From: Longimicrobium sp.
GTDB lineage: Bacteria; Gemmatimonadota; Gemmatimonadetes; Longimicrobiales; Longimicrobiaceae
Reading direction: 5' to 3'
Length of the DNA: 64,000 nt
Assembly (NCBI GenBank): GCA_036389795.1
Contig: DASVWD010000141.1
Coordinates: 1 to 64,000, forward strand
Positions 1-64,000 of this stretch are shown one piece after another (positions within the stretch are counted from its first letter, which is position 1; each line of letters opens with the position of its first letter). The notes beneath the pieces were generated by a model. The model saw only the letters and a program-made list of their open reading frames with translations, did no database searches and was not told where the DNA came from. Made by a program: the position numbers and the translations under genes.

Positions 1-1
1 C

Positions 2-85
2 CAGGGTGGAGAGCGCGTAGCGCGACGCCTGCAGCGGCGTCTGGAGAGGCTCGGCTACAAGGTGGAACTGCGGAAGGCCGCCTGA
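2..85 (+). CDS. C-terminal tail of a gene cut by the window edge
   Basis: An open frame runs from the window edge to a TGA at 83-85. It gives 27 residues, rich in arginine, ending in GYKVELRKAA. A basic tail with a 'LGYxVxL' ending is reminiscent of the C-terminus of some transposases, but the fragment is too short to assign. No start is visible. The product is unknown. Confidence 0.35.
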   Translation, partial: QGGERVARRLQRRLERLGYKVELRKAA

Positions 86-117
86 AGAGCGCGACCCCGG
101 CTCCGTAGTTTCTATTC

Positions 118-296
118 AGGAGCCGCCGCGCGGAATCGTCGAAGTGACGAAGCTTCGGGCGGCGACGAAGGATCTGCGGGCTGGGTCCGAGCGTGAGTCT
201 GGCAGACGCGCGAGTCCCCATCCGCAGATCCTTCGGGCGCACGAGCTCTCGTGCAGACGCGGCTTCGGTGTGTGCGCCCTCAGGATGACAGCGTGT
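118..296. repeat. Dispersed imperfect inverted repeat (family I, copy 1)
   Basis: This gap holds an imperfect palindrome. A left arm with GAAGGATCTGCGG is answered by a right arm with CCGCAGATCCTTCGGGCGC, and the element ends in CCTCAGGATGACAGC. The same architecture (paired RGATYCTTCG-like arms ending in a TCGGAATGACA / TCAGGATGACA tail) recurs at 33523-33726 and as a half copy at 62585-62656. Similar 'GGATCCTTC ... AGGATGACA' elements are common between genes in many environmental bacteria. No gene is seen here. Confidence 0.6.
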
Positions 297-325
297 CTAT
301 AGTTCGGATTTGTAAACATCCTCCC

Positions 326-957
326 TCACAGCACCCGCCTCCGCAGCGCGTCGAACGCCCGCGCCTCCGTGCGCGCGGCGGGGCTCGCGGGGTACTCGTC
401 GGGGAACAGGCTCCAGATCATCTCGTCGCGCGGGGCGCCCTGCGGCGCGGCCAGGCGGCGGCGCAGCGTGCCGTCGTGCGTGAACCCCAGCCGCCGCGCC
501 ACCGCCGAGCTGCGCGCGTTGTCGGGATCGCAGTGGATCTCGATGCGCGCATCACCTCGAAGCCCACCCGCACCAGCGCCCCCGCCGCCTCGGCCGCCAG
601 CCCCCTCCCCTGCTGGTCGGCGCCGATCCAGTAGCCGATCTCCAGCGCGTCGGGGCCCACCCGCCGGTGCAGCCCCGTCCCGCCCAGCACGCGCGCCTCG
701 TCCGCGGAGAAGATCCCGTAGACGTAGTCGCGGTCCCCGTCGAAGTCCGAGCGGAAGCGGCGCAGCAGCTCCGCCTTCTCCTCCACCGGGACGGGCTCGC
801 CCATCGCCCATGGCATCCAGGCGCGCAGGTGCTCCAGGCTGCCGGCGATCGCCTCGTTCAGGAGCGGCGCGTCGGCCGGGTCGTAGCAGCGCACCACCAG
901 CCGCGGCGTCTCGATGCGGTACGCCGGCCGGCCGAGGGACGTGGTCGCGTCGGGCAT
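326..957 (-). pseudogene. GNAT-family acetyltransferase (RimJ/RimL-like), frameshifted
   Basis: The ATG at 957 opens a typical RimJ-type GNAT: IETPRLVVRCYDPADAPLLN near the N-terminus, then EIGYWIGADQQGRGLAAEA, which carries the acetyl-CoA-binding QGRGLA signature. The frame is lost at about 545-555, after GFEVMRA. The expected C-terminal half (RIEIHCDPDNARSS, ARRLGFTHDG) continues in another frame to a TGA at 326-328. One missing base would restore a full protein of about 210 residues. The family acetylates N-terminal or side-chain amino groups. The frameshift may be a real mutation or a sequence error. A tandem 7-mer repeat starts about 9 nt upstream of the start codon. Confidence 0.7.
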
Positions 958-965
958 GTGGGTCT

Positions 966-1000
966 GAGTGCGAAGTGCGAAGTGCGAAGTGCGAAGTGCC
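966..1000. repeat. Tandem GTGCGAA 7-mer array
   Basis: About four and a half copies of GTGCGAA lie just upstream of the GNAT start codon. Related AGTGC-containing short tandem arrays occur at 8484-8640, 19225-19262, 34979-35092 and 42171-42264. From 1001 to 1298 no gene is seen. A TATACT hexamer at 1106-1111 could be a -10 element for the lipoprotein gene at 1299, but no good -35 accompanies it. Confidence 0.7.
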
Positions 1001-1298
1001 GGGTCGCGGCGCGTACGAATCTGCCCGTAGACCCCGGCGTCCGCCACCGCGAATGCCCGCGAGAGCCCACCACGCGGGATGCTTCCGCCCGCGCGGGCGG
1101 CGCCGTATACTGGACGACGCTTCCTGTGGTACCGCGCCCCCGGCCGCCTCGGCACCCGGGAGCGCGGCTTCGTTCGGAGCATCTCCGTTCTCCGAGGGAC
1201 CGGCGCCCCCACCGCACGCGCCGGCGGCGGTACCGGCGGACGCTCTCCTCGCGCCGCCGTGCGAACGTGCAGGCCCACCCCTCACAGGAGCTCCCGCC

Positions 1299-2858
1299 AT
1301 GAAACGCACCCCCGTCGTCCTCCTGAGCTTCGTCGCGGCGCTGCTCGTCGCTTCCGCGTGCACGGAAGACGAAGGCGGAGCGCCCGCCAAAGGGGCCGCC
1401 ATCGCGTCCGGCGACACCTTCCCCACCGACACCGCCAACCCGCCCTGCGCGCTCCCCGGCGTCAACCGGCTCTGCTCCTTCGTCCCGCACGACGTGATCG
1501 TGCGCATCCTGGCCGGCTACACCGGGTTCAACGCGCGCGACCAGCGGCACTTCGACACCTTCTCGTGGCAGAGCTTCGTGGCGCTCAACTGGCCCGCGTC
1601 GGCCGACGGCGCGCCGCTGCCGTCGTTCACCGACAGCACCGGCGCGCCGCGCGTGTGGGAGACCTACCTCGACGCGGCCGAGGTCTACGGCTCCGGGCGC
1701 CCCACGCCGTGCAACGTGGGCCCGGGCCAGAAGTTCCTGGGGCAGATGGCCAAGAACGGCGACGTGGTGGACCCCGACGGCGACTTCGATGAAGCCGTGG
1801 GCGGCCCCCTGGCCGACGTGAACGTGAACTTCGCGCTCTACGAGAAGAAGCTGAACCCCGCCGACGTCGAGTACCTGCGCACGCACCGCCTGAACACCCC
1901 CGAGGGGCAGTACGCGGCCGACACGGCCGGGAAGGCGCTCTCCTTCACGGCCGGCTACTACCAGAACGCCGACTCGGCCGCGGGCGGGCAGGTGGGCGCC
2001 ATCGAGGTCAAGGCCGCCTGGCGCGTGCTGCAGCCCGAGCGGGGCGACGACACCACGCGCTTCTACACCCGCCGCGCCGTGGTGTACGTCCCCGCGCGCA
2101 ACAGCGCCACCGGGCGCGACATGTGCCTGAACGTGCAGGTGGGGCTGGTGGGGCTGCACATCGTCCACAAGACGCGCAGCTTCTTCGGCGACTGGATCTG
2201 GACCACCTTCGAGCACGAGGACAACGCCCCCACCTGCCCCGACTCGGCCGCCCCCGGCGCGCAGTGCGGCGCCGACCGCCCGCGCTGGTCGTTCTACAAC
2301 GCCGCGTGCACCGGCTGCGCCGTCAACGACTCGCTCCACCTGGCGGCCACGCGCGACACCACCTTCCTGTGGGACTCCGTCCCGCCGTACGCGGGGCGCT
2401 ACGCCGTCCAGGGGAGGTTCGGCAACCAGATCACCCGCACCGAGCCGATCGTCCCCATGACCGACAGCGTGAATACCCTGTGGGTGGGGCGGATGGGCGC
2501 CACCGTCTGGCGCCACTACCGGCTGATCGGCACGCAGTGGATGTCGGGCGACCCCCGGTCGAAGCTGGAGCCGGTGCCGCTGGTGCTGCGCAACACGGCG
2601 CTGGAGAGCTACATCCCCCAGGGCTCCTCGTGCCTGGGGTGCCACCAGTACGCGTACACGCTCCCCGACACGGTGCGGAAGGACTCCGTCTTCGCCGACT
2701 TCAGCTTCCTGCTGCGGATGGCCAAGCCGCGGCCGGCGTCGATGCTGCCGCTGTTCTCGCTGGAGCGCGGCGTGCCGAACCGCGACCAGCGGCGCCCCAC
2801 CACCGTCATCCAGCCGATCCCCGGGCACCACCTGCCCGACTCGGCCCGGCAGCGGTGA
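1299..2858 (+). CDS. Lipoprotein with a single c-type heme motif
   Basis: The 519-residue product starts at the ATG at 1299 with an AGGAG ribosome site about 10 nt upstream. A lipoprotein signal peptide ends in the lipobox LVASAC (Cys about residue 22), so it is probably an exported lipoprotein. A conserved-looking block, RHFDTFSWQSFVALNWP, follows. Near the C-terminus SSCLGCHQYA contains one CxxCH, the attachment site for a covalent c-type heme. Several extra Cys pairs (CTGCAV) lie in the middle. I recognise no named family; a periplasmic monoheme cytochrome-like role is an inference from the motif. It stands alone, and a GC hairpin follows at 2905-2933. Confidence 0.8.
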   Translation: MKRTPVVLLSFVAALLVASACTEDEGGAPAKGAAIASGDTFPTDTANPPCALPGVNRLCSFVPHDVIVRILAGYTGFNARDQRHFDTFSWQSFVALNWPASADGAPLPSFTDSTGAPRVWETYLDAAEVYGSGRPTPCNVGPGQKFLGQMAKNGDVVDPDGDFDEAVGGPLADVNVNFALYEKKLNPADVEYLRTHRLNTPEGQYAADTAGKALSFTAGYYQNADSAAGGQVGAIEVKAAWRVLQPERGDDTTRFYTRRAVVYVPARNSATGRDMCLNVQVGLVGLHIVHKTRSFFGDWIWTTFEHEDNAPTCPDSAAPGAQCGADRPRWSFYNAACTGCAVNDSLHLAATRDTTFLWDSVPPYAGRYAVQGRFGNQITRTEPIVPMTDSVNTLWVGRMGATVWRHYRLIGTQWMSGDPRSKLEPVPLVLRNTALESYIPQGSSCLGCHQYAYTLPDTVRKDSVFADFSFLLRMAKPRPASMLPLFSLERGVPNRDQRRPTTVIQPIPGHHLPDSARQR

Positions 2859-2904
2859 CGCGGCAGGATCGAAGCACCCGCTCCCCGGCCCCGGACGCGC
2901 GGCG

Positions 2905-2933
2905 CTCCCTCCCGCCGCGCGGCGGGGGGAGGG
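2905..2933 (+). terminator. GC-rich hairpin after the heme-motif lipoprotein
   Basis: The arms CCCTCCCGCC and GGCGGGGGGAGGG form a strong stem about 50 nt after the stop at 2858. There is no T-run. It is either an intrinsic-terminator-like stem or a member of the CCCTC-hairpin family seen throughout the window. Confidence 0.4.
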
Positions 2934-3012
2934 CCGGGGAGAGGGGGTGCCCGCGGCCGCGCCGGAGCCCGTCACGACGGATCCCGATCCACCCTTCACC
3001 CCGAGAGACCGC

Positions 3013-3645
3013 ATGGAGCACGAGTTCGAGACCGACGCATGGCCGGTGGTGCGCGCCCGCTGGTTCACCGACGTGCGGGAGAAGCGCAAGGTGCGCCTCG
3101 TCGTCATCCACGACATGGAGGCGCCCGAGAAGGGGAGCACCGCCGAGAACGTCGCCCGCTACTTCCAGGACCCGCGCGACGCCAAGGGGAGGCCCGTCAA
3201 GGCGTCCGCGCACCTGTGCATCGACAACGACAGCATCGTGCAGTGCGTGCTGGACAACGACGTGGCCTTCGCCGCGCCGGGCGCCAACCACGACGGCATC
3301 CAGCTCGAGCTGGCCGGCTTCGCCCGGCAGAAGCGCCACGAGTGGCTGGACCCCTACGGCATCCTGATGCTCGACAAGGCGGCCGACGCCACGGCCCAGT
3401 ACTGCCTCAAGTACAACATCCCGGTGCGCCAGCTCACCAACGACGAGCTGAAGGACGGCGTCAGCAAGGGGATCGTGGGCCACCGGCAGGTGTCGCAGGT
3501 CTTCAAGAAGTCCGACCACATGGACCCGGGCCCCGACTTCCCGTGGGACCACTTCCTGGCGCGCACGCAGAAGTTCTTCGCCGAGCGCTCCAAGCGCTTC
3601 CAGGACCTGCAGCGCCCCAGCCCCGTCCCGCCGCCGAGCGGGTGA
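3013..3645 (+). CDS. N-acetylmuramoyl-L-alanine amidase (Amidase_2-type)
   Basis: The product of about 210 residues has the Amidase_2 / PGRP pattern: a first strand ending in VVIHDME, in which the His is the usual first zinc ligand, then SAHLCIDNDSIVQCV, and later GIVGHRQVSQ followed by HMDPGPDFPW, the typical H...DPGP zinc/catalytic region. Such enzymes cleave the bond between muramic acid and the stem peptide of peptidoglycan. I chose ATG 3013; a GTG at 2947 is in frame, but its extra residues look non-coding. No clear signal peptide is seen, so the site of action is open: cytoplasmic recycling, or export by another route. Confidence 0.8.
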   Translation: MEHEFETDAWPVVRARWFTDVREKRKVRLVVIHDMEAPEKGSTAENVARYFQDPRDAKGRPVKASAHLCIDNDSIVQCVLDNDVAFAAPGANHDGIQLELAGFARQKRHEWLDPYGILMLDKAADATAQYCLKYNIPVRQLTNDELKDGVSKGIVGHRQVSQVFKKSDHMDPGPDFPWDHFLARTQKFFAERSKRFQDLQRPSPVPPPSG

Positions 3646-3673
3646 TCGACGCGGAGCCGCGGACCGGAACCGC

Positions 3674-3829
3674 TTGAACTGCTCGTTCGGGCGTGTCCCC
3701 CTGAAGGGGGCCGGGCTGCGCGCGCGGTAGGGCAGCAAACCACGCTGCCCAACCGCGCCGGGCCGCCGCCGCCACACAACCCCCGTGGCGGCGCCGTCCC
3801 GGCCCTCCGGGCGCGCATCCCTCACGCAA
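3674..3829 (-). repeat. Element A, copy 1 (157-bp structured dispersed repeat)
   Basis: This element is shared with 16501-16662, 37850-38008 and 43093-43249. Read on the minus strand it begins TTGCGTGAGGGATGCGCGCC. It contains a CGCCGCCAC/GTGGCGGCG hairpin, then a GGGCAGC/GCTGCCC hairpin, then a CCCCC/GGGGG hairpin, and ends near GCAGTTCAA. It sits between the convergent amidase and prfC genes. The second hairpin differs in sequence between copies but keeps its pairing. Confidence 0.85.
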
Positions 3830-3830
3830 C

Positions 3831-3931
3831 GGCAGGGGACAGGGAACACAGGGGACGGGGGACACCCGGCATCACCGCCCGTCCCCGCACCGATCCCCCT
3901 GAAGTACCCTCTCCCGAAGTTGGGAGAGGGT
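3831..3931. repeat. CAGGGGACAGGG tandem repeat and CCCTCTCCC hairpin
   Basis: A short tandem array built from ACAGGGGACAGGG-like units (3831-3871; also at 19144-19171 and 43252-43283) directly follows element A. An ACCCTCTCCC/GGGAGAGGGT hairpin follows at 3906-3931. The same order (A, tandem array, hairpin) recurs at 43093-43370. Confidence 0.7.
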
Positions 3932-3996
3932 GGCGACGCGGTAGCGGCGCCAGGGAGAGGGCCCGTCGGGACCCGTGCTCCACGGCGAGACGTGAA

Positions 3997-4031
3997 AACG
4001 CGGAGTGTCCCACGCCGGGACACTCCGCGTT
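3997..4031 (-). terminator. Perfect 15-bp hairpin, likely prfC terminator
   Basis: AACGCGGAGTGTCCC and its exact complement are separated by a 5-nt loop. Read on the minus strand the stem runs into GTTTTC, which fits rho-independent termination of prfC. It lies about 150 nt past the prfC stop. Confidence 0.6.
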
Positions 4032-4178
4032 CTCTCATCTGTTTCCCCGCCTCCCGAGAAATCCGTTGCAACGGATTCAGTTACACGCCACACCCGTCAC
4101 GCCGTGACGGAGGGAGCGGCGCTTGCCGCGGCACCGGGCGTGAACCCGACCCAGCCCCGGCTCGCCGGCCCGGCCGCG

Positions 4179-5768
<1,590 letters not shown>

Positions 5769-5879
5769 TTTTCGCTTCGCGGCTGGTTCAGGACCGGGAA
5801 ATCTAACCACAAACACCGCATCGCTCAACGGACGCGGCGCTTCCGCCGCGCCCCGGAACCCGCAACCAGGGAGGGACCC

Positions 5880-6290
5880 ATGAACCGCTTCGTCCGCGCC
5901 GCGACTCCCGCGCTGTTCGTGCTGGCGCTGGTGCTCCCCGCGTGCTCCGGCGGAGGCGGGGGCGGGGGCGGCGGCGGCATCACCCCGCCCCCGCCGCCTC
6001 CGCCCCCGCCGCCGGGGAACTCGGTCACCGTGCACCTCACGGCGGGCCTGCGCTTCTCGCCCGCCACCGTCAACATCGCGCCGGGCACCACCGTGCGCTG
6101 GATCAACGACGCGGCCCTCGGGCACACCGTAACCCCCGACAACGCCGCGCAGCCGGGGGCGTGGACCAGCCAGGCCCTGACCACCCAGAACCAGGTGTTC
6201 GACCACACCTTCAACACGCCCGGCACCTACAACTACCACTGCGAGCCGCACCGGCTCGACGGCATGACGGGCGTCGTCGTCGTGCAGTAG
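5880..6290 (+). CDS. Cupredoxin (plastocyanin-like) lipoprotein
   Basis: The product has 136 residues. A lipoprotein signal ends in LVLPAC, then a low-complexity Gly-tract and Pro-tract linker (about residues 24-45) leads to a single cupredoxin domain. Type-1 copper ligands are visible: the His in ALGHTV, and the cluster YNYHCEPHRLDGM, which supplies Cys, His and Met. The ATG at 5880 has AGGGA just upstream. It is probably an outer-surface electron carrier; the partner is unknown. An IS630-type element starts 20 nt after the stop. Confidence 0.88.
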   Translation: MNRFVRAATPALFVLALVLPACSGGGGGGGGGGITPPPPPPPPPPGNSVTVHLTAGLRFSPATVNIAPGTTVRWINDAALGHTVTPDNAAQPGAWTSQALTTQNQVFDHTFNTPGTYNYHCEPHRLDGMTGVVVVQ

Positions 6291-6309
6291 GGGGAGTCGA
6301 AGGCGGCTG

Positions 6310-7474
6310 ATGCTGATTGACAATCTAAGTCGGTAACACGAGTTTGCGAGGCAAACTGAACAAAGGAGACAGTTTGCCGAAGCGACGCACTCTCGTGTTG
6401 AGCCCGCAGGAGCGAGACGAGCTGATCCGGAGTCGGGATCGGGAGCCACGTGCCTACCTGCGAGAGCAAGCTGCGGCACTGCTGAAAATCGCCGATGGCC
6501 AGACTCCGCACGCGGTTGCCCGCACGGGGTTGCTGCGATGTCGGGATCCCGACACAGTTTACGGCTGGCTCGACTACTATGACGAGTACCGTAAACTGCG
6601 CGTGAGGCCACCCTGCCGTCGGCGTTTTTCCCCCTGACGACGCCGCGCGCGAGGCGTTGCTGGAGCGGCTCCACCAGCCGCCGGAGTGTTGGTCGGCGCC
6701 CGTTGTGCCAGCGCTGCCTCCTCGCTGGAGCCTGGCCTTGATTCGCCAACTCTGCCCCGAGTTGAGCGAGATCACGACAGACTCCGGGTCCTGCGGCGAA
6801 TGCAGCGCTGGCGCATCGCCTGGAAGGTAGGACGGCTGCACCTGGTCAGCCCCGATCCGGAGTACGCGTCGAAGCTCGCGGCGATTGCAGCCGCACGGGC
6901 TCGGGCCGCCGCCGATCCTCAGCGGGTGAAGGTCGTCTATGTTGACGAGACGACCTTCTACCGTCGTCCGGAGCGGGGCTGCAACTGGTATGGACGCGGC
7001 GGTGGCGGAACCGCTCAGCCGACGGTGCAGCAGGCGCCCGGCTCGAATACGAAGCGGCGCATCATCGGAGCGCTCGACATCACCGACGGGCAGGTCTGCT
7101 CGATGACCCGGAGTGTGATCGGGGTGCGGGCACTCGTCTCGTTTCTCCATCAGCTGCGCAGGCACTACGGGCCGGACGTGGAGATCGTCGTGATCTGGGA
7201 CAACTGGCCGAACCACTACCATCGAGACGTGCTGCTGGCAGCCGCCGAGGCGAGGATCACGCTCCTGAACACCCCAACGTACGCGCCGTGGACCAACCCG
7301 ATCGAGAAGCTCTGGGACAAGCTCAAGGACGAAGTGCTTCGACTGCATCGGTTCTCCGACGCTTGGGCCACGCTGCGCGGCCGGGTAGACCAGTTTCTGG
7401 CGGAACTGCAGAGACCCAATGCCGGGTTGCTGCGGCACGTTGGCTTATTACCGGGTTAGTTTTTCAATCGGCAT
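6310..7474 (+). mobile_element. IS630-type insertion sequence, inactivated
   Basis: The element is about 1.17 kb. Its imperfect terminal inverted repeats at 6310-6336 and 7448-7474 match at 22 of 27 positions by eye. The core GATTGA....CTAA..CGGTAA is shared, and the right repeat overlaps the end of the transposase frame. It inserted directly behind the cupredoxin gene and abuts a dispersed repeat on its right side. I could not identify a clear TA target duplication. Confidence 0.75.
6344..7459 (+). pseudogene. IS630-family transposase, two frameshifts
   Basis: The N-terminal helix-turn-helix part (PKRRTLVLSPQERDELIR) is open to a TGA at 6635-6637. The middle portion (GVFPPDDAAREALLERLHQP) is in another frame, roughly 6606-6760. 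The catalytic part is then back in the first frame, with the DDE signature residues VVYVDETTF, IWDNWPNHYH and YAPWTNPIEKLW. The C-terminus ends inside the right inverted repeat. Two separate shifts argue against one programmed frameshift, so the gene is probably dead. Confidence 0.8.
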
Positions 7475-7475
7475 A

Positions 7476-7526
7476 AGCCGCGGCAACAACGGCAGAAAGC
7501 CTCGCAAAACCCCGCGAGGCTTCAAC
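7476..7526 (-). repeat. Dispersed repeat family G, copy 1
   Basis: Read on the minus strand it contains GTTGAAGCCTCGCGGGG, the matching GCGAGGC arm, then GCCGTTGTTGCCGCGG. Related copies occur at about 46517-46570 and 62698-62757. Confidence 0.6.
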
Positions 7527-7583
7527 CGCTCGACCCCTTCGCTCCTCGCCCGCCGCTTCGTCGCGCGGAGCGCCGGAGTGCTT

Positions 7584-7608
7584 CCCTCTCCCGGAGTTCG
7601 GGAGAGGG
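7584..7608. repeat. CCCTCTCCCG/CGGGAGAGGG hairpin
   Basis: A perfect 10-bp inverted repeat with a short loop. It belongs to the same hairpin family as 3906-3931, 16460-16486, 37645-37683 and 43346-43370. The rest of the gap from 7527 to 7840 shows no gene. Confidence 0.65.
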
Positions 7609-7840
7609 AGCGCGGCGCTGGTCGTGAGGGTCCGTGTGAGCATCTCCTTCCAGCAGTACCTCTAACCCGTTGCGCACATTCCGCGTATCTTGTCCTGCCG
7701 ACAGGCGCGATCCACCCGCCGCGGGCGCCGGGAGAAGTCTGCCCCAACGCTCCGGGCGGAGGCGCTGTAAGCCGTGGTCGCTCGTTCGGCGCGGCGCGGG
7801 CCGCGGCCGGGAAACGGACTCTCCACTCGGAAGGACGCCC

Positions 7841-8482
7841 ATGCTTCGCAAGACGCTCGTCCCCGGCGCGCTCGCCGCGGCCCTTGCCCTCGCCGCCGCG
7901 GCGTGCGACCAGTCGGCCACCGCCCCCGACGAGGGCCTGTCCCCCGCCGAGGCACAGGCGCTGGCCGCCGAGATCGGCGCGCAGGACGCCGCCATGCTGG
8001 GCAGCTTCGGCACCCCGTCGTTCAGCCTCTCGCCCGAGGAGGCCGGCGGCGCGCTGGCGGCCGCCATCACCACCACCACCACCTTCACGCGCACCCGCGC
8101 CTGCCCGCTGGGCGGCAGCGTGACGCTGGCGGGCACCATCACCGACACGCGCGACCGCGAGACGCGCAGCGGCAGCCACACCTTCAACGCCACGCGCACC
8201 GAGAACGCCTGCGTGTTCCAGGGCCGCCGCGACGGCGTCACCATCACCGTCAACGGCAACCCCAACACGGCCATCACGGCCAGCCACAGCGTCACCAACG
8301 GCGTGCGGGGCGTGGGGACGGCGACCAAGAAGGGGAGCTTCGCCTGGTCGCGGAGCACCGGCCAGTCGGGCACCTGCGCCATCGACCTCGTCTCCACCTG
8401 GGACCCGGCCACGCACACCTACACGCTCAAGGGCACCTTCTGCAACCAGACGGTCGACGTGACGCGGACGTGGACGGATTGA
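7841..8482 (+). CDS. Secreted lipoprotein of unknown function
   Basis: The 213-residue product has a lipoprotein signal ending in LAAAAC (Cys about residue 23), then DQSATAPDEGLSPAEAQALA. The remainder is rich in Thr, Ser and Asn with alternating beta-like patterns (TRTRACPLGGSVTLAGTI) and four further Cys residues that could form disulfides. I recognise no family. Presumably it is an envelope lipoprotein with a beta-rich domain. It converges on sbcC, with a hairpin between them. Confidence 0.8.
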   Translation: MLRKTLVPGALAAALALAAAACDQSATAPDEGLSPAEAQALAAEIGAQDAAMLGSFGTPSFSLSPEEAGGALAAAITTTTTFTRTRACPLGGSVTLAGTITDTRDRETRSGSHTFNATRTENACVFQGRRDGVTITVNGNPNTAITASHSVTNGVRGVGTATKKGSFAWSRSTGQSGTCAIDLVSTWDPATHTYTLKGTFCNQTVDVTRTWTD

Positions 8483-8483
8483 T

Positions 8484-8640
8484 AAGTGCCCAGTGCCCAG
8501 TCCCAAGTGCCCAGTAGCTCGGCGCGGAGACCAGGCGAGAGCAGCGGCCCCGGGAGTTGATCCCGGGGCCGCTGTGCGTTCCGATCCACAGCTGCGTTTT
8601 CGCAGTTCCTGGGCACTGGGCACCAGGCACTGGGCACCTG
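8484..8640. repeat. AAGTGCCCAG tandem arrays as a large inverted repeat
   Basis: The left arm 8484-8517 (AAGTGCCCAGTGCCCAG and a further copy) pairs with the right arm 8605-8640 (CCTGGGCACTGGGCAC...). The pair encloses a perfect hairpin at 8543-8573. A second copy of this 7-mer family is at 42171-42264. Confidence 0.75.
8543..8573. terminator. 13-bp perfect hairpin between convergent genes
   Basis: AGCGGCCCCGGGA and its exact complement are separated by GTTGA. It lies between the convergent lipoprotein and sbcC genes and may stop transcription from both sides. It lacks a strong T-run. Confidence 0.5.
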
Positions 8641-8644
8641 CCGT

Positions 8645-11088
<2,444 letters not shown>

Positions 11089-11089
<1 letters not shown>

Positions 11090-12249
11090 CAGCCCACCCC
11101 CTCGGCGGTGCGGTCGATGTACTCCACCCCCAGCGTCACCAGCCGCTCGCGGTCGATCTCCTTGACCGTCGGCTTCCAGTGGTGGCGCAGGTAGCCTTCC
11201 ACCTGCTCGCGCAGCGTCTGCCGGCGCACGGGGGCGCCCGAGCCCACGCGGCGGCGCACCTCGGGCGGGCGGGCGTCCAGGTGGAAGTGCAGCGCCTCGG
11301 CCTTCCACTCGCGGATGCGCTTGTGGTTCAGCTCGCGCACCACCGAGCGGGGGACGTCGTAGACCACCAGCCGCACCATCTTCCCGCGCACCCCGTCCTC
11401 GATCGACTCCACCCGCGCGCCGATCGCCTCGTCGACCTCGGCGGGGGAGAGCCCGGCGGCCTCCACCTTGGGGAGGTCGACGATCTCGCGGGTGGGGACG
11501 GGGTGGAAGTCGGCCGCGCGCGCCTCGGTGTCGTAGAGGAGGAAGCCCTTGGGGCCCTTCTCGAACCAGATGTTGGCCGAGGTGCGCTCCAGCCCGCCCG
11601 GGTACCACATGTTGGGCGCCAGGTCGGTGGCCACGTGGTAGTGCCCGAGCGCCACGTAGTCCCACCGCTCGGGCCCGATAGCGGTGTTCTCCACCTCGGC
11701 CCCGCCGAACTCGGTGGTGATGCGGAGCTTCTCGTCGGCCTCGGCGCCGCGCACGGTGCCGTGCAGCATCAGCAGGTTGTGCTTCGCCGCCGGGTCGGGG
11801 TCCATCCGCGTCTCGTGCTCGACGGCCAGGGTGCAGTGGGGGATGCAGAGCACGCTGGCCGCGAGCTTCGGCAGCTTCACCGGGCGGCAGTCCTCGTAGA
11901 TCACGTGGACGCCGTCGATCTCGCGGAAGAGGGCGAGGATGTTCCCGGTGTCGGCCGAGCGCGGGGAGTCGTGGTTGCCGGCGATCATCACCACGGGGAC
12001 GCCCGGCAGCCGCTCGGTGAGCACGCAGAACTGGCGGAAGGCCTCGGCGATTGCCGTGTTGGAGGGGCGCACGGTGTGGAAGACGTCGCCGGCCACCAGC
12101 ACCACGTCGGGCCTAAGGTCGGCGACCTGGGCCACGGCGTGCCGGAAGGCGTCGGCGACGTCGGCCTCGCGCACGTTGACGCCGCGCGGTGTGGCGCGGT
12201 GGTAGGCGCGGTAGCCCAGGTGCAGGTCGGCCAGATGGGCGATTCTCAC
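11089..12249 (-). CDS. sbcD: Exonuclease SbcD/Mre11
   Basis: The 386-residue calcineurin-like phosphoesterase has the metal-binding motifs in order: DLHLG (residues 8-12), VLVAGDVFH, IAGNHDSP, LMLHGTV and VALGHYHV. This is the nuclease subunit that works with SbcC to trim double-strand break ends and hairpins. It is first in the operon, and its TGA overlaps the sbcC ATG. The gap between it and the small gene at 12336 holds nothing recognisable. Confidence 0.95.
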
Positions 12250-12335
12250 GGACGGATCAGACGAGACTGCTGCAAGACGAAGTGAGGGCGAGGGGCCTGC
12301 TTTAGTACACGGAACGCGAGACGATGTGCGATGAA

Positions 12336-12551
12336 CTATGAGGGACGCTGGTGAGGCTGTCTCATGCGCTCGTACGCCTCGATCTCTTCCACCACCTGTT
12401 GCCGGAAGGACTCCATCGGCTGCATCGCGCGCTCCAGTTCTTCACCCTCGATCCCCATCTCCAGAAGCCGCGTGCGCTGTGCGGACATCGCGACGGAATC
12501 TCTCTGGAGGTACTGGAGCGCTCGCTCGTACTCCTGATCGGTCCGGATCAT
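12336..12551 (-). CDS. Small protein resembling the N-terminal helix region of HigA-like antitoxins
   Basis: The 71-residue charged, helical product starts MIRTDQEYERALQYLQ and contains MESFRQQVVEEIEAYERMRQ. Many HigA/XRE antitoxins start with MI(R/K)(N/T)E.(Q/E)Y and have a similar LR..L..L..EI.EYE.LR segment before the HTH. Here the HTH is missing and no toxin gene is adjacent. The function is unknown; the antitoxin relation is inferred by eye. I chose the ATG at 12551; an upstream in-frame extension looks non-coding. Confidence 0.55.
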   Translation of the reverse strand: MIRTDQEYERALQYLQRDSVAMSAQRTRLLEMGIEGEELERAMQPMESFRQQVVEEIEAYERMRQPHQRPS

Positions 12552-12757
12552 GGGGTTCGCCGAGGATGAGACCGCCTTGCGCCGGGGGCCGCGACGCTGT
12601 AGGGTGCCGGTCCCCCGAATCGTACCGCCCGGCGGGCGGCGCGGCAACCGGGGGACGGGACCGGGACCGGCGGGCGGGTGTACCAGGCGGCCCGTCCGGG
12701 AATCCGGCGCCTCCGACAGCCCACGACCGAACCGTTTCGCCCGAGCGAGACCTTCCG

Positions 12758-13102
12758 ATGGCCGAGAAGAAGAAAAAGAAGAAGCGGTCCGCCGCCGAGA
12801 TGCACCGCACCATCCAGGACAACGTGCAGGCGCTCCCGTTCGCGATCACCCACTACGAGAAGGAGGGGAAGCGCGGGAGGGCGTTCATCCTGAAGTACGT
12901 CTCCGGGCCCATCATGAAGCTGCTGAACCGGCTCATGAACCGCACGCGCTACACGGGGGCCGAGGGCGCCAAGCTCAAGCAGAGCGAGCAGATGAAGCGC
13001 CACCTGGAGCAGCGCCAGAAGGCGGTGGAGTTCATGCAGGCCCAGCTCCAGCAGGCCCAGAAGCGCCAGCAGAAGAAGCGCGGCGGCAACAAGCCCCGCT
13101 GA
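12758..13102 (+). CDS. Small basic protein of unknown function
   Basis: The 114-residue product opens with a Lys run (MAEKKKKKKRSAAEMHRT), has a middle ITHYEKEGKRGRAFILKYVS, and ends in a Gln/Lys-rich, probably coiled-coil segment (QAQLQQAQKRQQKKRGG). The very basic ends suggest nucleic-acid binding, but nothing more can be claimed. It is a single gene followed by a GC hairpin. Confidence 0.65.
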   Translation: MAEKKKKKKRSAAEMHRTIQDNVQALPFAITHYEKEGKRGRAFILKYVSGPIMKLLNRLMNRTRYTGAEGAKLKQSEQMKRHLEQRQKAVEFMQAQLQQAQKRQQKKRGGNKPR

Positions 13103-13124
13103 CCTCTCCCGTCCGACCGGCGAC

Positions 13125-13159
13125 GATCCCTCCTCCGCGGCTCCGCGGGGGAGGGATCT
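13125..13159 (+). terminator. GC-rich hairpin after the basic protein gene
   Basis: GATCCCTCC...CCGCGG and CCGCGG...GGAGGGATC pair over about 15 bp. It starts 23 nt past the stop, a position consistent with a terminator. Confidence 0.55.
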
Positions 13160-13209
13160 CGCTTTCCTGCACGTCGACCGACCACCGCGCAGTCCGCAGG
13201 CTCCGCCAA

Positions 13210-13299
13210 GCCTCACACAGAGGACACAGAGGACACAGAGAAAAAGCAAAGACTTTTCTGCTGTTTCTCTCGTTTTCCTCTGTGTCCTCTGTGTGAGGC
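13210..13299. repeat. Hairpin repeat family B, copy 1 (CAGAGGACA 9-mers)
   Basis: GCCTCACACAGAGGACACAG is mirrored at the right end by CCTCTGTGTCCTCTGTGTGAGGC. Each arm is built of 9-nt CAGAGGACA-like units. Seven copies exist in the window (13210, 20863, 21041, 29254, 33758, 41037, 50800). Each is bounded by (GCC)TCAC at the left and GTGA(GGC) at the right, and each has different spacer sequence and 9-mer variants. Confidence 0.85.
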
Positions 13300-13340
13300 A
13301 TTGCAGTTCTCGGAGCCTCGAACGCGCCTGGAGCACTTCT

Positions 13341-14804
13341 TCACGGAGACTCCGTCCGCAGGTGCGTGGCGACGGGCGACGGGGCGCGCTCGGGGGCGGC
13401 GGCGCGGCGCTCGTCGGCACCGAGGAGGCGGTCGCGGAAGACGGCGGTGGGAAGGCGCGGCCAGTCGGGCTCGGGCCACCACTCGAAGCTCCCCGCCGCG
13501 CTCGGCAGCGCCGCGTCGGGTTCGGGCGAGGCCACCAGCAGGAAGTTCTGCCGGTCGGGGAAGTCGCGGCTCAGGTGGTAGTAGAGCCGCAGCGAGGGAA
13601 ACGCCTCGCGCGCGGTGCGCACCGTGGACCAGAAGCGCCGCTCCCCCTCGCCCGCCGCCACGCCGATCGCGTTGACCACCAGCAGCCCGCCCGGCGCCAG
13701 CAGCCGCCCCAGCTCGCCCAGCGCCTCCAGCGTCACCAGGTGGTAGGGGACCTGCTCGGCGCCGTCGTACACGTCCAGGAAGACGCGGTCGTACGCGCCC
13801 GGGGGGAGCCGCCCGGCCACCATCCGCGCGTCGCCGTGCAGGCTCGCGATCCCGAGCTCGGGGCGCAGGCCGAAGAACTTCTGCGCCACGCGCGTGACCT
13901 CGGGGTCCAGCTCCACCACGGTGATCCGGGCGCCGGGGTCGCGCTCGGCCACCCGGCGCGGCAGGGTGTAGGCGCCGCCGCCCAGGAAGAGGTACGCCTG
14001 GCCGGGGCGCGCCAGGTCGGCCAGCAGCCGCTCGGCCGCCACGATGTAGGCGAAGGTCGGCGCGCCGGTGCGCACCAGCTCGCCCGACTCGATCTCGTCG
14101 TTCTGGTAGAGGCGCCGCTCGGGCTGGCGCTTGCCGGGGTAGACGATCTCCGTCACCCGGAGCGTGCCGAAGGGCGTCTCCTCCTCGTGCAGCACCTCTT
14201 CGCCCCCCTCCTCGCCGCGCCCGGGGCGGGGGAAGAGGAGGGGGAAGGTGAGCAGCGCCGCCACCGCCAGCAGGAGCGGCCCGGGGCTGAAGCGCGGGAG
14301 GAGGAAGATCCCCGCCGCGCCCGCGCCCACGGCCGCCCCGGCGAGGACGGTGGCCACGGTCCCCCCGGCGCCGGCCGCGGGGGCCTCGCCCTCGTCGTCG
14401 TCGCGGCGCTCCCACGCCACCAGCGCGGGGAGGAGGAGGCCGATGGCGTAGACGGGGAGCCCCACCAGGAAGAGGAGCGCGACGGCGCGGGCCAGGCCGC
14501 CGCGGGCAGCGTCCTGGTACACGGTCCAGGCGGTGGCGATGACGCCCGCCAGCCCCAGCGACACCCCGGCGAAGACCCAGCGGCCGGTGGGGGGCGTGTC
14601 GCGGCGGGCGCCGGGCGAGCCGGCCCAGAGCCCCGCGGCCAGGGCGGCGGCGTAGGTGGCCACCATCCCCCCGGCGGCGCGCAGCACCCCGCCCGCCTCG
14701 TAGAGGACCAGGCTCCCCGAGGCGAAGGCGAGCACCCCGAGCGCCGCGCCCACCAGCAGCGGGCGCACCGCGGGCGCGTGGCGGCGGAAGCGGCTAGGGG
14801 GCAA
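13341..14804 (-). CDS. Membrane-anchored spermidine-synthase-like methyltransferase-fold protein
   Basis: The 487-residue product has about six hydrophobic helices in the first 210 residues (such as LLVGAALGVLAFASGSLVLY). A soluble domain follows with the spermidine-synthase fold: FLGGGAYTLP (glycine-rich motif I), ITVVELDPEV, HGDARMVAG and YDRVFLDVYDG. This matches the 'fused MFS/spermidine synthase' class, whose true reaction is mostly untested. It may transfer an aminopropyl or methyl group at the membrane. The start overlaps the flavin reductase stop by 11 nt, so the two are translated together. Confidence 0.8.
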   Translation of the reverse strand: MPPSRFRRHAPAVRPLLVGAALGVLAFASGSLVLYEAGGVLRAAGGMVATYAAALAAGLWAGSPGARRDTPPTGRWVFAGVSLGLAGVIATAWTVYQDAARGGLARAVALLFLVGLPVYAIGLLLPALVAWERRDDDEGEAPAAGAGGTVATVLAGAAVGAGAAGIFLLPRFSPGPLLLAVAALLTFPLLFPRPGRGEEGGEEVLHEEETPFGTLRVTEIVYPGKRQPERRLYQNDEIESGELVRTGAPTFAYIVAAERLLADLARPGQAYLFLGGGAYTLPRRVAERDPGARITVVELDPEVTRVAQKFFGLRPELGIASLHGDARMVAGRLPPGAYDRVFLDVYDGAEQVPYHLVTLEALGELGRLLAPGGLLVVNAIGVAAGEGERRFWSTVRTAREAFPSLRLYYHLSRDFPDRQNFLLVASPEPDAALPSAAGSFEWWPEPDWPRLPTAVFRDRLLGADERRAAAPERAPSPVATHLRTESP

Positions 14805-15273
14805 AGCGGCCGTACCCTCCCCGGTAGTACAGGAGGGGCGTGCCCTCCACGTTGTCGGCGGCCAGCACCTCGCCCAGGAACACGGTGTGGTCGCCGCCGG
14901 GGCAGCGCTCGGCCACCCGGCAGTCCAGCCAGGCCAGCGCGTCGTCCAGCACGGGGGCGCCGGTGCGCTCCTCGTGGAACGCCACGCCGCGGAACTTGTC
15001 GTCGGCGTCCACGTCGGCGAAGCGCCGCGCCAGCGTCTCGCCCTTCCCCTCCTCCAGCACGCTCACGGCGAAGATCCCGCGCTCCTCGATGCAGCCGTGC
15101 GTGTCGGCGCCGCGGTCGACGCACACCAGGATCATGGTGGGCTCCAGCGACACCGAGCAGACGGCGCTGGCGGTGAGGCCGCACGGCGTGCCGTCGGGCC
15201 GCAGCGTGGTGACCACCGCCACCCCCGTGGCGAAGTGGCCCATCACGCGGCGGAACTCGCTGGTGTCGATCAT
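14794..15273 (-). CDS. Flavin reductase-like (FMN-binding) oxidoreductase
   Basis: The 159-residue product has the flavin-reductase domain pattern: FRRVMGHFATGVAVVTT near the start, GLTASAVCSVSLEP as the FMN phosphate-binding stretch, ILVCVDRGADTH, and a C-terminal HTVFLGEVLAA with YYRGGYGRF. Such proteins supply reduced FMN/FAD to a partner monooxygenase. No partner is adjacent; the FAD monooxygenase at 33835-34977 is of the self-reducing type. The ATG at 15273 lacks a good purine-rich ribosome site. Confidence 0.88.
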   Translation of the reverse strand: MIDTSEFRRVMGHFATGVAVVTTLRPDGTPCGLTASAVCSVSLEPTMILVCVDRGADTHGCIEERGIFAVSVLEEGKGETLARRFADVDADDKFRGVAFHEERTGAPVLDDALAWLDCRVAERCPGGDHTVFLGEVLAADNVEGTPLLYYRGGYGRFAP

Positions 15274-15417
15274 CTGGCAGGAGGGGAGGATTCTCGGTAA
15301 CCTGTCCGCGCGGCGCGCAAGCTGGCCGGCTCCTTGCTGGGACCGGGCCCTTCGACGCAGGCGGACCGGATCCGCGCCGCGGCCCCGGTCCGCCCCACGC
15401 ACTTCCCGCGACACCCT

Positions 15418-16410
15418 ATGCGCAGACCGCCGAGTAGCACCGCCCGCGCCGCGGCGCTGATGATTCTAACCGCTCTGTCCGCCTGCGACAACGTGCAGTG
15501 GGGGGGCGCCGAGGTGCGCGTGGTGAAGCCGCCGCCGCCCGTGGGCGCGGGGGAGGTGACCACCGCGCCCGAGCAGGCCCCCAACCTGGGGCTGCCGCGC
15601 GGCACGGTGGTCTTCCACGTGGTGCGCTCGGCCGGGCAGGACCGCATCATCCCGGTGGCCGAGGTCTCGGGCGACTCGCTGCGCGGCATCGAGAAGCCGG
15701 CGGGGGTGAGCCCGCAGGCGTTCGAGCAGCGCTTCCGCCAGGCGGTGCTGCCGCCCAACTCGCAGTTCGTGCTCTTCCGCCGCGGGGCGCCGGTGGGGAC
15801 CTTCACCCTGCAGGGCCCGGCGGGGCTCACCACGTGCGGGGTGCCGGTGGGAGCGGGGCAGGCCACCACGGTGGCGGCCGCCGCGGCCGACCAGGAGTTC
15901 ATCGCCTTCCGGCGGGGGCTGGAGCCGCAGGTGGTGGGCGAGTTCAGCCCGCCGCAGGTGAGCGGCCCGATCCGCCGCTACGCGCCCCTGGTCACCGAGC
16001 GCCTGGTGCTGACGAACGGGATGCAGCGGCCCGGGAGCTGGACGCGCGCCCAGCGCGACCTGCAGGCGCTGGACGTGATCCCCGGCGGGAGCCCCGAGAT
16101 GGCCACCACCTTCCTCTCGGGCGACGAGCTGGCGGTGGGGCCGCCGAACCAGGACGGGTGGAGCGTGTTCTACGTGGCCAGCTACGAGCAGCGCACGGGC
16201 TACAACCCGGTGTACAGCGAGGTGCACGACTACCGGAAGGGCCCCAAGGTGGCCCCGAAGCTGATCGACTACCTGAACTGGAACCGCCGCGGCGGGAACG
16301 AGATGCTGGTGCAGGTGTTCGGCCCCACCGACTCGTGGTACGAGGCGATCTCCGGGGACCGCGGCGCGCGCTGGCAGAAGGTGTGGGAAGGCAAGCCCTG
16401 CCGGCGGTAA
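15418..16410 (+). CDS. Lipoprotein of unknown function
   Basis: The 330-residue product has a signal peptide ending in LTALSAC, then a mature part starting DNVQWGGAEVRVVKPPPPVG. Motifs that look conserved include PRGTVVFHVVRSAGQDRIIP, PPNSQFVLFRRG and YLNWNRRGGNEMLVQVFGPT. I recognise no family. The gene is divergent from the flavin reductase operon and is followed by a CCCTCTCCC hairpin and element A. Confidence 0.75.
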   Translation: MRRPPSSTARAAALMILTALSACDNVQWGGAEVRVVKPPPPVGAGEVTTAPEQAPNLGLPRGTVVFHVVRSAGQDRIIPVAEVSGDSLRGIEKPAGVSPQAFEQRFRQAVLPPNSQFVLFRRGAPVGTFTLQGPAGLTTCGVPVGAGQATTVAAAAADQEFIAFRRGLEPQVVGEFSPPQVSGPIRRYAPLVTERLVLTNGMQRPGSWTRAQRDLQALDVIPGGSPEMATTFLSGDELAVGPPNQDGWSVFYVASYEQRTGYNPVYSEVHDYRKGPKVAPKLIDYLNWNRRGGNEMLVQVFGPTDSWYEAISGDRGARWQKVWEGKPCRR

Positions 16411-16459
16411 ACCGCCGGGGGCCCTCACCCCGGCGCGGCGTCCCGCCGCGCTCGCGCCG

Positions 16460-16486
16460 ACCCTCTCCCAGACTGCGGGAGAGGGT
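16460..16486 (+). terminator. ACCCTCTCCC/GGGAGAGGGT hairpin
   Basis: A perfect 10-bp stem followed by TTCGGTTTCG lies about 50 nt after the lipoprotein stop. It belongs to the dispersed CCCTCTCCC family and may also act as a terminator. Element A starts 15 bp further on. Confidence 0.55.
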
Positions 16487-16500
16487 TTCGGTTTCGCGGT

Positions 16501-16662
16501 TTGCATGAGGGATGCGCGCCCGACAGGGCCGGGACGCCGCCGCCACGGGGGTATCGTGGCGGCGGTGGCCCGGCGCCGTTGGGCACAGCGGTATCATGCC
16601 CTACGGCGCGCGCAGCCCGGCCCGGAGCGCAGCGGAGGGGCATGCCCGAATCGCGCTGTTTT
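16501..16662 (+). repeat. Element A, copy 2
   Basis: The element is in forward orientation. It has the CCGCCGCCAC/GTGGCGGCGG hairpin, then a GGGCA...TGCCC hairpin, then the variant inner segment GGAGCGCAGCGGAGG in place of the CCCCC/GGGGG stem of copies 1 and 4. Its end touches the stop codon of the toxin gene at 16661. Confidence 0.85.
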
Positions 16663-17047
16663 AGCTTCTCCCGAAGAGTACGCGGCAGCGCTCGCGGATC
16701 GCGTGGATGGTAAACGGGGACTGAAACAGCCCGTCCCGCATCCGCTCGACGATCGCGGCGTCCATGTCCGGCTGGGGGATGGCCTGGCGCAGCCGCAGCG
16801 CCCGCTCGAGGCTCTGGACCGTGACGATGCGCGCGTCCGAGAAGTACGCGCAGGTGGGGTGCTGGACGAACGGGTGGTCGCCGGGGTTCAGCACGACGGT
16901 CTCGTCCGAGTGAGGACGGAGCGTGGTGAGGCTGAGGATGACGACCTCGGGAGGGTCGCCCGCGGGGTCCGAGAGCACCACCCACAGGTGCGGGACGGAG
17001 CCCGTGGCGCGGGTGAGGATGAAGGTGCTGCCGCGGGTGATCGGCAC
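16661..17047 (-). CDS. Probable toxin partner of the Panacea antitoxin
   Basis: The 128-residue product starts at a GTG immediately after the antitoxin TAA (TAAGTG), so the two are coupled. Visible segments are HLWVVLSDPAGDPPEVVILS, PGDHPFVQHPTCAYFSDARI and a helical tail ERMRDGLFQSPFTIHAIRER. The first part has a faint look of SH3-like beta-barrel (PemK-type) toxins, but I cannot place it in a named toxin family. Its role as a toxin is inferred from position and size. Element A abuts its 3' end. Confidence 0.65.
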   Translation of the reverse strand: MPITRGSTFILTRATGSVPHLWVVLSDPAGDPPEVVILSLTTLRPHSDETVVLNPGDHPFVQHPTCAYFSDARIVTVQSLERALRLRQAIPQPDMDAAIVERMRDGLFQSPFTIHAIRERCRVLFGRS

Positions 17048-17602
17048 TTATCCGAAGGCGGAGTCGGCCAGCGCCGATTCTTCGAGCTCGGCTTCGATGT
17101 GGGCGATGTCCTCCTCGCTCGTCCCGCCAGCGCGCAGGATGTCGCGGTGCTCGATCCGCACCGACGAGCCCCGCGGATCGGTCCACTCGGGGAGCGTGTG
17201 CGAGAAGTCGCGCAGCTGCCAGCGGCTCATCCGGCCGTACCTCGCGAAGACCTCCTCGATCAGCTGCTCCTCGGCGGGTGAGAGCTGGTCGTTCGGGCAC
17301 TCCCTGCCGGCGCGGAGCCCGACTTCGTGGTGCGACTTCTCCGCGATGTACTCGCCCCAGTACGACGGCTCGCCGGGCGCGCGCTCCCCGTTGATCAGGT
17401 CCAGCGTGTAGCTGAGCACCGGGCCGTGCGGCATCGAGTAGTACCAGTCGAACGTGACCGGCCGCCCCCACCGCAGCAGCGCCTCGCGGTCGAGCAGGTA
17501 GAGTAGCTTGATGAGCTTGAGGTGGCTCATCTTCCCTCCGCGCAGCCGCAGGAGCTTCGCGGCGGCCTGCGTCGTCCTTTCCTCGCGGAAGCGTGTACGC
17601 AT
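17048..17602 (-). CDS. Panacea-domain (DUF4065 / SocA-like) antitoxin
   Basis: The 184-residue product carries the Panacea signature: KMSHLKLIKLLYLLDREALL, then WYYSMPHGPVLSYTLDLING, which includes the 'GPV' turn. Panacea domains are known as unusually versatile antitoxins that pair with many unrelated toxins (the PanAT systems). I chose the ATG at 17602, which has GCAGGGGG at a good distance, over a GTG at 17635. The toxin gene follows directly. Compared with the C-terminal half of DarG in this window, the fold motif looks related. Confidence 0.85.
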   Translation of the reverse strand: MRTRFREERTTQAAAKLLRLRGGKMSHLKLIKLLYLLDREALLRWGRPVTFDWYYSMPHGPVLSYTLDLINGERAPGEPSYWGEYIAEKSHHEVGLRAGRECPNDQLSPAEEQLIEEVFARYGRMSRWQLRDFSHTLPEWTDPRGSSVRIEHRDILRAGGTSEEDIAHIEAELEESALADSAFG

Positions 17603-17669
17603 TCGGGCCCCCTGCCGGGAAGAAATCCCCTTCACCGCATACGGAATTTATTCGGAATTGCCTGCCGCA

Positions 17670-18242
17670 TCAAGAACTCGCCCGCCACACCTCGCGCTCG
17701 GTGACGACGGCCTGGAGGGGGACGTCCCAGGGGTCGGTGGGGATGGAGATCGCCTCCTGGAAGGAGAAGAAGATCCCGCAGCGGAAGCCCCACCACCCCG
17801 GGTCGCCGAAGAGCCGGTCGAAGTAGCCCGCCCCCCGCCCCAGCCGCCCGCCGCGGCGGTCCCACGCCAGCCCCGGCACCAGCGCGGCGTCGATCTCTTC
17901 CAGGGTGACCTCGGGGCAGCGCCCGCGGTCGGGCTCGCGGATGCCGTAGCGGCCGGGCGTCAGCTCGTCCAGGCCGCGGACGCGGTGCAGCGTCATCACC
18001 CGGCCCTGGGGGAGCGTGCGGGGGTAGGCCAGCGCGATCCCGCGGCGGAGCGCCTCCTCGGCGATCGGGTCGGTCGACACCTCTTCGGGGAGGTGGGCGA
18101 AGAGGAGGAGGCAGCGGGCGCCCGCCACCTCGGGGACCGTCCACACGCGCTCGGCGATGGCGCGCTCCGCGGCGGCGCGGACCGCCGGGGGGATGCCGCT
18201 CAGGCGCCGGCGCGTGCGTTCGCGCAGCTCGTCCTTGGTCAT
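17670..18242 (-). CDS. 5-formyltetrahydrofolate cyclo-ligase
   Basis: The 190-residue product has the family signature near its C-terminus, VPGLAWDRRGGRLGRGAGYF, in which RLGRGAGYFDR is the ATP/folate-binding motif. The start (MTKDELRERTRRRLSGIP) is also typical. The enzyme uses ATP to convert 5-formyl-THF to 5,10-methenyl-THF in the cytoplasm. It overlaps psuG by 4 nt and is the second gene of that operon. Confidence 0.92.
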   Translation of the reverse strand: MTKDELRERTRRRLSGIPPAVRAAAERAIAERVWTVPEVAGARCLLLFAHLPEEVSTDPIAEEALRRGIALAYPRTLPQGRVMTLHRVRGLDELTPGRYGIREPDRGRCPEVTLEEIDAALVPGLAWDRRGGRLGRGAGYFDRLFGDPGWWGFRCGIFFSFQEAISIPTDPWDVPLQAVVTEREVWRASS

Positions 18243-19135
18243 CGCTCCGCCAGCGCGGCGGCCACCCGGGCGGCCACGCGCGCGTTGTTCTTCAAGAGCG
18301 CCACGTTCGCCTCCAGCGAGCGCCCGCCCGTCCGCCGCGCCACGGTGGTCAGCAGGAACGGGGTGACGTCCTTCCCCCGCACGCCCCGCCGCTCCGCCTC
18401 CCCGAGCGCCTCGCGGATCACCCCCTCGATCTCGGCCGCGGGGACCGCCGCCTCCGCGGGCGGGGGGACGCAGAGGAGGACGGCGCCGGGCATCTCCAGG
18501 GCGCGGTGGGCGCGCCAGAGGTCGGCGGCCTCGGCGGGGGAGTCCACGCGCACGTCGACCGCGATCCCGCTCTCGCGCGAGTAGAAGGCGGGGAGTTCGT
18601 CCGTTTCGTAGCCGGCCACCAGCACGCCGGCCGTCTCCAGCGCCTCGCGGGTGGCGGGGAGGTCGAGGATCGACTTGGCGCCCGCGCACACCACCAGCAT
18701 CGGCGTGCGCCCCAGCTCGGTGAGGTCGGCGGAGACGTCGTTCGCCTCGCCGCGGTGCACGCCGCCGATGCCTCCGGTGGCGAAGACGGCGATGCCGGCG
18801 CGGTGCGCCAGCCACATGGTCGCGGCCACGGTGGTGGCCCCGTCGAGCCGGCGCGCGACGGGGACGGGAAGGTCGCGGGTGGAGAGCTTGAGCACGCCGT
18901 GCGCGGTCCCCAGCCAGTCCAGGTCCTGGTGCGACAGCCCCACGACGGGCTCGCCGCCCACCACGCCCACGGTGGCGGGGACGGCGCTCCCGGCGCGCAC
19001 CTCGTCCTCCAGCGCGCGCCCCACCTCCAGGTTGCGCGGCCGGGGGAGCCCGTGCGCGAGCACGGTGGACTCGAGCGCCACCACGGGGCGCCCCTCGCGC
19101 AGGGCCTCGGCGACTTCCGGGGAGGTGCGGATCAT
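18239..19135 (-). CDS. psuG: Pseudouridine-5'-phosphate glycosidase
   Basis: The 298-residue product matches PsuG throughout: VVALESTVLAHGLPRP near the start, ATVGVVGGEPVVGLS, TTVAATMWLAHRAGIAVFAT, then GGIGGVHRGE, VVCAGAKSILDLPATRE with the catalytic Lys, and GYETDELPAFYSRESG. It splits pseudouridine 5'-phosphate into uracil and ribose 5-phosphate. No PsuK kinase gene is adjacent. It leads an operon with the cyclo-ligase. A CAGGGGACAGGG tandem repeat begins about 9 nt upstream of its start codon. Confidence 0.95.
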   Translation of the reverse strand: MIRTSPEVAEALREGRPVVALESTVLAHGLPRPRNLEVGRALEDEVRAGSAVPATVGVVGGEPVVGLSHQDLDWLGTAHGVLKLSTRDLPVPVARRLDGATTVAATMWLAHRAGIAVFATGGIGGVHRGEANDVSADLTELGRTPMLVVCAGAKSILDLPATREALETAGVLVAGYETDELPAFYSRESGIAVDVRVDSPAEAADLWRAHRALEMPGAVLLCVPPPAEAAVPAAEIEGVIREALGEAERRGVRGKDVTPFLLTTVARRTGGRSLEANVALLKNNARVAARVAAALAER

Positions 19136-19143
19136 TCGAAACC

Positions 19144-19262
19144 GCAGGGGACAGGGTACAGGGGACAGGGGTCAGCCGGCGGGCTCCGCGGCGCCCCGGG
19201 CTGCCGTGCGCCGCGCGGGTCCATCCGCGCTTCGCACCTCGCACTTCGCACTCCCGCCCACC
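19144..19262. repeat. CAGGGGACAGGG tandem array and GCACTTCGC array
   Basis: Two short tandem arrays lie between divergent psuG and the decarboxylase gene: CAGGGGACAGGGTACAGGGG at 19144-19171, and CGCACCTCGCACTTCGCACT at about 19230-19256. The latter is the reverse-strand form of the GTGCGAA family. Confidence 0.6.
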
Positions 19263-19331
19263 GTGCGGCGGGGACGGAGCGCCGGTAAGTTAGGGGAGAC
19301 CGCAAGCCCCCGAAACCGCAGGACGAGGCCC

Positions 19332-20813
19332 ATGGACGCGCTCGCGCCCGCTTCCGCCGCTCCCGCCGACCCGCCGGCCGCGCCGCCGCTCGGCGACATG
19401 CCGCCCGAGGAGTTCCGCCGCCACGCGCACGCGGCTGTCGACTGGATCGCCGACTACCTGGCGGAGGTCGGGCGCTACCCGGTGCTGGCGCGGGTGCGGC
19501 CGGGCGAGGTCGCCGCCGGGCTGGGCGAGTCGCCGCCGAGGACGGGCGAGGACATGGCGGCGGTGCTGGGCGACTTCGAGCGGGTGATCGTGCCGGGGGT
19601 GACGCACTGGAACCACCCGGGGTTCTTCGCCTACTTCGCCATCACGGGCTCGGCGCCGGGGATCCTGGGCGAGATGCTGGCGGCGGCGCTCAACACCAAC
19701 ACCATGCTCTGGCGCACGGGGCCGGCGCAGACGGAGCTGGAGGAGCGCTCGCTCGACTGGCTGCGGCAGATGCTGGGGCTGCCGCCCGCCTTCCGGGGGA
19801 CGATCCACGACACGGCCTCGATCTCCACGCTGGTGGCGATCGCGGCGGCGCGCGAGCGGGCGGGGCTGGGGGTGCGCGAGGAGGGGATGACCGGGCGGCA
19901 CCTGCCGCGGCTGCGCGTCTACGCCAGCGAGCACGTGCACTCGTCCATCGACAAGGCGTGCATCACGCTGGGCCTGGGGACGAAGGGGCTGCGGAAGATC
20001 CCGGCCGACGCGGAGTTCCGCATGGACGCCGCCGCCCTGGAGCGCGCCGTCGAGGAGGACCGCGCCGACGGCATCATCCCGCTCTGCGTGGTGGCAACGG
20101 TGGGGACGACGTCCACCAGCAGCATCGACCCGGTGGCGGCGGTCGCGGACCTCTGCGAGCGGCACGGGATCTGGCTGCACGTGGACGCGGCGTACGGCGG
20201 GCCGGCGGCGATCCTGCCGGAGATGCGCTGGATCTTCGACGGGGTGGAGCGGGCGGACTCGCTGGTGGTCAACCCGCACAAGTGGCTCTTCGTCCCCGTG
20301 GACATCTCCGCGCTCTACTTCCGCGAGCCCGGGGTGGCGCGGCGCGCGTTCAGCCTCGTCCCCGAGTACCTGCGCACGGACGAGGGGGAGGCGGTCACCA
20401 ACCTGATGGACTACGGCCCCGCGCTGGGGAAGCGCTTCCGCTCGCTCAAGCTGTGGTTCGTGCTGCGCTACTTCGGGGTGGAGGGGGTGCGGGCGCGGCT
20501 GCGCGAGCACCTGCGGCTGGCGCGCCTGCTGGCGGGGTGGATCGAGGCGGAGCCGGAGTGGGAGCTGGCGGCGCCCGTGCCGCTGGGGCTGGTCGTCTTC
20601 CGCCACCGGCCGGAAGCGGTGGGCGAGGCCGAGGCGGACGCACACAACGAGCGCATCCTGGCCGCCGTGAACGCCACCGGCCGCGCCTTCCTCAGCCACA
20701 CGAAGCTGGACGGCCGCCTGGTCCTGCGCCTGGCCGTCGGCAACCTGCGCACGACGGAGGAGCACGTCCGCGAGGCGTGGGAGCTGCTCAAGGAGGCGGC
20801 GCGAAGCGGATGA
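19332..20813 (+). CDS. PLP-dependent aromatic-L-amino-acid decarboxylase
   Basis: The 493-residue group II decarboxylase has MPPEEFRRHAHAAVDWIADY at the start, VTHWNHPGFFAYF (substrate side), LHVDAAYGG with the PLP-contacting Asp, and NPHKWLFVPVD with the Schiff-base Lys. Members decarboxylate Tyr, DOPA, Trp or 5-HTP, and some are aldehyde synthases; the exact substrate cannot be read here. The ATG at 19332 gives an N-terminal Ala/Pro-rich leader before the conserved domain. It is monocistronic, followed by two family-B hairpins. Confidence 0.92.
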   Translation: MDALAPASAAPADPPAAPPLGDMPPEEFRRHAHAAVDWIADYLAEVGRYPVLARVRPGEVAAGLGESPPRTGEDMAAVLGDFERVIVPGVTHWNHPGFFAYFAITGSAPGILGEMLAAALNTNTMLWRTGPAQTELEERSLDWLRQMLGLPPAFRGTIHDTASISTLVAIAAARERAGLGVREEGMTGRHLPRLRVYASEHVHSSIDKACITLGLGTKGLRKIPADAEFRMDAAALERAVEEDRADGIIPLCVVATVGTTSTSSIDPVAAVADLCERHGIWLHVDAAYGGPAAILPEMRWIFDGVERADSLVVNPHKWLFVPVDISALYFREPGVARRAFSLVPEYLRTDEGEAVTNLMDYGPALGKRFRSLKLWFVLRYFGVEGVRARLREHLRLARLLAGWIEAEPEWELAAPVPLGLVVFRHRPEAVGEAEADAHNERILAAVNATGRAFLSHTKLDGRLVLRLAVGNLRTTEEHVREAWELLKEAARSG

Positions 20814-20862
20814 TATGATACCAAGTTGCAGAGAAACGTTCTGGATTTCGACTCTCCTACGA

Positions 20863-20937
20863 GCCTCACGCAGAGGAAGCAGAGGTAGCAGAGGAAAACC
20901 ACGGCAGCGATGTGTTCTCTGCTTCCTCTGCGTGAAA
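20863..20937. repeat. Hairpin repeat family B, copy 2
   Basis: Left arm GCCTCACGCAGAGGAAGCAG with further CAGAGG units, right arm TTCTCTGCTTCCTCTGCGTGA. It lies downstream of the decarboxylase. Only AT-richer spacer is seen between it and copy 3. Confidence 0.8.
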
Positions 20938-21040
20938 CATGCAGTTTCTTCGAACTTGAATCCTGAACGATGCTCGGGGAAATGGTATGAATCTACCGTT
21001 TCGCTGATATTCGTTCTGGTTTCCAGGCCCTGAAAGAATG

Positions 21041-21108
21041 GCACGCAGAGCAGCAGAGTCAGCAGAGGACTCGTTGTTCTCTGCTGACTCTGCTGCTCTG
21101 CGTGAGAC
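21041..21108. repeat. Hairpin repeat family B, copy 3
   Basis: The left arm GCACGCAGAGCAGCAGAGTC pairs with the right arm GACTCTGCTGCTCTGCGTGAG. It lies between the convergent decarboxylase and pbpC genes, about 100 bp from copy 2. Confidence 0.8.
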
Positions 21109-21125
21109 ATTTCGGGGTTGCCGTT

Positions 21126-23366
21126 CTACCTCCCCGCCACCTCGATGCGGACCTCGTCCCACGCGCCGGACCCGGTTTCCGCGCGCACCGTGTGCTTGCC
21201 GGGGACGAGCCGCCAGCGCGGCTCCCGCACCTCGCGGCCGTCGACGAGCCAGCGGACCGGACCGCCCGCGCCCGCCGCGCGCAGGGCGAGCGTCGCGTAG
21301 CGGGGGTCCACGCCCACGGGGACCTCGTAGCGGTCGCCGTCGCGCGGCGCCAGGATGTGGAAGCGCTCCGCGCCGGCCAGCGACGCCGCCTCGCTCCAGC
21401 GCCGCCGCTCGCCCGCCGCCCACTCCGCGTACTCCTCGGGGAGCGCCACCCGCCCACCCCGCTCCCAGTCGTCCACCCGCGAGGGCTCGGTGCCGGGGAG
21501 GAACCACTCGACCGTCGAGGCGCACCCCGGCGTGGCCCGGAGCCCCGAGAGCCGGCAGACGCGCACGGGCACGAGCCCCGCCTCTTCCGGGGTGGGGAGC
21601 GCCCCGGGCGGGCGGCGGCTGGCCGTGGCGAGCATCGCCCGGTAGAGGAGCGGCCCCGCGCCGGTGACCCCGCTCACCCCCTCCATCGGCCGCCCGGTGA
21701 AGTTGCCCACCCACACCGCCACCGTGAACCCCCGCGTGACCCCCACCGCCCAGTTGTCGGTGAAGTGCCGGCTGGTGCCCGTCTTGGCCGCCGCCGGGAA
21801 GGGGAAGTCGAAGGGCGTCTCGCTCCCGAAGCCGGGGGTGCGGGCGTCGGCGTCGGCCAGGATGTCGAGGACCAGCGCCGCCGCCCGCTCCGACACCACC
21901 CGCTCCCGCGCCGGGGCCGGCTCGCCCGGGGCCGCCGCCCGCCAGCGCCAGGGGGTCCACTCACCCCCGCGGGCCAGGGCGCGGTAGGCGTTGGCCAGCT
22001 CCACGAGCGTCACGTCGCCGCTCCCGAGCGCCAGCCCCAGCCCGTAGTCCGAGGCGTCCCGCGAGAGCGAGGCGAAGCCGGCGCGGCGCAGCACGGCCAG
22101 GAGCGACTCCACCCCCAGCCGGTCGGCCAGCTCCACGGCGGGGACGTTGTACGAGCTGGCCAGCGCCTCGCGCGCGCGCACGGGGCCGTGGAAGCGGCGG
22201 TCGTAGTTCTGCGGCCGGTACGGCCCCAGCGTGGTGGCGTAGCTGCGGGGGAGGTCGGGGAGCACGGTGGCGGCCGTGTGGCCGCGGTCGAACGCCAGGG
22301 CGTAGAGGAAGGGCTTGAGCGCGGACCCCGGCTGCCGCGGCGACACCACCATGTCCACCTGCCCCACCCCCGCCTCGCCGAAGTCGGGCGAGCCGACCCA
22401 GGCCAGCACCTCGCCCGTGGCGTTGTCGAGCGCAACGGCCGCGGCGTGGCGCGCGCCGCGGTCCGCCAGCACCCGCACGGTGTGGCGCACCTCGGCCTCC
22501 AGGAGCGCCTGCAGCTCCAGGTCGAGCGAGGTCCTGAGCGTCCCCTCCGGCGGCAGCCCTCCGGCCTCGGCCCAGCCCAGCACGCGGGTGGTGAAATGCG
22601 GGGCCAGGAAGGGCGGCGGGCGGTCCACGGGGAGGACGGGCTCCCCGCGCGCCCGCGCCACCTCCTCGGCGGTGGCGTAGCCGAGCGCCTGCATCCGCCG
22701 CAGCACCACGTCGCGGCGGGCCCGGGCGCGCTCGCGGGAGACGAGCGGGTTGTCGCGCGAGGGGGCGCGGGCGATCCCCGCCAGGAGCGCCGCCTGCCCC
22801 AGCCCCAGCTCGCGCGCGGAGGCGCCGAAGTAGAGCGTGGCGGCCGCCGAGACCCCCACCGAGGCCTGGCCGAGGGGGACGCGGTTCAGGTACTGCTCCA
22901 GGATGGCGCGCTTCTCCAGGTGCGCGTCCAGCCGCAGCGCCCAGAGCGCCTGCCGCAGCTTGCCGCTCCAGCTGCGCGGCAGCGGGCGCAGCAGCCGCAC
23001 CGTCTGCATGGTGAGCGTGGAGGCCCCGGCCCGCGGCCCGCCGCGCAGGTTGTCGCGCAGCGCGCGCGCCGCCGCCCGGGCGTCGACCCCCGGGTGCGCG
23101 AAGAAGCGGTGGTCCTCGGCTGCCAGGAACGCCTGCACCAGCCGCGGGTCCATCTCCGCCAGCGGCGTCCACCCGCCGCGGCTCCCGTCGGCGGCGCGGG
23201 TGGCGCGCAGGGGGAGCCCGGCGCGGTCCTCGACGACCAGGCCGGGCACCGGCGCCGGGGCGGCGAGTCCCGCCGGGAGGGGAAGCGCCACCCAGAGCGC
23301 CGCCGCCGCCGCGCACGCCAGGAGCGCGGCGGCCGCCCGGGTGATCCGGCGCGCGCGCGGCTTCAC
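21126..23366 (-). CDS. pbpC: Penicillin-binding protein 1C
   Basis: The 746-residue bifunctional PBP has an N-terminal anchor (ITRAAAALLACAAAAALWVA). A glycosyltransferase-51 domain follows, with EDHRFFAHPGVD, GASTLTMQTVRLL and LEKRAILEQYLNRVPLG. The transpeptidase has SALK (in QPGSALKPFLYA), SYN (ASSYNVPA) and KTGT (AAAKTGTSRHF). A C-terminal beta domain (BiPBP_C type) ends the protein. It polymerises and cross-links peptidoglycan. Its GTG start overlaps the alpha-2-macroglobulin stop by 4 nt, so the two are made together, as in the well-known bacterial A2M-pbpC pairing. Confidence 0.95.
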   Translation of the reverse strand: MKPRARRITRAAAALLACAAAAALWVALPLPAGLAAPAPVPGLVVEDRAGLPLRATRAADGSRGGWTPLAEMDPRLVQAFLAAEDHRFFAHPGVDARAAARALRDNLRGGPRAGASTLTMQTVRLLRPLPRSWSGKLRQALWALRLDAHLEKRAILEQYLNRVPLGQASVGVSAAATLYFGASARELGLGQAALLAGIARAPSRDNPLVSRERARARRDVVLRRMQALGYATAEEVARARGEPVLPVDRPPPFLAPHFTTRVLGWAEAGGLPPEGTLRTSLDLELQALLEAEVRHTVRVLADRGARHAAAVALDNATGEVLAWVGSPDFGEAGVGQVDMVVSPRQPGSALKPFLYALAFDRGHTAATVLPDLPRSYATTLGPYRPQNYDRRFHGPVRAREALASSYNVPAVELADRLGVESLLAVLRRAGFASLSRDASDYGLGLALGSGDVTLVELANAYRALARGGEWTPWRWRAAAPGEPAPARERVVSERAAALVLDILADADARTPGFGSETPFDFPFPAAAKTGTSRHFTDNWAVGVTRGFTVAVWVGNFTGRPMEGVSGVTGAGPLLYRAMLATASRRPPGALPTPEEAGLVPVRVCRLSGLRATPGCASTVEWFLPGTEPSRVDDWERGGRVALPEEYAEWAAGERRRWSEAASLAGAERFHILAPRDGDRYEVPVGVDPRYATLALRAAGAGGPVRWLVDGREVREPRWRLVPGKHTVRAETGSGAWDEVRIEVAGR

Positions 23367-26300
23367 GGCGCCACGGGGCGGATGGTGAAGGGGCCGCCGC
23401 CGCTGCGGCCGTGCACCCCGGGGTTGTACATCTCCTCGGCGTGCGCCGGCGCGGCCACGAAGCGCCCCGTGGTGGTGGCGCGGGCCAGGTAGGTGGCGTG
23501 GTAGGTCCCCGGCCAGAGGACGCGGGCGAAGTAGACCACCCGGTCGTCGCGCACCTCCTGGTGGTCGAACGGCGACCAGAGCCCCGAGTCCCACCTCCCG
23601 AAGTACCACCCGTGGACGGGCGCCTCCTCTTCTTCCTCTCCCTCGCCGAACTCGCCGGCGAAGGGGCTCACCGTGCGCAGCGTCAGGTCCACCGCCTCGA
23701 GGCCCGCCGGGAGCGGGTCGTCCAGCACCACCATCTCCCGCTCCTCGCGCACGGTGAGGCGCAGCCGGACGCGCACCACCTGCCCCTCGGCCACGCCGGT
23801 CAGCGGGCGGCGGGTGTCGAGCGTCTCGTACCAGCGCTCCACCGCGATCCCCTGGTCGAGCGGGGTGAACACCGGGCGCGAGACCACCTCGCGCACCGAG
23901 AGGTGGTAGTAGACCGGGGCGCCGGGCCCCGGGGCCTCCAGCGCCAGCCGCAGCACCCTGCGCCCGTCCGCGCGCGTGGTCAGCAGCCCGCCGAGCGCGC
24001 GCGCCGTGTCGGGCCGCTCGCCGCGCCGGGCGCGCGCCTCGCCCACCACGCGGCCGCCCTGCCGGAGCCGCACCAGGCGGTCCTGCCCGCCGCGGACGGT
24101 CTCCTCGAAGCGCAGCAGCGCCAGCACGGCGGAGCCGTAGTCCTGCGTGGTCCAGGGGTGGCGCGCCTCGGCCCGCCCCTGCTGCACCAGCGTCTCCACC
24201 AGCGGGCCCACCCCCGGGTGGCCGGGCTGCACGGCCAGCGTGGCGGTCAGCAGCCGCGCGGCGGGGCGGACGCGCGAGAGGAAGTAGAAGTCGCGCCGGT
24301 ACGCGGCCTCGGGGAGCACCGCGCGCGCGCCCCGCACCTGCACCCCCGCCCAGGCGGCGGCCAGGAGGCGCCGCGCCGGCCCCAGCTCGCCGCGGCGGGC
24401 CAGCACCTCCGCCAGCGCCACCCGGTCTTCCCACGCCAGGCGGGCGGCCTGGCCCAGGAGGAGGTTCTCGGCCGGGAGGTCGGGGCGCCCCAGGCGGCTC
24501 AGGAAGTCGGCCGCCTGCAGCCGCTCCGCCAGCACCGCCTCCACCCGGCCGTCGCGCGCGCCCAGCGCCGCCTGGAGCAGCTGAGTCTCGCGCAGGGCGC
24601 GCTCCAGGTAGGCGGCCATCCGGTCCAGCACGGAGTCGCTCACCGCCACGCCGGCCGCGCGGGCCTCCAGCAGCACCCGGCCGGCGTACGCGGTCAGCCA
24701 GGGCGAGGTCCAGTCGTCCTCGTCCCACAGCCCGATCCCGCCGTCGGCGCGCTGCCGGCGCGAGAGGGTGCGCACCACCCCCTCGATTTGCCCGCGGGTC
24801 TCGTTCGCCGCGAGCGTCGGCCCGGCCTCCCGCGCGCGGTAGAGGGCGATCAGGGGGAGCGCCCCGCTGGAGATCTGCTCGGTGCACCAGTACGGGTAGA
24901 CCTCCAGCCGCCGCCGGTACTCCCGCACCAGCGCCAGCGGCGAGGTGCCGAATCCCAGCTCCAGCCGCGAGCGGGCGGGGTCGATCTCGGCCGGGAGGAC
25001 GAACTCGACCGTGGCGGTGTCGCGGAGCACCCCGGCCACGGTGTGCACCACCGGCCGGTTTGCGGGGCGCACGGGCACGCGCACCTCCACCGCGTCGGCC
25101 TCCCCGCCGCCCGTCACCCCGAAGCGGAAGACGGCGCTGTCGCCCGCGGGGGCGCGGAAGTGGAAGCGCGCCTCCGCCCCCCGGCCGGCGGGGAGCGCCA
25201 GGCCCCGCGACGCGGCGTCCAGCAGGGTGACGCCCTGCGACCACGCCGTCACCCGCGCGTCGAGCCCCGCGCCGAAGCGGTGGTTCACCACCACCCCGGC
25301 CGAGAAGTCGTCGCCCTCGCGCAGGAAGCGGGGGAGCGCGGGGCGGGCCAGGAGCGGGCGCGTGGCCAGGAGCGGCGACTCGCCGGCCCCGTAGCGGTCG
25401 CCGGCGGTCACCGCCACCGCCATCACCCGGAAGGTGGTGACGTTGTCGGGCAGCGCGGCCGCAGCGACCGCCTCGCCGTTCCGATCGGTCTCGACGGAGC
25501 CCAGGAAGAACGCCGTGGGGCGGAAGCGCGAGCGCAGCACGCCCAGCAGGTCCTGGCCGCCGCCCCCGCCCGGGTTACGCGTCTCCTTCTGCCCCTCGGG
25601 CACCTGCGGCGCCACGGCCACCAGGTTGCTGGCCAGCCGCATCCCCACCCCGCGGGGGGCGTAGACCAGGTCGATCGGGTCCGGCGTCTCGTACCCGGTG
25701 AGCGAGAGCACCCCCTCGTCCACCGCCCAGAGCGTCACCTCGCTTGCCTGCCCCCGACCCGCGGCGTCGCGCACCCGCACGCGCACCCGGGCGGTGTCGC
25801 CGGGGCGGTACTCCGCGGCGAGCGGGCGCACCTCCACCGCGAGGCGCTTGACCTCGGGCGTGACGCGCAGCTCCGCGTAGCCCACGCGCATGGTGGGGCG
25901 CCCCGGGTCGTCCACCGTCCCCGGGGCCGCGCTCCGCCCGCGCACCACGATCACGGAGACGAACGCGTTGGGGGCGAACGCCTCGGTGATCGGGATCTTC
26001 AGCGTGTGGGTGCCGGAGGCGATGCGGATGCGCCGCTGCTCCAGCACCCGCTCGCGCTCCACCGTCACCCAGGCCTCGGCGTCGGTGAAGGGCGAGGCGA
26101 GGAGGACGGTGGCGGTGTCGCCCACGGCGTAGCGCTGGCGGTCGGGGACCACGTCCATCTTGAACTTCCCCTCGTCGTTCCAGGGGACCCAGTCGCCGCC
26201 CACGGTCCAGCGGGTGAAGGAGGTCGACGCCCGGCGCCCCCGCCGGTCCACCGCGGTGAAGGAGACGGTGTACGTGCCGCCCGCGCGCGGGGTGAAGGCG

Positions 26301-29080
26301 CACGGCGCCGGCTGCGCCCCCGTCTCCACCCGGCAGGTGGCCACGGTGTCGGAGACCCACTCGCCGACCTCGTCGTACTCGCCGCCCCGCTGGCGCCGCA
26401 CCCGGTGCCACTCGCGGCGGACCACCGCCCCCCGCACGTCGACGCCGGTGACCGGGCGGCCGTCGGGGCGCACCGTGATCACCCCCACCCGCACGGGGGT
26501 CCCCGCCGTCCAGAACCAGCCGTCCCCCTCCGGCTTCGCGCCGATGTAGAAGTCGGCCGGGTGCACCAGCACGTCCACCGAGCCCGTCACCGCCTGCCGG
26601 TTGGCGTCCACCACCTCGGCCTCCAGCAGCAGGCGCGCCGGGCGGCCGTCGGCGGACGGCGTGAGCGGCAGCTGCAGCTCGCGGTAGCCGCGCGCGTCGA
26701 GGGTGTCGACGCCGCCGGCCACCACCTCCACCTCGCCGTAGCCCTCCTCCCACCACTCCCCCGACTCGCCCAGGTGGTAGCCTTCCGTCCCGGGGACCTC
26801 GATTTCCCACGGCGAGACCGCCTGGCGCCGGGCCGACCAGCGCACCGGGGCGCGGGCCATCGGCGCGCCGAAGAGGTAGCGCCCGCCCACGGTCGCCCGG
26901 AGTCGGTCCCCGGCGAAGCGGGGCTCGCGGCCCGTGCTCACCTCCACCAGGAACTCCGGCGGGCGGTACTCGGCCACCAGGTAGTACGCCTGCCCGAGCG
27001 GCCGCCAGCGCCCCTCGCGCCGGAGCTGGATCTCCACGCCGTACTGGCCGAGCGGCGTCTCGGCGGGGACGCGGAAGCTCTGGTCGGCGGTGCCGAAGCG
27101 GCTGAGCGCCACGGTGGTGTCGCGCACCACCTCGCCCTCGCGGCCGGTGAAGCGCCAGCGGAGCGAATCCCCGCGCGCCGGGGGCTCCAGCGCGCCGAGC
27201 GGGCCGCGGCGGACGATGGCCTTGACGTACACCGGCTCGCCGGGGCGGTAGATCCCGCGCTCGGTGAAGACGGCCCCGGCGGCGGGCGCGCGCTCCTCGC
27301 CCCAGGCGTCGTAGATGCCGAACTGGTACGGGGAGAGGTCGGGGTCGTAGTCGTTGATCCCCACCACCGCGCGGTCGGCGCCCCGCCGCGCCGAGACGTA
27401 CCCCTCGAACGAGCACCCGTCGTCGCAGCCGTCTCCGTCGCCCTCGCGCGCGGCGGGCGGGCGGAAGCCGGTGAGCGTGGCGATCCCCCGCCGGTCGGTG
27501 CGGGCCGCGGCGCGCACCACGCCTTTCGCGTCGTGCAGCCTCACCTCCACCCCGCCGCACGGGCGGCCGTCGCGCACGCCGGTGACCCACACCACCCCCT
27601 GGTCCACCCCCACGCGGGCGTGCACGGCCAGGTCGGTCACCTGCACCACCGCCAGCGGGTGCCGGGCGACCTCGAGGGTGTCCACGCCGCGGCCCGTGAC
27701 CCGCACCGCCAGCAGCGTCCCGTGCGGCGAGCGGCGGGCGTCGGCCAGCGGGAGGCGCACGCCGCTCACCGAGCTGCGGTCCTGCTCGCTGCGGACCGCG
27801 ATCCGGCGCCGCTCGGCCGTGGGGGCCAGCAGCTTCCAGGTCTCGCTCCAGCTCCCCCAGCCGCGGCTCAGGAAGCGCGCCTCCAGCGAGTCGGGGACGG
27901 GGGCGACCTCCACCTCCAGGGTGTCGACGTTGACGTGCTGCACCGCCAGCGTGCGGAAGCCCTCCCGCTCCACGACCATCTTCCCGTGGGGGTAGACCAC
28001 CGAGGGCGGGACGCCCGGCGTGGTGAACGCCACGCGCGCGCTGGTGGCCAGCCGCTGGCCGAAGACGTCCGTCAGGGCGGGGTCCACGGTGACGGCGTAG
28101 CCGCGGCGGGGGACGAGGCGCCCCTCCAGCACCCAGCGGTCGGAGGCCTCGGCGGTGTCGCGCACGGTGAAGGGGCGCGCCGGGTCCAGCCGCACGTGCC
28201 GCAGCACGTCGGCGCCGCGCACGGGGGTGGAAAAGACGACCTCGGCCGGCCCGTAGTGGCAGCCGCCCTCTTCCCGGCACCCGGCGCGGACCACGCGGAG
28301 CGGGCCGTAGGTGGCGAACGGCCAGCGGAGCGCCTCCCCGCCGGGATCGTCCATCCGCGCCGGGAGCACCAGCTCGGCCGCGCACCCGGGGGGGAGCCGC
28401 CGCACCGGCTCCAGCTCGGCCACGCGGCGCAGGTCGCGGGCGGGGTCGTTCCCTTGGGCGCCGTGGAAGCGGAACCACTCGGGGTCGCCCTCGCCGATCG
28501 CGCGCAGGCGCACGCCCCGCAGCGCCACGGTGGCCGGCCCGCACCCCGGGGCGAGGGCCACGCGGGCGCGGGCGGCCAGCTCGCGCAGGTCGGCGGGGCT
28601 CGTCAGCAGGACGCGGAAGCGGGGGGCGGGCGACAGGAAGCGGTTCGTCCCGTGCGGGCCCACGGGGTGGCCGGTGAGGACGCGCGCCTCCTCCACCCGG
28701 AACGAGAAGCGCAGCGGGCGGGGGAGGCGGCTGCCGTCCATCGCCCGGAAGGTGTTCGCGACGCTGACGCGGTAGGTGGCGCCCGGGCGCAGCGGCGCCG
28801 CCGGGGTGAAGCGCAGCGTCACCGGGTCGCGCCACTCGGCCTTCCCCGCCACCGCCGGCTCGATGCGGAAGAGCGCTTGGGCGTCGACCGCCTCGTCCAG
28901 CCCGCCGGCCACCGGGCGGTCGAAGGTGACGGAGACCACCGCGTCCGGCTCGGCCGGCTCGTCGGGCGCGGTGCGCAGCACGCCCAGCTCGGGCCCGCCC
29001 GGCTGCGGGGTGTCCTGGCGGAGGGCGAAGAAGCCCGTGAGGCCGACGACCGCGACCAGCGCGAAGGGAGCCCGGTGCAT
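23363..29080 (-). CDS. Bacterial alpha-2-macroglobulin with thioester motif
   Basis: The 1905-residue product starts MHRAPFALVAVVGLTGFFAL, a hydrophobic anchor or signal without a lipobox Cys, unlike E. coli YfhM. An array of macroglobulin beta domains follows (such as GVVWVTGVRDGRPCGGVEVR). The thioester-type motif WCTEQ is near residue 1398, and an alpha/alpha-toroid region and C-terminal receptor-like domain come after it. Bacterial A2Ms are thought to trap attacking proteases in the periplasm while the partner PBP1C repairs the wall. The ATG at 29080 is supported by the clean signal sequence. Confidence 0.93.
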   Translation of the reverse strand: MHRAPFALVAVVGLTGFFALRQDTPQPGGPELGVLRTAPDEPAEPDAVVSVTFDRPVAGGLDEAVDAQALFRIEPAVAGKAEWRDPVTLRFTPAAPLRPGATYRVSVANTFRAMDGSRLPRPLRFSFRVEEARVLTGHPVGPHGTNRFLSPAPRFRVLLTSPADLRELAARARVALAPGCGPATVALRGVRLRAIGEGDPEWFRFHGAQGNDPARDLRRVAELEPVRRLPPGCAAELVLPARMDDPGGEALRWPFATYGPLRVVRAGCREEGGCHYGPAEVVFSTPVRGADVLRHVRLDPARPFTVRDTAEASDRWVLEGRLVPRRGYAVTVDPALTDVFGQRLATSARVAFTTPGVPPSVVYPHGKMVVEREGFRTLAVQHVNVDTLEVEVAPVPDSLEARFLSRGWGSWSETWKLLAPTAERRRIAVRSEQDRSSVSGVRLPLADARRSPHGTLLAVRVTGRGVDTLEVARHPLAVVQVTDLAVHARVGVDQGVVWVTGVRDGRPCGGVEVRLHDAKGVVRAAARTDRRGIATLTGFRPPAAREGDGDGCDDGCSFEGYVSARRGADRAVVGINDYDPDLSPYQFGIYDAWGEERAPAAGAVFTERGIYRPGEPVYVKAIVRRGPLGALEPPARGDSLRWRFTGREGEVVRDTTVALSRFGTADQSFRVPAETPLGQYGVEIQLRREGRWRPLGQAYYLVAEYRPPEFLVEVSTGREPRFAGDRLRATVGGRYLFGAPMARAPVRWSARRQAVSPWEIEVPGTEGYHLGESGEWWEEGYGEVEVVAGGVDTLDARGYRELQLPLTPSADGRPARLLLEAEVVDANRQAVTGSVDVLVHPADFYIGAKPEGDGWFWTAGTPVRVGVITVRPDGRPVTGVDVRGAVVRREWHRVRRQRGGEYDEVGEWVSDTVATCRVETGAQPAPCAFTPRAGGTYTVSFTAVDRRGRRASTSFTRWTVGGDWVPWNDEGKFKMDVVPDRQRYAVGDTATVLLASPFTDAEAWVTVERERVLEQRRIRIASGTHTLKIPITEAFAPNAFVSVIVVRGRSAAPGTVDDPGRPTMRVGYAELRVTPEVKRLAVEVRPLAAEYRPGDTARVRVRVRDAAGRGQASEVTLWAVDEGVLSLTGYETPDPIDLVYAPRGVGMRLASNLVAVAPQVPEGQKETRNPGGGGGQDLLGVLRSRFRPTAFFLGSVETDRNGEAVAAAALPDNVTTFRVMAVAVTAGDRYGAGESPLLATRPLLARPALPRFLREGDDFSAGVVVNHRFGAGLDARVTAWSQGVTLLDAASRGLALPAGRGAEARFHFRAPAGDSAVFRFGVTGGGEADAVEVRVPVRPANRPVVHTVAGVLRDTATVEFVLPAEIDPARSRLELGFGTSPLALVREYRRRLEVYPYWCTEQISSGALPLIALYRAREAGPTLAANETRGQIEGVVRTLSRRQRADGGIGLWDEDDWTSPWLTAYAGRVLLEARAAGVAVSDSVLDRMAAYLERALRETQLLQAALGARDGRVEAVLAERLQAADFLSRLGRPDLPAENLLLGQAARLAWEDRVALAEVLARRGELGPARRLLAAAWAGVQVRGARAVLPEAAYRRDFYFLSRVRPAARLLTATLAVQPGHPGVGPLVETLVQQGRAEARHPWTTQDYGSAVLALLRFEETVRGGQDRLVRLRQGGRVVGEARARRGERPDTARALGGLLTTRADGRRVLRLALEAPGPGAPVYYHLSVREVVSRPVFTPLDQGIAVERWYETLDTRRPLTGVAEGQVVRVRLRLTVREEREMVVLDDPLPAGLEAVDLTLRTVSPFAGEFGEGEEEEEAPVHGWYFGRWDSGLWSPFDHQEVRDDRVVYFARVLWPGTYHATYLARATTTGRFVAAPAHAEEMYNPGVHGRSGGGPFTIRPVAP

Positions 29081-29253
29081 GGCGGGGTCCGCGTGTGGAG
29101 TGGTGGGAGGCCGGCGCAGTGGGGGAGGGTGCTCGCGCGGGGGCGCGGCGCCGGCCACGACAGGAATGTCGGCGCGGTGATAGTGGGTTGGCAAGGCTGA
29201 AAGTTCCGTCCCGGCATCGGGAGAAGGCCCCACGCCGGATCCGGCTGAACATG

Positions 29254-29322
29254 AGCCTCACACGGAGTCAACAGAGAAAAATCATTCGGTCCTCCGTTGA
29301 CTCCGTTGACTCCGTGTGAGGC
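29254..29322. repeat. Hairpin repeat family B, copy 4
   Basis: GCCTCACACGGAGTCAACAG on the left and CTCCGTTGACTCCGTGTGAG with GC on the right. This is the GGAGTCAAC variant of the 9-mer. It lies between the divergent A2M and chemoreceptor genes. Confidence 0.8.
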
Positions 29323-29394
29323 TGTGTGGTTCCGGTCCCCTGGGGACTCCGTGCGGCGCTATCCACCGGCTTTGGGCGCAACCGCCGTTTCTGC

Positions 29395-29423
29395 TTGACA
29401 CTACGGCCGCCGCCCGGCATCAT
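29395..29423 (+). promoter_or_regulatory. Sigma-70-like promoter for the chemoreceptor gene
   Basis: A consensus TTGACA at 29395-29400 is followed by 17 nt and CATCAT. It would start transcription near 29430, upstream of the TTG at 29482 but downstream of any longer start. This argues that the protein begins at 29482 or later. Confidence 0.5.
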
Positions 29424-29481
29424 TGCGCTCGCACCCGCGGCCCGCCGTCCCACCCGCCGTACCCTTCGCCACGCCACACCC

Positions 29482-31107
29482 TTGAACGACGGCACGACGG
29501 ATCTTCGCGAGCTGTTCGCGCGCGAGCGCGTGCTCGTGATGCGCGAGCGCCACCGGCAGGCGATCGTGATGCGCTGGGCGCTGGTGTTCCTGGCGGTCGC
29601 CCTGGCGGTCCTCGGGCGCCTCACCGGCTCCACCGCCGTCACCTGGGCGTGGGCGGCGGGACTCAGCCTCACCACCTTCCTCGGCAACCTGGCGGTCGAC
29701 CGGCTGGAGCGGGCCGGGCGCTTCCACCCCTGGCAGTTCTGGGGGATCGTCGCCCTCGACACCGTGGTGATGGCCGGGTTCGCCTGGGCGCTGGGGCCGC
29801 ACGGCTACCTCGTCCTCCCCTACCTGGTGTTCGCCGTGGGCGGATACGCGCTGGGGATGCCGCGCGCGGCGCAGGTGCAGCTCGCCCTCGCCGCCCTCTT
29901 CTACCCGCTCGGCCGCTGGCTGGGGCTCGGCCGTGTCGAAGACGCGTCGCCCTGGCTCGTTCTCATCGAGTGGCTGGTGCTGCTGGGGACGGGGTGGCTG
30001 TCGATGTCGGGCCCGGCGGCGTACACGCGCCGCCTGCGCCGCGTGCGGCAGGCGCTCGCCCGGGCCGAGCAGGGCGACTTCACCGCCCGCCTCCCCGAGC
30101 GGCACCTGGACGACCTGGGCTTCCTCTCCGTCTCGGTGAACAGCATGTCGAAGACCGTCGGCCGGGCGGTCCGCGAGATCCAGGAGCGCGCCCAGTCGCT
30201 CGCCCGCCTGGCCGACGAGCTGGCCGGCACCGCCGAGGAGGTGCGCGAGGCCGCCCGCCGCATCGGCGCCGGCACCGGCGAGGCGGCCCGCGCGGCGCGC
30301 GACCAGCTGGCCCTGGTGGAGACGAGCGGCCGGGCGCTGGAGACGGTGAGCCGCGAGGGCGAGCACCTGCGCGAGGAGGCCGCGCGCTCCAGCGAGGCGG
30401 CGCGCGGGCTGGCCCGCGAGGCCGAGGCGCACGCGGCGCGGATCGGGCGGGCGGCGGGGGTGCTGCTGGAGCTCGGCGAGGACTACCGCCGGCTGGAGGC
30501 CGCCGTGGGCGCGCTGGAGACGGCCGGGACGCGGGTGAGCGGCTTCGTGGCGACGATCGGCGACATCGCCGAGCAGACCAACCTGCTGGCGCTGAACGCG
30601 GCGATCGAGGCCGCGCGCGCGGGCGAGCAGGGGCGCGGCTTCGCCATCGTGGCCGGCGAGGTGCGGGAGCTGGCGGCGCAGGCGGCGGCCTCGGCGGCCG
30701 AGGTCTCGGGCGTGGTGGGCCAGACGGCGGCCGCGCTGGCGGAGGTGCGCGAGCGGCTCGCCGCCGGGAGCGAGCGGATCGGCGGGGTGGGCGACGTGGC
30801 CGAGTCGGGGCGCGAGTCGCTCGGCTCCATCGTGCAGGGGCTCGGGCGCACCGTGCGCTTCATCGAGCAGATCAGCCGCGACGTGGAGCGGCAGGCGGGC
30901 GCCCTGGAGGCGATCCGCGACGGGGTGGGGCGCATCCGGGCCATCGCCGAGGCGTCGGAGGGACGCTCGCGCGAGACCGCGGCCGAGAGCCGGGCGCAGG
31001 AGGAGGCCATGGAGCAGCTCGCCGAGACCAGCCTGCGCACGGCCGGAACGGCGTCGACGCTGGACGCCCTGGCCGCCCGGTTCCAGGTGGCCCCGGCGGG
31101 GGAGTGA
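29482..31107 (+). CDS. Methyl-accepting chemotaxis-type receptor with six membrane helices
   Basis: The product has about 541 residues from a TTG at 29482; an ATG at 29539 (MRERHRQ) is the alternative. Six hydrophobic helices (such as [13 protein letters not shown] and [19 protein letters not shown]) replace the usual two-helix periplasmic sensor. A HAMP-like linker follows ([20 protein letters not shown]). The signalling hairpin is clear: [20 protein letters not shown], then [17 protein letters not shown]. MCPs control CheA kinases. No che gene is in the window, but a kinase-like ATPase gene follows 82 nt later. The membrane-embedded input suggests sensing within or near the membrane. Confidence 0.88.
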
Positions 31108-31189
31108 CCGCCGGACGACTGGCGGCGTCCTTGCATCGGCTTTTATACTTCGAAGCGAGCTCCGCTCGCCCCCGCGCCGGGCCCTCCCC

Positions 31190-31981
31190 ATGGCATCCCG
31201 GCGCGGCACCTCGAGTCACCGGGTGGTCACGATGGACCGGTTCCGCCCCTACGACGACCCTGCTTCCCCGTTCCAGCTGCGCGAGCGGCTGGAGGCGTTC
31301 GGCCAGGTCTCGGCCGAGCTGCTGCACGACCTGGCGGAGGGGATGGCCGCGCTGGAGATGCGCGCCCGCCTGGCCGCCGCCGAGGCGCGCGCCGGCCGCC
31401 CCCCCGGCGGCGACCTGGACCGCGTGGTGGAGACCAGCACCGAGCTCGGGGCCATGCTGCGCGACGTGCTCGACGCGCTGCGCGGCCGCACCACCTCGCC
31501 CGAGGTGACCTTCCAGGTGTACCCGGTGCTGGAGCGCGCCGTGCGCTGGTTCCTCCCGGCCACCCGGCCCGTGGAGGTGCGGCTGATCTCGCACGTGGAC
31601 CCGGCGCTGGAGGTGCACGGGCGCGCCTCGTTCCTCTTCCGCTCCGTGTGGAACCTGCTGGCCAACGCCATGCACTACTGCCGGCGCGAGGTGTGGATCG
31701 ACGTCTCTCTCGAGGAGCCGCGGCGGATGGACGAGGACGCGGCCGCCGTGCTCTGCATCGACGTGGAGGACGACGGCGCGGGGCTCGACCCCATGAGCGC
31801 CGCCGAGCTGTTCGAGCCGATGGCCGACACGGGCGACCCCGAGGGCGGGCTGGGACTCAGCGGCGTGGCGTGGATGGTGGAGCAGATGGGCGGCTGGGTG
31901 CGCCACCGCCCCGGCGAGGCGCTGGGCGGCGCCCGCTTCGAGATCCGCCTCCCCGTGGCCGCCACCACGCCCGCGGGGTAG
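31190..31981 (+). CDS. Short histidine-kinase-like protein without sensor domain
   Basis: The product has 263 residues. The dimerisation helices carry LLHDLAEGMAALEMRARLAA, where His-Asp could be a divergent H-box. The HATPase part has N-box NLLANAMHYCRREV, G1 VEDDGAGLDP and G2 GGLGLSGVAWMVEQMGG. There is no transmembrane or PAS/GAF input. The start may be ATG 31190 or the inner ATG 31232 (MDRFRPYDD). Position behind the chemoreceptor suggests a shared pathway, but this is inference. It is followed by a strong terminator. Confidence 0.75.
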   Translation: MASRRGTSSHRVVTMDRFRPYDDPASPFQLRERLEAFGQVSAELLHDLAEGMAALEMRARLAAAEARAGRPPGGDLDRVVETSTELGAMLRDVLDALRGRTTSPEVTFQVYPVLERAVRWFLPATRPVEVRLISHVDPALEVHGRASFLFRSVWNLLANAMHYCRREVWIDVSLEEPRRMDEDAAAVLCIDVEDDGAGLDPMSAAELFEPMADTGDPEGGLGLSGVAWMVEQMGGWVRHRPGEALGGARFEIRLPVAATTPAG

Positions 31982-32003
31982 CGCTTCGACGACGGATGAA
32001 GCC

Positions 32004-32040
32004 GATCCGGCCCGCCGCGGCGGCGGGCCGGATCTTTTGT
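32004..32040 (+). terminator. Rho-independent terminator after the kinase-like gene
   Basis: A perfect 14-bp stem (GATCCGGCCCGCCG and its complement) with a 3-nt loop is followed directly by TTTTGTTT. It lies 22 nt past the stop at 31981. Confidence 0.88.
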
Positions 32041-32160
32041 TTCCCGCCCTCCCCAGATCCTCTGCTCCCGCAACGAGATGCGCGCGCCGCGGGGCCGCCG
32101 GCGAACGCGTGCCGGGCGGGGAACAGAGTGGCGGCTTGGGACGAATCTGAGACAAGATTC

Positions 32161-32189
32161 TTGACATACGAGATTTAAAGCCTTATAAA
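32161..32189 (+). promoter_or_regulatory. Near-perfect sigma-70 promoter of the cold-shock gene
   Basis: TTGACA, exactly 17 nt, then TATAAA, in a locally AT-rich patch that stands out from the GC-rich surroundings. The expected start of transcription is about 32196-32198. Confidence 0.85.
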
Positions 32190-32196
32190 AGGGCGG

Positions 32197-32558
32197 TTCA
32201 GACGGCATTCTCCCGTCGGCATTCCCGGAGCGGTCCGCTCCTCCCCCTCAGGATCTCCGCGCAAGTCGGCAGGATCGTACTTCCGCAGATTCGGTTTCTC
32301 CCCGCTAGGGCCGTGGCTTCATCTCACATCTCCGCCGTTCGCCTTCGTCCGGCCGTGCCGCTTCCGGCCCGGACGTTCGTGCGTCCGCGCGGCGGGAGCG
32401 CGCGCGCCGGCGGCTGAGGGCGATTCCAGGAGAACAGGATTCTGCGCCCCGCGGGTGGGCGCCCCAACGCGCCATGACCGGCGCGACCCGCGACCAACGT
32501 CGTTGTGCGGAAGTTGCCGCACCGGCGCTCATCCAAACCGCAGATGCAGGAGTAGGAG
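32197..32558 (+). promoter_or_regulatory. Long 5' leader of the cold-shock mRNA
   Basis: About 360 nt separate the promoter from the ATG with no convincing reading frame. Several potential stems are visible (GGAGCGG/TCCGCTCC near 32228-32246, GGGTGGGCGCC near 32453). Cold-shock mRNAs in E. coli carry long leaders that refold with temperature; a similar role here is inferred. A GGAG ribosome site precedes the ATG. Confidence 0.55.
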
Positions 32559-32771
32559 ATGGCCCGCGCGACTGGCAAAGTGAAGTGGTTCAACGACGCC
32601 AAGGGTTTCGGCTTCATTGAACACGAGGGTGGCAGAGACCTGTTCGTCCACTTCTCGGCCATCAAGCAGGAAGGTTTCAAGACCCTCACCGAGGGCGAGA
32701 CCGTGGAGTTCGACATCGTGGAGGGCCCCAAGGGCCCCGCGGCGGAGAACGTGACGCGCATGGGCGCCTGA
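32559..32771 (+). CDS. Cold-shock domain protein (CspA family)
   Basis: The 70-residue single cold-shock domain has RNP1 [10 protein letters not shown] and RNP2 DLFVHFSAI, following GKVKWFNDA. It binds single-stranded RNA/DNA and acts as an RNA chaperone in the cytoplasm. The length is that of the family. Regulation is probably through the 360-nt leader and the consensus promoter at 32161-32189; a hairpin terminator follows at 32791. Confidence 0.97.
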
Positions 32772-32790
32772 CCGCTCCTGCACCTCAGCG

Positions 32791-32820
32791 CGAAAGGCCG
32801 TCCCCCGGGGCGGCCTTTCG
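32791..32820 (+). terminator. Terminator of the cold-shock gene
   Basis: CGAAAGGCCG and its exact complement CGGCCTTTCG flank a TCCCCCGGGG loop that can pair further. It starts 20 nt after the stop. Confidence 0.75.
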
Positions 32821-32851
32821 TGCGTTCGGGCCCAGGATCGCCCCCCGCCCT

Positions 32852-33361
32852 TCACCGCGGCGGGGCGGCGTCGCGCATGGTGCGGTGGAAGCGCTGGCGC
32901 TCGCGGGCGGTGCGCGCCTCGTCCAGGCGGCCCAGGCGGTCCAGCAGCTGGATCAGGCGCTCGTAGTCCACCGCCAGCACGCGGTGGTTCGGGTTGGGGA
33001 GCGCCTCCTCGGCGCGGATCCCGGCCAGCATCTCGTCGGCGCCCTCGCTCCAGCGCTCCTGCTGGAGGAGCACGCTGGCGAGCGCCATGTGGTAGACGGG
33101 CGTGTCGGGCTGCAGCACGGTGGCCTGCCGGTACAGCCGCTCCGCGTCGCTCAACCGCCCCTGCCGCCCGGCCTCGGTCCCCTGCTCCCACGCCCGCCTG
33201 GCCGAGGCCACCTTCGCGGCGGCCTCCTCCTCGGGCGTGATCTCCGGCTCCGGGGGCGGCGGAGGCGGGGGCGGCGGAACGACGACCACCGGGCGGCGCG
33301 GCGTGCAGGCGGCCGGCGCGAGCAGCAGGGGAACGGCGAGGAGCAGGTACTTCAGTCGCAC
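32852..33361 (-). CDS. TPR-type lipoprotein
   Basis: The 169-residue product starts at a GTG at 33361. The signal peptide ends in LLLAPAAC and is followed by a VVVVPPPPPPPPPEPE proline tract. Tetratricopeptide-like helices follow (AWEQGTEAGRQGRLSDAERL, LYRQATVLQPDTPVYHMAL). Such lipoproteins usually scaffold envelope complexes; the partner is unknown. It converges on the cold-shock gene. Confidence 0.8.
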   Translation of the reverse strand: MRLKYLLLAVPLLLAPAACTPRRPVVVVPPPPPPPPPEPEITPEEEAAAKVASARRAWEQGTEAGRQGRLSDAERLYRQATVLQPDTPVYHMALASVLLQQERWSEGADEMLAGIRAEEALPNPNHRVLAVDYERLIQLLDRLGRLDEARTARERQRFHRTMRDAAPPR

Positions 33362-33522
33362 GGCGAGATCCAGCGGTTCGGTGGAGCGATGTCAGGCGGC
33401 GCGGCGTAAACCCCGCAGGGGCGCCACGGTTCCGCGCCTGAGAGAGAAACGGGCCAGAACCTGCGCAGGCCCGGCCGATTTGTCTGAGACCGGATTCCAC
33501 ATCCGGTCCTCTCGCGAACCAT

Positions 33523-33726
33523 GTCATTCCGAGCGGCGCCGCAGCACCAATCCGGGTTTCACACCTGAGCTGGGCGGCGCCCGAGGAATCTACTCGCCCC
33601 GTCCGGATGCTGGCTTTGTGCAGTGATCCGGCCTCTTGCCTGCCGCGGGTAGATTCCTCGGGAGCCCGGCCGACTTCGGTGGCGAATGCGAGCCCAGCGC
33701 ATCGGGCTCCACTCGGAATGACAGCT
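33523..33726. repeat. Dispersed inverted repeat family I, copy 2
   Basis: It begins GTCATTCCGAGCGGCGCCGC and ends with CACTCGGAATGACAGC. Inside, CCGAGGAATCTACTCGCCCC is answered by GGGTAGATTCCTCGGGAGCC. Nothing gene-like is seen in 33362-33834. See also 118-296 and 62585-62656. Confidence 0.75.
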
Positions 33727-33757
33727 TCCCAATGCACAGCGAATTCCGGGAGACGGT

Positions 33758-33821
33758 ATCACACGGGAGGAAGCGGAGGTAGCGGAGAAAACCTGTTGTT
33801 CTCCGTTTCCTACGTGTGATG
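33758..33821. repeat. Hairpin repeat family B, copy 5 (decayed)
   Basis: TCACACGGGAGGAAGCGGAG with further GCGGAG units on the left and TTCTCCGTTTCC then ACGTGTGA on the right. It is a less perfect member of family B and ends 14 bp before the monooxygenase stop codon. Confidence 0.7.
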
Positions 33822-33834
33822 CTTTACTCTGATC

Positions 33835-34977
33835 TCATCCGTCGAACGCGAAGAGCCGGCGCAGGGTGAGGTCGCTCGCCAGCGTGGGCGTCAGGCGGAA
33901 GGCGGCGTCGCGCAGGCGCACGGCGAGCGGGCTCGACCACTGGCCGATGCGGCCGTACAGGAGCGACCGGCGGGTGACGGCCGTGGTGCGGCCGTAGCGC
34001 CTCCGCTCGAACCGGCGCAGCGCCGCCGGGAGGTCGTCCGGCCGCGCGGCCAGGCAGGCGGCCAGCACCGCCGCGTCTTCGATGGCCATGCAGCCGCCCT
34101 GCCCGAAGTTGGGCGTGGTGGGGTGCGCGGCGTCGCCCAGCAGCGTCACGCGGCCGCGCCCCCAGCCGCGCACCGGCGGGCGGTCATACGTGTCGTTCTT
34201 CAGGATCTCGTCCTCGGGGGTGGCGGCCAGGAGCTGCGGGACCGGCCAGTGCCAGTCGCCGAAGAGGCCGAGCAGCTTCTCCCGGCGGCTTGGGCCGTCG
34301 TCGGTCCCCTCCGGCTCGTTGGCGGTGGCCCACCACGCCACGCACCCGCCCCCGATCGGCACCACGCCGAAGCGCTGCCCGGCTCCGAGCGACTCGGTGA
34401 GCGTGTCCACCCGCTCCGCGCCCTCCAGCCGCGCGACGCCGCGCCAGACGGGGTAGCCGCGGTAGACGGGCGCCCCGTCGCCGAGCACCTGGCGCCGCAC
34501 CGCCGAGCGGAGCCCGTCCGCGCCGACCAGCGCCTGCCCGTCCGCCGCGCCCAGCCCGCCGAGCCAGGCGCGCACGCCGTCCGCGGTCTCCTCGTAGCGC
34601 TCGAACTCGGCGCCGGTGTGGACGGCCCAGGGCGGGAGCGCCTCGGCGAGGGCGGCGTGCAGGTCGGCGCGGTGCACGAGCACGTGCGGCGCGGCGCCGG
34701 CGTGGAAGCGCATGCGGTGCAGCACTTTGCCGCGCCAGCTCTTCATCTCGCCGCGGGTGAAGACGAAGCCGCGGCGCACCACGCCGTCCAGCACGCCCCA
34801 GCGCCGCAGCAGGCGCGAGGCGTTCGGCCACACGCTGATCCCGGCGCCCACCTCGCGCAGCTCGGGCGCGCGCTCGAACACCTCGGCCTCGAACCCCGCC
34901 CGCCGCAGCGCGATGGCCGCGGAGAGGCCGCCGATTCCGGCGCCGACGATGATGATCGGGGGTGGTTTATCGCTCAT
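33835..34977 (-). CDS. FAD-dependent aromatic-type monooxygenase
   Basis: The 380-residue class A flavoprotein monooxygenase has the GxGxxG motif IIIVGAGIGGLSAAIALRRA at the N-terminus, the mid DG motif ALVGADGLRSAVRR, and the FAD-binding GD motif VTLLGDAAHPTTPNFGQGG. Relatives include salicylate hydroxylases and zeaxanthin-epoxidase-like enzymes; the substrate cannot be told. These enzymes use NAD(P)H and O2 to hydroxylate or epoxidise. The gene stands alone. A tandem AGTGCGA array begins immediately upstream of its ATG. Confidence 0.9.
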   Translation of the reverse strand: MSDKPPPIIIVGAGIGGLSAAIALRRAGFEAEVFERAPELREVGAGISVWPNASRLLRRWGVLDGVVRRGFVFTRGEMKSWRGKVLHRMRFHAGAAPHVLVHRADLHAALAEALPPWAVHTGAEFERYEETADGVRAWLGGLGAADGQALVGADGLRSAVRRQVLGDGAPVYRGYPVWRGVARLEGAERVDTLTESLGAGQRFGVVPIGGGCVAWWATANEPEGTDDGPSRREKLLGLFGDWHWPVPQLLAATPEDEILKNDTYDRPPVRGWGRGRVTLLGDAAHPTTPNFGQGGCMAIEDAAVLAACLAARPDDLPAALRRFERRRYGRTTAVTRRSLLYGRIGQWSSPLAVRLRDAAFRLTPTLASDLTLRRLFAFDG

Positions 34978-34978
34978 G

Positions 34979-35092
34979 GGAGTGCGAGAGTGCGAAAGTC
35001 GAACTGCAAGTGTTTTAGTCCTTAGTGCTTAGTCCTTAGTGCTCAGGTGTCTCAACTAAGGACTAAGCACTAAAACACTAAGGACTCAAGGC
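34979..35092. repeat. AGTGCGA array and TTAGTCCTTAGTGC inverted repeat
   Basis: GAGTGCGAGAGTGCGAAAGT lies next to the monooxygenase start. From 35011, TTAGTCCTTAGTGCTTAGTC is mirrored by GACTAAGCACTAAAACACTA at 35059-35090. The element ends about at the cydB stop codon. Both arrays share the AGTGC core found in other short-period arrays of the window. Confidence 0.75.
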
Positions 35093-36130
35093 TCAGAACT
35101 CCCCCTCCGCGCGATCCGTCAGCCCGAGACTGGGGCCCTTGAAGACGCGGAAGAGGAACCACAGCGACGGCAGCAGCAGCCCCATCCCGAACGGGGTGGA
35201 CCAGAGCACGAAGCGCAGCGTGGCGTCGGGCGCGGCGGCCGCGTGCACGGTGACGTCCGGGTAGATCAGGTACGGGTGCTGCGCGATCCCCCACCCCGCC
35301 AGCAGACAGGTGGTCTGCACGACGGCGGCGGTGCGCGCCAGCCGCGGCCGCCGGCGCCAGAGCGCCCAGCCGGAGAGGAGCGCGGCCGCCACCCCCGCGC
35401 CCACCACCGGCGCGGCGCGCGGGCTCGTCAGCCCCGCCCACAGGTGCGGCGCCCGTGCGTGCAATAGCGGGAGGACGAGGACGGAGAGGGCGACCACCGC
35501 CGTTCCCGCGGCCAGCGCGCGGCGGCGGAAGTCCTCGCGCAGCGGCCCTTCCGTCTCGTTCGCCAGGTAGACGGCGGCCAGGTACGCGCACACCGCCAGC
35601 GCGAAGGCGCCCGTGGACAGCGACAGCGGCGCGAGCCAGGGCGGCGTGCCCGCGACGCTCACCCGGCCGTCCACCACCCGCAGGCCGCCGGCGGAGACGG
35701 CGCCCAGGCACATCCCCAGCAGCACGGGGGTGATCACGCTCGCCGCGCCGAAGACGGCGCCCCAGCGCAGGGCGGCGCGGCCGGGCTCCACCCCGCGCGC
35801 GCCCTGCGGCGAGTACGCGCGGAAGACGAACGCGGCGCCGCGCAGGATGATCCCCAGCAGCACCAGGTGAAAGGGGACGAAGAGCGCCACGCCAAGCGCC
35901 GCGAACGCGGGCGGGAAGCAGGTGAAGAGGAGGACGATCACGAAGATCAGCCAGACGTGGTTGGCCTCCCACACCGGCCCCATCGCCCGGGCGATCGCCT
36001 CGCGCTGGGCGGCCCGGCGCGGACCGCGGGCGAGCGCGTCCCAGATGCCGCCGCCGAAGTCCGCCCCCGCCAGCACCGCGTAGGCCACCAGCGCCACCAG
36101 CGCCAGCCCCGCCGCCAGGTCAGCGAGCAT
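35093..36130 (-). CDS. cydB: Cytochrome bd-type ubiquinol oxidase subunit II
   Basis: The 345-residue product has about eight to nine membrane helices. The N-terminus VAYAVLAGADFGGGIWDALA and the GPVWEANHVWLIFVIVLLFT segment are hallmarks of CydB. It forms the oxidase with CydA, reducing O2 at the inner membrane without proton pumping. The ATG overlaps the cydA stop by 11 nt. No cydX or cydDC is visible nearby. Confidence 0.95.
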   Translation of the reverse strand: MLADLAAGLALVALVAYAVLAGADFGGGIWDALARGPRRAAQREAIARAMGPVWEANHVWLIFVIVLLFTCFPPAFAALGVALFVPFHLVLLGIILRGAAFVFRAYSPQGARGVEPGRAALRWGAVFGAASVITPVLLGMCLGAVSAGGLRVVDGRVSVAGTPPWLAPLSLSTGAFALAVCAYLAAVYLANETEGPLREDFRRRALAAGTAVVALSVLVLPLLHARAPHLWAGLTSPRAAPVVGAGVAAALLSGWALWRRRPRLARTAAVVQTTCLLAGWGIAQHPYLIYPDVTVHAAAAPDATLRFVLWSTPFGMGLLLPSLWFLFRVFKGPSLGLTDRAEGEF

Positions 36131-37457
36131 GCGCCACCTCCACGCTCGGGGTCGCGACCATCACCTTCGGCGCGCCCGTGGCCAGGCCGCGCAGCAGCAG
36201 GGCCAGGGCGATCCCCAGCGCCAGGTAGAGGACGGAGAAGCCGAAGAGCGTGGCGGGGACCTCGGCCACGGGCGTCACCCCGTCGCGCGTGCGCAGGACG
36301 CCGTAGACCACCCACGGCTGACGGCCCACCTCGGTGACGATCCACCCCGCCTGCAGCGCCAGGAAGCCGAGCGGCGAGCCGGCCACCAGCGCGCGCAGCA
36401 GCCAGCGCCCCGGCTCGCCCCCGCGCCGGCGCCAGCGCGCGAGCCAGAACCAGGCGCCCAGCCCGATCAGCGCCAAACCGCACCCCACCATCACCTGGAA
36501 GGCGAGGTGGGAGATGACGACGTTGGGCCACAGCTCGCGCGGGAACTCCTCCAGCCCGCGCACCGTGGCGCCGAAGTCGCCGTGCGCCAGGAAGCTGAGC
36601 GCCCCGGGGACGCGGATGGCGCCGCGCACCATCCGCGCGTCGGCGTCGGGGATGCCGCCGATGGTGAGCGGGGCGCCGGCCGTGGTCTCGAAGTGCGCCT
36701 CGAAGGCGGCGAGCTTGGCGGGCTGGTGGCCGGCCACGTGCTTGGCGCTCAGGTCGCCGCTCACGGGCTGCAGGAGCGCGGCCCCGCTCCCCAGCGCGAG
36801 CGCGAGCGTGAGCCCCGCGCGGTGGTAGGCGTCGCGGCGGCCGCGCAGCATCCCCAGCGCGTACACGCCCGCGGCGGCGAAGCCGGTGGCCACGTAGCAG
36901 GAGAGGGTGGAGTGCAGCGCCATGTGCGGCCACGCCGGGCTCTTGAACGGGGCCAGCGGGTCGACGTCCACCAGCCGCCCGCCCGCCAGCTCGAAGCCGG
37001 CCGGGTTCTGCATCCACGCGTTGGCGGCCACCACCAGGACGCCGGAGAGCATGCCGCTGGCGGCGACGGCGGCGCCGGTGAGCAGGTGCGCGCGGGGGGT
37101 GAGGCGCTCCCAGCCGTAGAGGTAGAGGCCCAGGAAGACGGCCTCGAGGAAGAAGGCGTAGCCCTCCAGCGCGAACGCGGGGCCGATGGCGCCGCCCGCC
37201 AGCTCCATGAAGCGCGGCCAGAGGAGCCCCAGCTCGAAGGAGAGCGCCGTCCCCGAGACGGCGCCCACGGCGAAGGTGAGCGCGGTGGCCTTGGCCCACT
37301 TGCGGGCCAGGTCGCGGTAGTGCGCCCGCCCGGTGCGGATCCACAAGCCTTCGGCGAGCACCATCAGGAGCGGCATGCCGATGCCGAGCGCCGCGAACAC
37401 CATGTGGAAGGCGAGCGACACCTCCATCTGCGCCCGGGCCGCCGTCAGCGTGTCCAT
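36120..37457 (-). CDS. cydA: Cytochrome bd-type ubiquinol oxidase subunit I
   Basis: The 445-residue product starts at ATG 37457. AFHMVFAALGIGMPLLM carries the axial heme-ligand His (about residue 18). PHMALHSTLSCYVATGF carries a second His, and GRQPWVVYGVLRT is the typical CydA segment. The protein is shorter than E. coli CydA and looks like the short-Q-loop / cyanide-insensitive type, an inference from length. It binds hemes b and d and quinol. The upstream in-frame extension to 37625 is Pro-rich and non-coding in appearance. Confidence 0.95.
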   Translation of the reverse strand: MDTLTAARAQMEVSLAFHMVFAALGIGMPLLMVLAEGLWIRTGRAHYRDLARKWAKATALTFAVGAVSGTALSFELGLLWPRFMELAGGAIGPAFALEGYAFFLEAVFLGLYLYGWERLTPRAHLLTGAAVAASGMLSGVLVVAANAWMQNPAGFELAGGRLVDVDPLAPFKSPAWPHMALHSTLSCYVATGFAAAGVYALGMLRGRRDAYHRAGLTLALALGSGAALLQPVSGDLSAKHVAGHQPAKLAAFEAHFETTAGAPLTIGGIPDADARMVRGAIRVPGALSFLAHGDFGATVRGLEEFPRELWPNVVISHLAFQVMVGCGLALIGLGAWFWLARWRRRGGEPGRWLLRALVAGSPLGFLALQAGWIVTEVGRQPWVVYGVLRTRDGVTPVAEVPATLFGFSVLYLALGIALALLLRGLATGAPKVMVATPSVEVAHAR

Positions 37458-37644
37458 CGCCGCTCCCGCTCCTGTGCCGTCCCCCGCCGGCGGGCACCTC
37501 CCGCGGACCCGGGCGGCAATCTGATCCAACCAACCCGGACGCGGTGTAGGGAAATCTCCCCACGCGCCGGTCGGGGGAGTCTTGAACTTCGGGGCGGGCT
37601 TCGGCGCCGCGGCGGGGGGCCTCACCCGCCGCCTTGGAGCGGCA

Positions 37645-37683
37645 ACCCTCTCCCAACTTCGGGGCCCAACTTCGGGAGAGGGT
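37645..37683. repeat. ACCCTCTCCC/GGGAGAGGGT hairpin with a duplicated core
   Basis: The arms are 10 bp and perfect. The loop holds CCAACTTCGG followed by GGCCCAACTTCGG, as if the core were partly duplicated. It sits in the 620-bp gap between the divergent cydA and metalloprotease genes; no gene is seen in the gap. Confidence 0.65.
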
Positions 37684-37728
37684 GGACTTTACGGCTTTGG
37701 TGCGAGGAGCGGAAGCCTCGTAGGGGCG

Positions 37729-37823
37729 AGGCATGCCTCGACCGACGGATGGCGGCTCACTCGCGGCAGGCGGCCTCTCGCGCCGTAGCCGCCTGTGCTC
37801 GGACTCGCAGGCTCGCCCCTACG
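37729..37823 (+). repeat. Dispersed element F, copy 1 (GTAGGGGCGAG ends)
   Basis: CGTAGGGGCGAGGCATGCCTCGACC at the left (in two blocks) and GGACTCGCAGGC then TCGCCCCTACG at the right form 11-bp terminal inverted repeats. Copy 2 at 44133-44238 is in the opposite orientation and shares much of the interior, including CTCGCGCCG and GCCGCC blocks. Confidence 0.75.
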
Positions 37824-37849
37824 AAAACTCACCGCCGCGATGGACGTCC

Positions 37850-38008
37850 GCGTGAGGGATGCGCGCCCGACAGGGCCGGGACGCCGCCGCCACGGGGTTT
37901 CGTGGCGGCGGCGGCCCGGCGCGGTTGGGCACGGTCGTATCGTGCCCTACCGCGCGCGCAGCCCGGCCCGGAGCGCAGCGGAGGGACACGCCCGCATCCG
38001 CAGTTGCC
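37850..38008 (+). repeat. Element A, copy 3
   Basis: In forward orientation it begins GCGTGAGGGATGCGCGCCCG. It has the CCGCCGCCACG/CGTGGCGGCGG hairpin and then a GGGCACG/CGTGCCC hairpin, whose sequence differs from copy 1 while keeping pairing. It carries the GGAGCGCAGCGGAGG inner variant like copy 2. It ends about 70 bp before the metalloprotease gene. Confidence 0.85.
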
Positions 38009-38076
38009 GTTCATCGTTTGTCCGACGTAATCTTCGCGCCCGCGCCCGCGACGGAGCCCTTCTCCCCGAACACCGC

Positions 38077-40962
38077 ATGATGAAGCCGATCTGCCTGGCC
38101 GCGCTCGCCGCCGCCCTCGCCGTCCACGCGGCCGGGGCGCAGGTGGTGACCCGGCCGCACCTGGAGTGGCGCACGGTGCACACGGAGCACTTCGAGGTGC
38201 ACTACCCGCGGGAGCTCTCGGAGTGGACGCTGGACGTGGTGTCGCGGCTGGAGGCGGTGCACGCGGAGGTGGCCGCCCTGGTCGGCTACGCGCCGCCGAA
38301 GCGCGTCACCATCGTGGTGGAGGACCCGTCGAGCCAGGCGAACGGCTTCGCCTTTCCCTTCCTGGACCAGCCGGCGATCGCGCTGTGGCCCACGCCGCCG
38401 GACCCGCGCTCCAACCTGGGGCACAACCGCGACGCGGCGGAGCAGCTCGTCGTCCACGAGTTCGCCCACGTGGCGCACCTCTCCCGCCCCACGCGCAACC
38501 CGCGGCAGCGCTTCCTGTGGGGGCTCTCGCCCGTGCGCGTGGGGCCGGTGGCGCGCAAGGCGCCGCGCTGGGTGACGGAGGGGTACGCGACGTACGTGGA
38601 GGGCAAGCTCACCGGGGCGGGACGGCCGCACAGCGTGATCCGCGCGGCGGTGCTGCGGCAGTGGGCGCTGGAGGGGCGGCTGCCGACGTACGGGCAGTTG
38701 AGCGCGAGCGGCGGCTTCTACGGCGGGGCGATGGCGTACCTGGCGGGGTCGGCGTTCCTGGAGTGGCTGGCGGAACAGCGCGGCGACAGCAGCCTGGTGC
38801 ACCTGTGGCGGCGGATGAGCGCGCGGCAGGACCGCTCGTTCGCCGACGCGTTCGCGGGGGTCTACGGCGGGCCGCCGCACGAGCTGTACGGCCGCTTCAC
38901 GGTGGACCTGACCGAGCGCGCCCTCCAGGCCCGCCGCGCGCTCGAGGCCGCCGGGATCGTGGCGGGCGACACGGTGCAGCGCCTGGCCTGGAGCACGGGC
39001 GACCCGGCCGTCTCGCGCGACGGGCAGCACCTGGCCGTGGTGCTGCGCGGCGCGCCGGGCAGCCCCTCGCGCGTCGTCGTCTGGAAGACGGCGGAGGAGC
39101 CGGGGGACTCGGCGGCGGCCGCGGCGCGCCGGCGCCTGCTGCAGCGCGACCCGCAGGACGTCCCCGACGTGCGCTGGCGCCCGCGGCCGAAGCGGGCGCT
39201 CGCCACGCTCTACCCCGTGAACGGCCGCGGGCACGACGACCCGCGCTTCCTCCCCGACGGCAGCGGGGTGCTGGTGACGCGCGCGGAGCCGCTCCCCGGC
39301 GGCGCCACGCGGCCCGACCTGTTCGCGTGGAGCTGGCGGAGGAAGGGCGAGGTGCGGCGAATCACCCGCGGCGCCGGGATCCAGTCGGCGGACCCGGCGC
39401 CGGACGGGAAGACGGCCGCCGCGGTGCGCTGCCTGCACGGGAGCTGCGACCTGGTGAGCGTGGACCTGGCGTCGGGGAAGGTGACGGTGCTGGCGGACGC
39501 GCCCCCGAACGGGGTCTTCTACCGCCCGCGCTTCTCGCCGGACGGGAGCAGCATCGCGGTGTCGGTGCAGGAGGGCGCGCGCTGGCGGCTGGCGCTCTGG
39601 GACGTGGCGCGCGGGGCGCTGCGCCTGGTGGGCCCCGACGACGGCGCCAGCCGCTACGACGCGGCGTGGCTGGCCGGCCCGCCGCGCCTGGTGGCGGTCT
39701 CGGAGCGCGGGGGCGTGGCCAACCTGGCGGTGATCGACGCGCGGACGGGGGAGGAGACGCCGCTCACCCGGGTGACCGGCGCGGCGGTGGCGCCCGAGCC
39801 GGTGCCGGGGACGGGGCACGTCTTCTACCTGTCGCTGCACGCGGGCGGGCTGGACCTGATGCGCGTCCACCCCGACAGCGCCCGCCCGGGGTCCGTCGCC
39901 GCGCTGGCGCCGGGGCTGGCGCCAGCCGCCCCGCCCGCGCCGGCCGCCGCGCCCGACACGCTCCCCCGCGCGCCCCTCCCGGCGCCGCGCGAGTACGGGC
40001 TGGGGCCGCGGCGCACGCGCCTCCTCTTCTCCAGCGCCTACGGCGCGGACGGCGGCACCGGGGGCGTGGGGCTGCTGAACGGCGACCCCGTGGGCCGGCT
40101 CACCCTGCTCGTGCGCGGCAGCGCCGGCAGCCGGGGGCTCCCGCGCGGCGCCTCGCTCACCTCCGTTTACCGCGGCTGGCTCCCGGCCGTGGGCGCGGAG
40201 GCGTTCTGGCTCACCCACGACCCGTCGCGGCTCCGGTCACTCCCCGCAGACCTCGCCGTCCCGCCCGGGCTCGACGCGGAGTACCGGGGCGGCACGCTGT
40301 ACCTGGAGCACCCCTGGAGCGGCGTGGCGTCGCGGCGGCGCCTGCGCGCGGGCGTCTCCGCGGGCGAGGTCGAGCTGGGCGGGGACGAGGGCGGGACGCG
40401 CCTCCTCGCCTTCGCCGAGCACGCCACGGGGCTCACCTGGACGCGCGGGCGGCAGGGGATCGGGGCCGCGCTGGCGCTGCACGGCTCCGCGGGGCGGACG
40501 GGCGGGGACGGCTGGCGGCGCGGGCTGGCGACGGGAGCGGTGGGCGTGACGATGATGGGGCTGAATGCGCAGGGGCAGGTGACGTACGGGCGGGTGAACG
40601 ACGGGGCGCCGGAGTGGGAGCGCTTCGCGGCGGGCGGGATCCAGCAGCAGCTCTTCGACGACGCCGTCCTGTCGCAGCGGCTGGAGATGCCGGCGGCGCG
40701 CTTCGGGGTGGCGCGCGGGCGCGAGGTGCTCCTCTACCGCGCCAGCACCAACCTGCGGGGGCTGACCGCCTACTACTGGGGCGCGCGGGGCGACGACCAC
40801 GACTGGTATCGCGTGGCGGGGGTGGAGACCACGGCGACCACCCCCGCGCTCAACCTGATCCGCCTCCCCGCGCTCCGCCTCACGGCCGGCGTCGGCTACC
40901 CCCTCGACGAGCCCGACCGCCACGAGCTGAACGTCTACACCTCCCTCGGCTTCCGCCCGTAA
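38077..40962 (+). CDS. Secreted zinc metalloprotease-like protein with beta-propeller and C-terminal barrel-like region
   Basis: The 961-residue product has a signal peptide (MMKPICLAALAAALAVHAAG). The HExxH zinc site is HEFAH at residues 127-131, with a downstream WVTEGYATYVEG that can give the third ligand Glu, a gluzincin arrangement. From about 310 to 620, TolB/WD-like repeats appear (DPAVSRDGQHLAVV, RFSPDGSSIAVSV). The last 250 residues are rich in alternating hydrophobic strands and end in NVYTSLGFRP, like an outer-membrane barrel ending in Phe-x-x. The function is unknown; perhaps a surface peptidase. The start is ATG 38077 or 38080. Confidence 0.8.
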   Translation: MMKPICLAALAAALAVHAAGAQVVTRPHLEWRTVHTEHFEVHYPRELSEWTLDVVSRLEAVHAEVAALVGYAPPKRVTIVVEDPSSQANGFAFPFLDQPAIALWPTPPDPRSNLGHNRDAAEQLVVHEFAHVAHLSRPTRNPRQRFLWGLSPVRVGPVARKAPRWVTEGYATYVEGKLTGAGRPHSVIRAAVLRQWALEGRLPTYGQLSASGGFYGGAMAYLAGSAFLEWLAEQRGDSSLVHLWRRMSARQDRSFADAFAGVYGGPPHELYGRFTVDLTERALQARRALEAAGIVAGDTVQRLAWSTGDPAVSRDGQHLAVVLRGAPGSPSRVVVWKTAEEPGDSAAAAARRRLLQRDPQDVPDVRWRPRPKRALATLYPVNGRGHDDPRFLPDGSGVLVTRAEPLPGGATRPDLFAWSWRRKGEVRRITRGAGIQSADPAPDGKTAAAVRCLHGSCDLVSVDLASGKVTVLADAPPNGVFYRPRFSPDGSSIAVSVQEGARWRLALWDVARGALRLVGPDDGASRYDAAWLAGPPRLVAVSERGGVANLAVIDARTGEETPLTRVTGAAVAPEPVPGTGHVFYLSLHAGGLDLMRVHPDSARPGSVAALAPGLAPAAPPAPAAAPDTLPRAPLPAPREYGLGPRRTRLLFSSAYGADGGTGGVGLLNGDPVGRLTLLVRGSAGSRGLPRGASLTSVYRGWLPAVGAEAFWLTHDPSRLRSLPADLAVPPGLDAEYRGGTLYLEHPWSGVASRRRLRAGVSAGEVELGGDEGGTRLLAFAEHATGLTWTRGRQGIGAALALHGSAGRTGGDGWRRGLATGAVGVTMMGLNAQGQVTYGRVNDGAPEWERFAAGGIQQQLFDDAVLSQRLEMPAARFGVARGREVLLYRASTNLRGLTAYYWGARGDDHDWYRVAGVETTATTPALNLIRLPALRLTAGVGYPLDEPDRHELNVYTSLGFRP

Positions 40963-40983
40963 CACTCACCATCGACAAACAAG

Positions 40984-41012
40984 GAGGCCGGCCCCGCTCG
41001 CCAGGGCCGGCC
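40984..41012 (+). terminator. Hairpin terminator after the metalloprotease gene
   Basis: AGGCCGGCCC and its exact complement flank a 9-nt loop, 22 nt after the stop. The following CTCTCGTTTG is only weakly T-rich. Confidence 0.65.
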
Positions 41013-41036
41013 TCTCTCGTTTGTAAATGTCAAAAA

Positions 41037-41107
41037 AGCCTCACACGGAGGAAACGGAGTCAACGGAGAACAACACGAGGGGTTCCTCCGTTGACTCCGT
41101 GTGAGGC
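41037..41107. repeat. Hairpin repeat family B, copy 6
   Basis: GCCTCACACGGAGGAAACGG with a further AGTCAACGGAG unit on the left; TTCCTCCGTTGACTCCGTGTG and AGGC on the right. It lies between convergent genes, 14 bp from the stop of the next gene. Confidence 0.8.
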
Positions 41108-41120
41108 TTTTCGGGGTCTG

Positions 41121-41699
41121 TCACCGTCGCAGGCTCACGGCCACCGCGATCCCGCCGCCGGGCGGCACCCCCACCGACGCGTACCCCGGCAGCCGGCGCC
41201 ACTCCTCGCGCGCCCGCTGCCCGATCAGGTAGCCGACCGCCGCGCCGGCGGCGGCGCCGAGCGGGCCGGTGACCGAGGCCGTCTCCCAGGGGTTGTGCAG
41301 CGTCTGCTCCTCGTTGTCGTTGTGGCGCTCCGCCAGCACCAGCCCGAGCCCCACGCCCACGAACGCGCCCGCCACCGCGCCGGTGGCCGCCGCGTGCGAG
41401 CGCCGCGCCACGGAGCGCCCCAGGCTCACCTCCACCCGGCGGATCAGCGCGCGCGGGATCACCACCGAGTCGCCCGGCACCGCCTGCCGCACCGCCGGGT
41501 CCAGCCGCACCGTGAGCCGGGCGCTGTCGGCCGCCGCCACCGTCCCCACGAAGCGCGAGTTGCGGCTGGCGATCGGCGCCGTCACGCGCACGCGCGTCCC
41601 CGGCGCCAGCTCCTGCGCCGCCGCTTCCGCGGGCGCGAGCGCCAGCGCCGCCGCGAGCAGCGCCGCCCCCCGCAGGCCGGAGACGCGCAGGACGCGCAT
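41121..41699 (-). CDS. Exported glycine-zipper protein of unknown function
   Basis: The 192-residue product has a signal peptide (LLAAALALAPAEAAAQ) and a small beta-rich part (GTRVRVTAPIASRNSRFVGT). Two Gly/Ala-rich hydrophobic segments follow (AATGAVAGAFVGVGLGLVLA and PLGAAAGAAVGYLIGQRA) that look like glycine zippers inserting into membranes. I recognise no family. It follows the transthyretin-like gene after 3 nt, so the two probably form an operon. Confidence 0.72.
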   Translation of the reverse strand: MRVLRVSGLRGAALLAAALALAPAEAAAQELAPGTRVRVTAPIASRNSRFVGTVAAADSARLTVRLDPAVRQAVPGDSVVIPRALIRRVEVSLGRSVARRSHAAATGAVAGAFVGVGLGLVLAERHNDNEEQTLHNPWETASVTGPLGAAAGAAVGYLIGQRAREEWRRLPGYASVGVPPGGGIAVAVSLRR

Positions 41700-41702
41700 C
41701 GG

Positions 41703-42062
41703 TCAGCCCGCGGCGGCCCAGCCGTGCGTGCGGGCCGCGTCCGCGGGAACGGTGATGGTGATGTGGCGGCGCGGGAGGTTGTCCTTGGCGTCCTCGCGCG
41801 TGGAGCAAACCTCGGAGCCGTCGGGCGCGTGCACCACCGCGTACAGCTCGGGGAACTCGCCGCGCGGCCCCACCGAGTCCTCGTCGCCCGCGAACTTGTC
41901 GGCGGTGAAGCGGAAGCGCGCCTCGCCCTCCGCGTCGGTGTCGGCCGTGCCCAGCAGGTCGTCCGGCGAGAACAGGTCCTTGTCGTACAGCGACACGCGC
42001 ACGCCCGGCAGCGGCCGGTTCGACCCCTCCGCGACCACCTTCACCACGGTCGTGTAGAACAT
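41703..42062 (-). CDS. Small transthyretin-like / carboxypeptidase-regulatory-like beta-sandwich protein
   Basis: The 119-residue product has no signal peptide. The pattern VVAEGSNRPLPGVRVSLYDK then TADTDAEGEARFRFTAD is typical of Ig-like 'carboxypeptidase regulatory / transthyretin-like' folds, where a strand, a PLPGV turn and a D.EG.ARF turn recur. The C-terminal HITITVPADA is another strand. The function is unknown. It is first gene of the pair with the glycine-zipper protein. Confidence 0.7.
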   Translation of the reverse strand: MFYTTVVKVVAEGSNRPLPGVRVSLYDKDLFSPDDLLGTADTDAEGEARFRFTADKFAGDEDSVGPRGEFPELYAVVHAPDGSEVCSTREDAKDNLPRRHITITVPADAARTHGWAAAG

Positions 42063-42170
42063 GCTCGCATCCTCCCGGCTGGAATGTTGGCGCGCGGCGC
42101 GCGGGCGCCGACCGCGGAGCGTTGCCTATGGTATGCGCGAGACCCAGGCGGGGCAACAATCATCGTCAGG

Positions 42171-42264
42171 CAGTGCCCAGTCCCAAGTGCCCAGTGCCCA
42201 GGAACTGCTTCTCCGGCACTGGTTCGGGCAGTTCCTGGGCACTTGGGCCCTGGGCACTAGGCAC
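42171..42264. repeat. AGTGCCC tandem arrays as an inverted repeat (copy 2)
   Basis: CAGTGCCCAGTCCCAAGTGC and more on the left; GTTCCTGGGCACTTGGGCCC, then TGGGCACTAGGCACT on the right. The final units overlap the last codons and stop of the TrmJ-like gene (Ser-Ala-stop read from AGTGCCTAG). Confidence 0.78.
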
Positions 42265-43063
42265 TATCGGTCGGCTCGTACACGCCCTTCCGCTTCAGGT
42301 ACTTCACCACCTCGATGGCCATGGCGCGCAAGAAGCCCGCCTCGCGCGCGTCCACGTCGGCGCGGCGCACCAGCTCGCGCAGCGTGCGCATCACGCTCTC
42401 GGAGTTGCGCGTCTTGAAGAAGTCGATCGCCCAGAGCGCCCGCTCCAGGTCGGCGAACACCACCTCCAGGAACTCCGCCGTGGGCGGGGGCGCGTCGCGG
42501 CGGGGCGGCTTGAAGCCCTGCCCCGCCCCCGCGGCCGCCATCCACAGCTCGTACGCCATCACCAGCACCGCCTGCGCCAGGTTCAGCGAGGCGTGCTCCG
42601 GGTTGGTGGGGATGATGCAGGTGCGGTGGCAGCGGTCCAGCGCCTCGTTGGGGAGCCCCTTGTCCTCGCGCCCGAAGAGGAGCGCCACCGGCCCCGCCTC
42701 GCCCGCCGCCGCGGCGGCCGCGCGCTCCAGCAGCTCCGGCGCCAGGTCTCGCGGGCGGACCACCGCGCGCTTGGCCCGCCGCTCGCGCGCCGTCATCCCC
42801 ACGATGAACGACGCGTCCGCCAGCGCCGCGTCCAGCTCGTCGAAGAGCTCCACGCGCTCCACGACGTCCCGCGTGTCGTGGGCGATCCCCTCGATGCGCC
42901 AGGGGTCCCAGAGCGCCGGGCTCACCAGCCGGAGCCGCGCGAGCCCGAAGTTCTTCATCGCGCGGATGGTCCCCGCCACGTTCACGTAGTCCTGCGTCTG
43001 CCACAGGACCACCACCACCCCCTCCAGCGCCGCGGGGACGCCCCCCTCCTCCGTCTCGCTCAC
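42257..43063 (-). CDS. TrmJ-like SPOUT RNA methyltransferase
   Basis: The 268-residue product has TrmH/TrmJ motifs: VVLWQTQDYVNVAGTIRAMKNFG (in two blocks) at the N-terminus, VALLFGREDKGLPNEAL as motif 2, and IIPTNPEHASLNLAQAVLVM as motif 3 (knotted SAM site). The C-terminal helical extension with FKTRNSESVMRTLRELVRRA is typical of TrmJ, which 2'-O-methylates tRNA position 32. The specific target is inferred from the family. The gene end coincides with a tandem repeat, and element A lies just upstream. Confidence 0.88.
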   Translation of the reverse strand: MSETEEGGVPAALEGVVVVLWQTQDYVNVAGTIRAMKNFGLARLRLVSPALWDPWRIEGIAHDTRDVVERVELFDELDAALADASFIVGMTARERRAKRAVVRPRDLAPELLERAAAAAAGEAGPVALLFGREDKGLPNEALDRCHRTCIIPTNPEHASLNLAQAVLVMAYELWMAAAGAGQGFKPPRRDAPPPTAEFLEVVFADLERALWAIDFFKTRNSESVMRTLRELVRRADVDAREAGFLRAMAIEVVKYLKRKGVYEPTDSA

Positions 43064-43092
43064 CAGGGATCAAGCATTGAGGACGAAAAGAC

Positions 43093-43249
43093 TTGAACTG
43101 CGGATTCGGGCGTGTCCCCCGTGCCGGGGGCCGGGCTGCGCGCGCGGTAGGGCACGATACCACTGTGCCCAAACGCGCCGGGCCGCCGCCGCCATGATAC
43201 CCCCGTGGCGGCGCCGTCCCGGCCCTCCGGGCGCGCATCCCTCACGCAA
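43093..43249 (-). repeat. Element A, copy 4
   Basis: Same orientation and inner CCCCC/GGGGG hairpin as copy 1. Its second stem reads GGGCAC/GTGCCC. It lies 30 bp upstream of the TrmJ-like start codon, in the gap 43064-43392, which holds no gene. Confidence 0.85.
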
Positions 43250-43251
43250 CC

Positions 43252-43386
43252 CCAGGGTGCAGGGGACAGGTTACAGGGGACAGCCAACCACCCCGCGCCG
43301 ATCCCCGTCGTTCCGTCGCGCGAAGCGCCGAGGTGTTGCAGTGCTCCCCTCTCCCCTCGTGGGAGAGGGGCCGGGGGAGAGGGGCA
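43252..43386. repeat. CAGGGGACAGG array and CCCCTCTCCC hairpin
   Basis: GTGCAGGGGACAGGTTACAG at 43257 onward, then CCCCTCTCCC/GGGAGAGGGG at 43346-43370 with a further GGGGGAGAGGGG. The order A, array, hairpin matches 3674-3931. Confidence 0.7.
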
Positions 43387-43392
43387 CCCACC

Positions 43393-44019
43393 TCAGCCGC
43401 GCTGGCCGCTGCTCCCCCGCTCCCCGTCGCGCGGGTGGCGCCGGGGATCGCCCCCGCCGGTGGACTCGGGGCCCATGCGCGCCGACATGCGGCCCAGCAG
43501 CACCCGGGCCGCGCGCACGTCGTGGCCCACGTCGATGAAGAGGAGCGTCAGGTCGCTGGCGCCCCAGAGCAGCGCGGCCAGCACCGCGCCCTGGAGCACC
43601 TCCAGGAACAGGGGGAAGAGCGCGTCGGGCCCCTCCATCGCCAGCGCGGCCACGATCTCGGCGGTGAGGGCCACGATCACCACCATCGCCACCACCTTGA
43701 AGAGCCGCGCCACGTACTGCAGGCCGATGTAGGGCTCGGTGTCCTCGGCGCGGATGGCGCCGGGGTCGCGCTGGTTGCGCGCCACCCGGTCGTCGTCGTC
43801 CTCCTCGTCGAACTCGCCCGCCCCCCAGCGGACGTCGGACGGCGGCGGCGCGGCCTCGCTCCGGCCGGCCGGCACCCCGGTCCCCGGCCCGGTCTTCGGC
43901 ACCTCGGCCCCCGGCACCCCGGCCGCCGGCTGCCCGCCGAGCCCGGAGTCGCGGGTCGCGTCCCGCGCGTCGTCCCCGGCACCCGCCATCCCCCGCCGCA
44001 GCTCGTCCTCGCGCTCCAT
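43393..44019 (-). CDS. Small two-helix membrane protein of unknown function
   Basis: The 208-residue product starts at ATG 44019, preceded by GGAGGAGGGGGG. The first 100 residues are acidic and Pro/Gly-rich (AGEFDEEDDDDRVARNQRDP). Two membrane helices follow (VVAMVVIVALTAEIVAALAM and VLQGAVLAALLWGASDLTLL), then a short basic tail. I recognise no family. It precedes the TrmJ-like gene on the same strand but is separated from it by element A. Confidence 0.65.
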   Translation of the reverse strand: MEREDELRRGMAGAGDDARDATRDSGLGGQPAAGVPGAEVPKTGPGTGVPAGRSEAAPPPSDVRWGAGEFDEEDDDDRVARNQRDPGAIRAEDTEPYIGLQYVARLFKVVAMVVIVALTAEIVAALAMEGPDALFPLFLEVLQGAVLAALLWGASDLTLLFIDVGHDVRAARVLLGRMSARMGPESTGGGDPRRHPRDGERGSSGQRG

Positions 44020-44132
44020 CCCCCCTCCTCCGCCGTCAGGATCGTCGTTCCGATGCACCGCCCGCTCCCCCTCCGCACGAAGTGCTCCGCCGCCCCGCCT
44101 CCTGTCGATCCGCATCCGCCGTCCCGCCGTTC

Positions 44133-44238
44133 CGTAGGGGCGAGCCTGCGAGTCCGAAGACGGGCGGCCCCGGCGCGAGTGGCTGCCTGCGGCGCAGGAT
44201 CTGGCATCCGCCGGTCGAGGCAGGCCTCGCCCCTACGG
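44133..44238 (-). repeat. Dispersed element F, copy 2
   Basis: Terminal CGTAGGGGCGAG and CTCGCCCCTACG. Inverted relative to copy 1 at 37729-37823, with a shared interior. It lies between the small membrane protein gene and the PHP gene. Confidence 0.75.
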
Positions 44239-44255
44239 ATTTCCTCCTCTCGAGC

Positions 44256-45041
44256 TCACCCTCCGCCGTTCGCCCTCCTCTCCGGCACGAACAGGTCCGC
44301 GTCGCCGATCCCCGCCCGGCGCGCCGCCTCGGCCGCCCACTCCAGGCGCGCCACCTGCCGCGCGTTGTGGCCGTCGCTCCCCAGCGTGAACCGCACCCCG
44401 GCCTCCTTCGCCTTCCTGAGCAGGCGGTCGTGGGGGAGACGGTACCGGTTGGAGATCTCCAGCGCCACCCCGCTCCCGGCCAGCGCCTCCACGTAGCGGT
44501 CCTCGCGCTCCGGCGTCCACCAGGCGAGCACGTCGCCCTCCAGCGCCAGGAAGGCGGGCGGGATCAGGGTGGAGTGCGCCGCGATGCGGATCGGCATGGT
44601 GCGGACCATGTCGCAGAGGTTGGCGACCATCAGGTCCATCAGCTTGCGCGGCTTCGCGTCCCACGGCGCCGGGAGCTTCTCCCACCAGGGCGAGGCCACC
44701 GAGCCGTCGGGGAGCCAGAAGCCGTGGTTGGAGCCGATCCGGTAGTCGAAGCGCTCCATCACCTCCTCGGGGAGCGTCCGCCACAGGTCGTCGCACCAGC
44801 AGAACTCGCCCGAGCGGAAGACCGGCGCCCCCTCCAGCGCGTCCAGATAGGCGCGCGTCTCCTCCTCGCTCGCCACCATCATCCCCGGGTTGCGCGTGGA
44901 GACGTGGTCGGCGATCCCCACCTGCACCCCCAGCCCGGCGGCCGTCTCCACCACCTCGGCCAGCGACAGGTGCCCGTCGGACATGGTGGTGTGGCAGTGC
45001 AGGTCCTGCAGCCCCAGCAGCCGGTCTCCCCCTGCCGTCAT
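44256..45041 (-). CDS. PHP-domain phosphoesterase
   Basis: The 261-residue product has the PHP metal motifs: LQDLHCHTTMSDGHLSLAE (motif I, His-x-His ... SDG), VGIADHVSTR (motif II), then SGEFCWCDD, IAAHSTLIPP, and FTLGSDGHN near the end. PHP proteins include histidinol phosphatases, polymerase-associated and 3',5'-nucleotide phosphatases; this one could be any small phosphatase. It overlaps the L,D-transpeptidase stop by 4 nt (ATGA), so the two form an operon. Confidence 0.85.
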   Translation of the reverse strand: MTAGGDRLLGLQDLHCHTTMSDGHLSLAEVVETAAGLGVQVGIADHVSTRNPGMMVASEEETRAYLDALEGAPVFRSGEFCWCDDLWRTLPEEVMERFDYRIGSNHGFWLPDGSVASPWWEKLPAPWDAKPRKLMDLMVANLCDMVRTMPIRIAAHSTLIPPAFLALEGDVLAWWTPEREDRYVEALAGSGVALEISNRYRLPHDRLLRKAKEAGVRFTLGSDGHNARQVARLEWAAEAARRAGIGDADLFVPERRANGGG

Positions 45042-46204
45042 CGCCGCCCCGACCGCACCAGGGTGGCGGGCGCCCAGCGCTCGCGGTAGCGGTCCTCCGC
45101 CGCCTGCAGCGCCGTCCACCCCGCCTGCCCCTCGGGGCCCAGCCGCTCCCTGGGCACCCGGCGCGTGGGCCAGGGGGTGAGCGGCTGGTCGAGCGGCCCG
45201 TGCCAGAGCGACATGGTGGCCTCCACGATGTCCTGCACCGCCCGCTCGCGCGCCTCGGGCGCGATGCGGTTGAGCGAGACCACCGTGCGCAACGCCCCGC
45301 GGTGGAAGGCGTCGGCCACGAAGGTGGCGTACTCGCGGCGCCGGGCCAGCCCGGTGGCCGTCCCCGCGCGCGAGAGCAGCCCGCGCAGCGCCGGCGCGTC
45401 TTCCCTGAGCCCCCGCTCCAGCAGCGCGCCGGCCGTGAGCGTCCACGACGAGTCGTCGGGCGCCTGGGGCCCCAGCTCGCGGTCCAGCCGCGCCAGGAGC
45501 GCCTCGGTGGAGAGCCGGGCGCGCGGGTTCTGGTAGATCTGCGTGCGCGTGGCGGTGCGGCGCGTCGAGCGGGTGAAGGCGGCCACGCTGTCGGGCTGCT
45601 CGCCCAGCACCTGGGCCTCGCCCACGATCAGCACCGGCGTGCCCACCTGCACGTTGTGGAAGAGGCGCAGCGCGTTCGCGTTGGAGAGGCGGATGCACCC
45701 GTGCGAGACGCGCCGCCCCAGCAGCTCGGGCTTGTCGGTGCCGTGGATGGCGAGCTCGTCGCCCAGGAAGACGGCCGCCGCCCCCAGCCCCCCCTCCTGC
45801 CGGCGCTCGGGGGCGTCGGGGCGCGGGACGCGCAGCTTGTTCTCGTGGTACCACCAGTCGGGGCGGTACCAGGGCGGGTTGAGCTGCTTGGTCTGCACCT
45901 GGCGCTGGCCGCTGGGCGTGGTGAACTGCCAGCGCCGCCCGGGCGTCGACAGCCGGAACCCCGTCCCCGTGCCCACCGGGGCGCGCCAGAGCACCCGCTC
46001 GCCCTCCATGAAGCGCAGCTCGTTGTGCTCCACGTCGACCACCACGTACTTGAGGTCGGTGCGCACGGGCGCGGGCGGGGGCGCGGGCGGCGCCTGGGGA
46101 ACGGGCTCCGCGGCGGGAGGAGGCGTGCGGGAGCCCGCGCACGCCGCGAGCGCGAGCGGGACCACGAACAGCGCGAGCGTGCGCGCGCCGGTGCTGAGCG
46201 TCAT
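45038..46204 (-). CDS. L,D-transpeptidase (YkuD domain) lipoprotein
   Basis: The 388-residue product starts at ATG 46204. The lipobox LALAACAGS is followed by a Pro linker. The YkuD domain includes YVVVDVEHNELRFMEGERVL at its start and the catalytic site IHGTDKPELLGRRVSHGCIR, where Cys is the nucleophile. The C-terminal 150 residues are an extra helical region of unknown use. These enzymes make 3-3 peptidoglycan cross-links or attach lipoproteins in the periplasm. It is first gene of the operon with the PHP protein. Confidence 0.9.
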   Translation of the reverse strand: MTLSTGARTLALFVVPLALAACAGSRTPPPAAEPVPQAPPAPPPAPVRTDLKYVVVDVEHNELRFMEGERVLWRAPVGTGTGFRLSTPGRRWQFTTPSGQRQVQTKQLNPPWYRPDWWYHENKLRVPRPDAPERRQEGGLGAAAVFLGDELAIHGTDKPELLGRRVSHGCIRLSNANALRLFHNVQVGTPVLIVGEAQVLGEQPDSVAAFTRSTRRTATRTQIYQNPRARLSTEALLARLDRELGPQAPDDSSWTLTAGALLERGLREDAPALRGLLSRAGTATGLARRREYATFVADAFHRGALRTVVSLNRIAPEARERAVQDIVEATMSLWHGPLDQPLTPWPTRRVPRERLGPEGQAGWTALQAAEDRYRERWAPATLVRSGRR

Positions 46205-46363
46205 GGATCCTGGGGTGTCGAAAGGGACTGCGGACCACGGACCCGCCGTCGGCGGGCGATGCGTAAGCATAAGCGGGGTTGCAACCTGTGCGCCATCCCC
46301 CGCGGCGGGGCTGGATACACGGGCTGGTGGACCGGGGTCCTGCCGCCCGCCGGCGATGGTCCC

Positions 46364-46570
46364 AGGGTTGAATCGAAATCCCGTCCGCCCGCATCCCCGG
46401 ATTGAAATCCGGGGCTACAACCACACGAAGTCCGCCTGCGCGGACTGGCGGGCTGCGCCCGCGCGCTCCGCGCCTGCGGACCCTGCCTGCCGACGCCGAG
46501 GGCCGCCCCCGCGCCGAACCAGCCTGCGCAGGCAGGCTTCTCGCCGTTGTTGCCGCGGGTTCACCCGCCC
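46364..46570. repeat. Dispersed repeat families H and G between genes
   Basis: GGGTTGAATCGAAATCCCGT, then GGATTGAAATCCGGGGCTAC, then GAAGTCCGCCTGCGCGGACT form short hairpins. From about 46517, CAGCCTGCGCAGGCAGGCTT and GCCGTTGTTGCCGCGGGTTC belong to family G. The last bases overlap the NRPS stop codon (TGA at 46561-46563). No gene is seen in 46205-46560. Confidence 0.6.
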
Positions 46571-49500
46571 GGCGCCCCTTCGGCCAGGATCGCGCGGGCG
46601 AGCTCGCGCACGTAGGGCTCCTGCAGGATGGTGCCGTGGCTCCCCGCCACCCGGTGCGCGGTAACGCCCCCCTCGGCCAGCGCGCCCCAGAACTCCAGCC
46701 CCGGCGACCCTCCCCGCGCGTCGTCGGAGCCGGCGGTGCGGAAGTAGGTCAGGCGCCCCGGGTAGGGCCTCGGCCGGTAGGCGGCCTGCGCCTGCAGGTT
46801 GGCGGCGCGGATGGCGGTGAGCGCCAGCACGTCGTCCACGCGGCTCTCGGGGAGCAGCCGCGGCAGGTCCATCTTGCGCAGCATCGCCAGCGCCTGCTCG
46901 CGCCCCTCCAGCCCCCGCAGCTCGTCCACGTCCACCCGCGCCGCCGCCGCGTGCCCGGCCAGCCCGGCCACCGTCAGCCACACGATCTCGGCCGGGTCGC
47001 CCGCGTTGATCATCATCCCCTCGGGGGTGTGCGGGGCGGTGTCGAAGAGCGCCAGCAGGTCCACCTCGTGCCCGGCGGCGGCCAGCTGCTGCGCCATCTC
47101 CCACGCCACGACCCCGCCGAACGACCACCCCGCCACCCGGTACGGCCCCTCCGGCCGCATCCCCCGCACCGCCGCGACGTAGAAGGCGGCCATCTCCTCG
47201 ATCGCGGAGATCGGCGCCTGGCCGCCGTCCTCGATGCCGCGCGGCTGCAGGGCGAAGACGGGCTGCTCCGGCGCCAGGAGGAAGGCCAGGTCGCGGTAGC
47301 ACACCACGTGGCCGCCGGCGGGGTGCACCACGAAGAGCGGCGGCCGCTCGCCGAAGGTCTGCAGCGGCACCAGCGGCAGGCGCGCGGCGCCCTTCCTCCC
47401 CGCGACCACCCGCGCCATCCGCTCGATGGTGGGCCCGGTGAGCAGCTCGGCCACGGGGAGCTCGAAGCCCAGCTCCTCGCGCACGCGCGCCGCCAGGCGG
47501 GTGGCCAGGATCGACTGCCCGCCCAGGTCGAAGAAGTCGTCGTGCACGCCCACCCGCTCCACGCCCAGCACCTCGCGCCAGATCTCCGCCAGCCGCTCCT
47601 CCAGCGCGTCGCGGGGCGCCACGTACGGCGCGGCAGGCGCCGCGTCTTCGCCCTCATGCTCGGGGAGGGCGCGGCGGTCCAGCTTGCCGCTGGAGGTGCG
47701 CGGCAGCGCGTCCAGCCAGGCGAAGGCGCCGGGGACCATGTACTCGGGGAGCCGCTCGCGCAGGAAGGCGCGCAGCTCGGCCGCGGCCGGGCGCTCCCCC
47801 CCGCGCGCCACCAGGAAGGCCGCCAGGCGCCGCTCGCCGCCCACCTCGCCCTGCGCGGCGGCCGCGGCCTCGGCGACGGTGGGGTGCGCGGCCAGCGCCT
47901 GCTCCACCTCCTCGAGCTCGATGCGGTAGCCGCGCACCTTCACCTGGGCGTCGGCGCGGCCCAGGTACTCCAGGGTGCCGTCCTCGCGCCAGCGGCCGCG
48001 GTCCAGGGTGCGGTACATCCGCGTGCCGGGGAGCCCGTGCGGGTCGGGTACGAAGCGCTCGGCGGTGAGCGCGGGGCGGTTCGCGTAGCCGCGGGCCACG
48101 CCGGCGCCGGCCGTCCACACCTCGCCGGGAGCGCCCACCCCGGCGTGGGAGAGCGCCCGGTCCAGCACGTAGACACGCCCGCCGGTGACCGGGCGGCCCA
48201 CGGTGACGCGCTCGGCGCCGGGCTCCAGCTCGGCGCAGGAGGAGTAGGTGGTGTCTTCGGTGGGCCCCCACAGGTTCAGCACGCGGCGCACGGCGGGCAT
48301 CGTGTGCAGCTCCCTCACCAGCGGGAGCGGCACCGGCTCGCCGCCCAGCAGCACGGTCTCCACGTCGGGCGGGAAGCGGTCCTCGCGCAGCAGCTCCGCC
48401 GCGGCGGTGGGGGTCATCGCGGCCGAGCGCACCAGGCGGCCGGGGGGCGGCGCGGCGAGCGCGTTCTCCACCAGCACCAGCGTGCCGCCCCAGGCCAGCG
48501 TGCCGAAGACCTCCGCCACCGAGACGTCGAAGGTCACCGAGGTGGAGCCGAGCACGCCCGCGCGCTCGCCGTCGTCCAGCAGCTCCCGCATGTACGCCAG
48601 CACCGCCGCGGCGGAGCGGTGCTCGATCTCCACCCCCTTCGGCCCGCCGGTGGAGCCGGAGGTGAAGATCACGTACGCCAGGTTCCCCGGCGTGGTGCTC
48701 AGGGGCGGATCGTCGTCTCGCCCTCCCTCCCTCTCCAGCTCCGCCGCGTCGAGGAAGGCGACGTCGGGAGTCGCGGGGAGAGCGACGCGCGCCGTGGGAC
48801 TGGTGACCACCAGCGTCGCGCCGGAGGCACGGAGCACCGCTTCGTGGCGGGCGGCCGGGTGCGCGGGGTCGAGTGGGACGTAGGCGCCGCCGGCCTTCAT
48901 CACCCCCAGCAGCGCGGCAACGAGCATCGGCGTGCGCTCCAGGCAGACGCCGACGCGCGTCTCGGGACCGACGCCCCGCCGCCGCAGCGCGTGGGCGATG
49001 CGGTTGGCGCGCCGGTTCAGCTCCGCGTAGCTCACCTCCTCGCCTCCCCAGGCCAGCGCGGTGGCGTCCGGCGTCGCCCGCACCTGCCACTCGAACATCT
49101 GGTGCACGCAGAGGCCGTCGCCCGCGGTGCGGGTGCTGCCGAGCGCGGCCACCACCGCGCGCACCTCGTCGTCCGTGGCCAGGGAGATCCGCGAGATGTG
49201 CCGGTCCGGGTCCGCCGCGAGGCCGGCGAGGGCGGCCTCCAGGTGGCGCGCCATCCGCTCGATGGTGGGGTGCTCGAAGAGCTGCGTCGCGTACTGGAAG
49301 AGGCAGGCGAAGCGGCCGCCGCGGTCCTCGGCGTGGAGGGTCAGCTCGAAGATGGCGGTGCTCGGGTCCAGCGTCAGCGGCTCGGCGGCCACGCCGGGGA
49401 GCGACAGGGCGCCGGCGGGCGAGTCGGGGACCGTGAGCACGGCCTGCACCAGCGGCGGGCGGCTGAAGTCGCGCCGCGCGCCGGAGAGCTCCACGATGCG

Positions 49501-50583
49501 GTCGAAGGGGAGCGACGCGTGCTCCTGCGCGCCGAGCGCCGCGGCGTGCGCGCGGCGGACCAGCTCGCCCGCGGTGGGGTCGCCGTCCAGGCGCAGGCGC
49601 AGCGGCAGCGTGTTGGCGAAGAAGCCGGCCAGGTGCTCCAGCTCGGGGCGCGGCCGGTTGGCCAGCAGGGTGCCCAGCAGCAGGTCGTCCTGCCCCGCGT
49701 GGCGCCCTAGCAGCAGCGCGAACGCCGCCGCGAGCACCGCGAACGGGGTGGAGCCCTCGCGCCGGGCCAGCGCGCGCACCGCGTCGGAGAGCCGCGGGGA
49801 GAGGTCGAACGAATGCTTGGCGCCGTCCCACCCCTGCACCGGCGGGCGCGGCCGGTCGGGGGGGAGCTCCAGCACGTGCGGGGCCCCGGCCAGCTGCTCC
49901 TTCCAGTACGCCTCGTCGGCCGCGGGCGGGGGGCGGTCGGGGCGCTGCTGCCACGCCGCCCAGTCGCGGTAGCGGACCGGCAGCTCGGGGAGGCGCGCGG
50001 GGACGCCCGCGAGGCGCGCCGCGTACAGCGCGCTCAGGTCGCGCAGCAGCACCGCCATCGACCAGCCGTCGCCCGCCAGGTGGTGCACGGCCAGCAGCAG
50101 GCGGGCCTCCTCGTCGCCCTCGCGCAGCAGGAGGGCGCGGAAGGTCTCGCCGCGGCCCACGTCGAAGGTGCGCCGGGCGAAGGCGTCGGTCTGGTAGTTG
50201 GCCTCGGGCTCGGCCCACTCGTCTTCCCGGAGGTCCACCACCTCGGGCGCGAAGCCGGCGCCGTCGCCCACCACCTGCACGGGGATGCCGGCGCTCTCGC
50301 GGAAGGTGGTGCGCAGCACCTCGTGCCGGGCCACCAGGTCGCGGAGCGCGCCGGCGAGCGCGTCCACGTCCAGGGGCCCGTGCAGCCGGAACCCCAGCGG
50401 GATGGTGTAGACCGGGTAGCCAGGGGCGAGCTGCAGGAGGTACCAGAGCCGCCGCTGCTCGGCCGTGAGCGGCGCGGCGCCGTCGGCGATGCGCGGGATC
50501 GGCGCGGGCGCGGCGCGCAGCTTCTCGAGCAGCGCGCGCTTGGCGGGCGAGAGGCCGGTGACGCGGTCGTGCAAGTCGGTCAT
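46561..50583 (-). CDS. Stand-alone NRPS module: condensation-adenylation-carrier-thioesterase
   Basis: The 1340-residue product starts at ATG 50583. The condensation domain (about 35-460) has the HHxxxDG site VHHLAGDGWSM. The adenylation domain (about 490-1000) has YVIFTSGSTGGPKGVEIEH, WGPTEDTTYSS, GRADAQVKVRGYRIE and a terminal SGKLDRRAL. Its A7 motif reads YRTLDRGRW, with Leu where Gly is usual. The carrier has DDFFDLGGQSILATRL, and the thioesterase has AGWSFGGVVAWEM and GSHGTILQEP. One module with its own release domain could join one amino acid to a donor and release it. No other biosynthetic gene, MbtH or PPTase is adjacent. Confidence 0.93.
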   Translation of the reverse strand: MTDLHDRVTGLSPAKRALLEKLRAAPAPIPRIADGAAPLTAEQRRLWYLLQLAPGYPVYTIPLGFRLHGPLDVDALAGALRDLVARHEVLRTTFRESAGIPVQVVGDGAGFAPEVVDLREDEWAEPEANYQTDAFARRTFDVGRGETFRALLLREGDEEARLLLAVHHLAGDGWSMAVLLRDLSALYAARLAGVPARLPELPVRYRDWAAWQQRPDRPPPAADEAYWKEQLAGAPHVLELPPDRPRPPVQGWDGAKHSFDLSPRLSDAVRALARREGSTPFAVLAAAFALLLGRHAGQDDLLLGTLLANRPRPELEHLAGFFANTLPLRLRLDGDPTAGELVRRAHAAALGAQEHASLPFDRIVELSGARRDFSRPPLVQAVLTVPDSPAGALSLPGVAAEPLTLDPSTAIFELTLHAEDRGGRFACLFQYATQLFEHPTIERMARHLEAALAGLAADPDRHISRISLATDDEVRAVVAALGSTRTAGDGLCVHQMFEWQVRATPDATALAWGGEEVSYAELNRRANRIAHALRRRGVGPETRVGVCLERTPMLVAALLGVMKAGGAYVPLDPAHPAARHEAVLRASGATLVVTSPTARVALPATPDVAFLDAAELEREGGRDDDPPLSTTPGNLAYVIFTSGSTGGPKGVEIEHRSAAAVLAYMRELLDDGERAGVLGSTSVTFDVSVAEVFGTLAWGGTLVLVENALAAPPPGRLVRSAAMTPTAAAELLREDRFPPDVETVLLGGEPVPLPLVRELHTMPAVRRVLNLWGPTEDTTYSSCAELEPGAERVTVGRPVTGGRVYVLDRALSHAGVGAPGEVWTAGAGVARGYANRPALTAERFVPDPHGLPGTRMYRTLDRGRWREDGTLEYLGRADAQVKVRGYRIELEEVEQALAAHPTVAEAAAAAQGEVGGERRLAAFLVARGGERPAAAELRAFLRERLPEYMVPGAFAWLDALPRTSSGKLDRRALPEHEGEDAAPAAPYVAPRDALEERLAEIWREVLGVERVGVHDDFFDLGGQSILATRLAARVREELGFELPVAELLTGPTIERMARVVAGRKGAARLPLVPLQTFGERPPLFVVHPAGGHVVCYRDLAFLLAPEQPVFALQPRGIEDGGQAPISAIEEMAAFYVAAVRGMRPEGPYRVAGWSFGGVVAWEMAQQLAAAGHEVDLLALFDTAPHTPEGMMINAGDPAEIVWLTVAGLAGHAAAARVDVDELRGLEGREQALAMLRKMDLPRLLPESRVDDVLALTAIRAANLQAQAAYRPRPYPGRLTYFRTAGSDDARGGSPGLEFWGALAEGGVTAHRVAGSHGTILQEPYVRELARAILAEGAPGG

Positions 50584-50799
50584 CGGGCGGCGGGGCGGCG
50601 GGGGTCGCGACGGGCGCAGGCGCGGCGCCCGCCGAACGATACCGCCGGGCCCCGGCGCGATCAATCGCCCGTGTCCCGACCGTCCGGAAGCGGTCGTACG
50701 TCAACGCGGCTCCGGGCAGAAGACCGGAGGTCGTCCCGCTCCACCGGCATTGGCATATGAAGAGGAGATACGTGCTCGACCGGGGCCAGTAAAAGACTT

Positions 50800-50883
50800 T
50801 CTCACGCAGAGTCAGCAGAGTTAGCAGAGAACACACCACTTTACGAAGTTTCCTCTGCTGCCTCTGCTTCCTCTGCGTGAGGC
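50800..50883. repeat. Hairpin repeat family B, copy 7
   Basis: CTCACGCAGAGTCAGCAGAG then TTAGCAGAGA on the left; TTCCTCTGCTGCCTCTGCTT and CCTCTGCGTGAGGCC on the right. It lies in the gap 50584-50947 between the divergent NRPS and esterase genes; nothing gene-like is seen there. Confidence 0.82.
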
Positions 50884-50947
50884 CTGTTGTTGTGGGTTTG
50901 TCCGACGGCTTTTGGCGCAAGGGACGGCGGCCGCATAGATTCGCGCG

Positions 50948-52078
50948 ATGCCGACCGCCCGCCGAACACGCCCCTTCCCTCTCCTCGCCGCGCTCGCGCT
51001 CTGCGCCGCGTGCGCGACGAGGCCGGCGGTCGAGATGCCGGCGGGCGGCGGCGGGACGATCGTCTACGACACGGTGCGCTCGGCGGCGCTCCGGGGGAAC
51101 CTGCTGGGGGACTCGCCGGACCGGCCGCTCGCGGTCTACCTGCCGCCGGGGTACGCGGCGTCGGGGCGGCGCTACCCGGTGGTCTACCTGCTGCACGGCT
51201 TCGACGGCTCGCCGCGGCAGTGGACGGAGCGCTTCGGCGTCGGCGCCCTGCTGGACTCGCTTCTGGCGGCGGGCGGGGCACAGCCGATGATCGTGGTGAT
51301 GCCCGACGCCAAGAACGCGTACGGCGGATCGTTCTTCGCCAACTCGCCGGTGGCCGGGCGGTGGGCGGACTTCACGGCGGGCGACCTGGTGCGGCACGTC
51401 GACCGGCGCTTCAGGACGGTGCGCGGGCCCCGGGGGCGCGCGGTGGCCGGGTGGTCGATGGGGGGATACGGCGCGCTGCACCTGGCGGCGGCGCACCCGG
51501 AGGTCTTCGGCGCGGTGTACGCGCTGAGCCCGTGCTGCCTGGGCCCGGAGCAGGTGGACGAGGTGTGGCGCGGCAACCCGGCCTGGAAGACGACGCTCGC
51601 GCTCGCCGGTCCGCCGGAGACGGAGGCCGAGCTCTTCTGGACGCGCCTGCAGCTCGCGCTCGCCGCGGTGCTCTCCCCCGCGCCGGACCGGCCGCCGCTG
51701 TACGTGGCGCTCCCCTTCGCCGCGCGCGGCGACTCGCTCGTCCCCGTCGACCCGGTGCTGGCGCGGTGGACGGCGGAGAGCCCGCGCTCGTTCGTGGCGC
51801 GGCACGCAGGCGGGCTCCGGCGGCTGCGGGGGATCGCCTTCGACGCGGGCGAGTCGGACGGCTTCCGGCACATCCCCGTCCACGTGCGGCAGCTGGACGC
51901 CGCGCTCGACTCGGCCGGCATCGAGCACGCGTTCGAGCTGTACCCGGGGACGCACGGCAGCCACGTCCGCGAGCGGCTGCGCACGCGCGTCTTCCCGTTC
52001 CTCTCCGCGCGCCTGGCGGGAGACGGTCCGATTTCCCGGCGCATCACCGATCCGAACCCTCGCACCTCGCCGCGATGA
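50948..52078 (+). CDS. Secreted esterase D / feruloyl-esterase-like alpha/beta hydrolase
   Basis: The 376-residue product has a lipobox-like signal (LAALALCAACATR). The hydrolase domain has YPVVYLLHGFDGSPRQWTER, the nucleophile elbow GWSMGGYGALHLAAAHPEVF, and a late His in YPGTHGSH that completes the triad, with Asp likely in GESDGFRH. Family members cleave esters of diverse alcohols or antibiotic and siderophore esters; the substrate is unknown. It overlaps the next gene by 4 nt (ATGA), so they are co-expressed. Confidence 0.85.
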   Translation: MPTARRTRPFPLLAALALCAACATRPAVEMPAGGGGTIVYDTVRSAALRGNLLGDSPDRPLAVYLPPGYAASGRRYPVVYLLHGFDGSPRQWTERFGVGALLDSLLAAGGAQPMIVVMPDAKNAYGGSFFANSPVAGRWADFTAGDLVRHVDRRFRTVRGPRGRAVAGWSMGGYGALHLAAAHPEVFGAVYALSPCCLGPEQVDEVWRGNPAWKTTLALAGPPETEAELFWTRLQLALAAVLSPAPDRPPLYVALPFAARGDSLVPVDPVLARWTAESPRSFVARHAGGLRRLRGIAFDAGESDGFRHIPVHVRQLDAALDSAGIEHAFELYPGTHGSHVRERLRTRVFPFLSARLAGDGPISRRITDPNPRTSPR

Positions 52079-52521
52079 CCATCGAGACCCGCGCAGCCGC
52101 ACCCGGCGTTCCGGACGCCGCCGACGTGCACGAGCACGGCGGCGGCTGGAAGCCCGCGCTCGTCGGCGTGGCCCTGTCGCTGCTCTTCGTCCCGCTGCTG
52201 ATGGAGCTGCGCGACGTCACCATGGACTTCCTGGCGATGATCCTGGCGGCGAGCGGCGGCATCTACTGGGGCGTGGCGGCCGGCGAGGGCGGCCGGCGGG
52301 TGAAGGCGATGGAGGCGCTGGCGGGGCTCGCCTTCGTCTTCATGGCCATGCTGGGGCTGTCGTGGACCTCGCTCTGGACCGTGGCCGGGTTCGCGCTGCA
52401 CGGCGCGTGGGACCTGCTGCACCACCCCCGGCGCATCCGCACGGGGCTGCGCCGCTGGTTCCCCCCCTTCTGCGCCACCTTCGACTTCCTGGTCGCGATC
52501 TACATCCTGCTGCTGAGGTGA
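52075..52521 (+). CDS. Small four-helix membrane protein, target of the darTG insertion
   Basis: The 148-residue product has four hydrophobic helices (ALVGVALSLLFVPLLMEL, DFLAMILAASGGIYWGVAAG, LAFVFMAMLGLSW..., FLVAIYILLLR). I recognise no family. It is translationally coupled to the esterase. The last 105 bp, coding for the final 34 residues plus stop, are repeated exactly at 54691-54795 beyond the darTG genes. The gene is thus complete, and a broken copy of its 3' end remains downstream. Confidence 0.75.
   Translation: MTIETRAAAPGVPDAADVHEHGGGWKPALVGVALSLLFVPLLMELRDVTMDFLAMILAASGGIYWGVAAGEGGRRVKAMEALAGLAFVFMAMLGLSWTSLWTVAGFALHGAWDLLHHPRRIRTGLRRWFPPFCATFDFLVAIYILLLR
52417..52521 (+). repeat. 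105-bp direct repeat, left copy (island boundary)
   Basis: From CTGCACCACCCCCGGCGCAT to CTGCTGCTGAGGTGA, identical base for base by eye to 54691-54795. The left copy is the 3' end of the intact membrane-protein gene. Both sides diverge immediately outside the repeat. Confidence 0.93.
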
Positions 52522-52729
52522 CGGCGGCGGCTTCCTCCGGTGCCGCTACCGCGTCGCCACCTCGCACATCGGGAAGGCTGTTCGCAGCTATCTCTCCGTG
52601 TCTCCGACGCGGCAGTGCAGCCCTGCCTTAGACCAGTTCTCTTGCACAGCGCGGCCTCACTGTACATCTTCGCCTTGCCACCGAAATCTCCCACCCACGA
52701 GTTCGAGTGCGATATAGAGAGCGGGGTAG
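52522..52729. other. Leader region of the darTG cassette
   Basis: No convincing gene is seen in these 208 bp. A TTGCAC at about 52641 with a weak CATCTT 17 nt later could be a promoter for darT, but the match is poor. A short frame at 52540-52737 ends inside darT and has no recognisable product. Confidence 0.4.
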
Positions 52730-53386
52730 ATGAGTAGCTCCAGCGGCTCCCGCCCCGACAGGTTCCTGTATCGGATCGTACACGTCGAGAATTTGCCCAC
52801 TCTGCTGCAGCGTGGCGGACTGCACGCACCGAACTCCACACCGGCCGACGGGCTGGCGTACCGTACCATTCACAACACGGACGTGCAGGCGAGTCGCCGC
52901 GTCCGTACCATCCCGTGCGGACCGCGAGGCACGATCCACGACTACGTACCTTTCTATTTCGGGCCGCTGTCGGTGATGCTGCTGAATCTGCACACCGGCA
53001 GGGTGGCGGGGTACAACGAGGGCCAAAGCCCGATCCTATACCTGGTCAGCTCGGTTGCGCGGGTGAATGCTGCGGGTCGGCCGTGGGTTTTCTCGGATGG
53101 ACATGGCCTGGCGGCGCTGACCAACTGGTACGACAATCCGGACCGCTTCGCTGAGGTCGATTGGGAGATCGTGGGCGAACGGTACTGGGCGGATACGCCT
53201 GAAGACAACGACCGGCAACGTCGTAAACAAGCGGAGTTCCTGGTATGGCAGCACCTCCCCTGGTCAGCGATCGGGGGGATCGCGGTTCTCAACGACGCTA
53301 TGAAGGCAAGAGTCGAATCCATCACCGCCGCCTACCCGGTGGCGGCTGACACCAGGGTCCGGGTCCGGCGAGCCTGGTATTATTGA
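52730..53386 (+). CDS. darT: DarT: DNA (thymidine) ADP-ribosyltransferase toxin
   Basis: The 218-residue product has DarT (DUF4433) features: FLYRIVHVENLPTLLQRGGL at the start, HDYVPFYFGPLSVMLLNLHT (about 70-89), and KQAEFLVWQHLPW with the predicted catalytic Glu at residue 169. DarT enzymes use NAD+ to attach ADP-ribose to thymidine in single-stranded DNA, blocking replication; DarTG systems defend against phage. The ATG at 52730 gives the family N-terminus. The DarG gene follows without a gap. Composition is unlike the surrounding genes, which suggests transfer. Confidence 0.93.
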   Translation: MSSSSGSRPDRFLYRIVHVENLPTLLQRGGLHAPNSTPADGLAYRTIHNTDVQASRRVRTIPCGPRGTIHDYVPFYFGPLSVMLLNLHTGRVAGYNEGQSPILYLVSSVARVNAAGRPWVFSDGHGLAALTNWYDNPDRFAEVDWEIVGERYWADTPEDNDRQRRKQAEFLVWQHLPWSAIGGIAVLNDAMKARVESITAAYPVAADTRVRVRRAWYY

Positions 53387-53403
53387 CCGAGGAGTGGGGC
53401 GAC

Positions 53404-54495
53404 GTGATTCGTATCGCACGCGGAAATCTGCTCGAGGCGCCAGTCGAGGCCCTGGTCAACACTGTAAATTGTGTTGGCTACATGGGTAAGGGCATCGCGC
53501 TGCAATTCAAGCAGGCATTTCCGGCGAACTTCAAATCCTATGAAGCGGCATGCAAGACCGGCGCAATGACGCCCGGACGAATGCTGGTGCATGATCATGG
53601 GATGCTCATCCAGCCCCGTTACATCATCAACTTTCCGACCAAGCGTCACTGGCGTGGAAAGTCGCGGATGGAGGACGTCGAGGCGGGACTGTCGGCCCTG
53701 GTGGAGGAAGTCCGGCAGCGGGGGATCCGCAGCATCGCAATCCCTCCGCTCGGATGTGGACTCGGCGCGCTCGAATGGGACGAGGTCCGACCGCGTATCG
53801 AGGCCGCGTTCGCCTCGCTCCCCGAGGTTGAAGTGCATCTTTACGCACCCGCTGGGGCTCCGTCCGCCACGAAGATGCCCGTGCGCACCGAGCGTCCCCG
53901 GATGACCGCAGCCCGTGCCCTGTTCATCATGTTGATGGAGAAATACGCCGCTCTGGACTACCGCCGCACGCTGCTGGAAGTACAGAAGCTCGCGTATTTC
54001 CTCCAGGCCGCCGGTGAACCGCTGCGGTTGCGCTACGAGGCCGGAATCTACGGCCCGTACGCGCACAACCTGAACAAGGTCCTCGAACGCCTGGAAGGTC
54101 ACTACATCCGCGGCTATGGCGACAGCCAGCGCCCGGATGCCGAAATCGAGCTTCTCCCCGGCGCGGTCGAGGCTGCCGAGGCGTTTCTCGCTCGGGACTC
54201 CGAATCCCGACAGCGGCTTGCACGAGTTGCAAGGTTGATCGAAGGCTTCGAGACGCCTTATGGGATGGAGCTTCTCGCGACAGTGCACTGGGCTGGGGTT
54301 CACGGCGGCCGGGATGGATCCCCGTCTGCGCGGAACACCGACGAAGCAGTGACGATTGTGCATGCGTGGAATCCCAGGAAGCAGCAGATTTTCAAGCCCC
54401 AGCACGTTTACAAGGCGTGGGAACGCCTTACGGAATTGGGCTGGTTGGGAGAGCGCGGACAGGATCCCGCGCCCGACGGCACGCGATTGCTGTAG
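53404..54495 (+). CDS. darG: DarG: macrodomain antitoxin that reverses DNA ADP-ribosylation
   Basis: The product has 363 residues from GTG 53404, which has GAGGAG at the right distance and gives the family start (V/M)IRIARGNLLEAPVEALVN. A TTG at 53383 overlapping the darT stop is the alternative. The macrodomain spans about 1-150, with NTVNCVGYMGKGIALQFK and PPLGCGLGAL, and removes ADP-ribose from DNA. The C-terminal part (about 170-363) contains LLEVQKLAYFLQAAGEPLRL and AGIYGPYAHNLNKV; in known DarG this half binds and blocks DarT. That segment resembles Panacea-type domains by eye. Confidence 0.93.
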   Translation: MIRIARGNLLEAPVEALVNTVNCVGYMGKGIALQFKQAFPANFKSYEAACKTGAMTPGRMLVHDHGMLIQPRYIINFPTKRHWRGKSRMEDVEAGLSALVEEVRQRGIRSIAIPPLGCGLGALEWDEVRPRIEAAFASLPEVEVHLYAPAGAPSATKMPVRTERPRMTAARALFIMLMEKYAALDYRRTLLEVQKLAYFLQAAGEPLRLRYEAGIYGPYAHNLNKVLERLEGHYIRGYGDSQRPDAEIELLPGAVEAAEAFLARDSESRQRLARVARLIEGFETPYGMELLATVHWAGVHGGRDGSPSARNTDEAVTIVHAWNPRKQQIFKPQHVYKAWERLTELGWLGERGQDPAPDGTRLL

Positions 54496-54690
54496 CCAGC
54501 ACAATACGATTCCCCGGCCTCGCTTCCACCGAACTCCGGTTCGCGGCTCACCTCGCCTGCCGTTCCCCCTCACCGTCTGCTGCTCTGAAGATGGGGTGAT
54601 CAGCGTTCGGTCGGCACGCGGAGTTGTATCGCTTCTCAACTGTCCGGCAATGGCACCGTGTGACCGGCGCCACGTCTGACAGGGGCCCTT
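54496..54690. other. Downstream part of the darTG cassette, no gene seen
   Basis: These 195 bp have no open frame of interest and no strong hairpin. They separate darG from the right copy of the 105-bp repeat and would hold any end-specific recognition sequence of the cassette. Confidence 0.4.
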
Positions 54691-54795
54691 CTGCACCACC
54701 CCCGGCGCATCCGCACGGGGCTGCGCCGCTGGTTCCCCCCCTTCTGCGCCACCTTCGACTTCCTGGTCGCGATCTACATCCTGCTGCTGAGGTGA
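54691..54795 (+). repeat. 105-bp direct repeat, right copy (orphan gene 3' end)
   Basis: An exact copy of 52417-52521. Here it has no upstream coding part, so it is the displaced or duplicated end of the membrane-protein gene. The APC permease gene begins 43 bp later. Confidence 0.93.
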
Positions 54796-54837
54796 GGCGG
54801 CGGGCGTCTCCTGTTCGACGGCGGGCACGGCGGGTGC

Positions 54838-56796
54838 ATGCGGGTGTTCGCTCTGTGCGTTTTGTGGACAGAGGAGACGACCCGCGCCCCATCCATCGTG
54901 AGCCTTCGCACGTTCCTGTTCGGCAGACGCCTGCGCTCGGACGAGCAAGAGGAGCAGAAGATCGGCCCGCTGCGCGGGGTGCCCGTGCTGGGGCTCGACG
55001 CGCTCGCCTCGGCCTCGTACGGCCCCGAGGCCGCCCTCACCGTGCTCCTGGCGCTCGGCGCGCTCGCCCCGCGCTACATCGGGCCGCTCAGCGCCGTCGT
55101 CATCGGCCTGCTCGTCATCGTCTACCTCTCGTACCGGCAGACGATCGCGGCGTACCCGGACGGCGGCGGCTCGTACGCCGTGGCGTCGCGGAACCTGGGC
55201 GCCAGGCCGGGGCTCCTGGCGGCCAGCGCGCTCGCCGTCGACTACGTGCTGAACGTGGCGGTGGCGATCTCCGCCGGGGTGGGCGCCATCATCTCGGCGT
55301 TCCCGCCGCTGCAGCCGTACACGCTCCCCCTCTGCCTGGGCCTGCTCACGCTCATCACCATCGTCAACCTGCGCGGGGTGCGCGAGGCCGGGCTCCTGTT
55401 CATGCTCCCCACCTACCTCTTCGTCGCCACGCTGGGCGTCACCATCGCCGTGGGGGTGGCGAAGACGCTGGCGGCGGGCGGCCGCCCCGAGCCGGTGACG
55501 CCGCCCCCGCCGCTGGCCCCCGCCGCCGCGGCCGCCGGCCTCTGGCTCCTCCTGCACGCCTTCGCCAGCGGGTGCACGGCGATGACGGGGGTGGAGGCGG
55601 TGAGCAACGGGGTGCCGATCTTCCGCGAGCCGCGCGCGGTGAACGCCCGGCGCACGCTGACGGCGATCATCGCCATCCTGGCCCTGCTCCTGGCGGGGAT
55701 CGCCTTCCTGTCGAACGCCTACGGGATCGGGGCCACGCGCCCGGGGACGGCGGGGTACCAGAGCGTGCTCTCGCAGGTGGTGGGGGCGGTGATGGGGCGC
55801 GGCGCCTTCTACTACGTGACCCTGGCCTCGGTGGTGGGGGTGCTGGCGCTCTCGGCCAACACCAGCTTCGCGGGGTTCCCGCGGCTCTGCCGGGTGCTGG
55901 CGCTCGACGAGTACCTCCCGGCCGAGTTCGCCCACCTGGGGCGCCGCCTGGTGTACTCGCAGGGGATCGTGATCCTGGCCGTGCTGGCCGGCGCGCTCCT
56001 GGTGGCCTTCGGCGGAGTGACCGACCGCCTGATCCCCCTCTTCGCGGTGGGCGCCTTCCTGGCGTTCACGCTCTCGCAGGCGGGGATGGTGGCGCACTGG
56101 CGGCGCGAGGGCGGGCCCCACGCCCGGCGCTCGTCGTTCGTGAACGCCGTCGGCGCAGCGGCCACGGCGGCCACGCTGGTGGTGGTGGTGGTGGCCAAGT
56201 TCACCGAAGGGGCGTGGCTGGCCGTGCTGGTGGTGCCGGCGTGCCTGTACCTGTTCCTGCGCATCCGGCGCCACCACGAGGCCGTCGACCGCGAGGTGGA
56301 GGTGGACGGGCCGCTGCAGCTGGACGAGCCGCCGCCGCCGGTGATCGTGGTCCCGCTCAAGCGGCTCGACCGGGTGGGGCGCAAGGCGCTCCGGCTGGCG
56401 GCGTCGATGTCGCCCGACGTGCACGTGGTGCACGTGCTCACGCAGGAGCCCAACATGGACCCGCTGCGGGCGCAGTGGAGGGACTACGTCGAGCGCCCGT
56501 TCCGCGAGGCGGGGTTCTCGCCGCCGAAGCTGGTGGAGATGCCGTCGGCGTACCGGGAGTTCTTCGACCCCCTGCTGCGCTACGTGCGCACGCTGGCGCG
56601 CGAGAACCCGGGCCGCTACGTGGGGGTCTTCGTCCCCGAGCTGGTGGAGCGCCGCTGGTACCACTTCCTCCTGCGCAGCCACCGGGCCACCCTGCTCAAG
56701 GGGATGCTCCTGTTCCGGGGCGGGCCGCGGGTGGTGGTGATCAACACCCCCTGGTACCTGCGCGAGCCGGAGCCGAACGGCGATTCCCCCTCCTGA
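54838..56796 (+). CDS. APC-superfamily permease with C-terminal cytoplasmic domain
   Basis: The 652-residue product has about twelve membrane helices. The N-terminal GLDALASASYGPEAALTVLL and YPDGGGSYAVASRNLGARPG are typical of APC amino-acid/cation transporters of the YdaO / potassium-uptake-like branch. The last 150 residues form a soluble domain (PPPPVIVVPLKRLDRVGRKA, MSPDVHVVHVLTQEPN) with a universal-stress-protein-like start. The substrate could be an amino acid or K+. ATG 54838 is the given start; a conserved core from about residue 23 leaves the exact start uncertain. Confidence 0.85.
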   Translation: MRVFALCVLWTEETTRAPSIVSLRTFLFGRRLRSDEQEEQKIGPLRGVPVLGLDALASASYGPEAALTVLLALGALAPRYIGPLSAVVIGLLVIVYLSYRQTIAAYPDGGGSYAVASRNLGARPGLLAASALAVDYVLNVAVAISAGVGAIISAFPPLQPYTLPLCLGLLTLITIVNLRGVREAGLLFMLPTYLFVATLGVTIAVGVAKTLAAGGRPEPVTPPPPLAPAAAAAGLWLLLHAFASGCTAMTGVEAVSNGVPIFREPRAVNARRTLTAIIAILALLLAGIAFLSNAYGIGATRPGTAGYQSVLSQVVGAVMGRGAFYYVTLASVVGVLALSANTSFAGFPRLCRVLALDEYLPAEFAHLGRRLVYSQGIVILAVLAGALLVAFGGVTDRLIPLFAVGAFLAFTLSQAGMVAHWRREGGPHARRSSFVNAVGAAATAATLVVVVVAKFTEGAWLAVLVVPACLYLFLRIRRHHEAVDREVEVDGPLQLDEPPPPVIVVPLKRLDRVGRKALRLAASMSPDVHVVHVLTQEPNMDPLRAQWRDYVERPFREAGFSPPKLVEMPSAYREFFDPLLRYVRTLARENPGRYVGVFVPELVERRWYHFLLRSHRATLLKGMLLFRGGPRVVVINTPWYLREPEPNGDSPS

Positions 56797-56988
56797 GCGC
56801 CGGACGCCACCGTTCCTGGTCGACGCTCGCCGCGGCCGGCATTCGGCTCGCATCTTGCACGCCGCGGCACGCCGAAACAGTTGGAGCGGGCCCGCGGTCC
56901 GGCGGGCCCGTCACGACTGCTTTCCAGGACCCGGTTTCCTCGGCACCCGACCGCGGGGGACGATCCTCCACGGCGGTTCGCTTTTCGG

Positions 56989-57237
56989 ATGAACCGTGAT
57001 CTGCCGACGCACGACTCCGGCCCGGCCGGGAGCGTGCGAGAGGTGTTCGGCTCCCGGCCGATGGAGGTGGTCGAGGCGCGCGCCAGCCTCGTCCTGCCGG
57101 GCCGTGACGCCACCGCCGCCGGAGACGTGGTCCGGCTGCACGACGTCGTGATCGTGCCGCGCGGGCCGCGGGGCGTCGCCGAGCGCCTGCGCGGCATCAT
57201 GCTCCCACGTCCGGAAGGTGGAAGCCCGGCCGGGTAG
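56989..57237 (+). CDS. Possible small protein, unknown
   Basis: An 82-residue frame from ATG 56989 (MNRDLPTHDSGPAGSVREVF) with a hydrophobic, evenly charged second half (ASLVLPGRDATAAGDVVRLH, VVIVPRGPRGVAERLRGIML). Codon choice in that half looks coding. There is no recognised family and no clear ribosome site. It lies upstream of the first histidine kinase. Confidence 0.4.
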   Translation: MNRDLPTHDSGPAGSVREVFGSRPMEVVEARASLVLPGRDATAAGDVVRLHDVVIVPRGPRGVAERLRGIMLPRPEGGSPAG

Positions 57238-57332
57238 AAAGCCGGAACTCTCCGGCGCGCGCGGTCTGCGCGGTCTTTGTGGGCCCCCCTCGCCTGCGGG
57301 CAGGGCGGGCCGTCCACGCATGCGGAGACGAC

Positions 57333-59729
57333 GTGAACCTCCCGCCCTCCATCCCGATTTCCAGCGTGGTGGCCGCGCCGCCCGGCGTGCTGCTCGAGAC
57401 GGTGCTGGCGGTGCTCCCCGCGGCGGTGAGCGTGCTGCGGGGGCCGGAGCACCACATCGAGTACGTGAACCCGCTCGCGCAGCGGCTCGCGGGCGACCGC
57501 TCCGTGCTGGGGCGCGCCACCCGGGAGGCGTACCCCGAGCTCCAGGGCCAGGGCCTCCTCGAGCGGCTCGACCACGTCTACGCCACCGGCGAGCCCTACC
57601 ACGCGAGCGACTCGCGGATCCTGTTCGACCGCGACGGCGACGGCGAGCCCGAGGAGGGGTTCTTCAGCCTCACCTACCAGCCCCTGCTCGCCGCGGACGG
57701 GAGCGTGTCCGGCATCGTCACCCTGGCCGTCGAGGTGACCGACCTGGTCCGGATGCGCGAGCAGCTCGAGGCCGCCCGCGTCGAGGCCGAGGCGCAGGCC
57801 GAGCAGATCTCCGGGATGGCCACGCAGCTCGAAGAGCAGGCGGCGGAGCTGGAGCAGCAGCTCGCCGAGGCGCAGGCCGGCGCCGAGGAGCTGGAGGAGG
57901 CGAACCAGGAGCTCGCAGCCGCCAACCTCGCCGCGGCGGCCGCCCGGGAGGAGGAGGCCGAGCTGGTGGAGATCCTCCACCGCATCGGGGCGTCGCTGAC
58001 CGCCGAGTTCGACCTGGAGCGCATCGTCCAGAGCGCCACCGACGCGGCCACGCGGCTGGTCGACGCGCAGTTCGGCGCGTTCTTCTACAACGTCCTGGAC
58101 GAATCCGGCGAGTCCTACACGCTCTACACGCTCTCGGGCGTGCCGCGCGAGGCGTTCGCCGGCTTCCCCATGCCGCGCAACACCGCGGTGTTCTCCCCCA
58201 CCTTCCACGGGGAGGGCGTGGTGCGCAGCGACGACATCACACGGGACCCGCGCTACGGGAAGAACGCCCCGTACCACGGCATGCCGCGGGGGCACCTGCC
58301 GGTGAAGAGCTACCTGGCCGTGCCGGTGGTGTCGCGCGGGGGCGAGGTGCTGGGAGGCCTCTTCTTCGGCCACTCCGACCCCGGCGTGTTCACCGAGCGC
58401 AGCGAGCGGATCGCCGTGGGGATCGCCGGGTGGGCGGCGGTGGCCATCGACAACGCGCGCCTGCACGAGGGAGAGCGGCGGGCGGGCGCGGCCGCCGCGC
58501 GCGCCGCCGACCTGGCGCGCCGCCTCCTGGTGATCACCGAGCTGCTGAACCGGGCCGTCACGCCCGAGGAGGTGGCCCGGGTGGTGGTGGACGAGGCGAC
58601 GGACGCGGTCGGCGCCGACGCGGGCTCGCTCGCCCTGCTGAGCTCCGACGGCGACCGGTTCCGCACGGCGGCCATGCGGGGGTACCCCGATTCGCTCTCC
58701 GCCCGCTTCGCCGAGTACCCGCTGCAGGGCGGCCGGCCGATGTCCGACGCGGTCCTGGCCGGCCAGCCGGTCACCCTGCGCTCGTACGCCGACTGGCAGG
58801 CGCGGTATCCGGAGATGGCGGAGGCGTTCCGCGAATCGGGGTACGAGGCCTTCGCGGCCATCCCCGTCCTGATCGAGGGAAAGGCGGCGGGCGCCCTCGG
58901 CTTCAGCTACCACGACGTGCGCGGCTTCGACGAGACCGACGCCACCTTCCTGCGCACGGTCGCCGGCCACTGCGCCACGGCGCTGGAGCGGGCCCGGCTG
59001 TACGAGGCCGAGCGGGGGCTGCGCGCCGAGGCCGAGGCGGCGAACCTGGCCAAGAGCCAGTTCCTGGCCAGCATGAGCCACGAGCTCCGCACGCCGCTCA
59101 ACGCCATCGGCGGGTACGCGGACCTGATGGAGATGGGGGTGCGCGGGCCGGTCACCGAGGAACAGCGCGGCGACCTGGAGCGCATCAAGCGGGCGCAGCA
59201 GCACCTGCTGGGGCTCATCAACGACGTGCTGAACTTCGCCAAGCTGGAGGCCGGCCGGGTGGAGTTCGACATCCGGAGGGTCGCCGTCGACGACGTGCTG
59301 ATCAACGTGGAGGCCCTCACCGCGCCCCAGCTCCAGGCGAAGGGGCTCGCCTACGCGCGGACCGAGCCGTGCGCGCTCACCTTCGCCCGCGCCGACCCGG
59401 AGAAGCTCGAGCAGATCCTGCTGAACCTGCTCGCGAACGCGATCAAGTTCACCGGGCCGGGCGGGAGCGTGGCCGTGGAGTGCGTGGACGAGGGCGAACG
59501 GGTGCGGATCGCCGTCACCGACACCGGCCCCGGCATCGCTCCCGAGCGGCAGTCCGACATCTTCGAGCCGTTCGTGCAGGTGGACGCCGACCTGGCGCGC
59601 GCCCGCCAGGGGACCGGGCTGGGGCTCGCCATCAGCCGCGAGCTGGCGCGCGCCATGGGCGGGGAGCTCGCCGTGGAGAGCCGCGTGGGCGAGGGGAGCA
59701 CGTTCATCCTCACCATCCCGGGCGCGTAA
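57333..59729 (+). CDS. PAS-GAF-GAF histidine kinase
   Basis: The 798-residue cytoplasmic product starts at GTG 57333, with GGAG 7 nt upstream. A PAS domain lies at about 20-140 (PEHHIEYVNPLAQRLAGD), then a long coiled coil (EEQAAELEQQLAEAQAGAEE). GAF 1 is at about 225-390 (FDLERIVQSATDAATRLVDA), and GAF 2 at about 410-560 (DAVGADAGSLALLSSDGDRF). The H-box is MSHELRTPLNAIGGYADLME, and the ATPase motifs are NLLANAIKFT, DTGPGIAP and GTGLGLAIS. The signal is unknown. A response regulator gene follows after 95 nt. Confidence 0.92.
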   Translation: MNLPPSIPISSVVAAPPGVLLETVLAVLPAAVSVLRGPEHHIEYVNPLAQRLAGDRSVLGRATREAYPELQGQGLLERLDHVYATGEPYHASDSRILFDRDGDGEPEEGFFSLTYQPLLAADGSVSGIVTLAVEVTDLVRMREQLEAARVEAEAQAEQISGMATQLEEQAAELEQQLAEAQAGAEELEEANQELAAANLAAAAAREEEAELVEILHRIGASLTAEFDLERIVQSATDAATRLVDAQFGAFFYNVLDESGESYTLYTLSGVPREAFAGFPMPRNTAVFSPTFHGEGVVRSDDITRDPRYGKNAPYHGMPRGHLPVKSYLAVPVVSRGGEVLGGLFFGHSDPGVFTERSERIAVGIAGWAAVAIDNARLHEGERRAGAAAARAADLARRLLVITELLNRAVTPEEVARVVVDEATDAVGADAGSLALLSSDGDRFRTAAMRGYPDSLSARFAEYPLQGGRPMSDAVLAGQPVTLRSYADWQARYPEMAEAFRESGYEAFAAIPVLIEGKAAGALGFSYHDVRGFDETDATFLRTVAGHCATALERARLYEAERGLRAEAEAANLAKSQFLASMSHELRTPLNAIGGYADLMEMGVRGPVTEEQRGDLERIKRAQQHLLGLINDVLNFAKLEAGRVEFDIRRVAVDDVLINVEALTAPQLQAKGLAYARTEPCALTFARADPEKLEQILLNLLANAIKFTGPGGSVAVECVDEGERVRIAVTDTGPGIAPERQSDIFEPFVQVDADLARARQGTGLGLAISRELARAMGGELAVESRVGEGSTFILTIPGA

Positions 59730-59824
59730 GCCCGCCCGGAGGCGGCCCGGGCGGCGGCGCCTCCGCCGGGGTGCACGACGGCCGTGCCCCCGGGGACCCG
59801 CGTCCCGGGCCGAGGGAGAAGTCC

Positions 59825-60229
59825 GTGGAGAAGACGATCCTCCTGGTGGAGGACAACGACGACAACCGCGCGATCTACCGCACGATCCTCACGTACGGCG
59901 GCTTCCGCGTGATCGAGGCGGTCGACGGGGAGGAGGGGATCGAGCGCGCCCGGCGCGACCAGCCGGCGCTGATCCTGATGGACATCTCGATCCCCAAGAT
60001 CGACGGCTGGACGGCCACGCGCGCGCTGAAGCTCGACGCGTCCACGACGCACATCCCCATCGTGGCGCTCACGGCCCACGCGTCGCCCGGCGACCGCGCG
60101 CGCGCCATGGAGGTGGGGTGCGCGAGCTACCTGGCGAAGCCGGTCGAGCCCCGCCGCGTTCTCGAAGAGGTCCGCCGGCTGCTGGAGCCGGGGCCGCCGC
60201 CGGAGCGCGGCCGCGGCGCCGGCGGTTGA
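59825..60229 (+). CDS. Single-domain response regulator
   Basis: The product has 134 residues from GTG 59825 (AGGGAGA upstream). The receiver fold is clear: ILLVEDNDDNRAIYRTIL with the acidic pair, LILMDISIPKIDGW with the phospho-Asp, VALTAHA with the Thr, and YLAKPVEP with the Lys. No output domain is present, so it is CheY/DivK-like and acts by protein contact or as a phosphorelay shuttle. It lies between two kinases that share near-identical H-box regions, so both may feed it. Confidence 0.93.
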   Translation: MEKTILLVEDNDDNRAIYRTILTYGGFRVIEAVDGEEGIERARRDQPALILMDISIPKIDGWTATRALKLDASTTHIPIVALTAHASPGDRARAMEVGCASYLAKPVEPRRVLEEVRRLLEPGPPPERGRGAGG

Positions 60230-60357
60230 CGACCGGCCCCCGCGGATGCAGCATCTCCTCCGTCTCCGGGCGCGCCGGGGCGTCGACCCGCTCCGGGCCG
60301 GCACGGCGTCCGGCAGGTTCGCGCAGGACCATCCCCCGCCCTTTTCACAGGTGACCG

Positions 60358-61983
60358 ATGTGCGCGTGGCAGGGTGACGATCCGTTCCGCATCCACTGGC
60401 CGGAGAGCGACGAGGCGGCGCGCGAGGCCGCCGGCTTCGCCGAGGGCGCGCAGCGCGCCGGCGGCGCGCCGGAAGGCGCCGGGCTCTACCAGCTGCTGGT
60501 GGAGAGCGTCCAGGACTACGCGATCTTCGCGCTCGACGCCGAGGGCAACATCCTGAGCTGGAACGCCGGGGCGAAGCGGCTGAAGGGGTACACCCGCGAG
60601 GAGATCGTGGGCCGGCACTTCTCGACCTTCTACCCGCCCGAGGACCTAGCCGCGGGGAAGCCCGCCTGGGAGCTGGAGGTGGCCGCGCGCGAGGGGCGCC
60701 TGGAAGACGAGGGGTGGCGCGTGCGCAAGGACGGCACGCTCTTCTGGGCCAACGTGGTGATCACCGCGCTGCACGACGCGTCGGGGGCCCTGGTCGGCTT
60801 CGCCAAGGTCACCCGCGACCTGACGGACCGCCGCCGGGCCGAGGAGCAGCTGCGCCAGAGCGAGGAGCGCTTCCGGCTGCTGGTGCACAGCGTGAAGGAC
60901 TACGCCATCTTCTCGCTGGACCCCGACGGCTACGTGACCAGCTGGAACGAGGGGGCGCAGCGCATCAAGCAGTACACGGAGCGGGAGATCGTGGGCCGCC
61001 ACTTCTCCCTGTTCTACCCTCCCGAAGACCGCGGCAAGCCGCCGCGGCTGCTGAAGGAGGCGGAGCGGGAGGGGCGGGTGGAGGACGAGGGGTGGCGCGT
61101 CCGCAAGGACGGCGAGCGCTTCTGGGCCGACGTGGTGATCACCGCGCTGCGCGACGCGCGCGGGGAGCTGGTGGGCTTCGCGAAGGTCACGCGCGACCTG
61201 ACGGACCGCCGCGCGGCCGAGGTGCGGGCGCTGGAGGCGGCGCGCCGCGCGGCCGAGGCCGAGGCCGCCAACCTGGCCAAGAGCCAGTTCCTGGCGGCGA
61301 TGAGCCACGAGCTGCGCACCCCGCTGAACGCCATCGGCGGCTACGTCGACCTGCTGGAGATGGGGATCGGCGGCCCGGTGACCGAGGTGCAGCAGGACTA
61401 CCTGGCCAAGATCCAGCGCAGCCAGCGGCACCTGCTCAGCATCATCAACGACCTGCTGAACTTCAGCCGGATCGAGGCGGGGCAGATCGTCTACGAGCGT
61501 GCGCGCGTCCCGCTGCGGCAGTGCGTCGAGGTGATCGTGTCGATGCTCGAGCAGCAGGCCGCCGAGAGGGGGATCGAGTTCGCGCTGCGCTCCTGTCCCG
61601 AGGGGCTCGCCGCCGTGGGCGACGGCGCGAAGATCGACCAGGTCGTGCTGAACCTCTGCTCCAACGCGCTCAAGTTCACCCCCGCCGGCGGGCGCGTCGA
61701 GGTCGTCTGCGAGGGGCGCGGCGACCGGGTGGCGGTGCTGGTGCGCGACACCGGGGTGGGGATCCCTCCCGACCAGACCGAGCGCATCTTCGAGCCGTTC
61801 GTGCAGCTCGGCCGCGACCTCACCAGCCCGCAGGAGGGGACCGGGCTGGGGCTCGCGATCAGCCGCGACCTCGCGCGCGGGATGGGGGGCGACCTGACGG
61901 TGAAGAGCGAGGTCGGGAAGGGCTCCACCTTCACCCTCACGCTCCCGGCGGCCGCGGGCGAGGAGGGAACCGGCTCCGCGTGA
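60358..61983 (+). CDS. Tandem-PAS histidine kinase
   Basis: The 541-residue product has two very similar PAS domains (about 45-160 and 168-285). Each reads ...DYAIF.LD..G...SWN.GA.R.K.YT...., then EIVGRHFS, FYPPED, EDEGWRVRKDG, and GFAKVTRDLTDRR. The H-box is MSHELRTPLNAIGGYVDLLE, followed by NLCSNALKFTPAGG, DTGVGIPP and GTGLGLAISRDLARGMGG. There are no membrane helices. The H-box region is almost the same as in the kinase at 57333-59729, which suggests duplication and a shared regulator (59825-60229). Confidence 0.93.
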   Translation: MCAWQGDDPFRIHWPESDEAAREAAGFAEGAQRAGGAPEGAGLYQLLVESVQDYAIFALDAEGNILSWNAGAKRLKGYTREEIVGRHFSTFYPPEDLAAGKPAWELEVAAREGRLEDEGWRVRKDGTLFWANVVITALHDASGALVGFAKVTRDLTDRRRAEEQLRQSEERFRLLVHSVKDYAIFSLDPDGYVTSWNEGAQRIKQYTEREIVGRHFSLFYPPEDRGKPPRLLKEAEREGRVEDEGWRVRKDGERFWADVVITALRDARGELVGFAKVTRDLTDRRAAEVRALEAARRAAEAEAANLAKSQFLAAMSHELRTPLNAIGGYVDLLEMGIGGPVTEVQQDYLAKIQRSQRHLLSIINDLLNFSRIEAGQIVYERARVPLRQCVEVIVSMLEQQAAERGIEFALRSCPEGLAAVGDGAKIDQVVLNLCSNALKFTPAGGRVEVVCEGRGDRVAVLVRDTGVGIPPDQTERIFEPFVQLGRDLTSPQEGTGLGLAISRDLARGMGGDLTVKSEVGKGSTFTLTLPAAAGEEGTGSA

Positions 61984-62123
61984 CCCGCCGCCGGACGCGC
62001 CGCGAAGTTTGTCTCGCCCGCCACCTCTTTGTCCCGCGACAGGAACCGGGCGGCCGGCGGCCGCGTCGAACGGGGAGCGCGCACTACGACGGTGCGCCGC
62101 CCACCCCGGCCGGAGACGACCCC

Positions 62124-62435
62124 ATGAGACGCATCGCCATCGTCATCGCCCTGTTCGCCACCGCCGCGTGCGGCGCCGCGCCCACCGCCCCGGACCCGTC
62201 CGCCCGCTTCGACGGCATAGGCTCTCTGGGCGGCGGCGGCCGCACGGAGGACAGCGGCGGCGGCGCGCTGGGGAGCGGCACGGAGTCGGACGACGACGGA
62301 GGAGTTATCGGCAGCGGGACGGCTGCGGACGACGGCGGCGGCACGATCGGCAGCGGTACGGAGTCGGACGGCGGCGGGACGATCGGCAGCGGCACCACCG
62401 AGGACGGCAGGGGAGTGATCGGCAGCGGGACCTGA
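62124..62435 (+). CDS. Short lipoprotein with five GSGT repeats
   Basis: The 103-residue product has a signal ending in ALFATAAC. After a short linker the chain is a Gly/Asp-rich repeat of 12-13 residues, with (I/L)GSGT at residues 49, 62, 75, 87 and 99, separated by acidic DDGGG-like spacers. The last GSGT is the C-terminus. No family is recognised. The repeat could bind metal through the acidic spacers or act as a surface linker or peptide substrate; this is speculation. The gene stands alone. Confidence 0.75.
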   Translation: MRRIAIVIALFATAACGAAPTAPDPSARFDGIGSLGGGGRTEDSGGGALGSGTESDDDGGVIGSGTAADDGGGTIGSGTESDGGGTIGSGTTEDGRGVIGSGT

Positions 62436-62584
62436 CGGCGATCGATCCAACCCCGGAGCCCCGTCCGCACCGCGCGGGCGGGGCTCCGCGCGTCTGGAGA
62501 GCAATGCCAGATCCGATAAACAACGGGTGGATGGAGCGAGCGGGCATCCGTGTCGCTACCGCGCCCAACCCACCTGCCAGGGTG

Positions 62585-62656
62585 AGAAGATTCTTCGGCC
62601 CTGCGGTCATTCGTGCGGATGCCAGTGCCGGGTGACCGGGCCTCGGAATGACAGCG
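62585..62656. repeat. Dispersed repeat family I, half copy
   Basis: GAGAAGATTCTTCGGCCCTG, then GCCTCGGAATGACAGCG. This matches the right half of 33523-33726. Part of the 540-bp gap 62436-62977, in which no gene is seen. Confidence 0.6.
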
Positions 62657-62697
62657 CGTATCGATGATCGTCCAGATCTGGTTCGAGGTGTTCGTAG

Positions 62698-62757
62698 TTG
62701 AAGCCTCGCGGGGGTTGGCGAGGCTTTCCGTCGTTCCAGCCGCGGGTTCACCCGCAT
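62698..62757 (+). repeat. Dispersed repeat family G, copy 3
   Basis: GTTGAAGCCTCGCGGGGGTT, GCGAGGCTTTCCGTCGTTCC, then AGCCGCGGGTTCACCCGC. It matches 7476-7526 (inverted) and about 46517-46570. Confidence 0.6.
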
Positions 62758-62843
62758 TGGCTCACCCACACCTGCACACCCGACATCGCCGTCCCACGAA
62801 TCGCGAAGCCGCCTCCGCGCGCAGCGCACCCCCGGTCCGGCGC

Positions 62844-62910
62844 ACCCCGTATGTCGTACTCCGTACTTTCGTACTCACGCACTTCCGCACTCACGCACCC
62901 GCGCACTTCG
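62844..62910. repeat. CGTACT / CGCACTT short tandem array
   Basis: GTCGTACTCCGTACTTTCGT, then ACTCACGCACTTCCGCACTC and ACGCACCCGCGCACTTCG. The 7-8-nt period and the GCACT core (AGTGC on the other strand) link it to the arrays at 966, 19225 and 34979. Confidence 0.6.
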
Positions 62911-62977
62911 TCTGGCGTCCCACTCCGCCGGTCCTGATATTGCGGCTGGCCCCGGCCGACACCCGAACCGAACGCCC

Positions 62978-63730
62978 ATGCTGAACGCTTTCCGGAAGTT
63001 CCTGCGCCCGACGCTCCGGCAGCAGCTCGAGGACGGGGTGCGCGAGGCGCTCCGCCGCTACGCCGACCGGCGCACGGCGCCCGACCTCAGGGTCTACGTC
63101 TCCACCGACCTGGTGCCCCCCGGGATGAGCCAGGCCATGTTCGCCCGCGACGAGGCCGACCACCTGCGGCGCTTCACCGCGCAGTGGGCGCAGGACAACG
63201 GCATCGCCCGCGCGGGGCTGCGCGTGGAGGTGGTCCTGCTGGACACCAAGCGCGAGTTCGCCTTCGTGAAGCCGCTGGGGCTGGACGAGCCGCCGCCCCC
63301 CGCGCCCGCGGTGGGGCCCGTCCCCGGCGGCGAGCGCGCCCTGGTCCCCGAGCCGCAGCGCGCCGCCTTCGCCCAGCCGCAGCCCGGGTACGCACAGCCC
63401 GGGTACGGGCCCGGCGCCGCGCCCGGGCGCGGGGCGCTCCTGGAGGTGGTCTCCAGCGAGGTGTGGCGCGACCCCGTGCGCGTGGACGGCGAGGTCGTGG
63501 TCGGCCGCAAGCCCGAGCCGGGGGTGCTGGCGCTCGGCGACCGCTACATGTCGGGGCGGCACGCGCGCTTCCGCGCGGCCGGCGGGCGGCTCTACGTGAC
63601 CGACCTGGACTCGAAGAACCGCACCTTCCTCAACGAGCAGCCGATCCCTCCCCACCAGGAGGTGGCGGTGAGCCCCGGCGACACCGTGCGCATGGGGAAC
63701 ACCGTGCTGCGCTTCGCCCGCTTCGACTAG
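62978..63730 (+). CDS. FhaA-like protein: N-terminal DUF3662-type domain plus FHA domain
   Basis: The product has 250 residues. The N-terminal domain (about 1-105: TLRQQLEDGVREALRRYADR, LRVEVVLLDTKREFAF) resembles the DUF3662 part of FhaA. A Pro/Gly/Ala/Gln linker follows, then an FHA domain (about 165-250) with VVVGRKPEPG, MSGRHARFRA, LDSKNRTFLNEQPI and GDTVRMGNTVLRF. The FHA binds phospho-threonine. In actinobacteria such proteins work with Ser/Thr kinases in cell-wall growth. The next gene, 4 bp on, is a membrane protein. Confidence 0.88.
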   Translation: MLNAFRKFLRPTLRQQLEDGVREALRRYADRRTAPDLRVYVSTDLVPPGMSQAMFARDEADHLRRFTAQWAQDNGIARAGLRVEVVLLDTKREFAFVKPLGLDEPPPPAPAVGPVPGGERALVPEPQRAAFAQPQPGYAQPGYGPGAAPGRGALLEVVSSEVWRDPVRVDGEVVVGRKPEPGVLALGDRYMSGRHARFRAAGGRLYVTDLDSKNRTFLNEQPIPPHQEVAVSPGDTVRMGNTVLRFARFD

Positions 63731-63734
63731 CGCC

Positions 63735-64000
63735 GTGGCCGACACGCTGCTGAACTGGGTCCTGCGCGGGCTCTTCCTCCTCTTCGGGGTGGGAGCCGTG
63801 CTCGCGCTCTTCCGCTGGATGGCCGTGGCCGTCCGCGAGCGCCGCGAGAAGTGGGCGAAGCGCATCGCCGCGATCATGATCATGCTGGGGGTGGTCTACG
63901 CCCTGGGCCACGCGCGGCTGCTGCTGAACCGCGAGCAGATCGAGGCCGGGCGGATGCGCTACGCGAAGTACGGCGACCCGCGCCTGGCCGAGCTCAACCG
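63735..64000 (+). CDS. N-terminal part of a membrane protein, cut by the window end
   Basis: The GTG at 63735 lies 4 bp after the FHA stop, so the genes form an operon. 88 residues are visible with two hydrophobic helices (VLRGLFLLFGVGAVLALFRW and RIAAIMIMLGVVYALGHARL), a basic loop, and the tail YAKYGDPRLAELNR. The FHA neighbour fits a cell-wall synthesis or division protein; the family cannot be fixed from this fragment. Confidence 0.6.
   Translation, partial: MADTLLNWVLRGLFLLFGVGAVLALFRWMAVAVRERREKWAKRIAAIMIMLGVVYALGHARLLLNREQIEAGRMRYAKYGDPRLAELN

Follow-up and report, generated by a model that had tools for sequence, protein, structure and literature searches.

A leader with a predicted pseudoknot before a cold-shock gene of Longimicrobium sp. 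and its probable relatives in Gemmatimonadota

What is the role of the long untranslated stretch that lies between a strong promoter and a small cold-shock (csp) gene in Longimicrobium sp.? The locus was analysed within a window of 64,000 nucleotides, the term being used here for the whole stretch of DNA. A preliminary description of this window, made from the letters alone, had noted a near-consensus promoter followed by a long leader, and had proposed that the leader might be an independent thermosensor. Cold-shock leaders are understood in a few model bacteria.

Promoter, transcription unit and leader

The features of the transcription unit are as follows.

32004 to 32038, plus strand: intrinsic-terminator-like hairpin closing the upstream unit, with a 14-bp stem (hairpin 32004-32034) followed by T-rich TTTTGTTT
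32161 to 32189, plus strand: sigma-70-type promoter, TTGACA-17-TATAAA
32197 to 32558, plus strand: predicted 5' leader of about 362 nt, delimited by the promoter position and the ATG, with its start placed from the -10 hexamer
32197 to 32438, plus strand: 5' part of the leader, rich in pyrimidines (57% C+T)
32548 to 32552, plus strand: Shine-Dalgarno sequence AGGAG, read from the sequence and aligned in relatives
32559 to 32771, plus strand: cold-shock protein gene, an open reading frame of 70 aa with a PF00313 (CSD) match
32792 to 32819, plus strand: 9-bp inverted repeat GAAAGGCCG..CGGCCTTTC, a possible terminator after csp, seen in the sequence and given no call by the scanner

The hexamers were placed by direct reading of the sequence, with TTGACA at 32161-32166, TATAAA at 32184-32189 and a spacer of 17 nt. 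This promoter is the sole site in the 64-kb window that agrees with the consensus at 11 of 12 positions, and no such site was found in 15 block-shuffled windows. The pattern TTGACA-N16-18-TATAAW was found in 3 copies in the 7.5-Mb genome, with 0 for the reversed-pattern control; the other two near-consensus promoters of the genome lie at G000:C48:6718-6746 and G000:C234:37232-37260. Direct counts were used because the consensus-promoter scanner requires a T at the sixth -10 position and so omits the site at 32161-32189. Conservation was followed in a set of 11 orthologues, composed of the window gene and 10 relatives with protein identities of 81-96%. TTGACA was found 265-398 nt upstream of the gene in all 11, and also before two more distant csp genes, at -191 and -459; this occurrence in 13/13 related csp genes compares with a chance rate of 2.7% in shuffled 500-nt upstream regions. 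The -10 hexamer is less conserved than TTGACA among the orthologues, being weak in G014, G001, G009 and G015. The near-consensus promoter named in the preliminary description is confirmed.

The 70-aa product contains a cold-shock domain (PF00313, E 8e-30, 102.9 bits, cut-off 27). An in-frame TAG at 32553-32555, 6 nt ahead of the ATG at 32559, excludes an earlier start of this protein. With the hairpin at 32004-32034 upstream and the inverted repeat at 32792-32819 downstream, csp looks like a single-gene unit. The same-strand genes upstream (29326-31981) encode a methyl-accepting chemotaxis protein (HAMP, MCPsignal) and then a HATPase_c protein, and are followed by the hairpin at 32004-32034. 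In the intergenic stretch past the csp unit, at 33515-33730, two inverted GTCATTCCGAG-like stretches of REP-like appearance were seen by eye.

The predicted leader measures 229-362 nt across the 11 orthologues. With transcription starts placed from the promoter, its exact length is not fixed, yet all 11 are long. Two parts can be distinguished in it. The 5' part is variable in sequence and pyrimidine-rich, with 57-61% C+T in 11/11 orthologues; the 300 nt that precede the promoter have 44-54%. Conservation in the orthologue alignments is higher over the final ~115 nt, where a hairpin, a second hairpin, the CCGCG motif, a third hairpin and the Shine-Dalgarno sequence follow one another. The long leader proposed in the preliminary description, with its predicted start, is thereby supported, since its promoter and an RNA structure are conserved in relatives; the unconserved leader that would have spoken against it was not observed. 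An upstream open reading frame from the ATG at 32473 was considered and discarded, as by eye it is not preserved among the aligned relatives.

Predicted pseudoknot and hairpins before the ribosome-binding site

Directly before the Shine-Dalgarno sequence, an H-type pseudoknot and hairpins can be formed by the final ~115 nt of the leader (32443-32561). The elements are as follows.

32444 to 32462, plus strand: pseudoknot stem 1, GCGCCC (32444-32449) with GGGCGC (32457-32462), arms chosen by hand
32468 to 32485, plus strand: hairpin H2 (CGCGCC..GGCGCG), within pseudoknot loop 3, with two-sided change at 2/6 pairs in alignment A4
32486 to 32492, plus strand: 3' arm of pseudoknot stem 2, ACCCGCG, with its hand-chosen partner at 32450-32456
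32505 to 32522, plus strand: hairpin H3 (GTGCGG-AAGTTG-CCGCAC), preceding the ribosome-binding site, drawn from alignment and pairing

The loop of stem 1, CGCGGGT (32450-32456), doubles as the 5' arm of stem 2, and the CCGCG of the stem 2 3' arm is invariant across 9 aligned orthologues. At the sequence level, an H-type pseudoknot can be drawn in 10/11 orthologues, with the arms picked by hand. In G009, both stems have other complementary arms (CGTTTCC/GGAAACG and CGTCC/GGACG); in G015, both stems differ, and their replacement by other pairing arms is partial. In G001, stem 1 is visible and no stem 2 was discerned by eye. A free pseudoknot search of the window leader gave a knot whose score was reached by 0/30 shuffles. 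In several other leaders (e.g. G004-G006 and many paralogues), the best knot of the free search lies elsewhere; single-sequence knot scores were therefore not counted as proof. RNAalifold was unhelpful, its A4 fold mixing a true stem with a long-range one and its A6 fold being trivial, and the structures were instead written by hand and then counted.

Counted in this way, the 9 close orthologues show modest covariation: two-sided changes occur in 3 cells, a number matched by 13/500 shuffles, and further pair types show no excess (452/500 shuffles as high). A covariance model built from these 9 orthologues (R1) was found to recover the 2 held-out orthologues at the right place, with E values of 5e-4 and 2e-3 per genome in a search that scored 150 candidates per genome. 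Two weaker R1 matches were obtained at G006:C128 (E 0.05) and G014:C134 (E 0.08). A further match, in G020 (E 0.011), was rejected; it lies inside a 725-aa open frame that resembles, by eye, a D-Ala-D-Ala ligase region.

Related csp leaders across Gemmatimonadota

Comparable architecture was found in the leaders of other csp genes of the same genome and family. In a scan for compact knots, 36/153 csp leaders gave a hit, compared with 13/153 antisense and 9/113 downstream stretches; the knots are enriched in csp leaders but not specific to them. The csp loci of the family were represented by 38 regions, drawn from among the matches listed. From 42 leaders, 20 with a knot-like core were chosen by eye to form alignment A6 (18 leaders of this family and 2 from other Gemmatimonadota), the other 22 being excluded. 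In this selected set, a hand-written structure of stem 1, stem 2 and H3 leaves 87.6% of cells paired, whereas sliding the partners gave no more than 51.4%; two-sided cells numbered 15, versus 4.7 in shuffled alignments (0/500 as high).

The paralogous leaders of A6 were used to build a covariance model (R2) that covers stem 2 and H3. Within the order, it matches at least 73/146 genomes at E <= 0.01, with 27 candidates scored per genome, and at least 118/395 Gemmatimonadota genomes at E <= 1e-3, with 10 candidates scored per genome. From outside the family, 80 R2 loci were analysed; they are a subset of the matches listed, mostly the stronger ones, and since L229 is the training sequence L055, 79 of them are independent. 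A csp coding sequence was found in 80/80 of these regions, on the same strand as the match, and the distance from the end of H3 to the assigned csp start is 22-33 nt throughout. In the alignment of these loci (A7), 88.8% of cells are paired and 60 two-sided cells were counted versus 18.4 in shuffled alignments (0/500 as high), in rows that were selected by the model, so that the counts for stem 2 and H3 lean towards structure. Stem 1 lies outside R2. In a register-free test, it scored 10.35 with its own partner versus 8.43 with swapped partners (0/200 as high), and a stem of at least 4 bp was found in 57/78 loci, whereas 100 partner swaps gave 37 on average and never more than 46; in the fixed columns of A7, stem 1 shows no excess (68.0% versus 67.9% at slide -1). 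When R2 was applied to 78 csp loci of mixed phyla, 5 matches at E <= 1 were returned, all in Gemmatimonadota; two of the five, L055 and L107, had served to train the model. The covariation in csp leaders of relatives that the preliminary description had proposed to look for is thus seen in the wider family and modest among the nine close orthologues. A covarying pseudoknot and hairpin before csp genes across the phylum suggests an RNA element of control that has not been described so far.

Does the leader in the window belong to this family? R2 scores the window locus at 15.8 bits (E 0.1), in register, and the orthologous leader of G011 at 33.7 bits (E 1e-6). At E <= 1 it detects the leaders of 6/11 orthologues; in 5 of the 6, including that in the window, the match begins no more than 1 nt from where R1 places the start of the knot. 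When the whole genome was searched with R2 at E <= 0.01, two other csp leaders were recovered and that of the window was not. A third model, R3, was built solely from genomes outside this family. It matches 9/11 orthologue leaders at E <= 5 (best 0.006), with 2 off-target matches in 62 kb, and misses G001 and G009 at this threshold; the window locus scores 15.5 bits (E 0.11), out of register. All 9 matches end at the ATG or within a few bases of it. Their starts coincide with the knot start in G011 and G004 only, those of the other 7, including the window's, lying 13-28 nt further in. The scores of these 7 thus depend chiefly on the part from H3 to the ATG. In addition, R1, R2 and R3 all contain the Shine-Dalgarno sequence and the ATG. 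As judged from these placements, the part from H3 to the ATG is common to the class, and the knot is in register in some of its members; H3 of the window is taken as the counterpart of the conserved CGG..CCG hairpin of A7. Membership of the class in the wider csp-leader RNA is therefore likely, each single sequence being marginal, and the window leader is probably a divergent, terminator-less member of a Gemmatimonadota csp-leader RNA.

Possible modes of control

The leader is best explained, at a rough probability of 0.55, as a pseudoknotted cis-regulatory csp leader that acts on translation and is a divergent member of the phylum-wide RNA; the register of the R3 matches slightly lowers this probability. 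In this explanation, the strong conserved promoter would give a single-gene csp mRNA whose long leader ends in ~115 nt of structured RNA, with an H-type pseudoknot followed by a hairpin ahead of the ribosome-binding site. The element would most likely be a cis-regulator of translation initiation, and of mRNA stability. The pseudoknot and H3 may keep an unstructured stretch open around the Shine-Dalgarno sequence. Access to that sequence would change when the element is remodelled, possible causes being the cold-shock protein itself and slower folding at low temperature. The place of the element beside the ribosome-binding site is nearly fixed, even in operons with an rpsU-like gene before csp (L146, L148 and L172, by eye), which suggests translation rather than transcription initiation as the level of control. 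Any trigger, and any autoregulation, are likewise proposals. Many relatives may have a second control in the form of an intrinsic terminator early in the leader; in the class of the window gene, a longer pyrimidine-rich segment takes the place of this terminator and is a plausible landing site for cold-shock protein.

A simpler explanation would be that the leader is an ordinary stable one, its hairpins just insulating the ribosome-binding site or protecting an abundant mRNA with no regulation at all. G+C-rich hairpins easily arise in this genome, and the strong promoter and the almost flat temperature response obtained by modelling (see below) would both suit such a leader. However, a covarying pseudoknot found across the phylum, a distance of 22-33 nt between H3 and the start codon and the presence of csp in 80/80 loci exceed the needs of insulation, and this explanation is regarded as rather improbable.

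The proposal that the leader senses temperature is treated here in the form known from E. coli cspA, in which cold alone would refold the leader and expose the Shine-Dalgarno sequence. The csp gene context, the length of the leader and its conserved structure are in its favour. Accessibility of the Shine-Dalgarno sequence was modelled at 5 and 55 °C in the 11 orthologue leaders, as nested folds, with pseudoknots, kinetics and proteins lying outside the model. The change from 5 to 55 °C was found to be just 0.03-0.19, and the site to be more open in the warm in 10/11 leaders, the wrong way for a cold-induced switch. Accessibility in the window leader (G000) rises from 0.11 to 0.16, and the largest rise is that of G008, from 0.31 to 0.50. 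The sole leader modelled as more open in the cold, a point for the thermosensor, is that of G011 (0.45 at 5 °C and 0.36 at 55 °C). The helices of the leader are G+C rich, which also argues against a thermosensor, and the enterobacterial cspA thermoregulator family, RF01766, does not match the leader. The modelling weakens the idea of a thermosensor without refuting it; such a reading is not favoured, appears unlikely, and the suggestion of an independent thermosensor in the preliminary description finds no support in these results.

The comparison with RF01766 requires some care. With Rfam 15, nothing in the 64-kb window reached the gathering threshold, and no family matched positions 32150-32620 at E <= 5, RF01766 included. 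At the paralogous loci, RF01766 was matched in 8/8 of those searched, at 27-38 bits, which is under the cut-off of 78. When one of these loci (L003) was split, its coding DNA alone (1498-1780) gave 54.6 bits with RF01766, from model position 170 on, and its leader alone (1250-1497) gave no RF01766 match and only three weak matches to unrelated families. In the one locus that was split, the RF01766 signal thus stems from the coding region. Because csp coding DNA alone yields such matches, annotation of csp thermosensors by RF01766 needs care, and sub-threshold matches near csp genes tell little about the leader.

How does the leader compare with known systems? The enterobacterial cspA thermoregulator is similar in being a long structured csp 5' leader with proposed control of translation. 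In contrast, a compact pseudoknot characterises the wider family described here, many members of which also carry a terminator, and the leader has no RF01766 match. RNA thermoswitches in csp leaders of S. aureus have reportedly been described by Catalan-Moreno in 2021. Short H-type pseudoknots near the ribosome-binding site are also found in the preQ1-I, SAM-II and SAM/SAH riboswitches. Unlike these, the 80 loci precede csp and not metabolic genes, and the leaders have no Rfam match. In Bacillus subtilis, according to PMC8307031, four suppressor mutants carry point mutations in or near a cold-shock box of the cspC 5' UTR, and the one mutant UTR that was fused to lacZ raised expression. The cspB and cspC leaders are similar to the present ones in having conserved elements in csp 5' UTRs, but belong to another lineage and are described there as having boxes rather than a pseudoknot and hairpin (PMC8307031). 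No description of a csp-leader element of the present kind was found among the matches listed in the openly licensed literature; the relevant content of PMC8307031, PMC3738593, PMC9947658, PMC4166951 and PMC7858274 concerns other lineages.

A more specific way in which access to the ribosome-binding site might be controlled is a switch in which the 3' arm of H3 pairs either with its own 5' arm, opening the site, or with the Shine-Dalgarno sequence, closing it. The 5' arm of H3, GGUACGG, is repeated at many loci of the wider family by the sequence that begins with the Shine-Dalgarno (GGAGUACGG), and over the 80 loci the complementarity between the H3 3' arm and this site is 15.1, compared with 10.9 (sd 0.26) for shuffled sites. 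However, no clear covariation was observed (15.13 for own pairs versus 14.84 for swapped ones, sd 0.19, maximum 15.26), the Shine-Dalgarno sequence is conserved in any case, and by eye the pattern is absent from the window leader. Masking by the H3 3' arm is thus put forward as a hypothesis, and one of low probability as an account of this leader. In the last 20 nt before the csp start of L215-L294, a TACGG spacer between Shine-Dalgarno sequence and start codon recurs at many loci and repeats the H3 5' arm.

Control could also be exerted on transcription, by attenuation at a leader terminator whose read-through is governed by cold-shock protein or by translation. Terminators were found upstream of 14/46 csp paralogues of the family, compared with 2/230 shuffles, and at 31/80 loci across the phylum, compared with 11/400 shuffles, in counts that scan a fixed stretch and, where no promoter was recognised, may include the terminator of an upstream gene. 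Wherever a promoter was recognised, it lies upstream of the terminator (8/8 in the family and 12/12 in the phylum). The terminator-bearing leaders of paralogues are likely attenuators. In the title of a study cited by PMC7858274, proteins of the E. coli CspA family are termed antiterminators; against this, CspB and CspD of B. subtilis are reported, in PMC8307031, to promote termination and not antitermination. In the class of the window gene, an intrinsic terminator was found in 0/11 leaders between promoter and gene, so that attenuation by an intrinsic terminator is inapplicable to it, and attenuation as the explanation of this leader is very improbable. Rho-dependent termination within the pyrimidine-rich segment is possible.

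The translational reading can be extended, tentatively and at less than even odds, to a wider proposal: that an undescribed leader RNA of Gemmatimonadota responds directly to cold or to the amount of cold-shock protein, that its H3 3' arm can mask the Shine-Dalgarno sequence, that it is coupled to an early terminator in many species, and that it arose independently of the enterobacterial and Firmicutes switches. A covarying pseudoknot element before csp genes in many members of a large, little-studied phylum would mean that this problem had been solved there independently. A defined RNA of 100 nt is now available for probing. Since some members of the family naturally carry an early terminator and others lack one, they also make it easy to test whether a csp leader responds to temperature or to the protein that it precedes.

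Some details of the terminators may be added. A terminator between promoter and pseudoknot was seen in L003 (G000:C200, 1330-1500), L143, L144, L146, L147 and L151, and the same placement in L158, L163, L167 and L170, in paralogous csp and rpsU-csp-like units. Several terminators of paralogue leaders have a GACCTGG..CCGGGTC-like stem.
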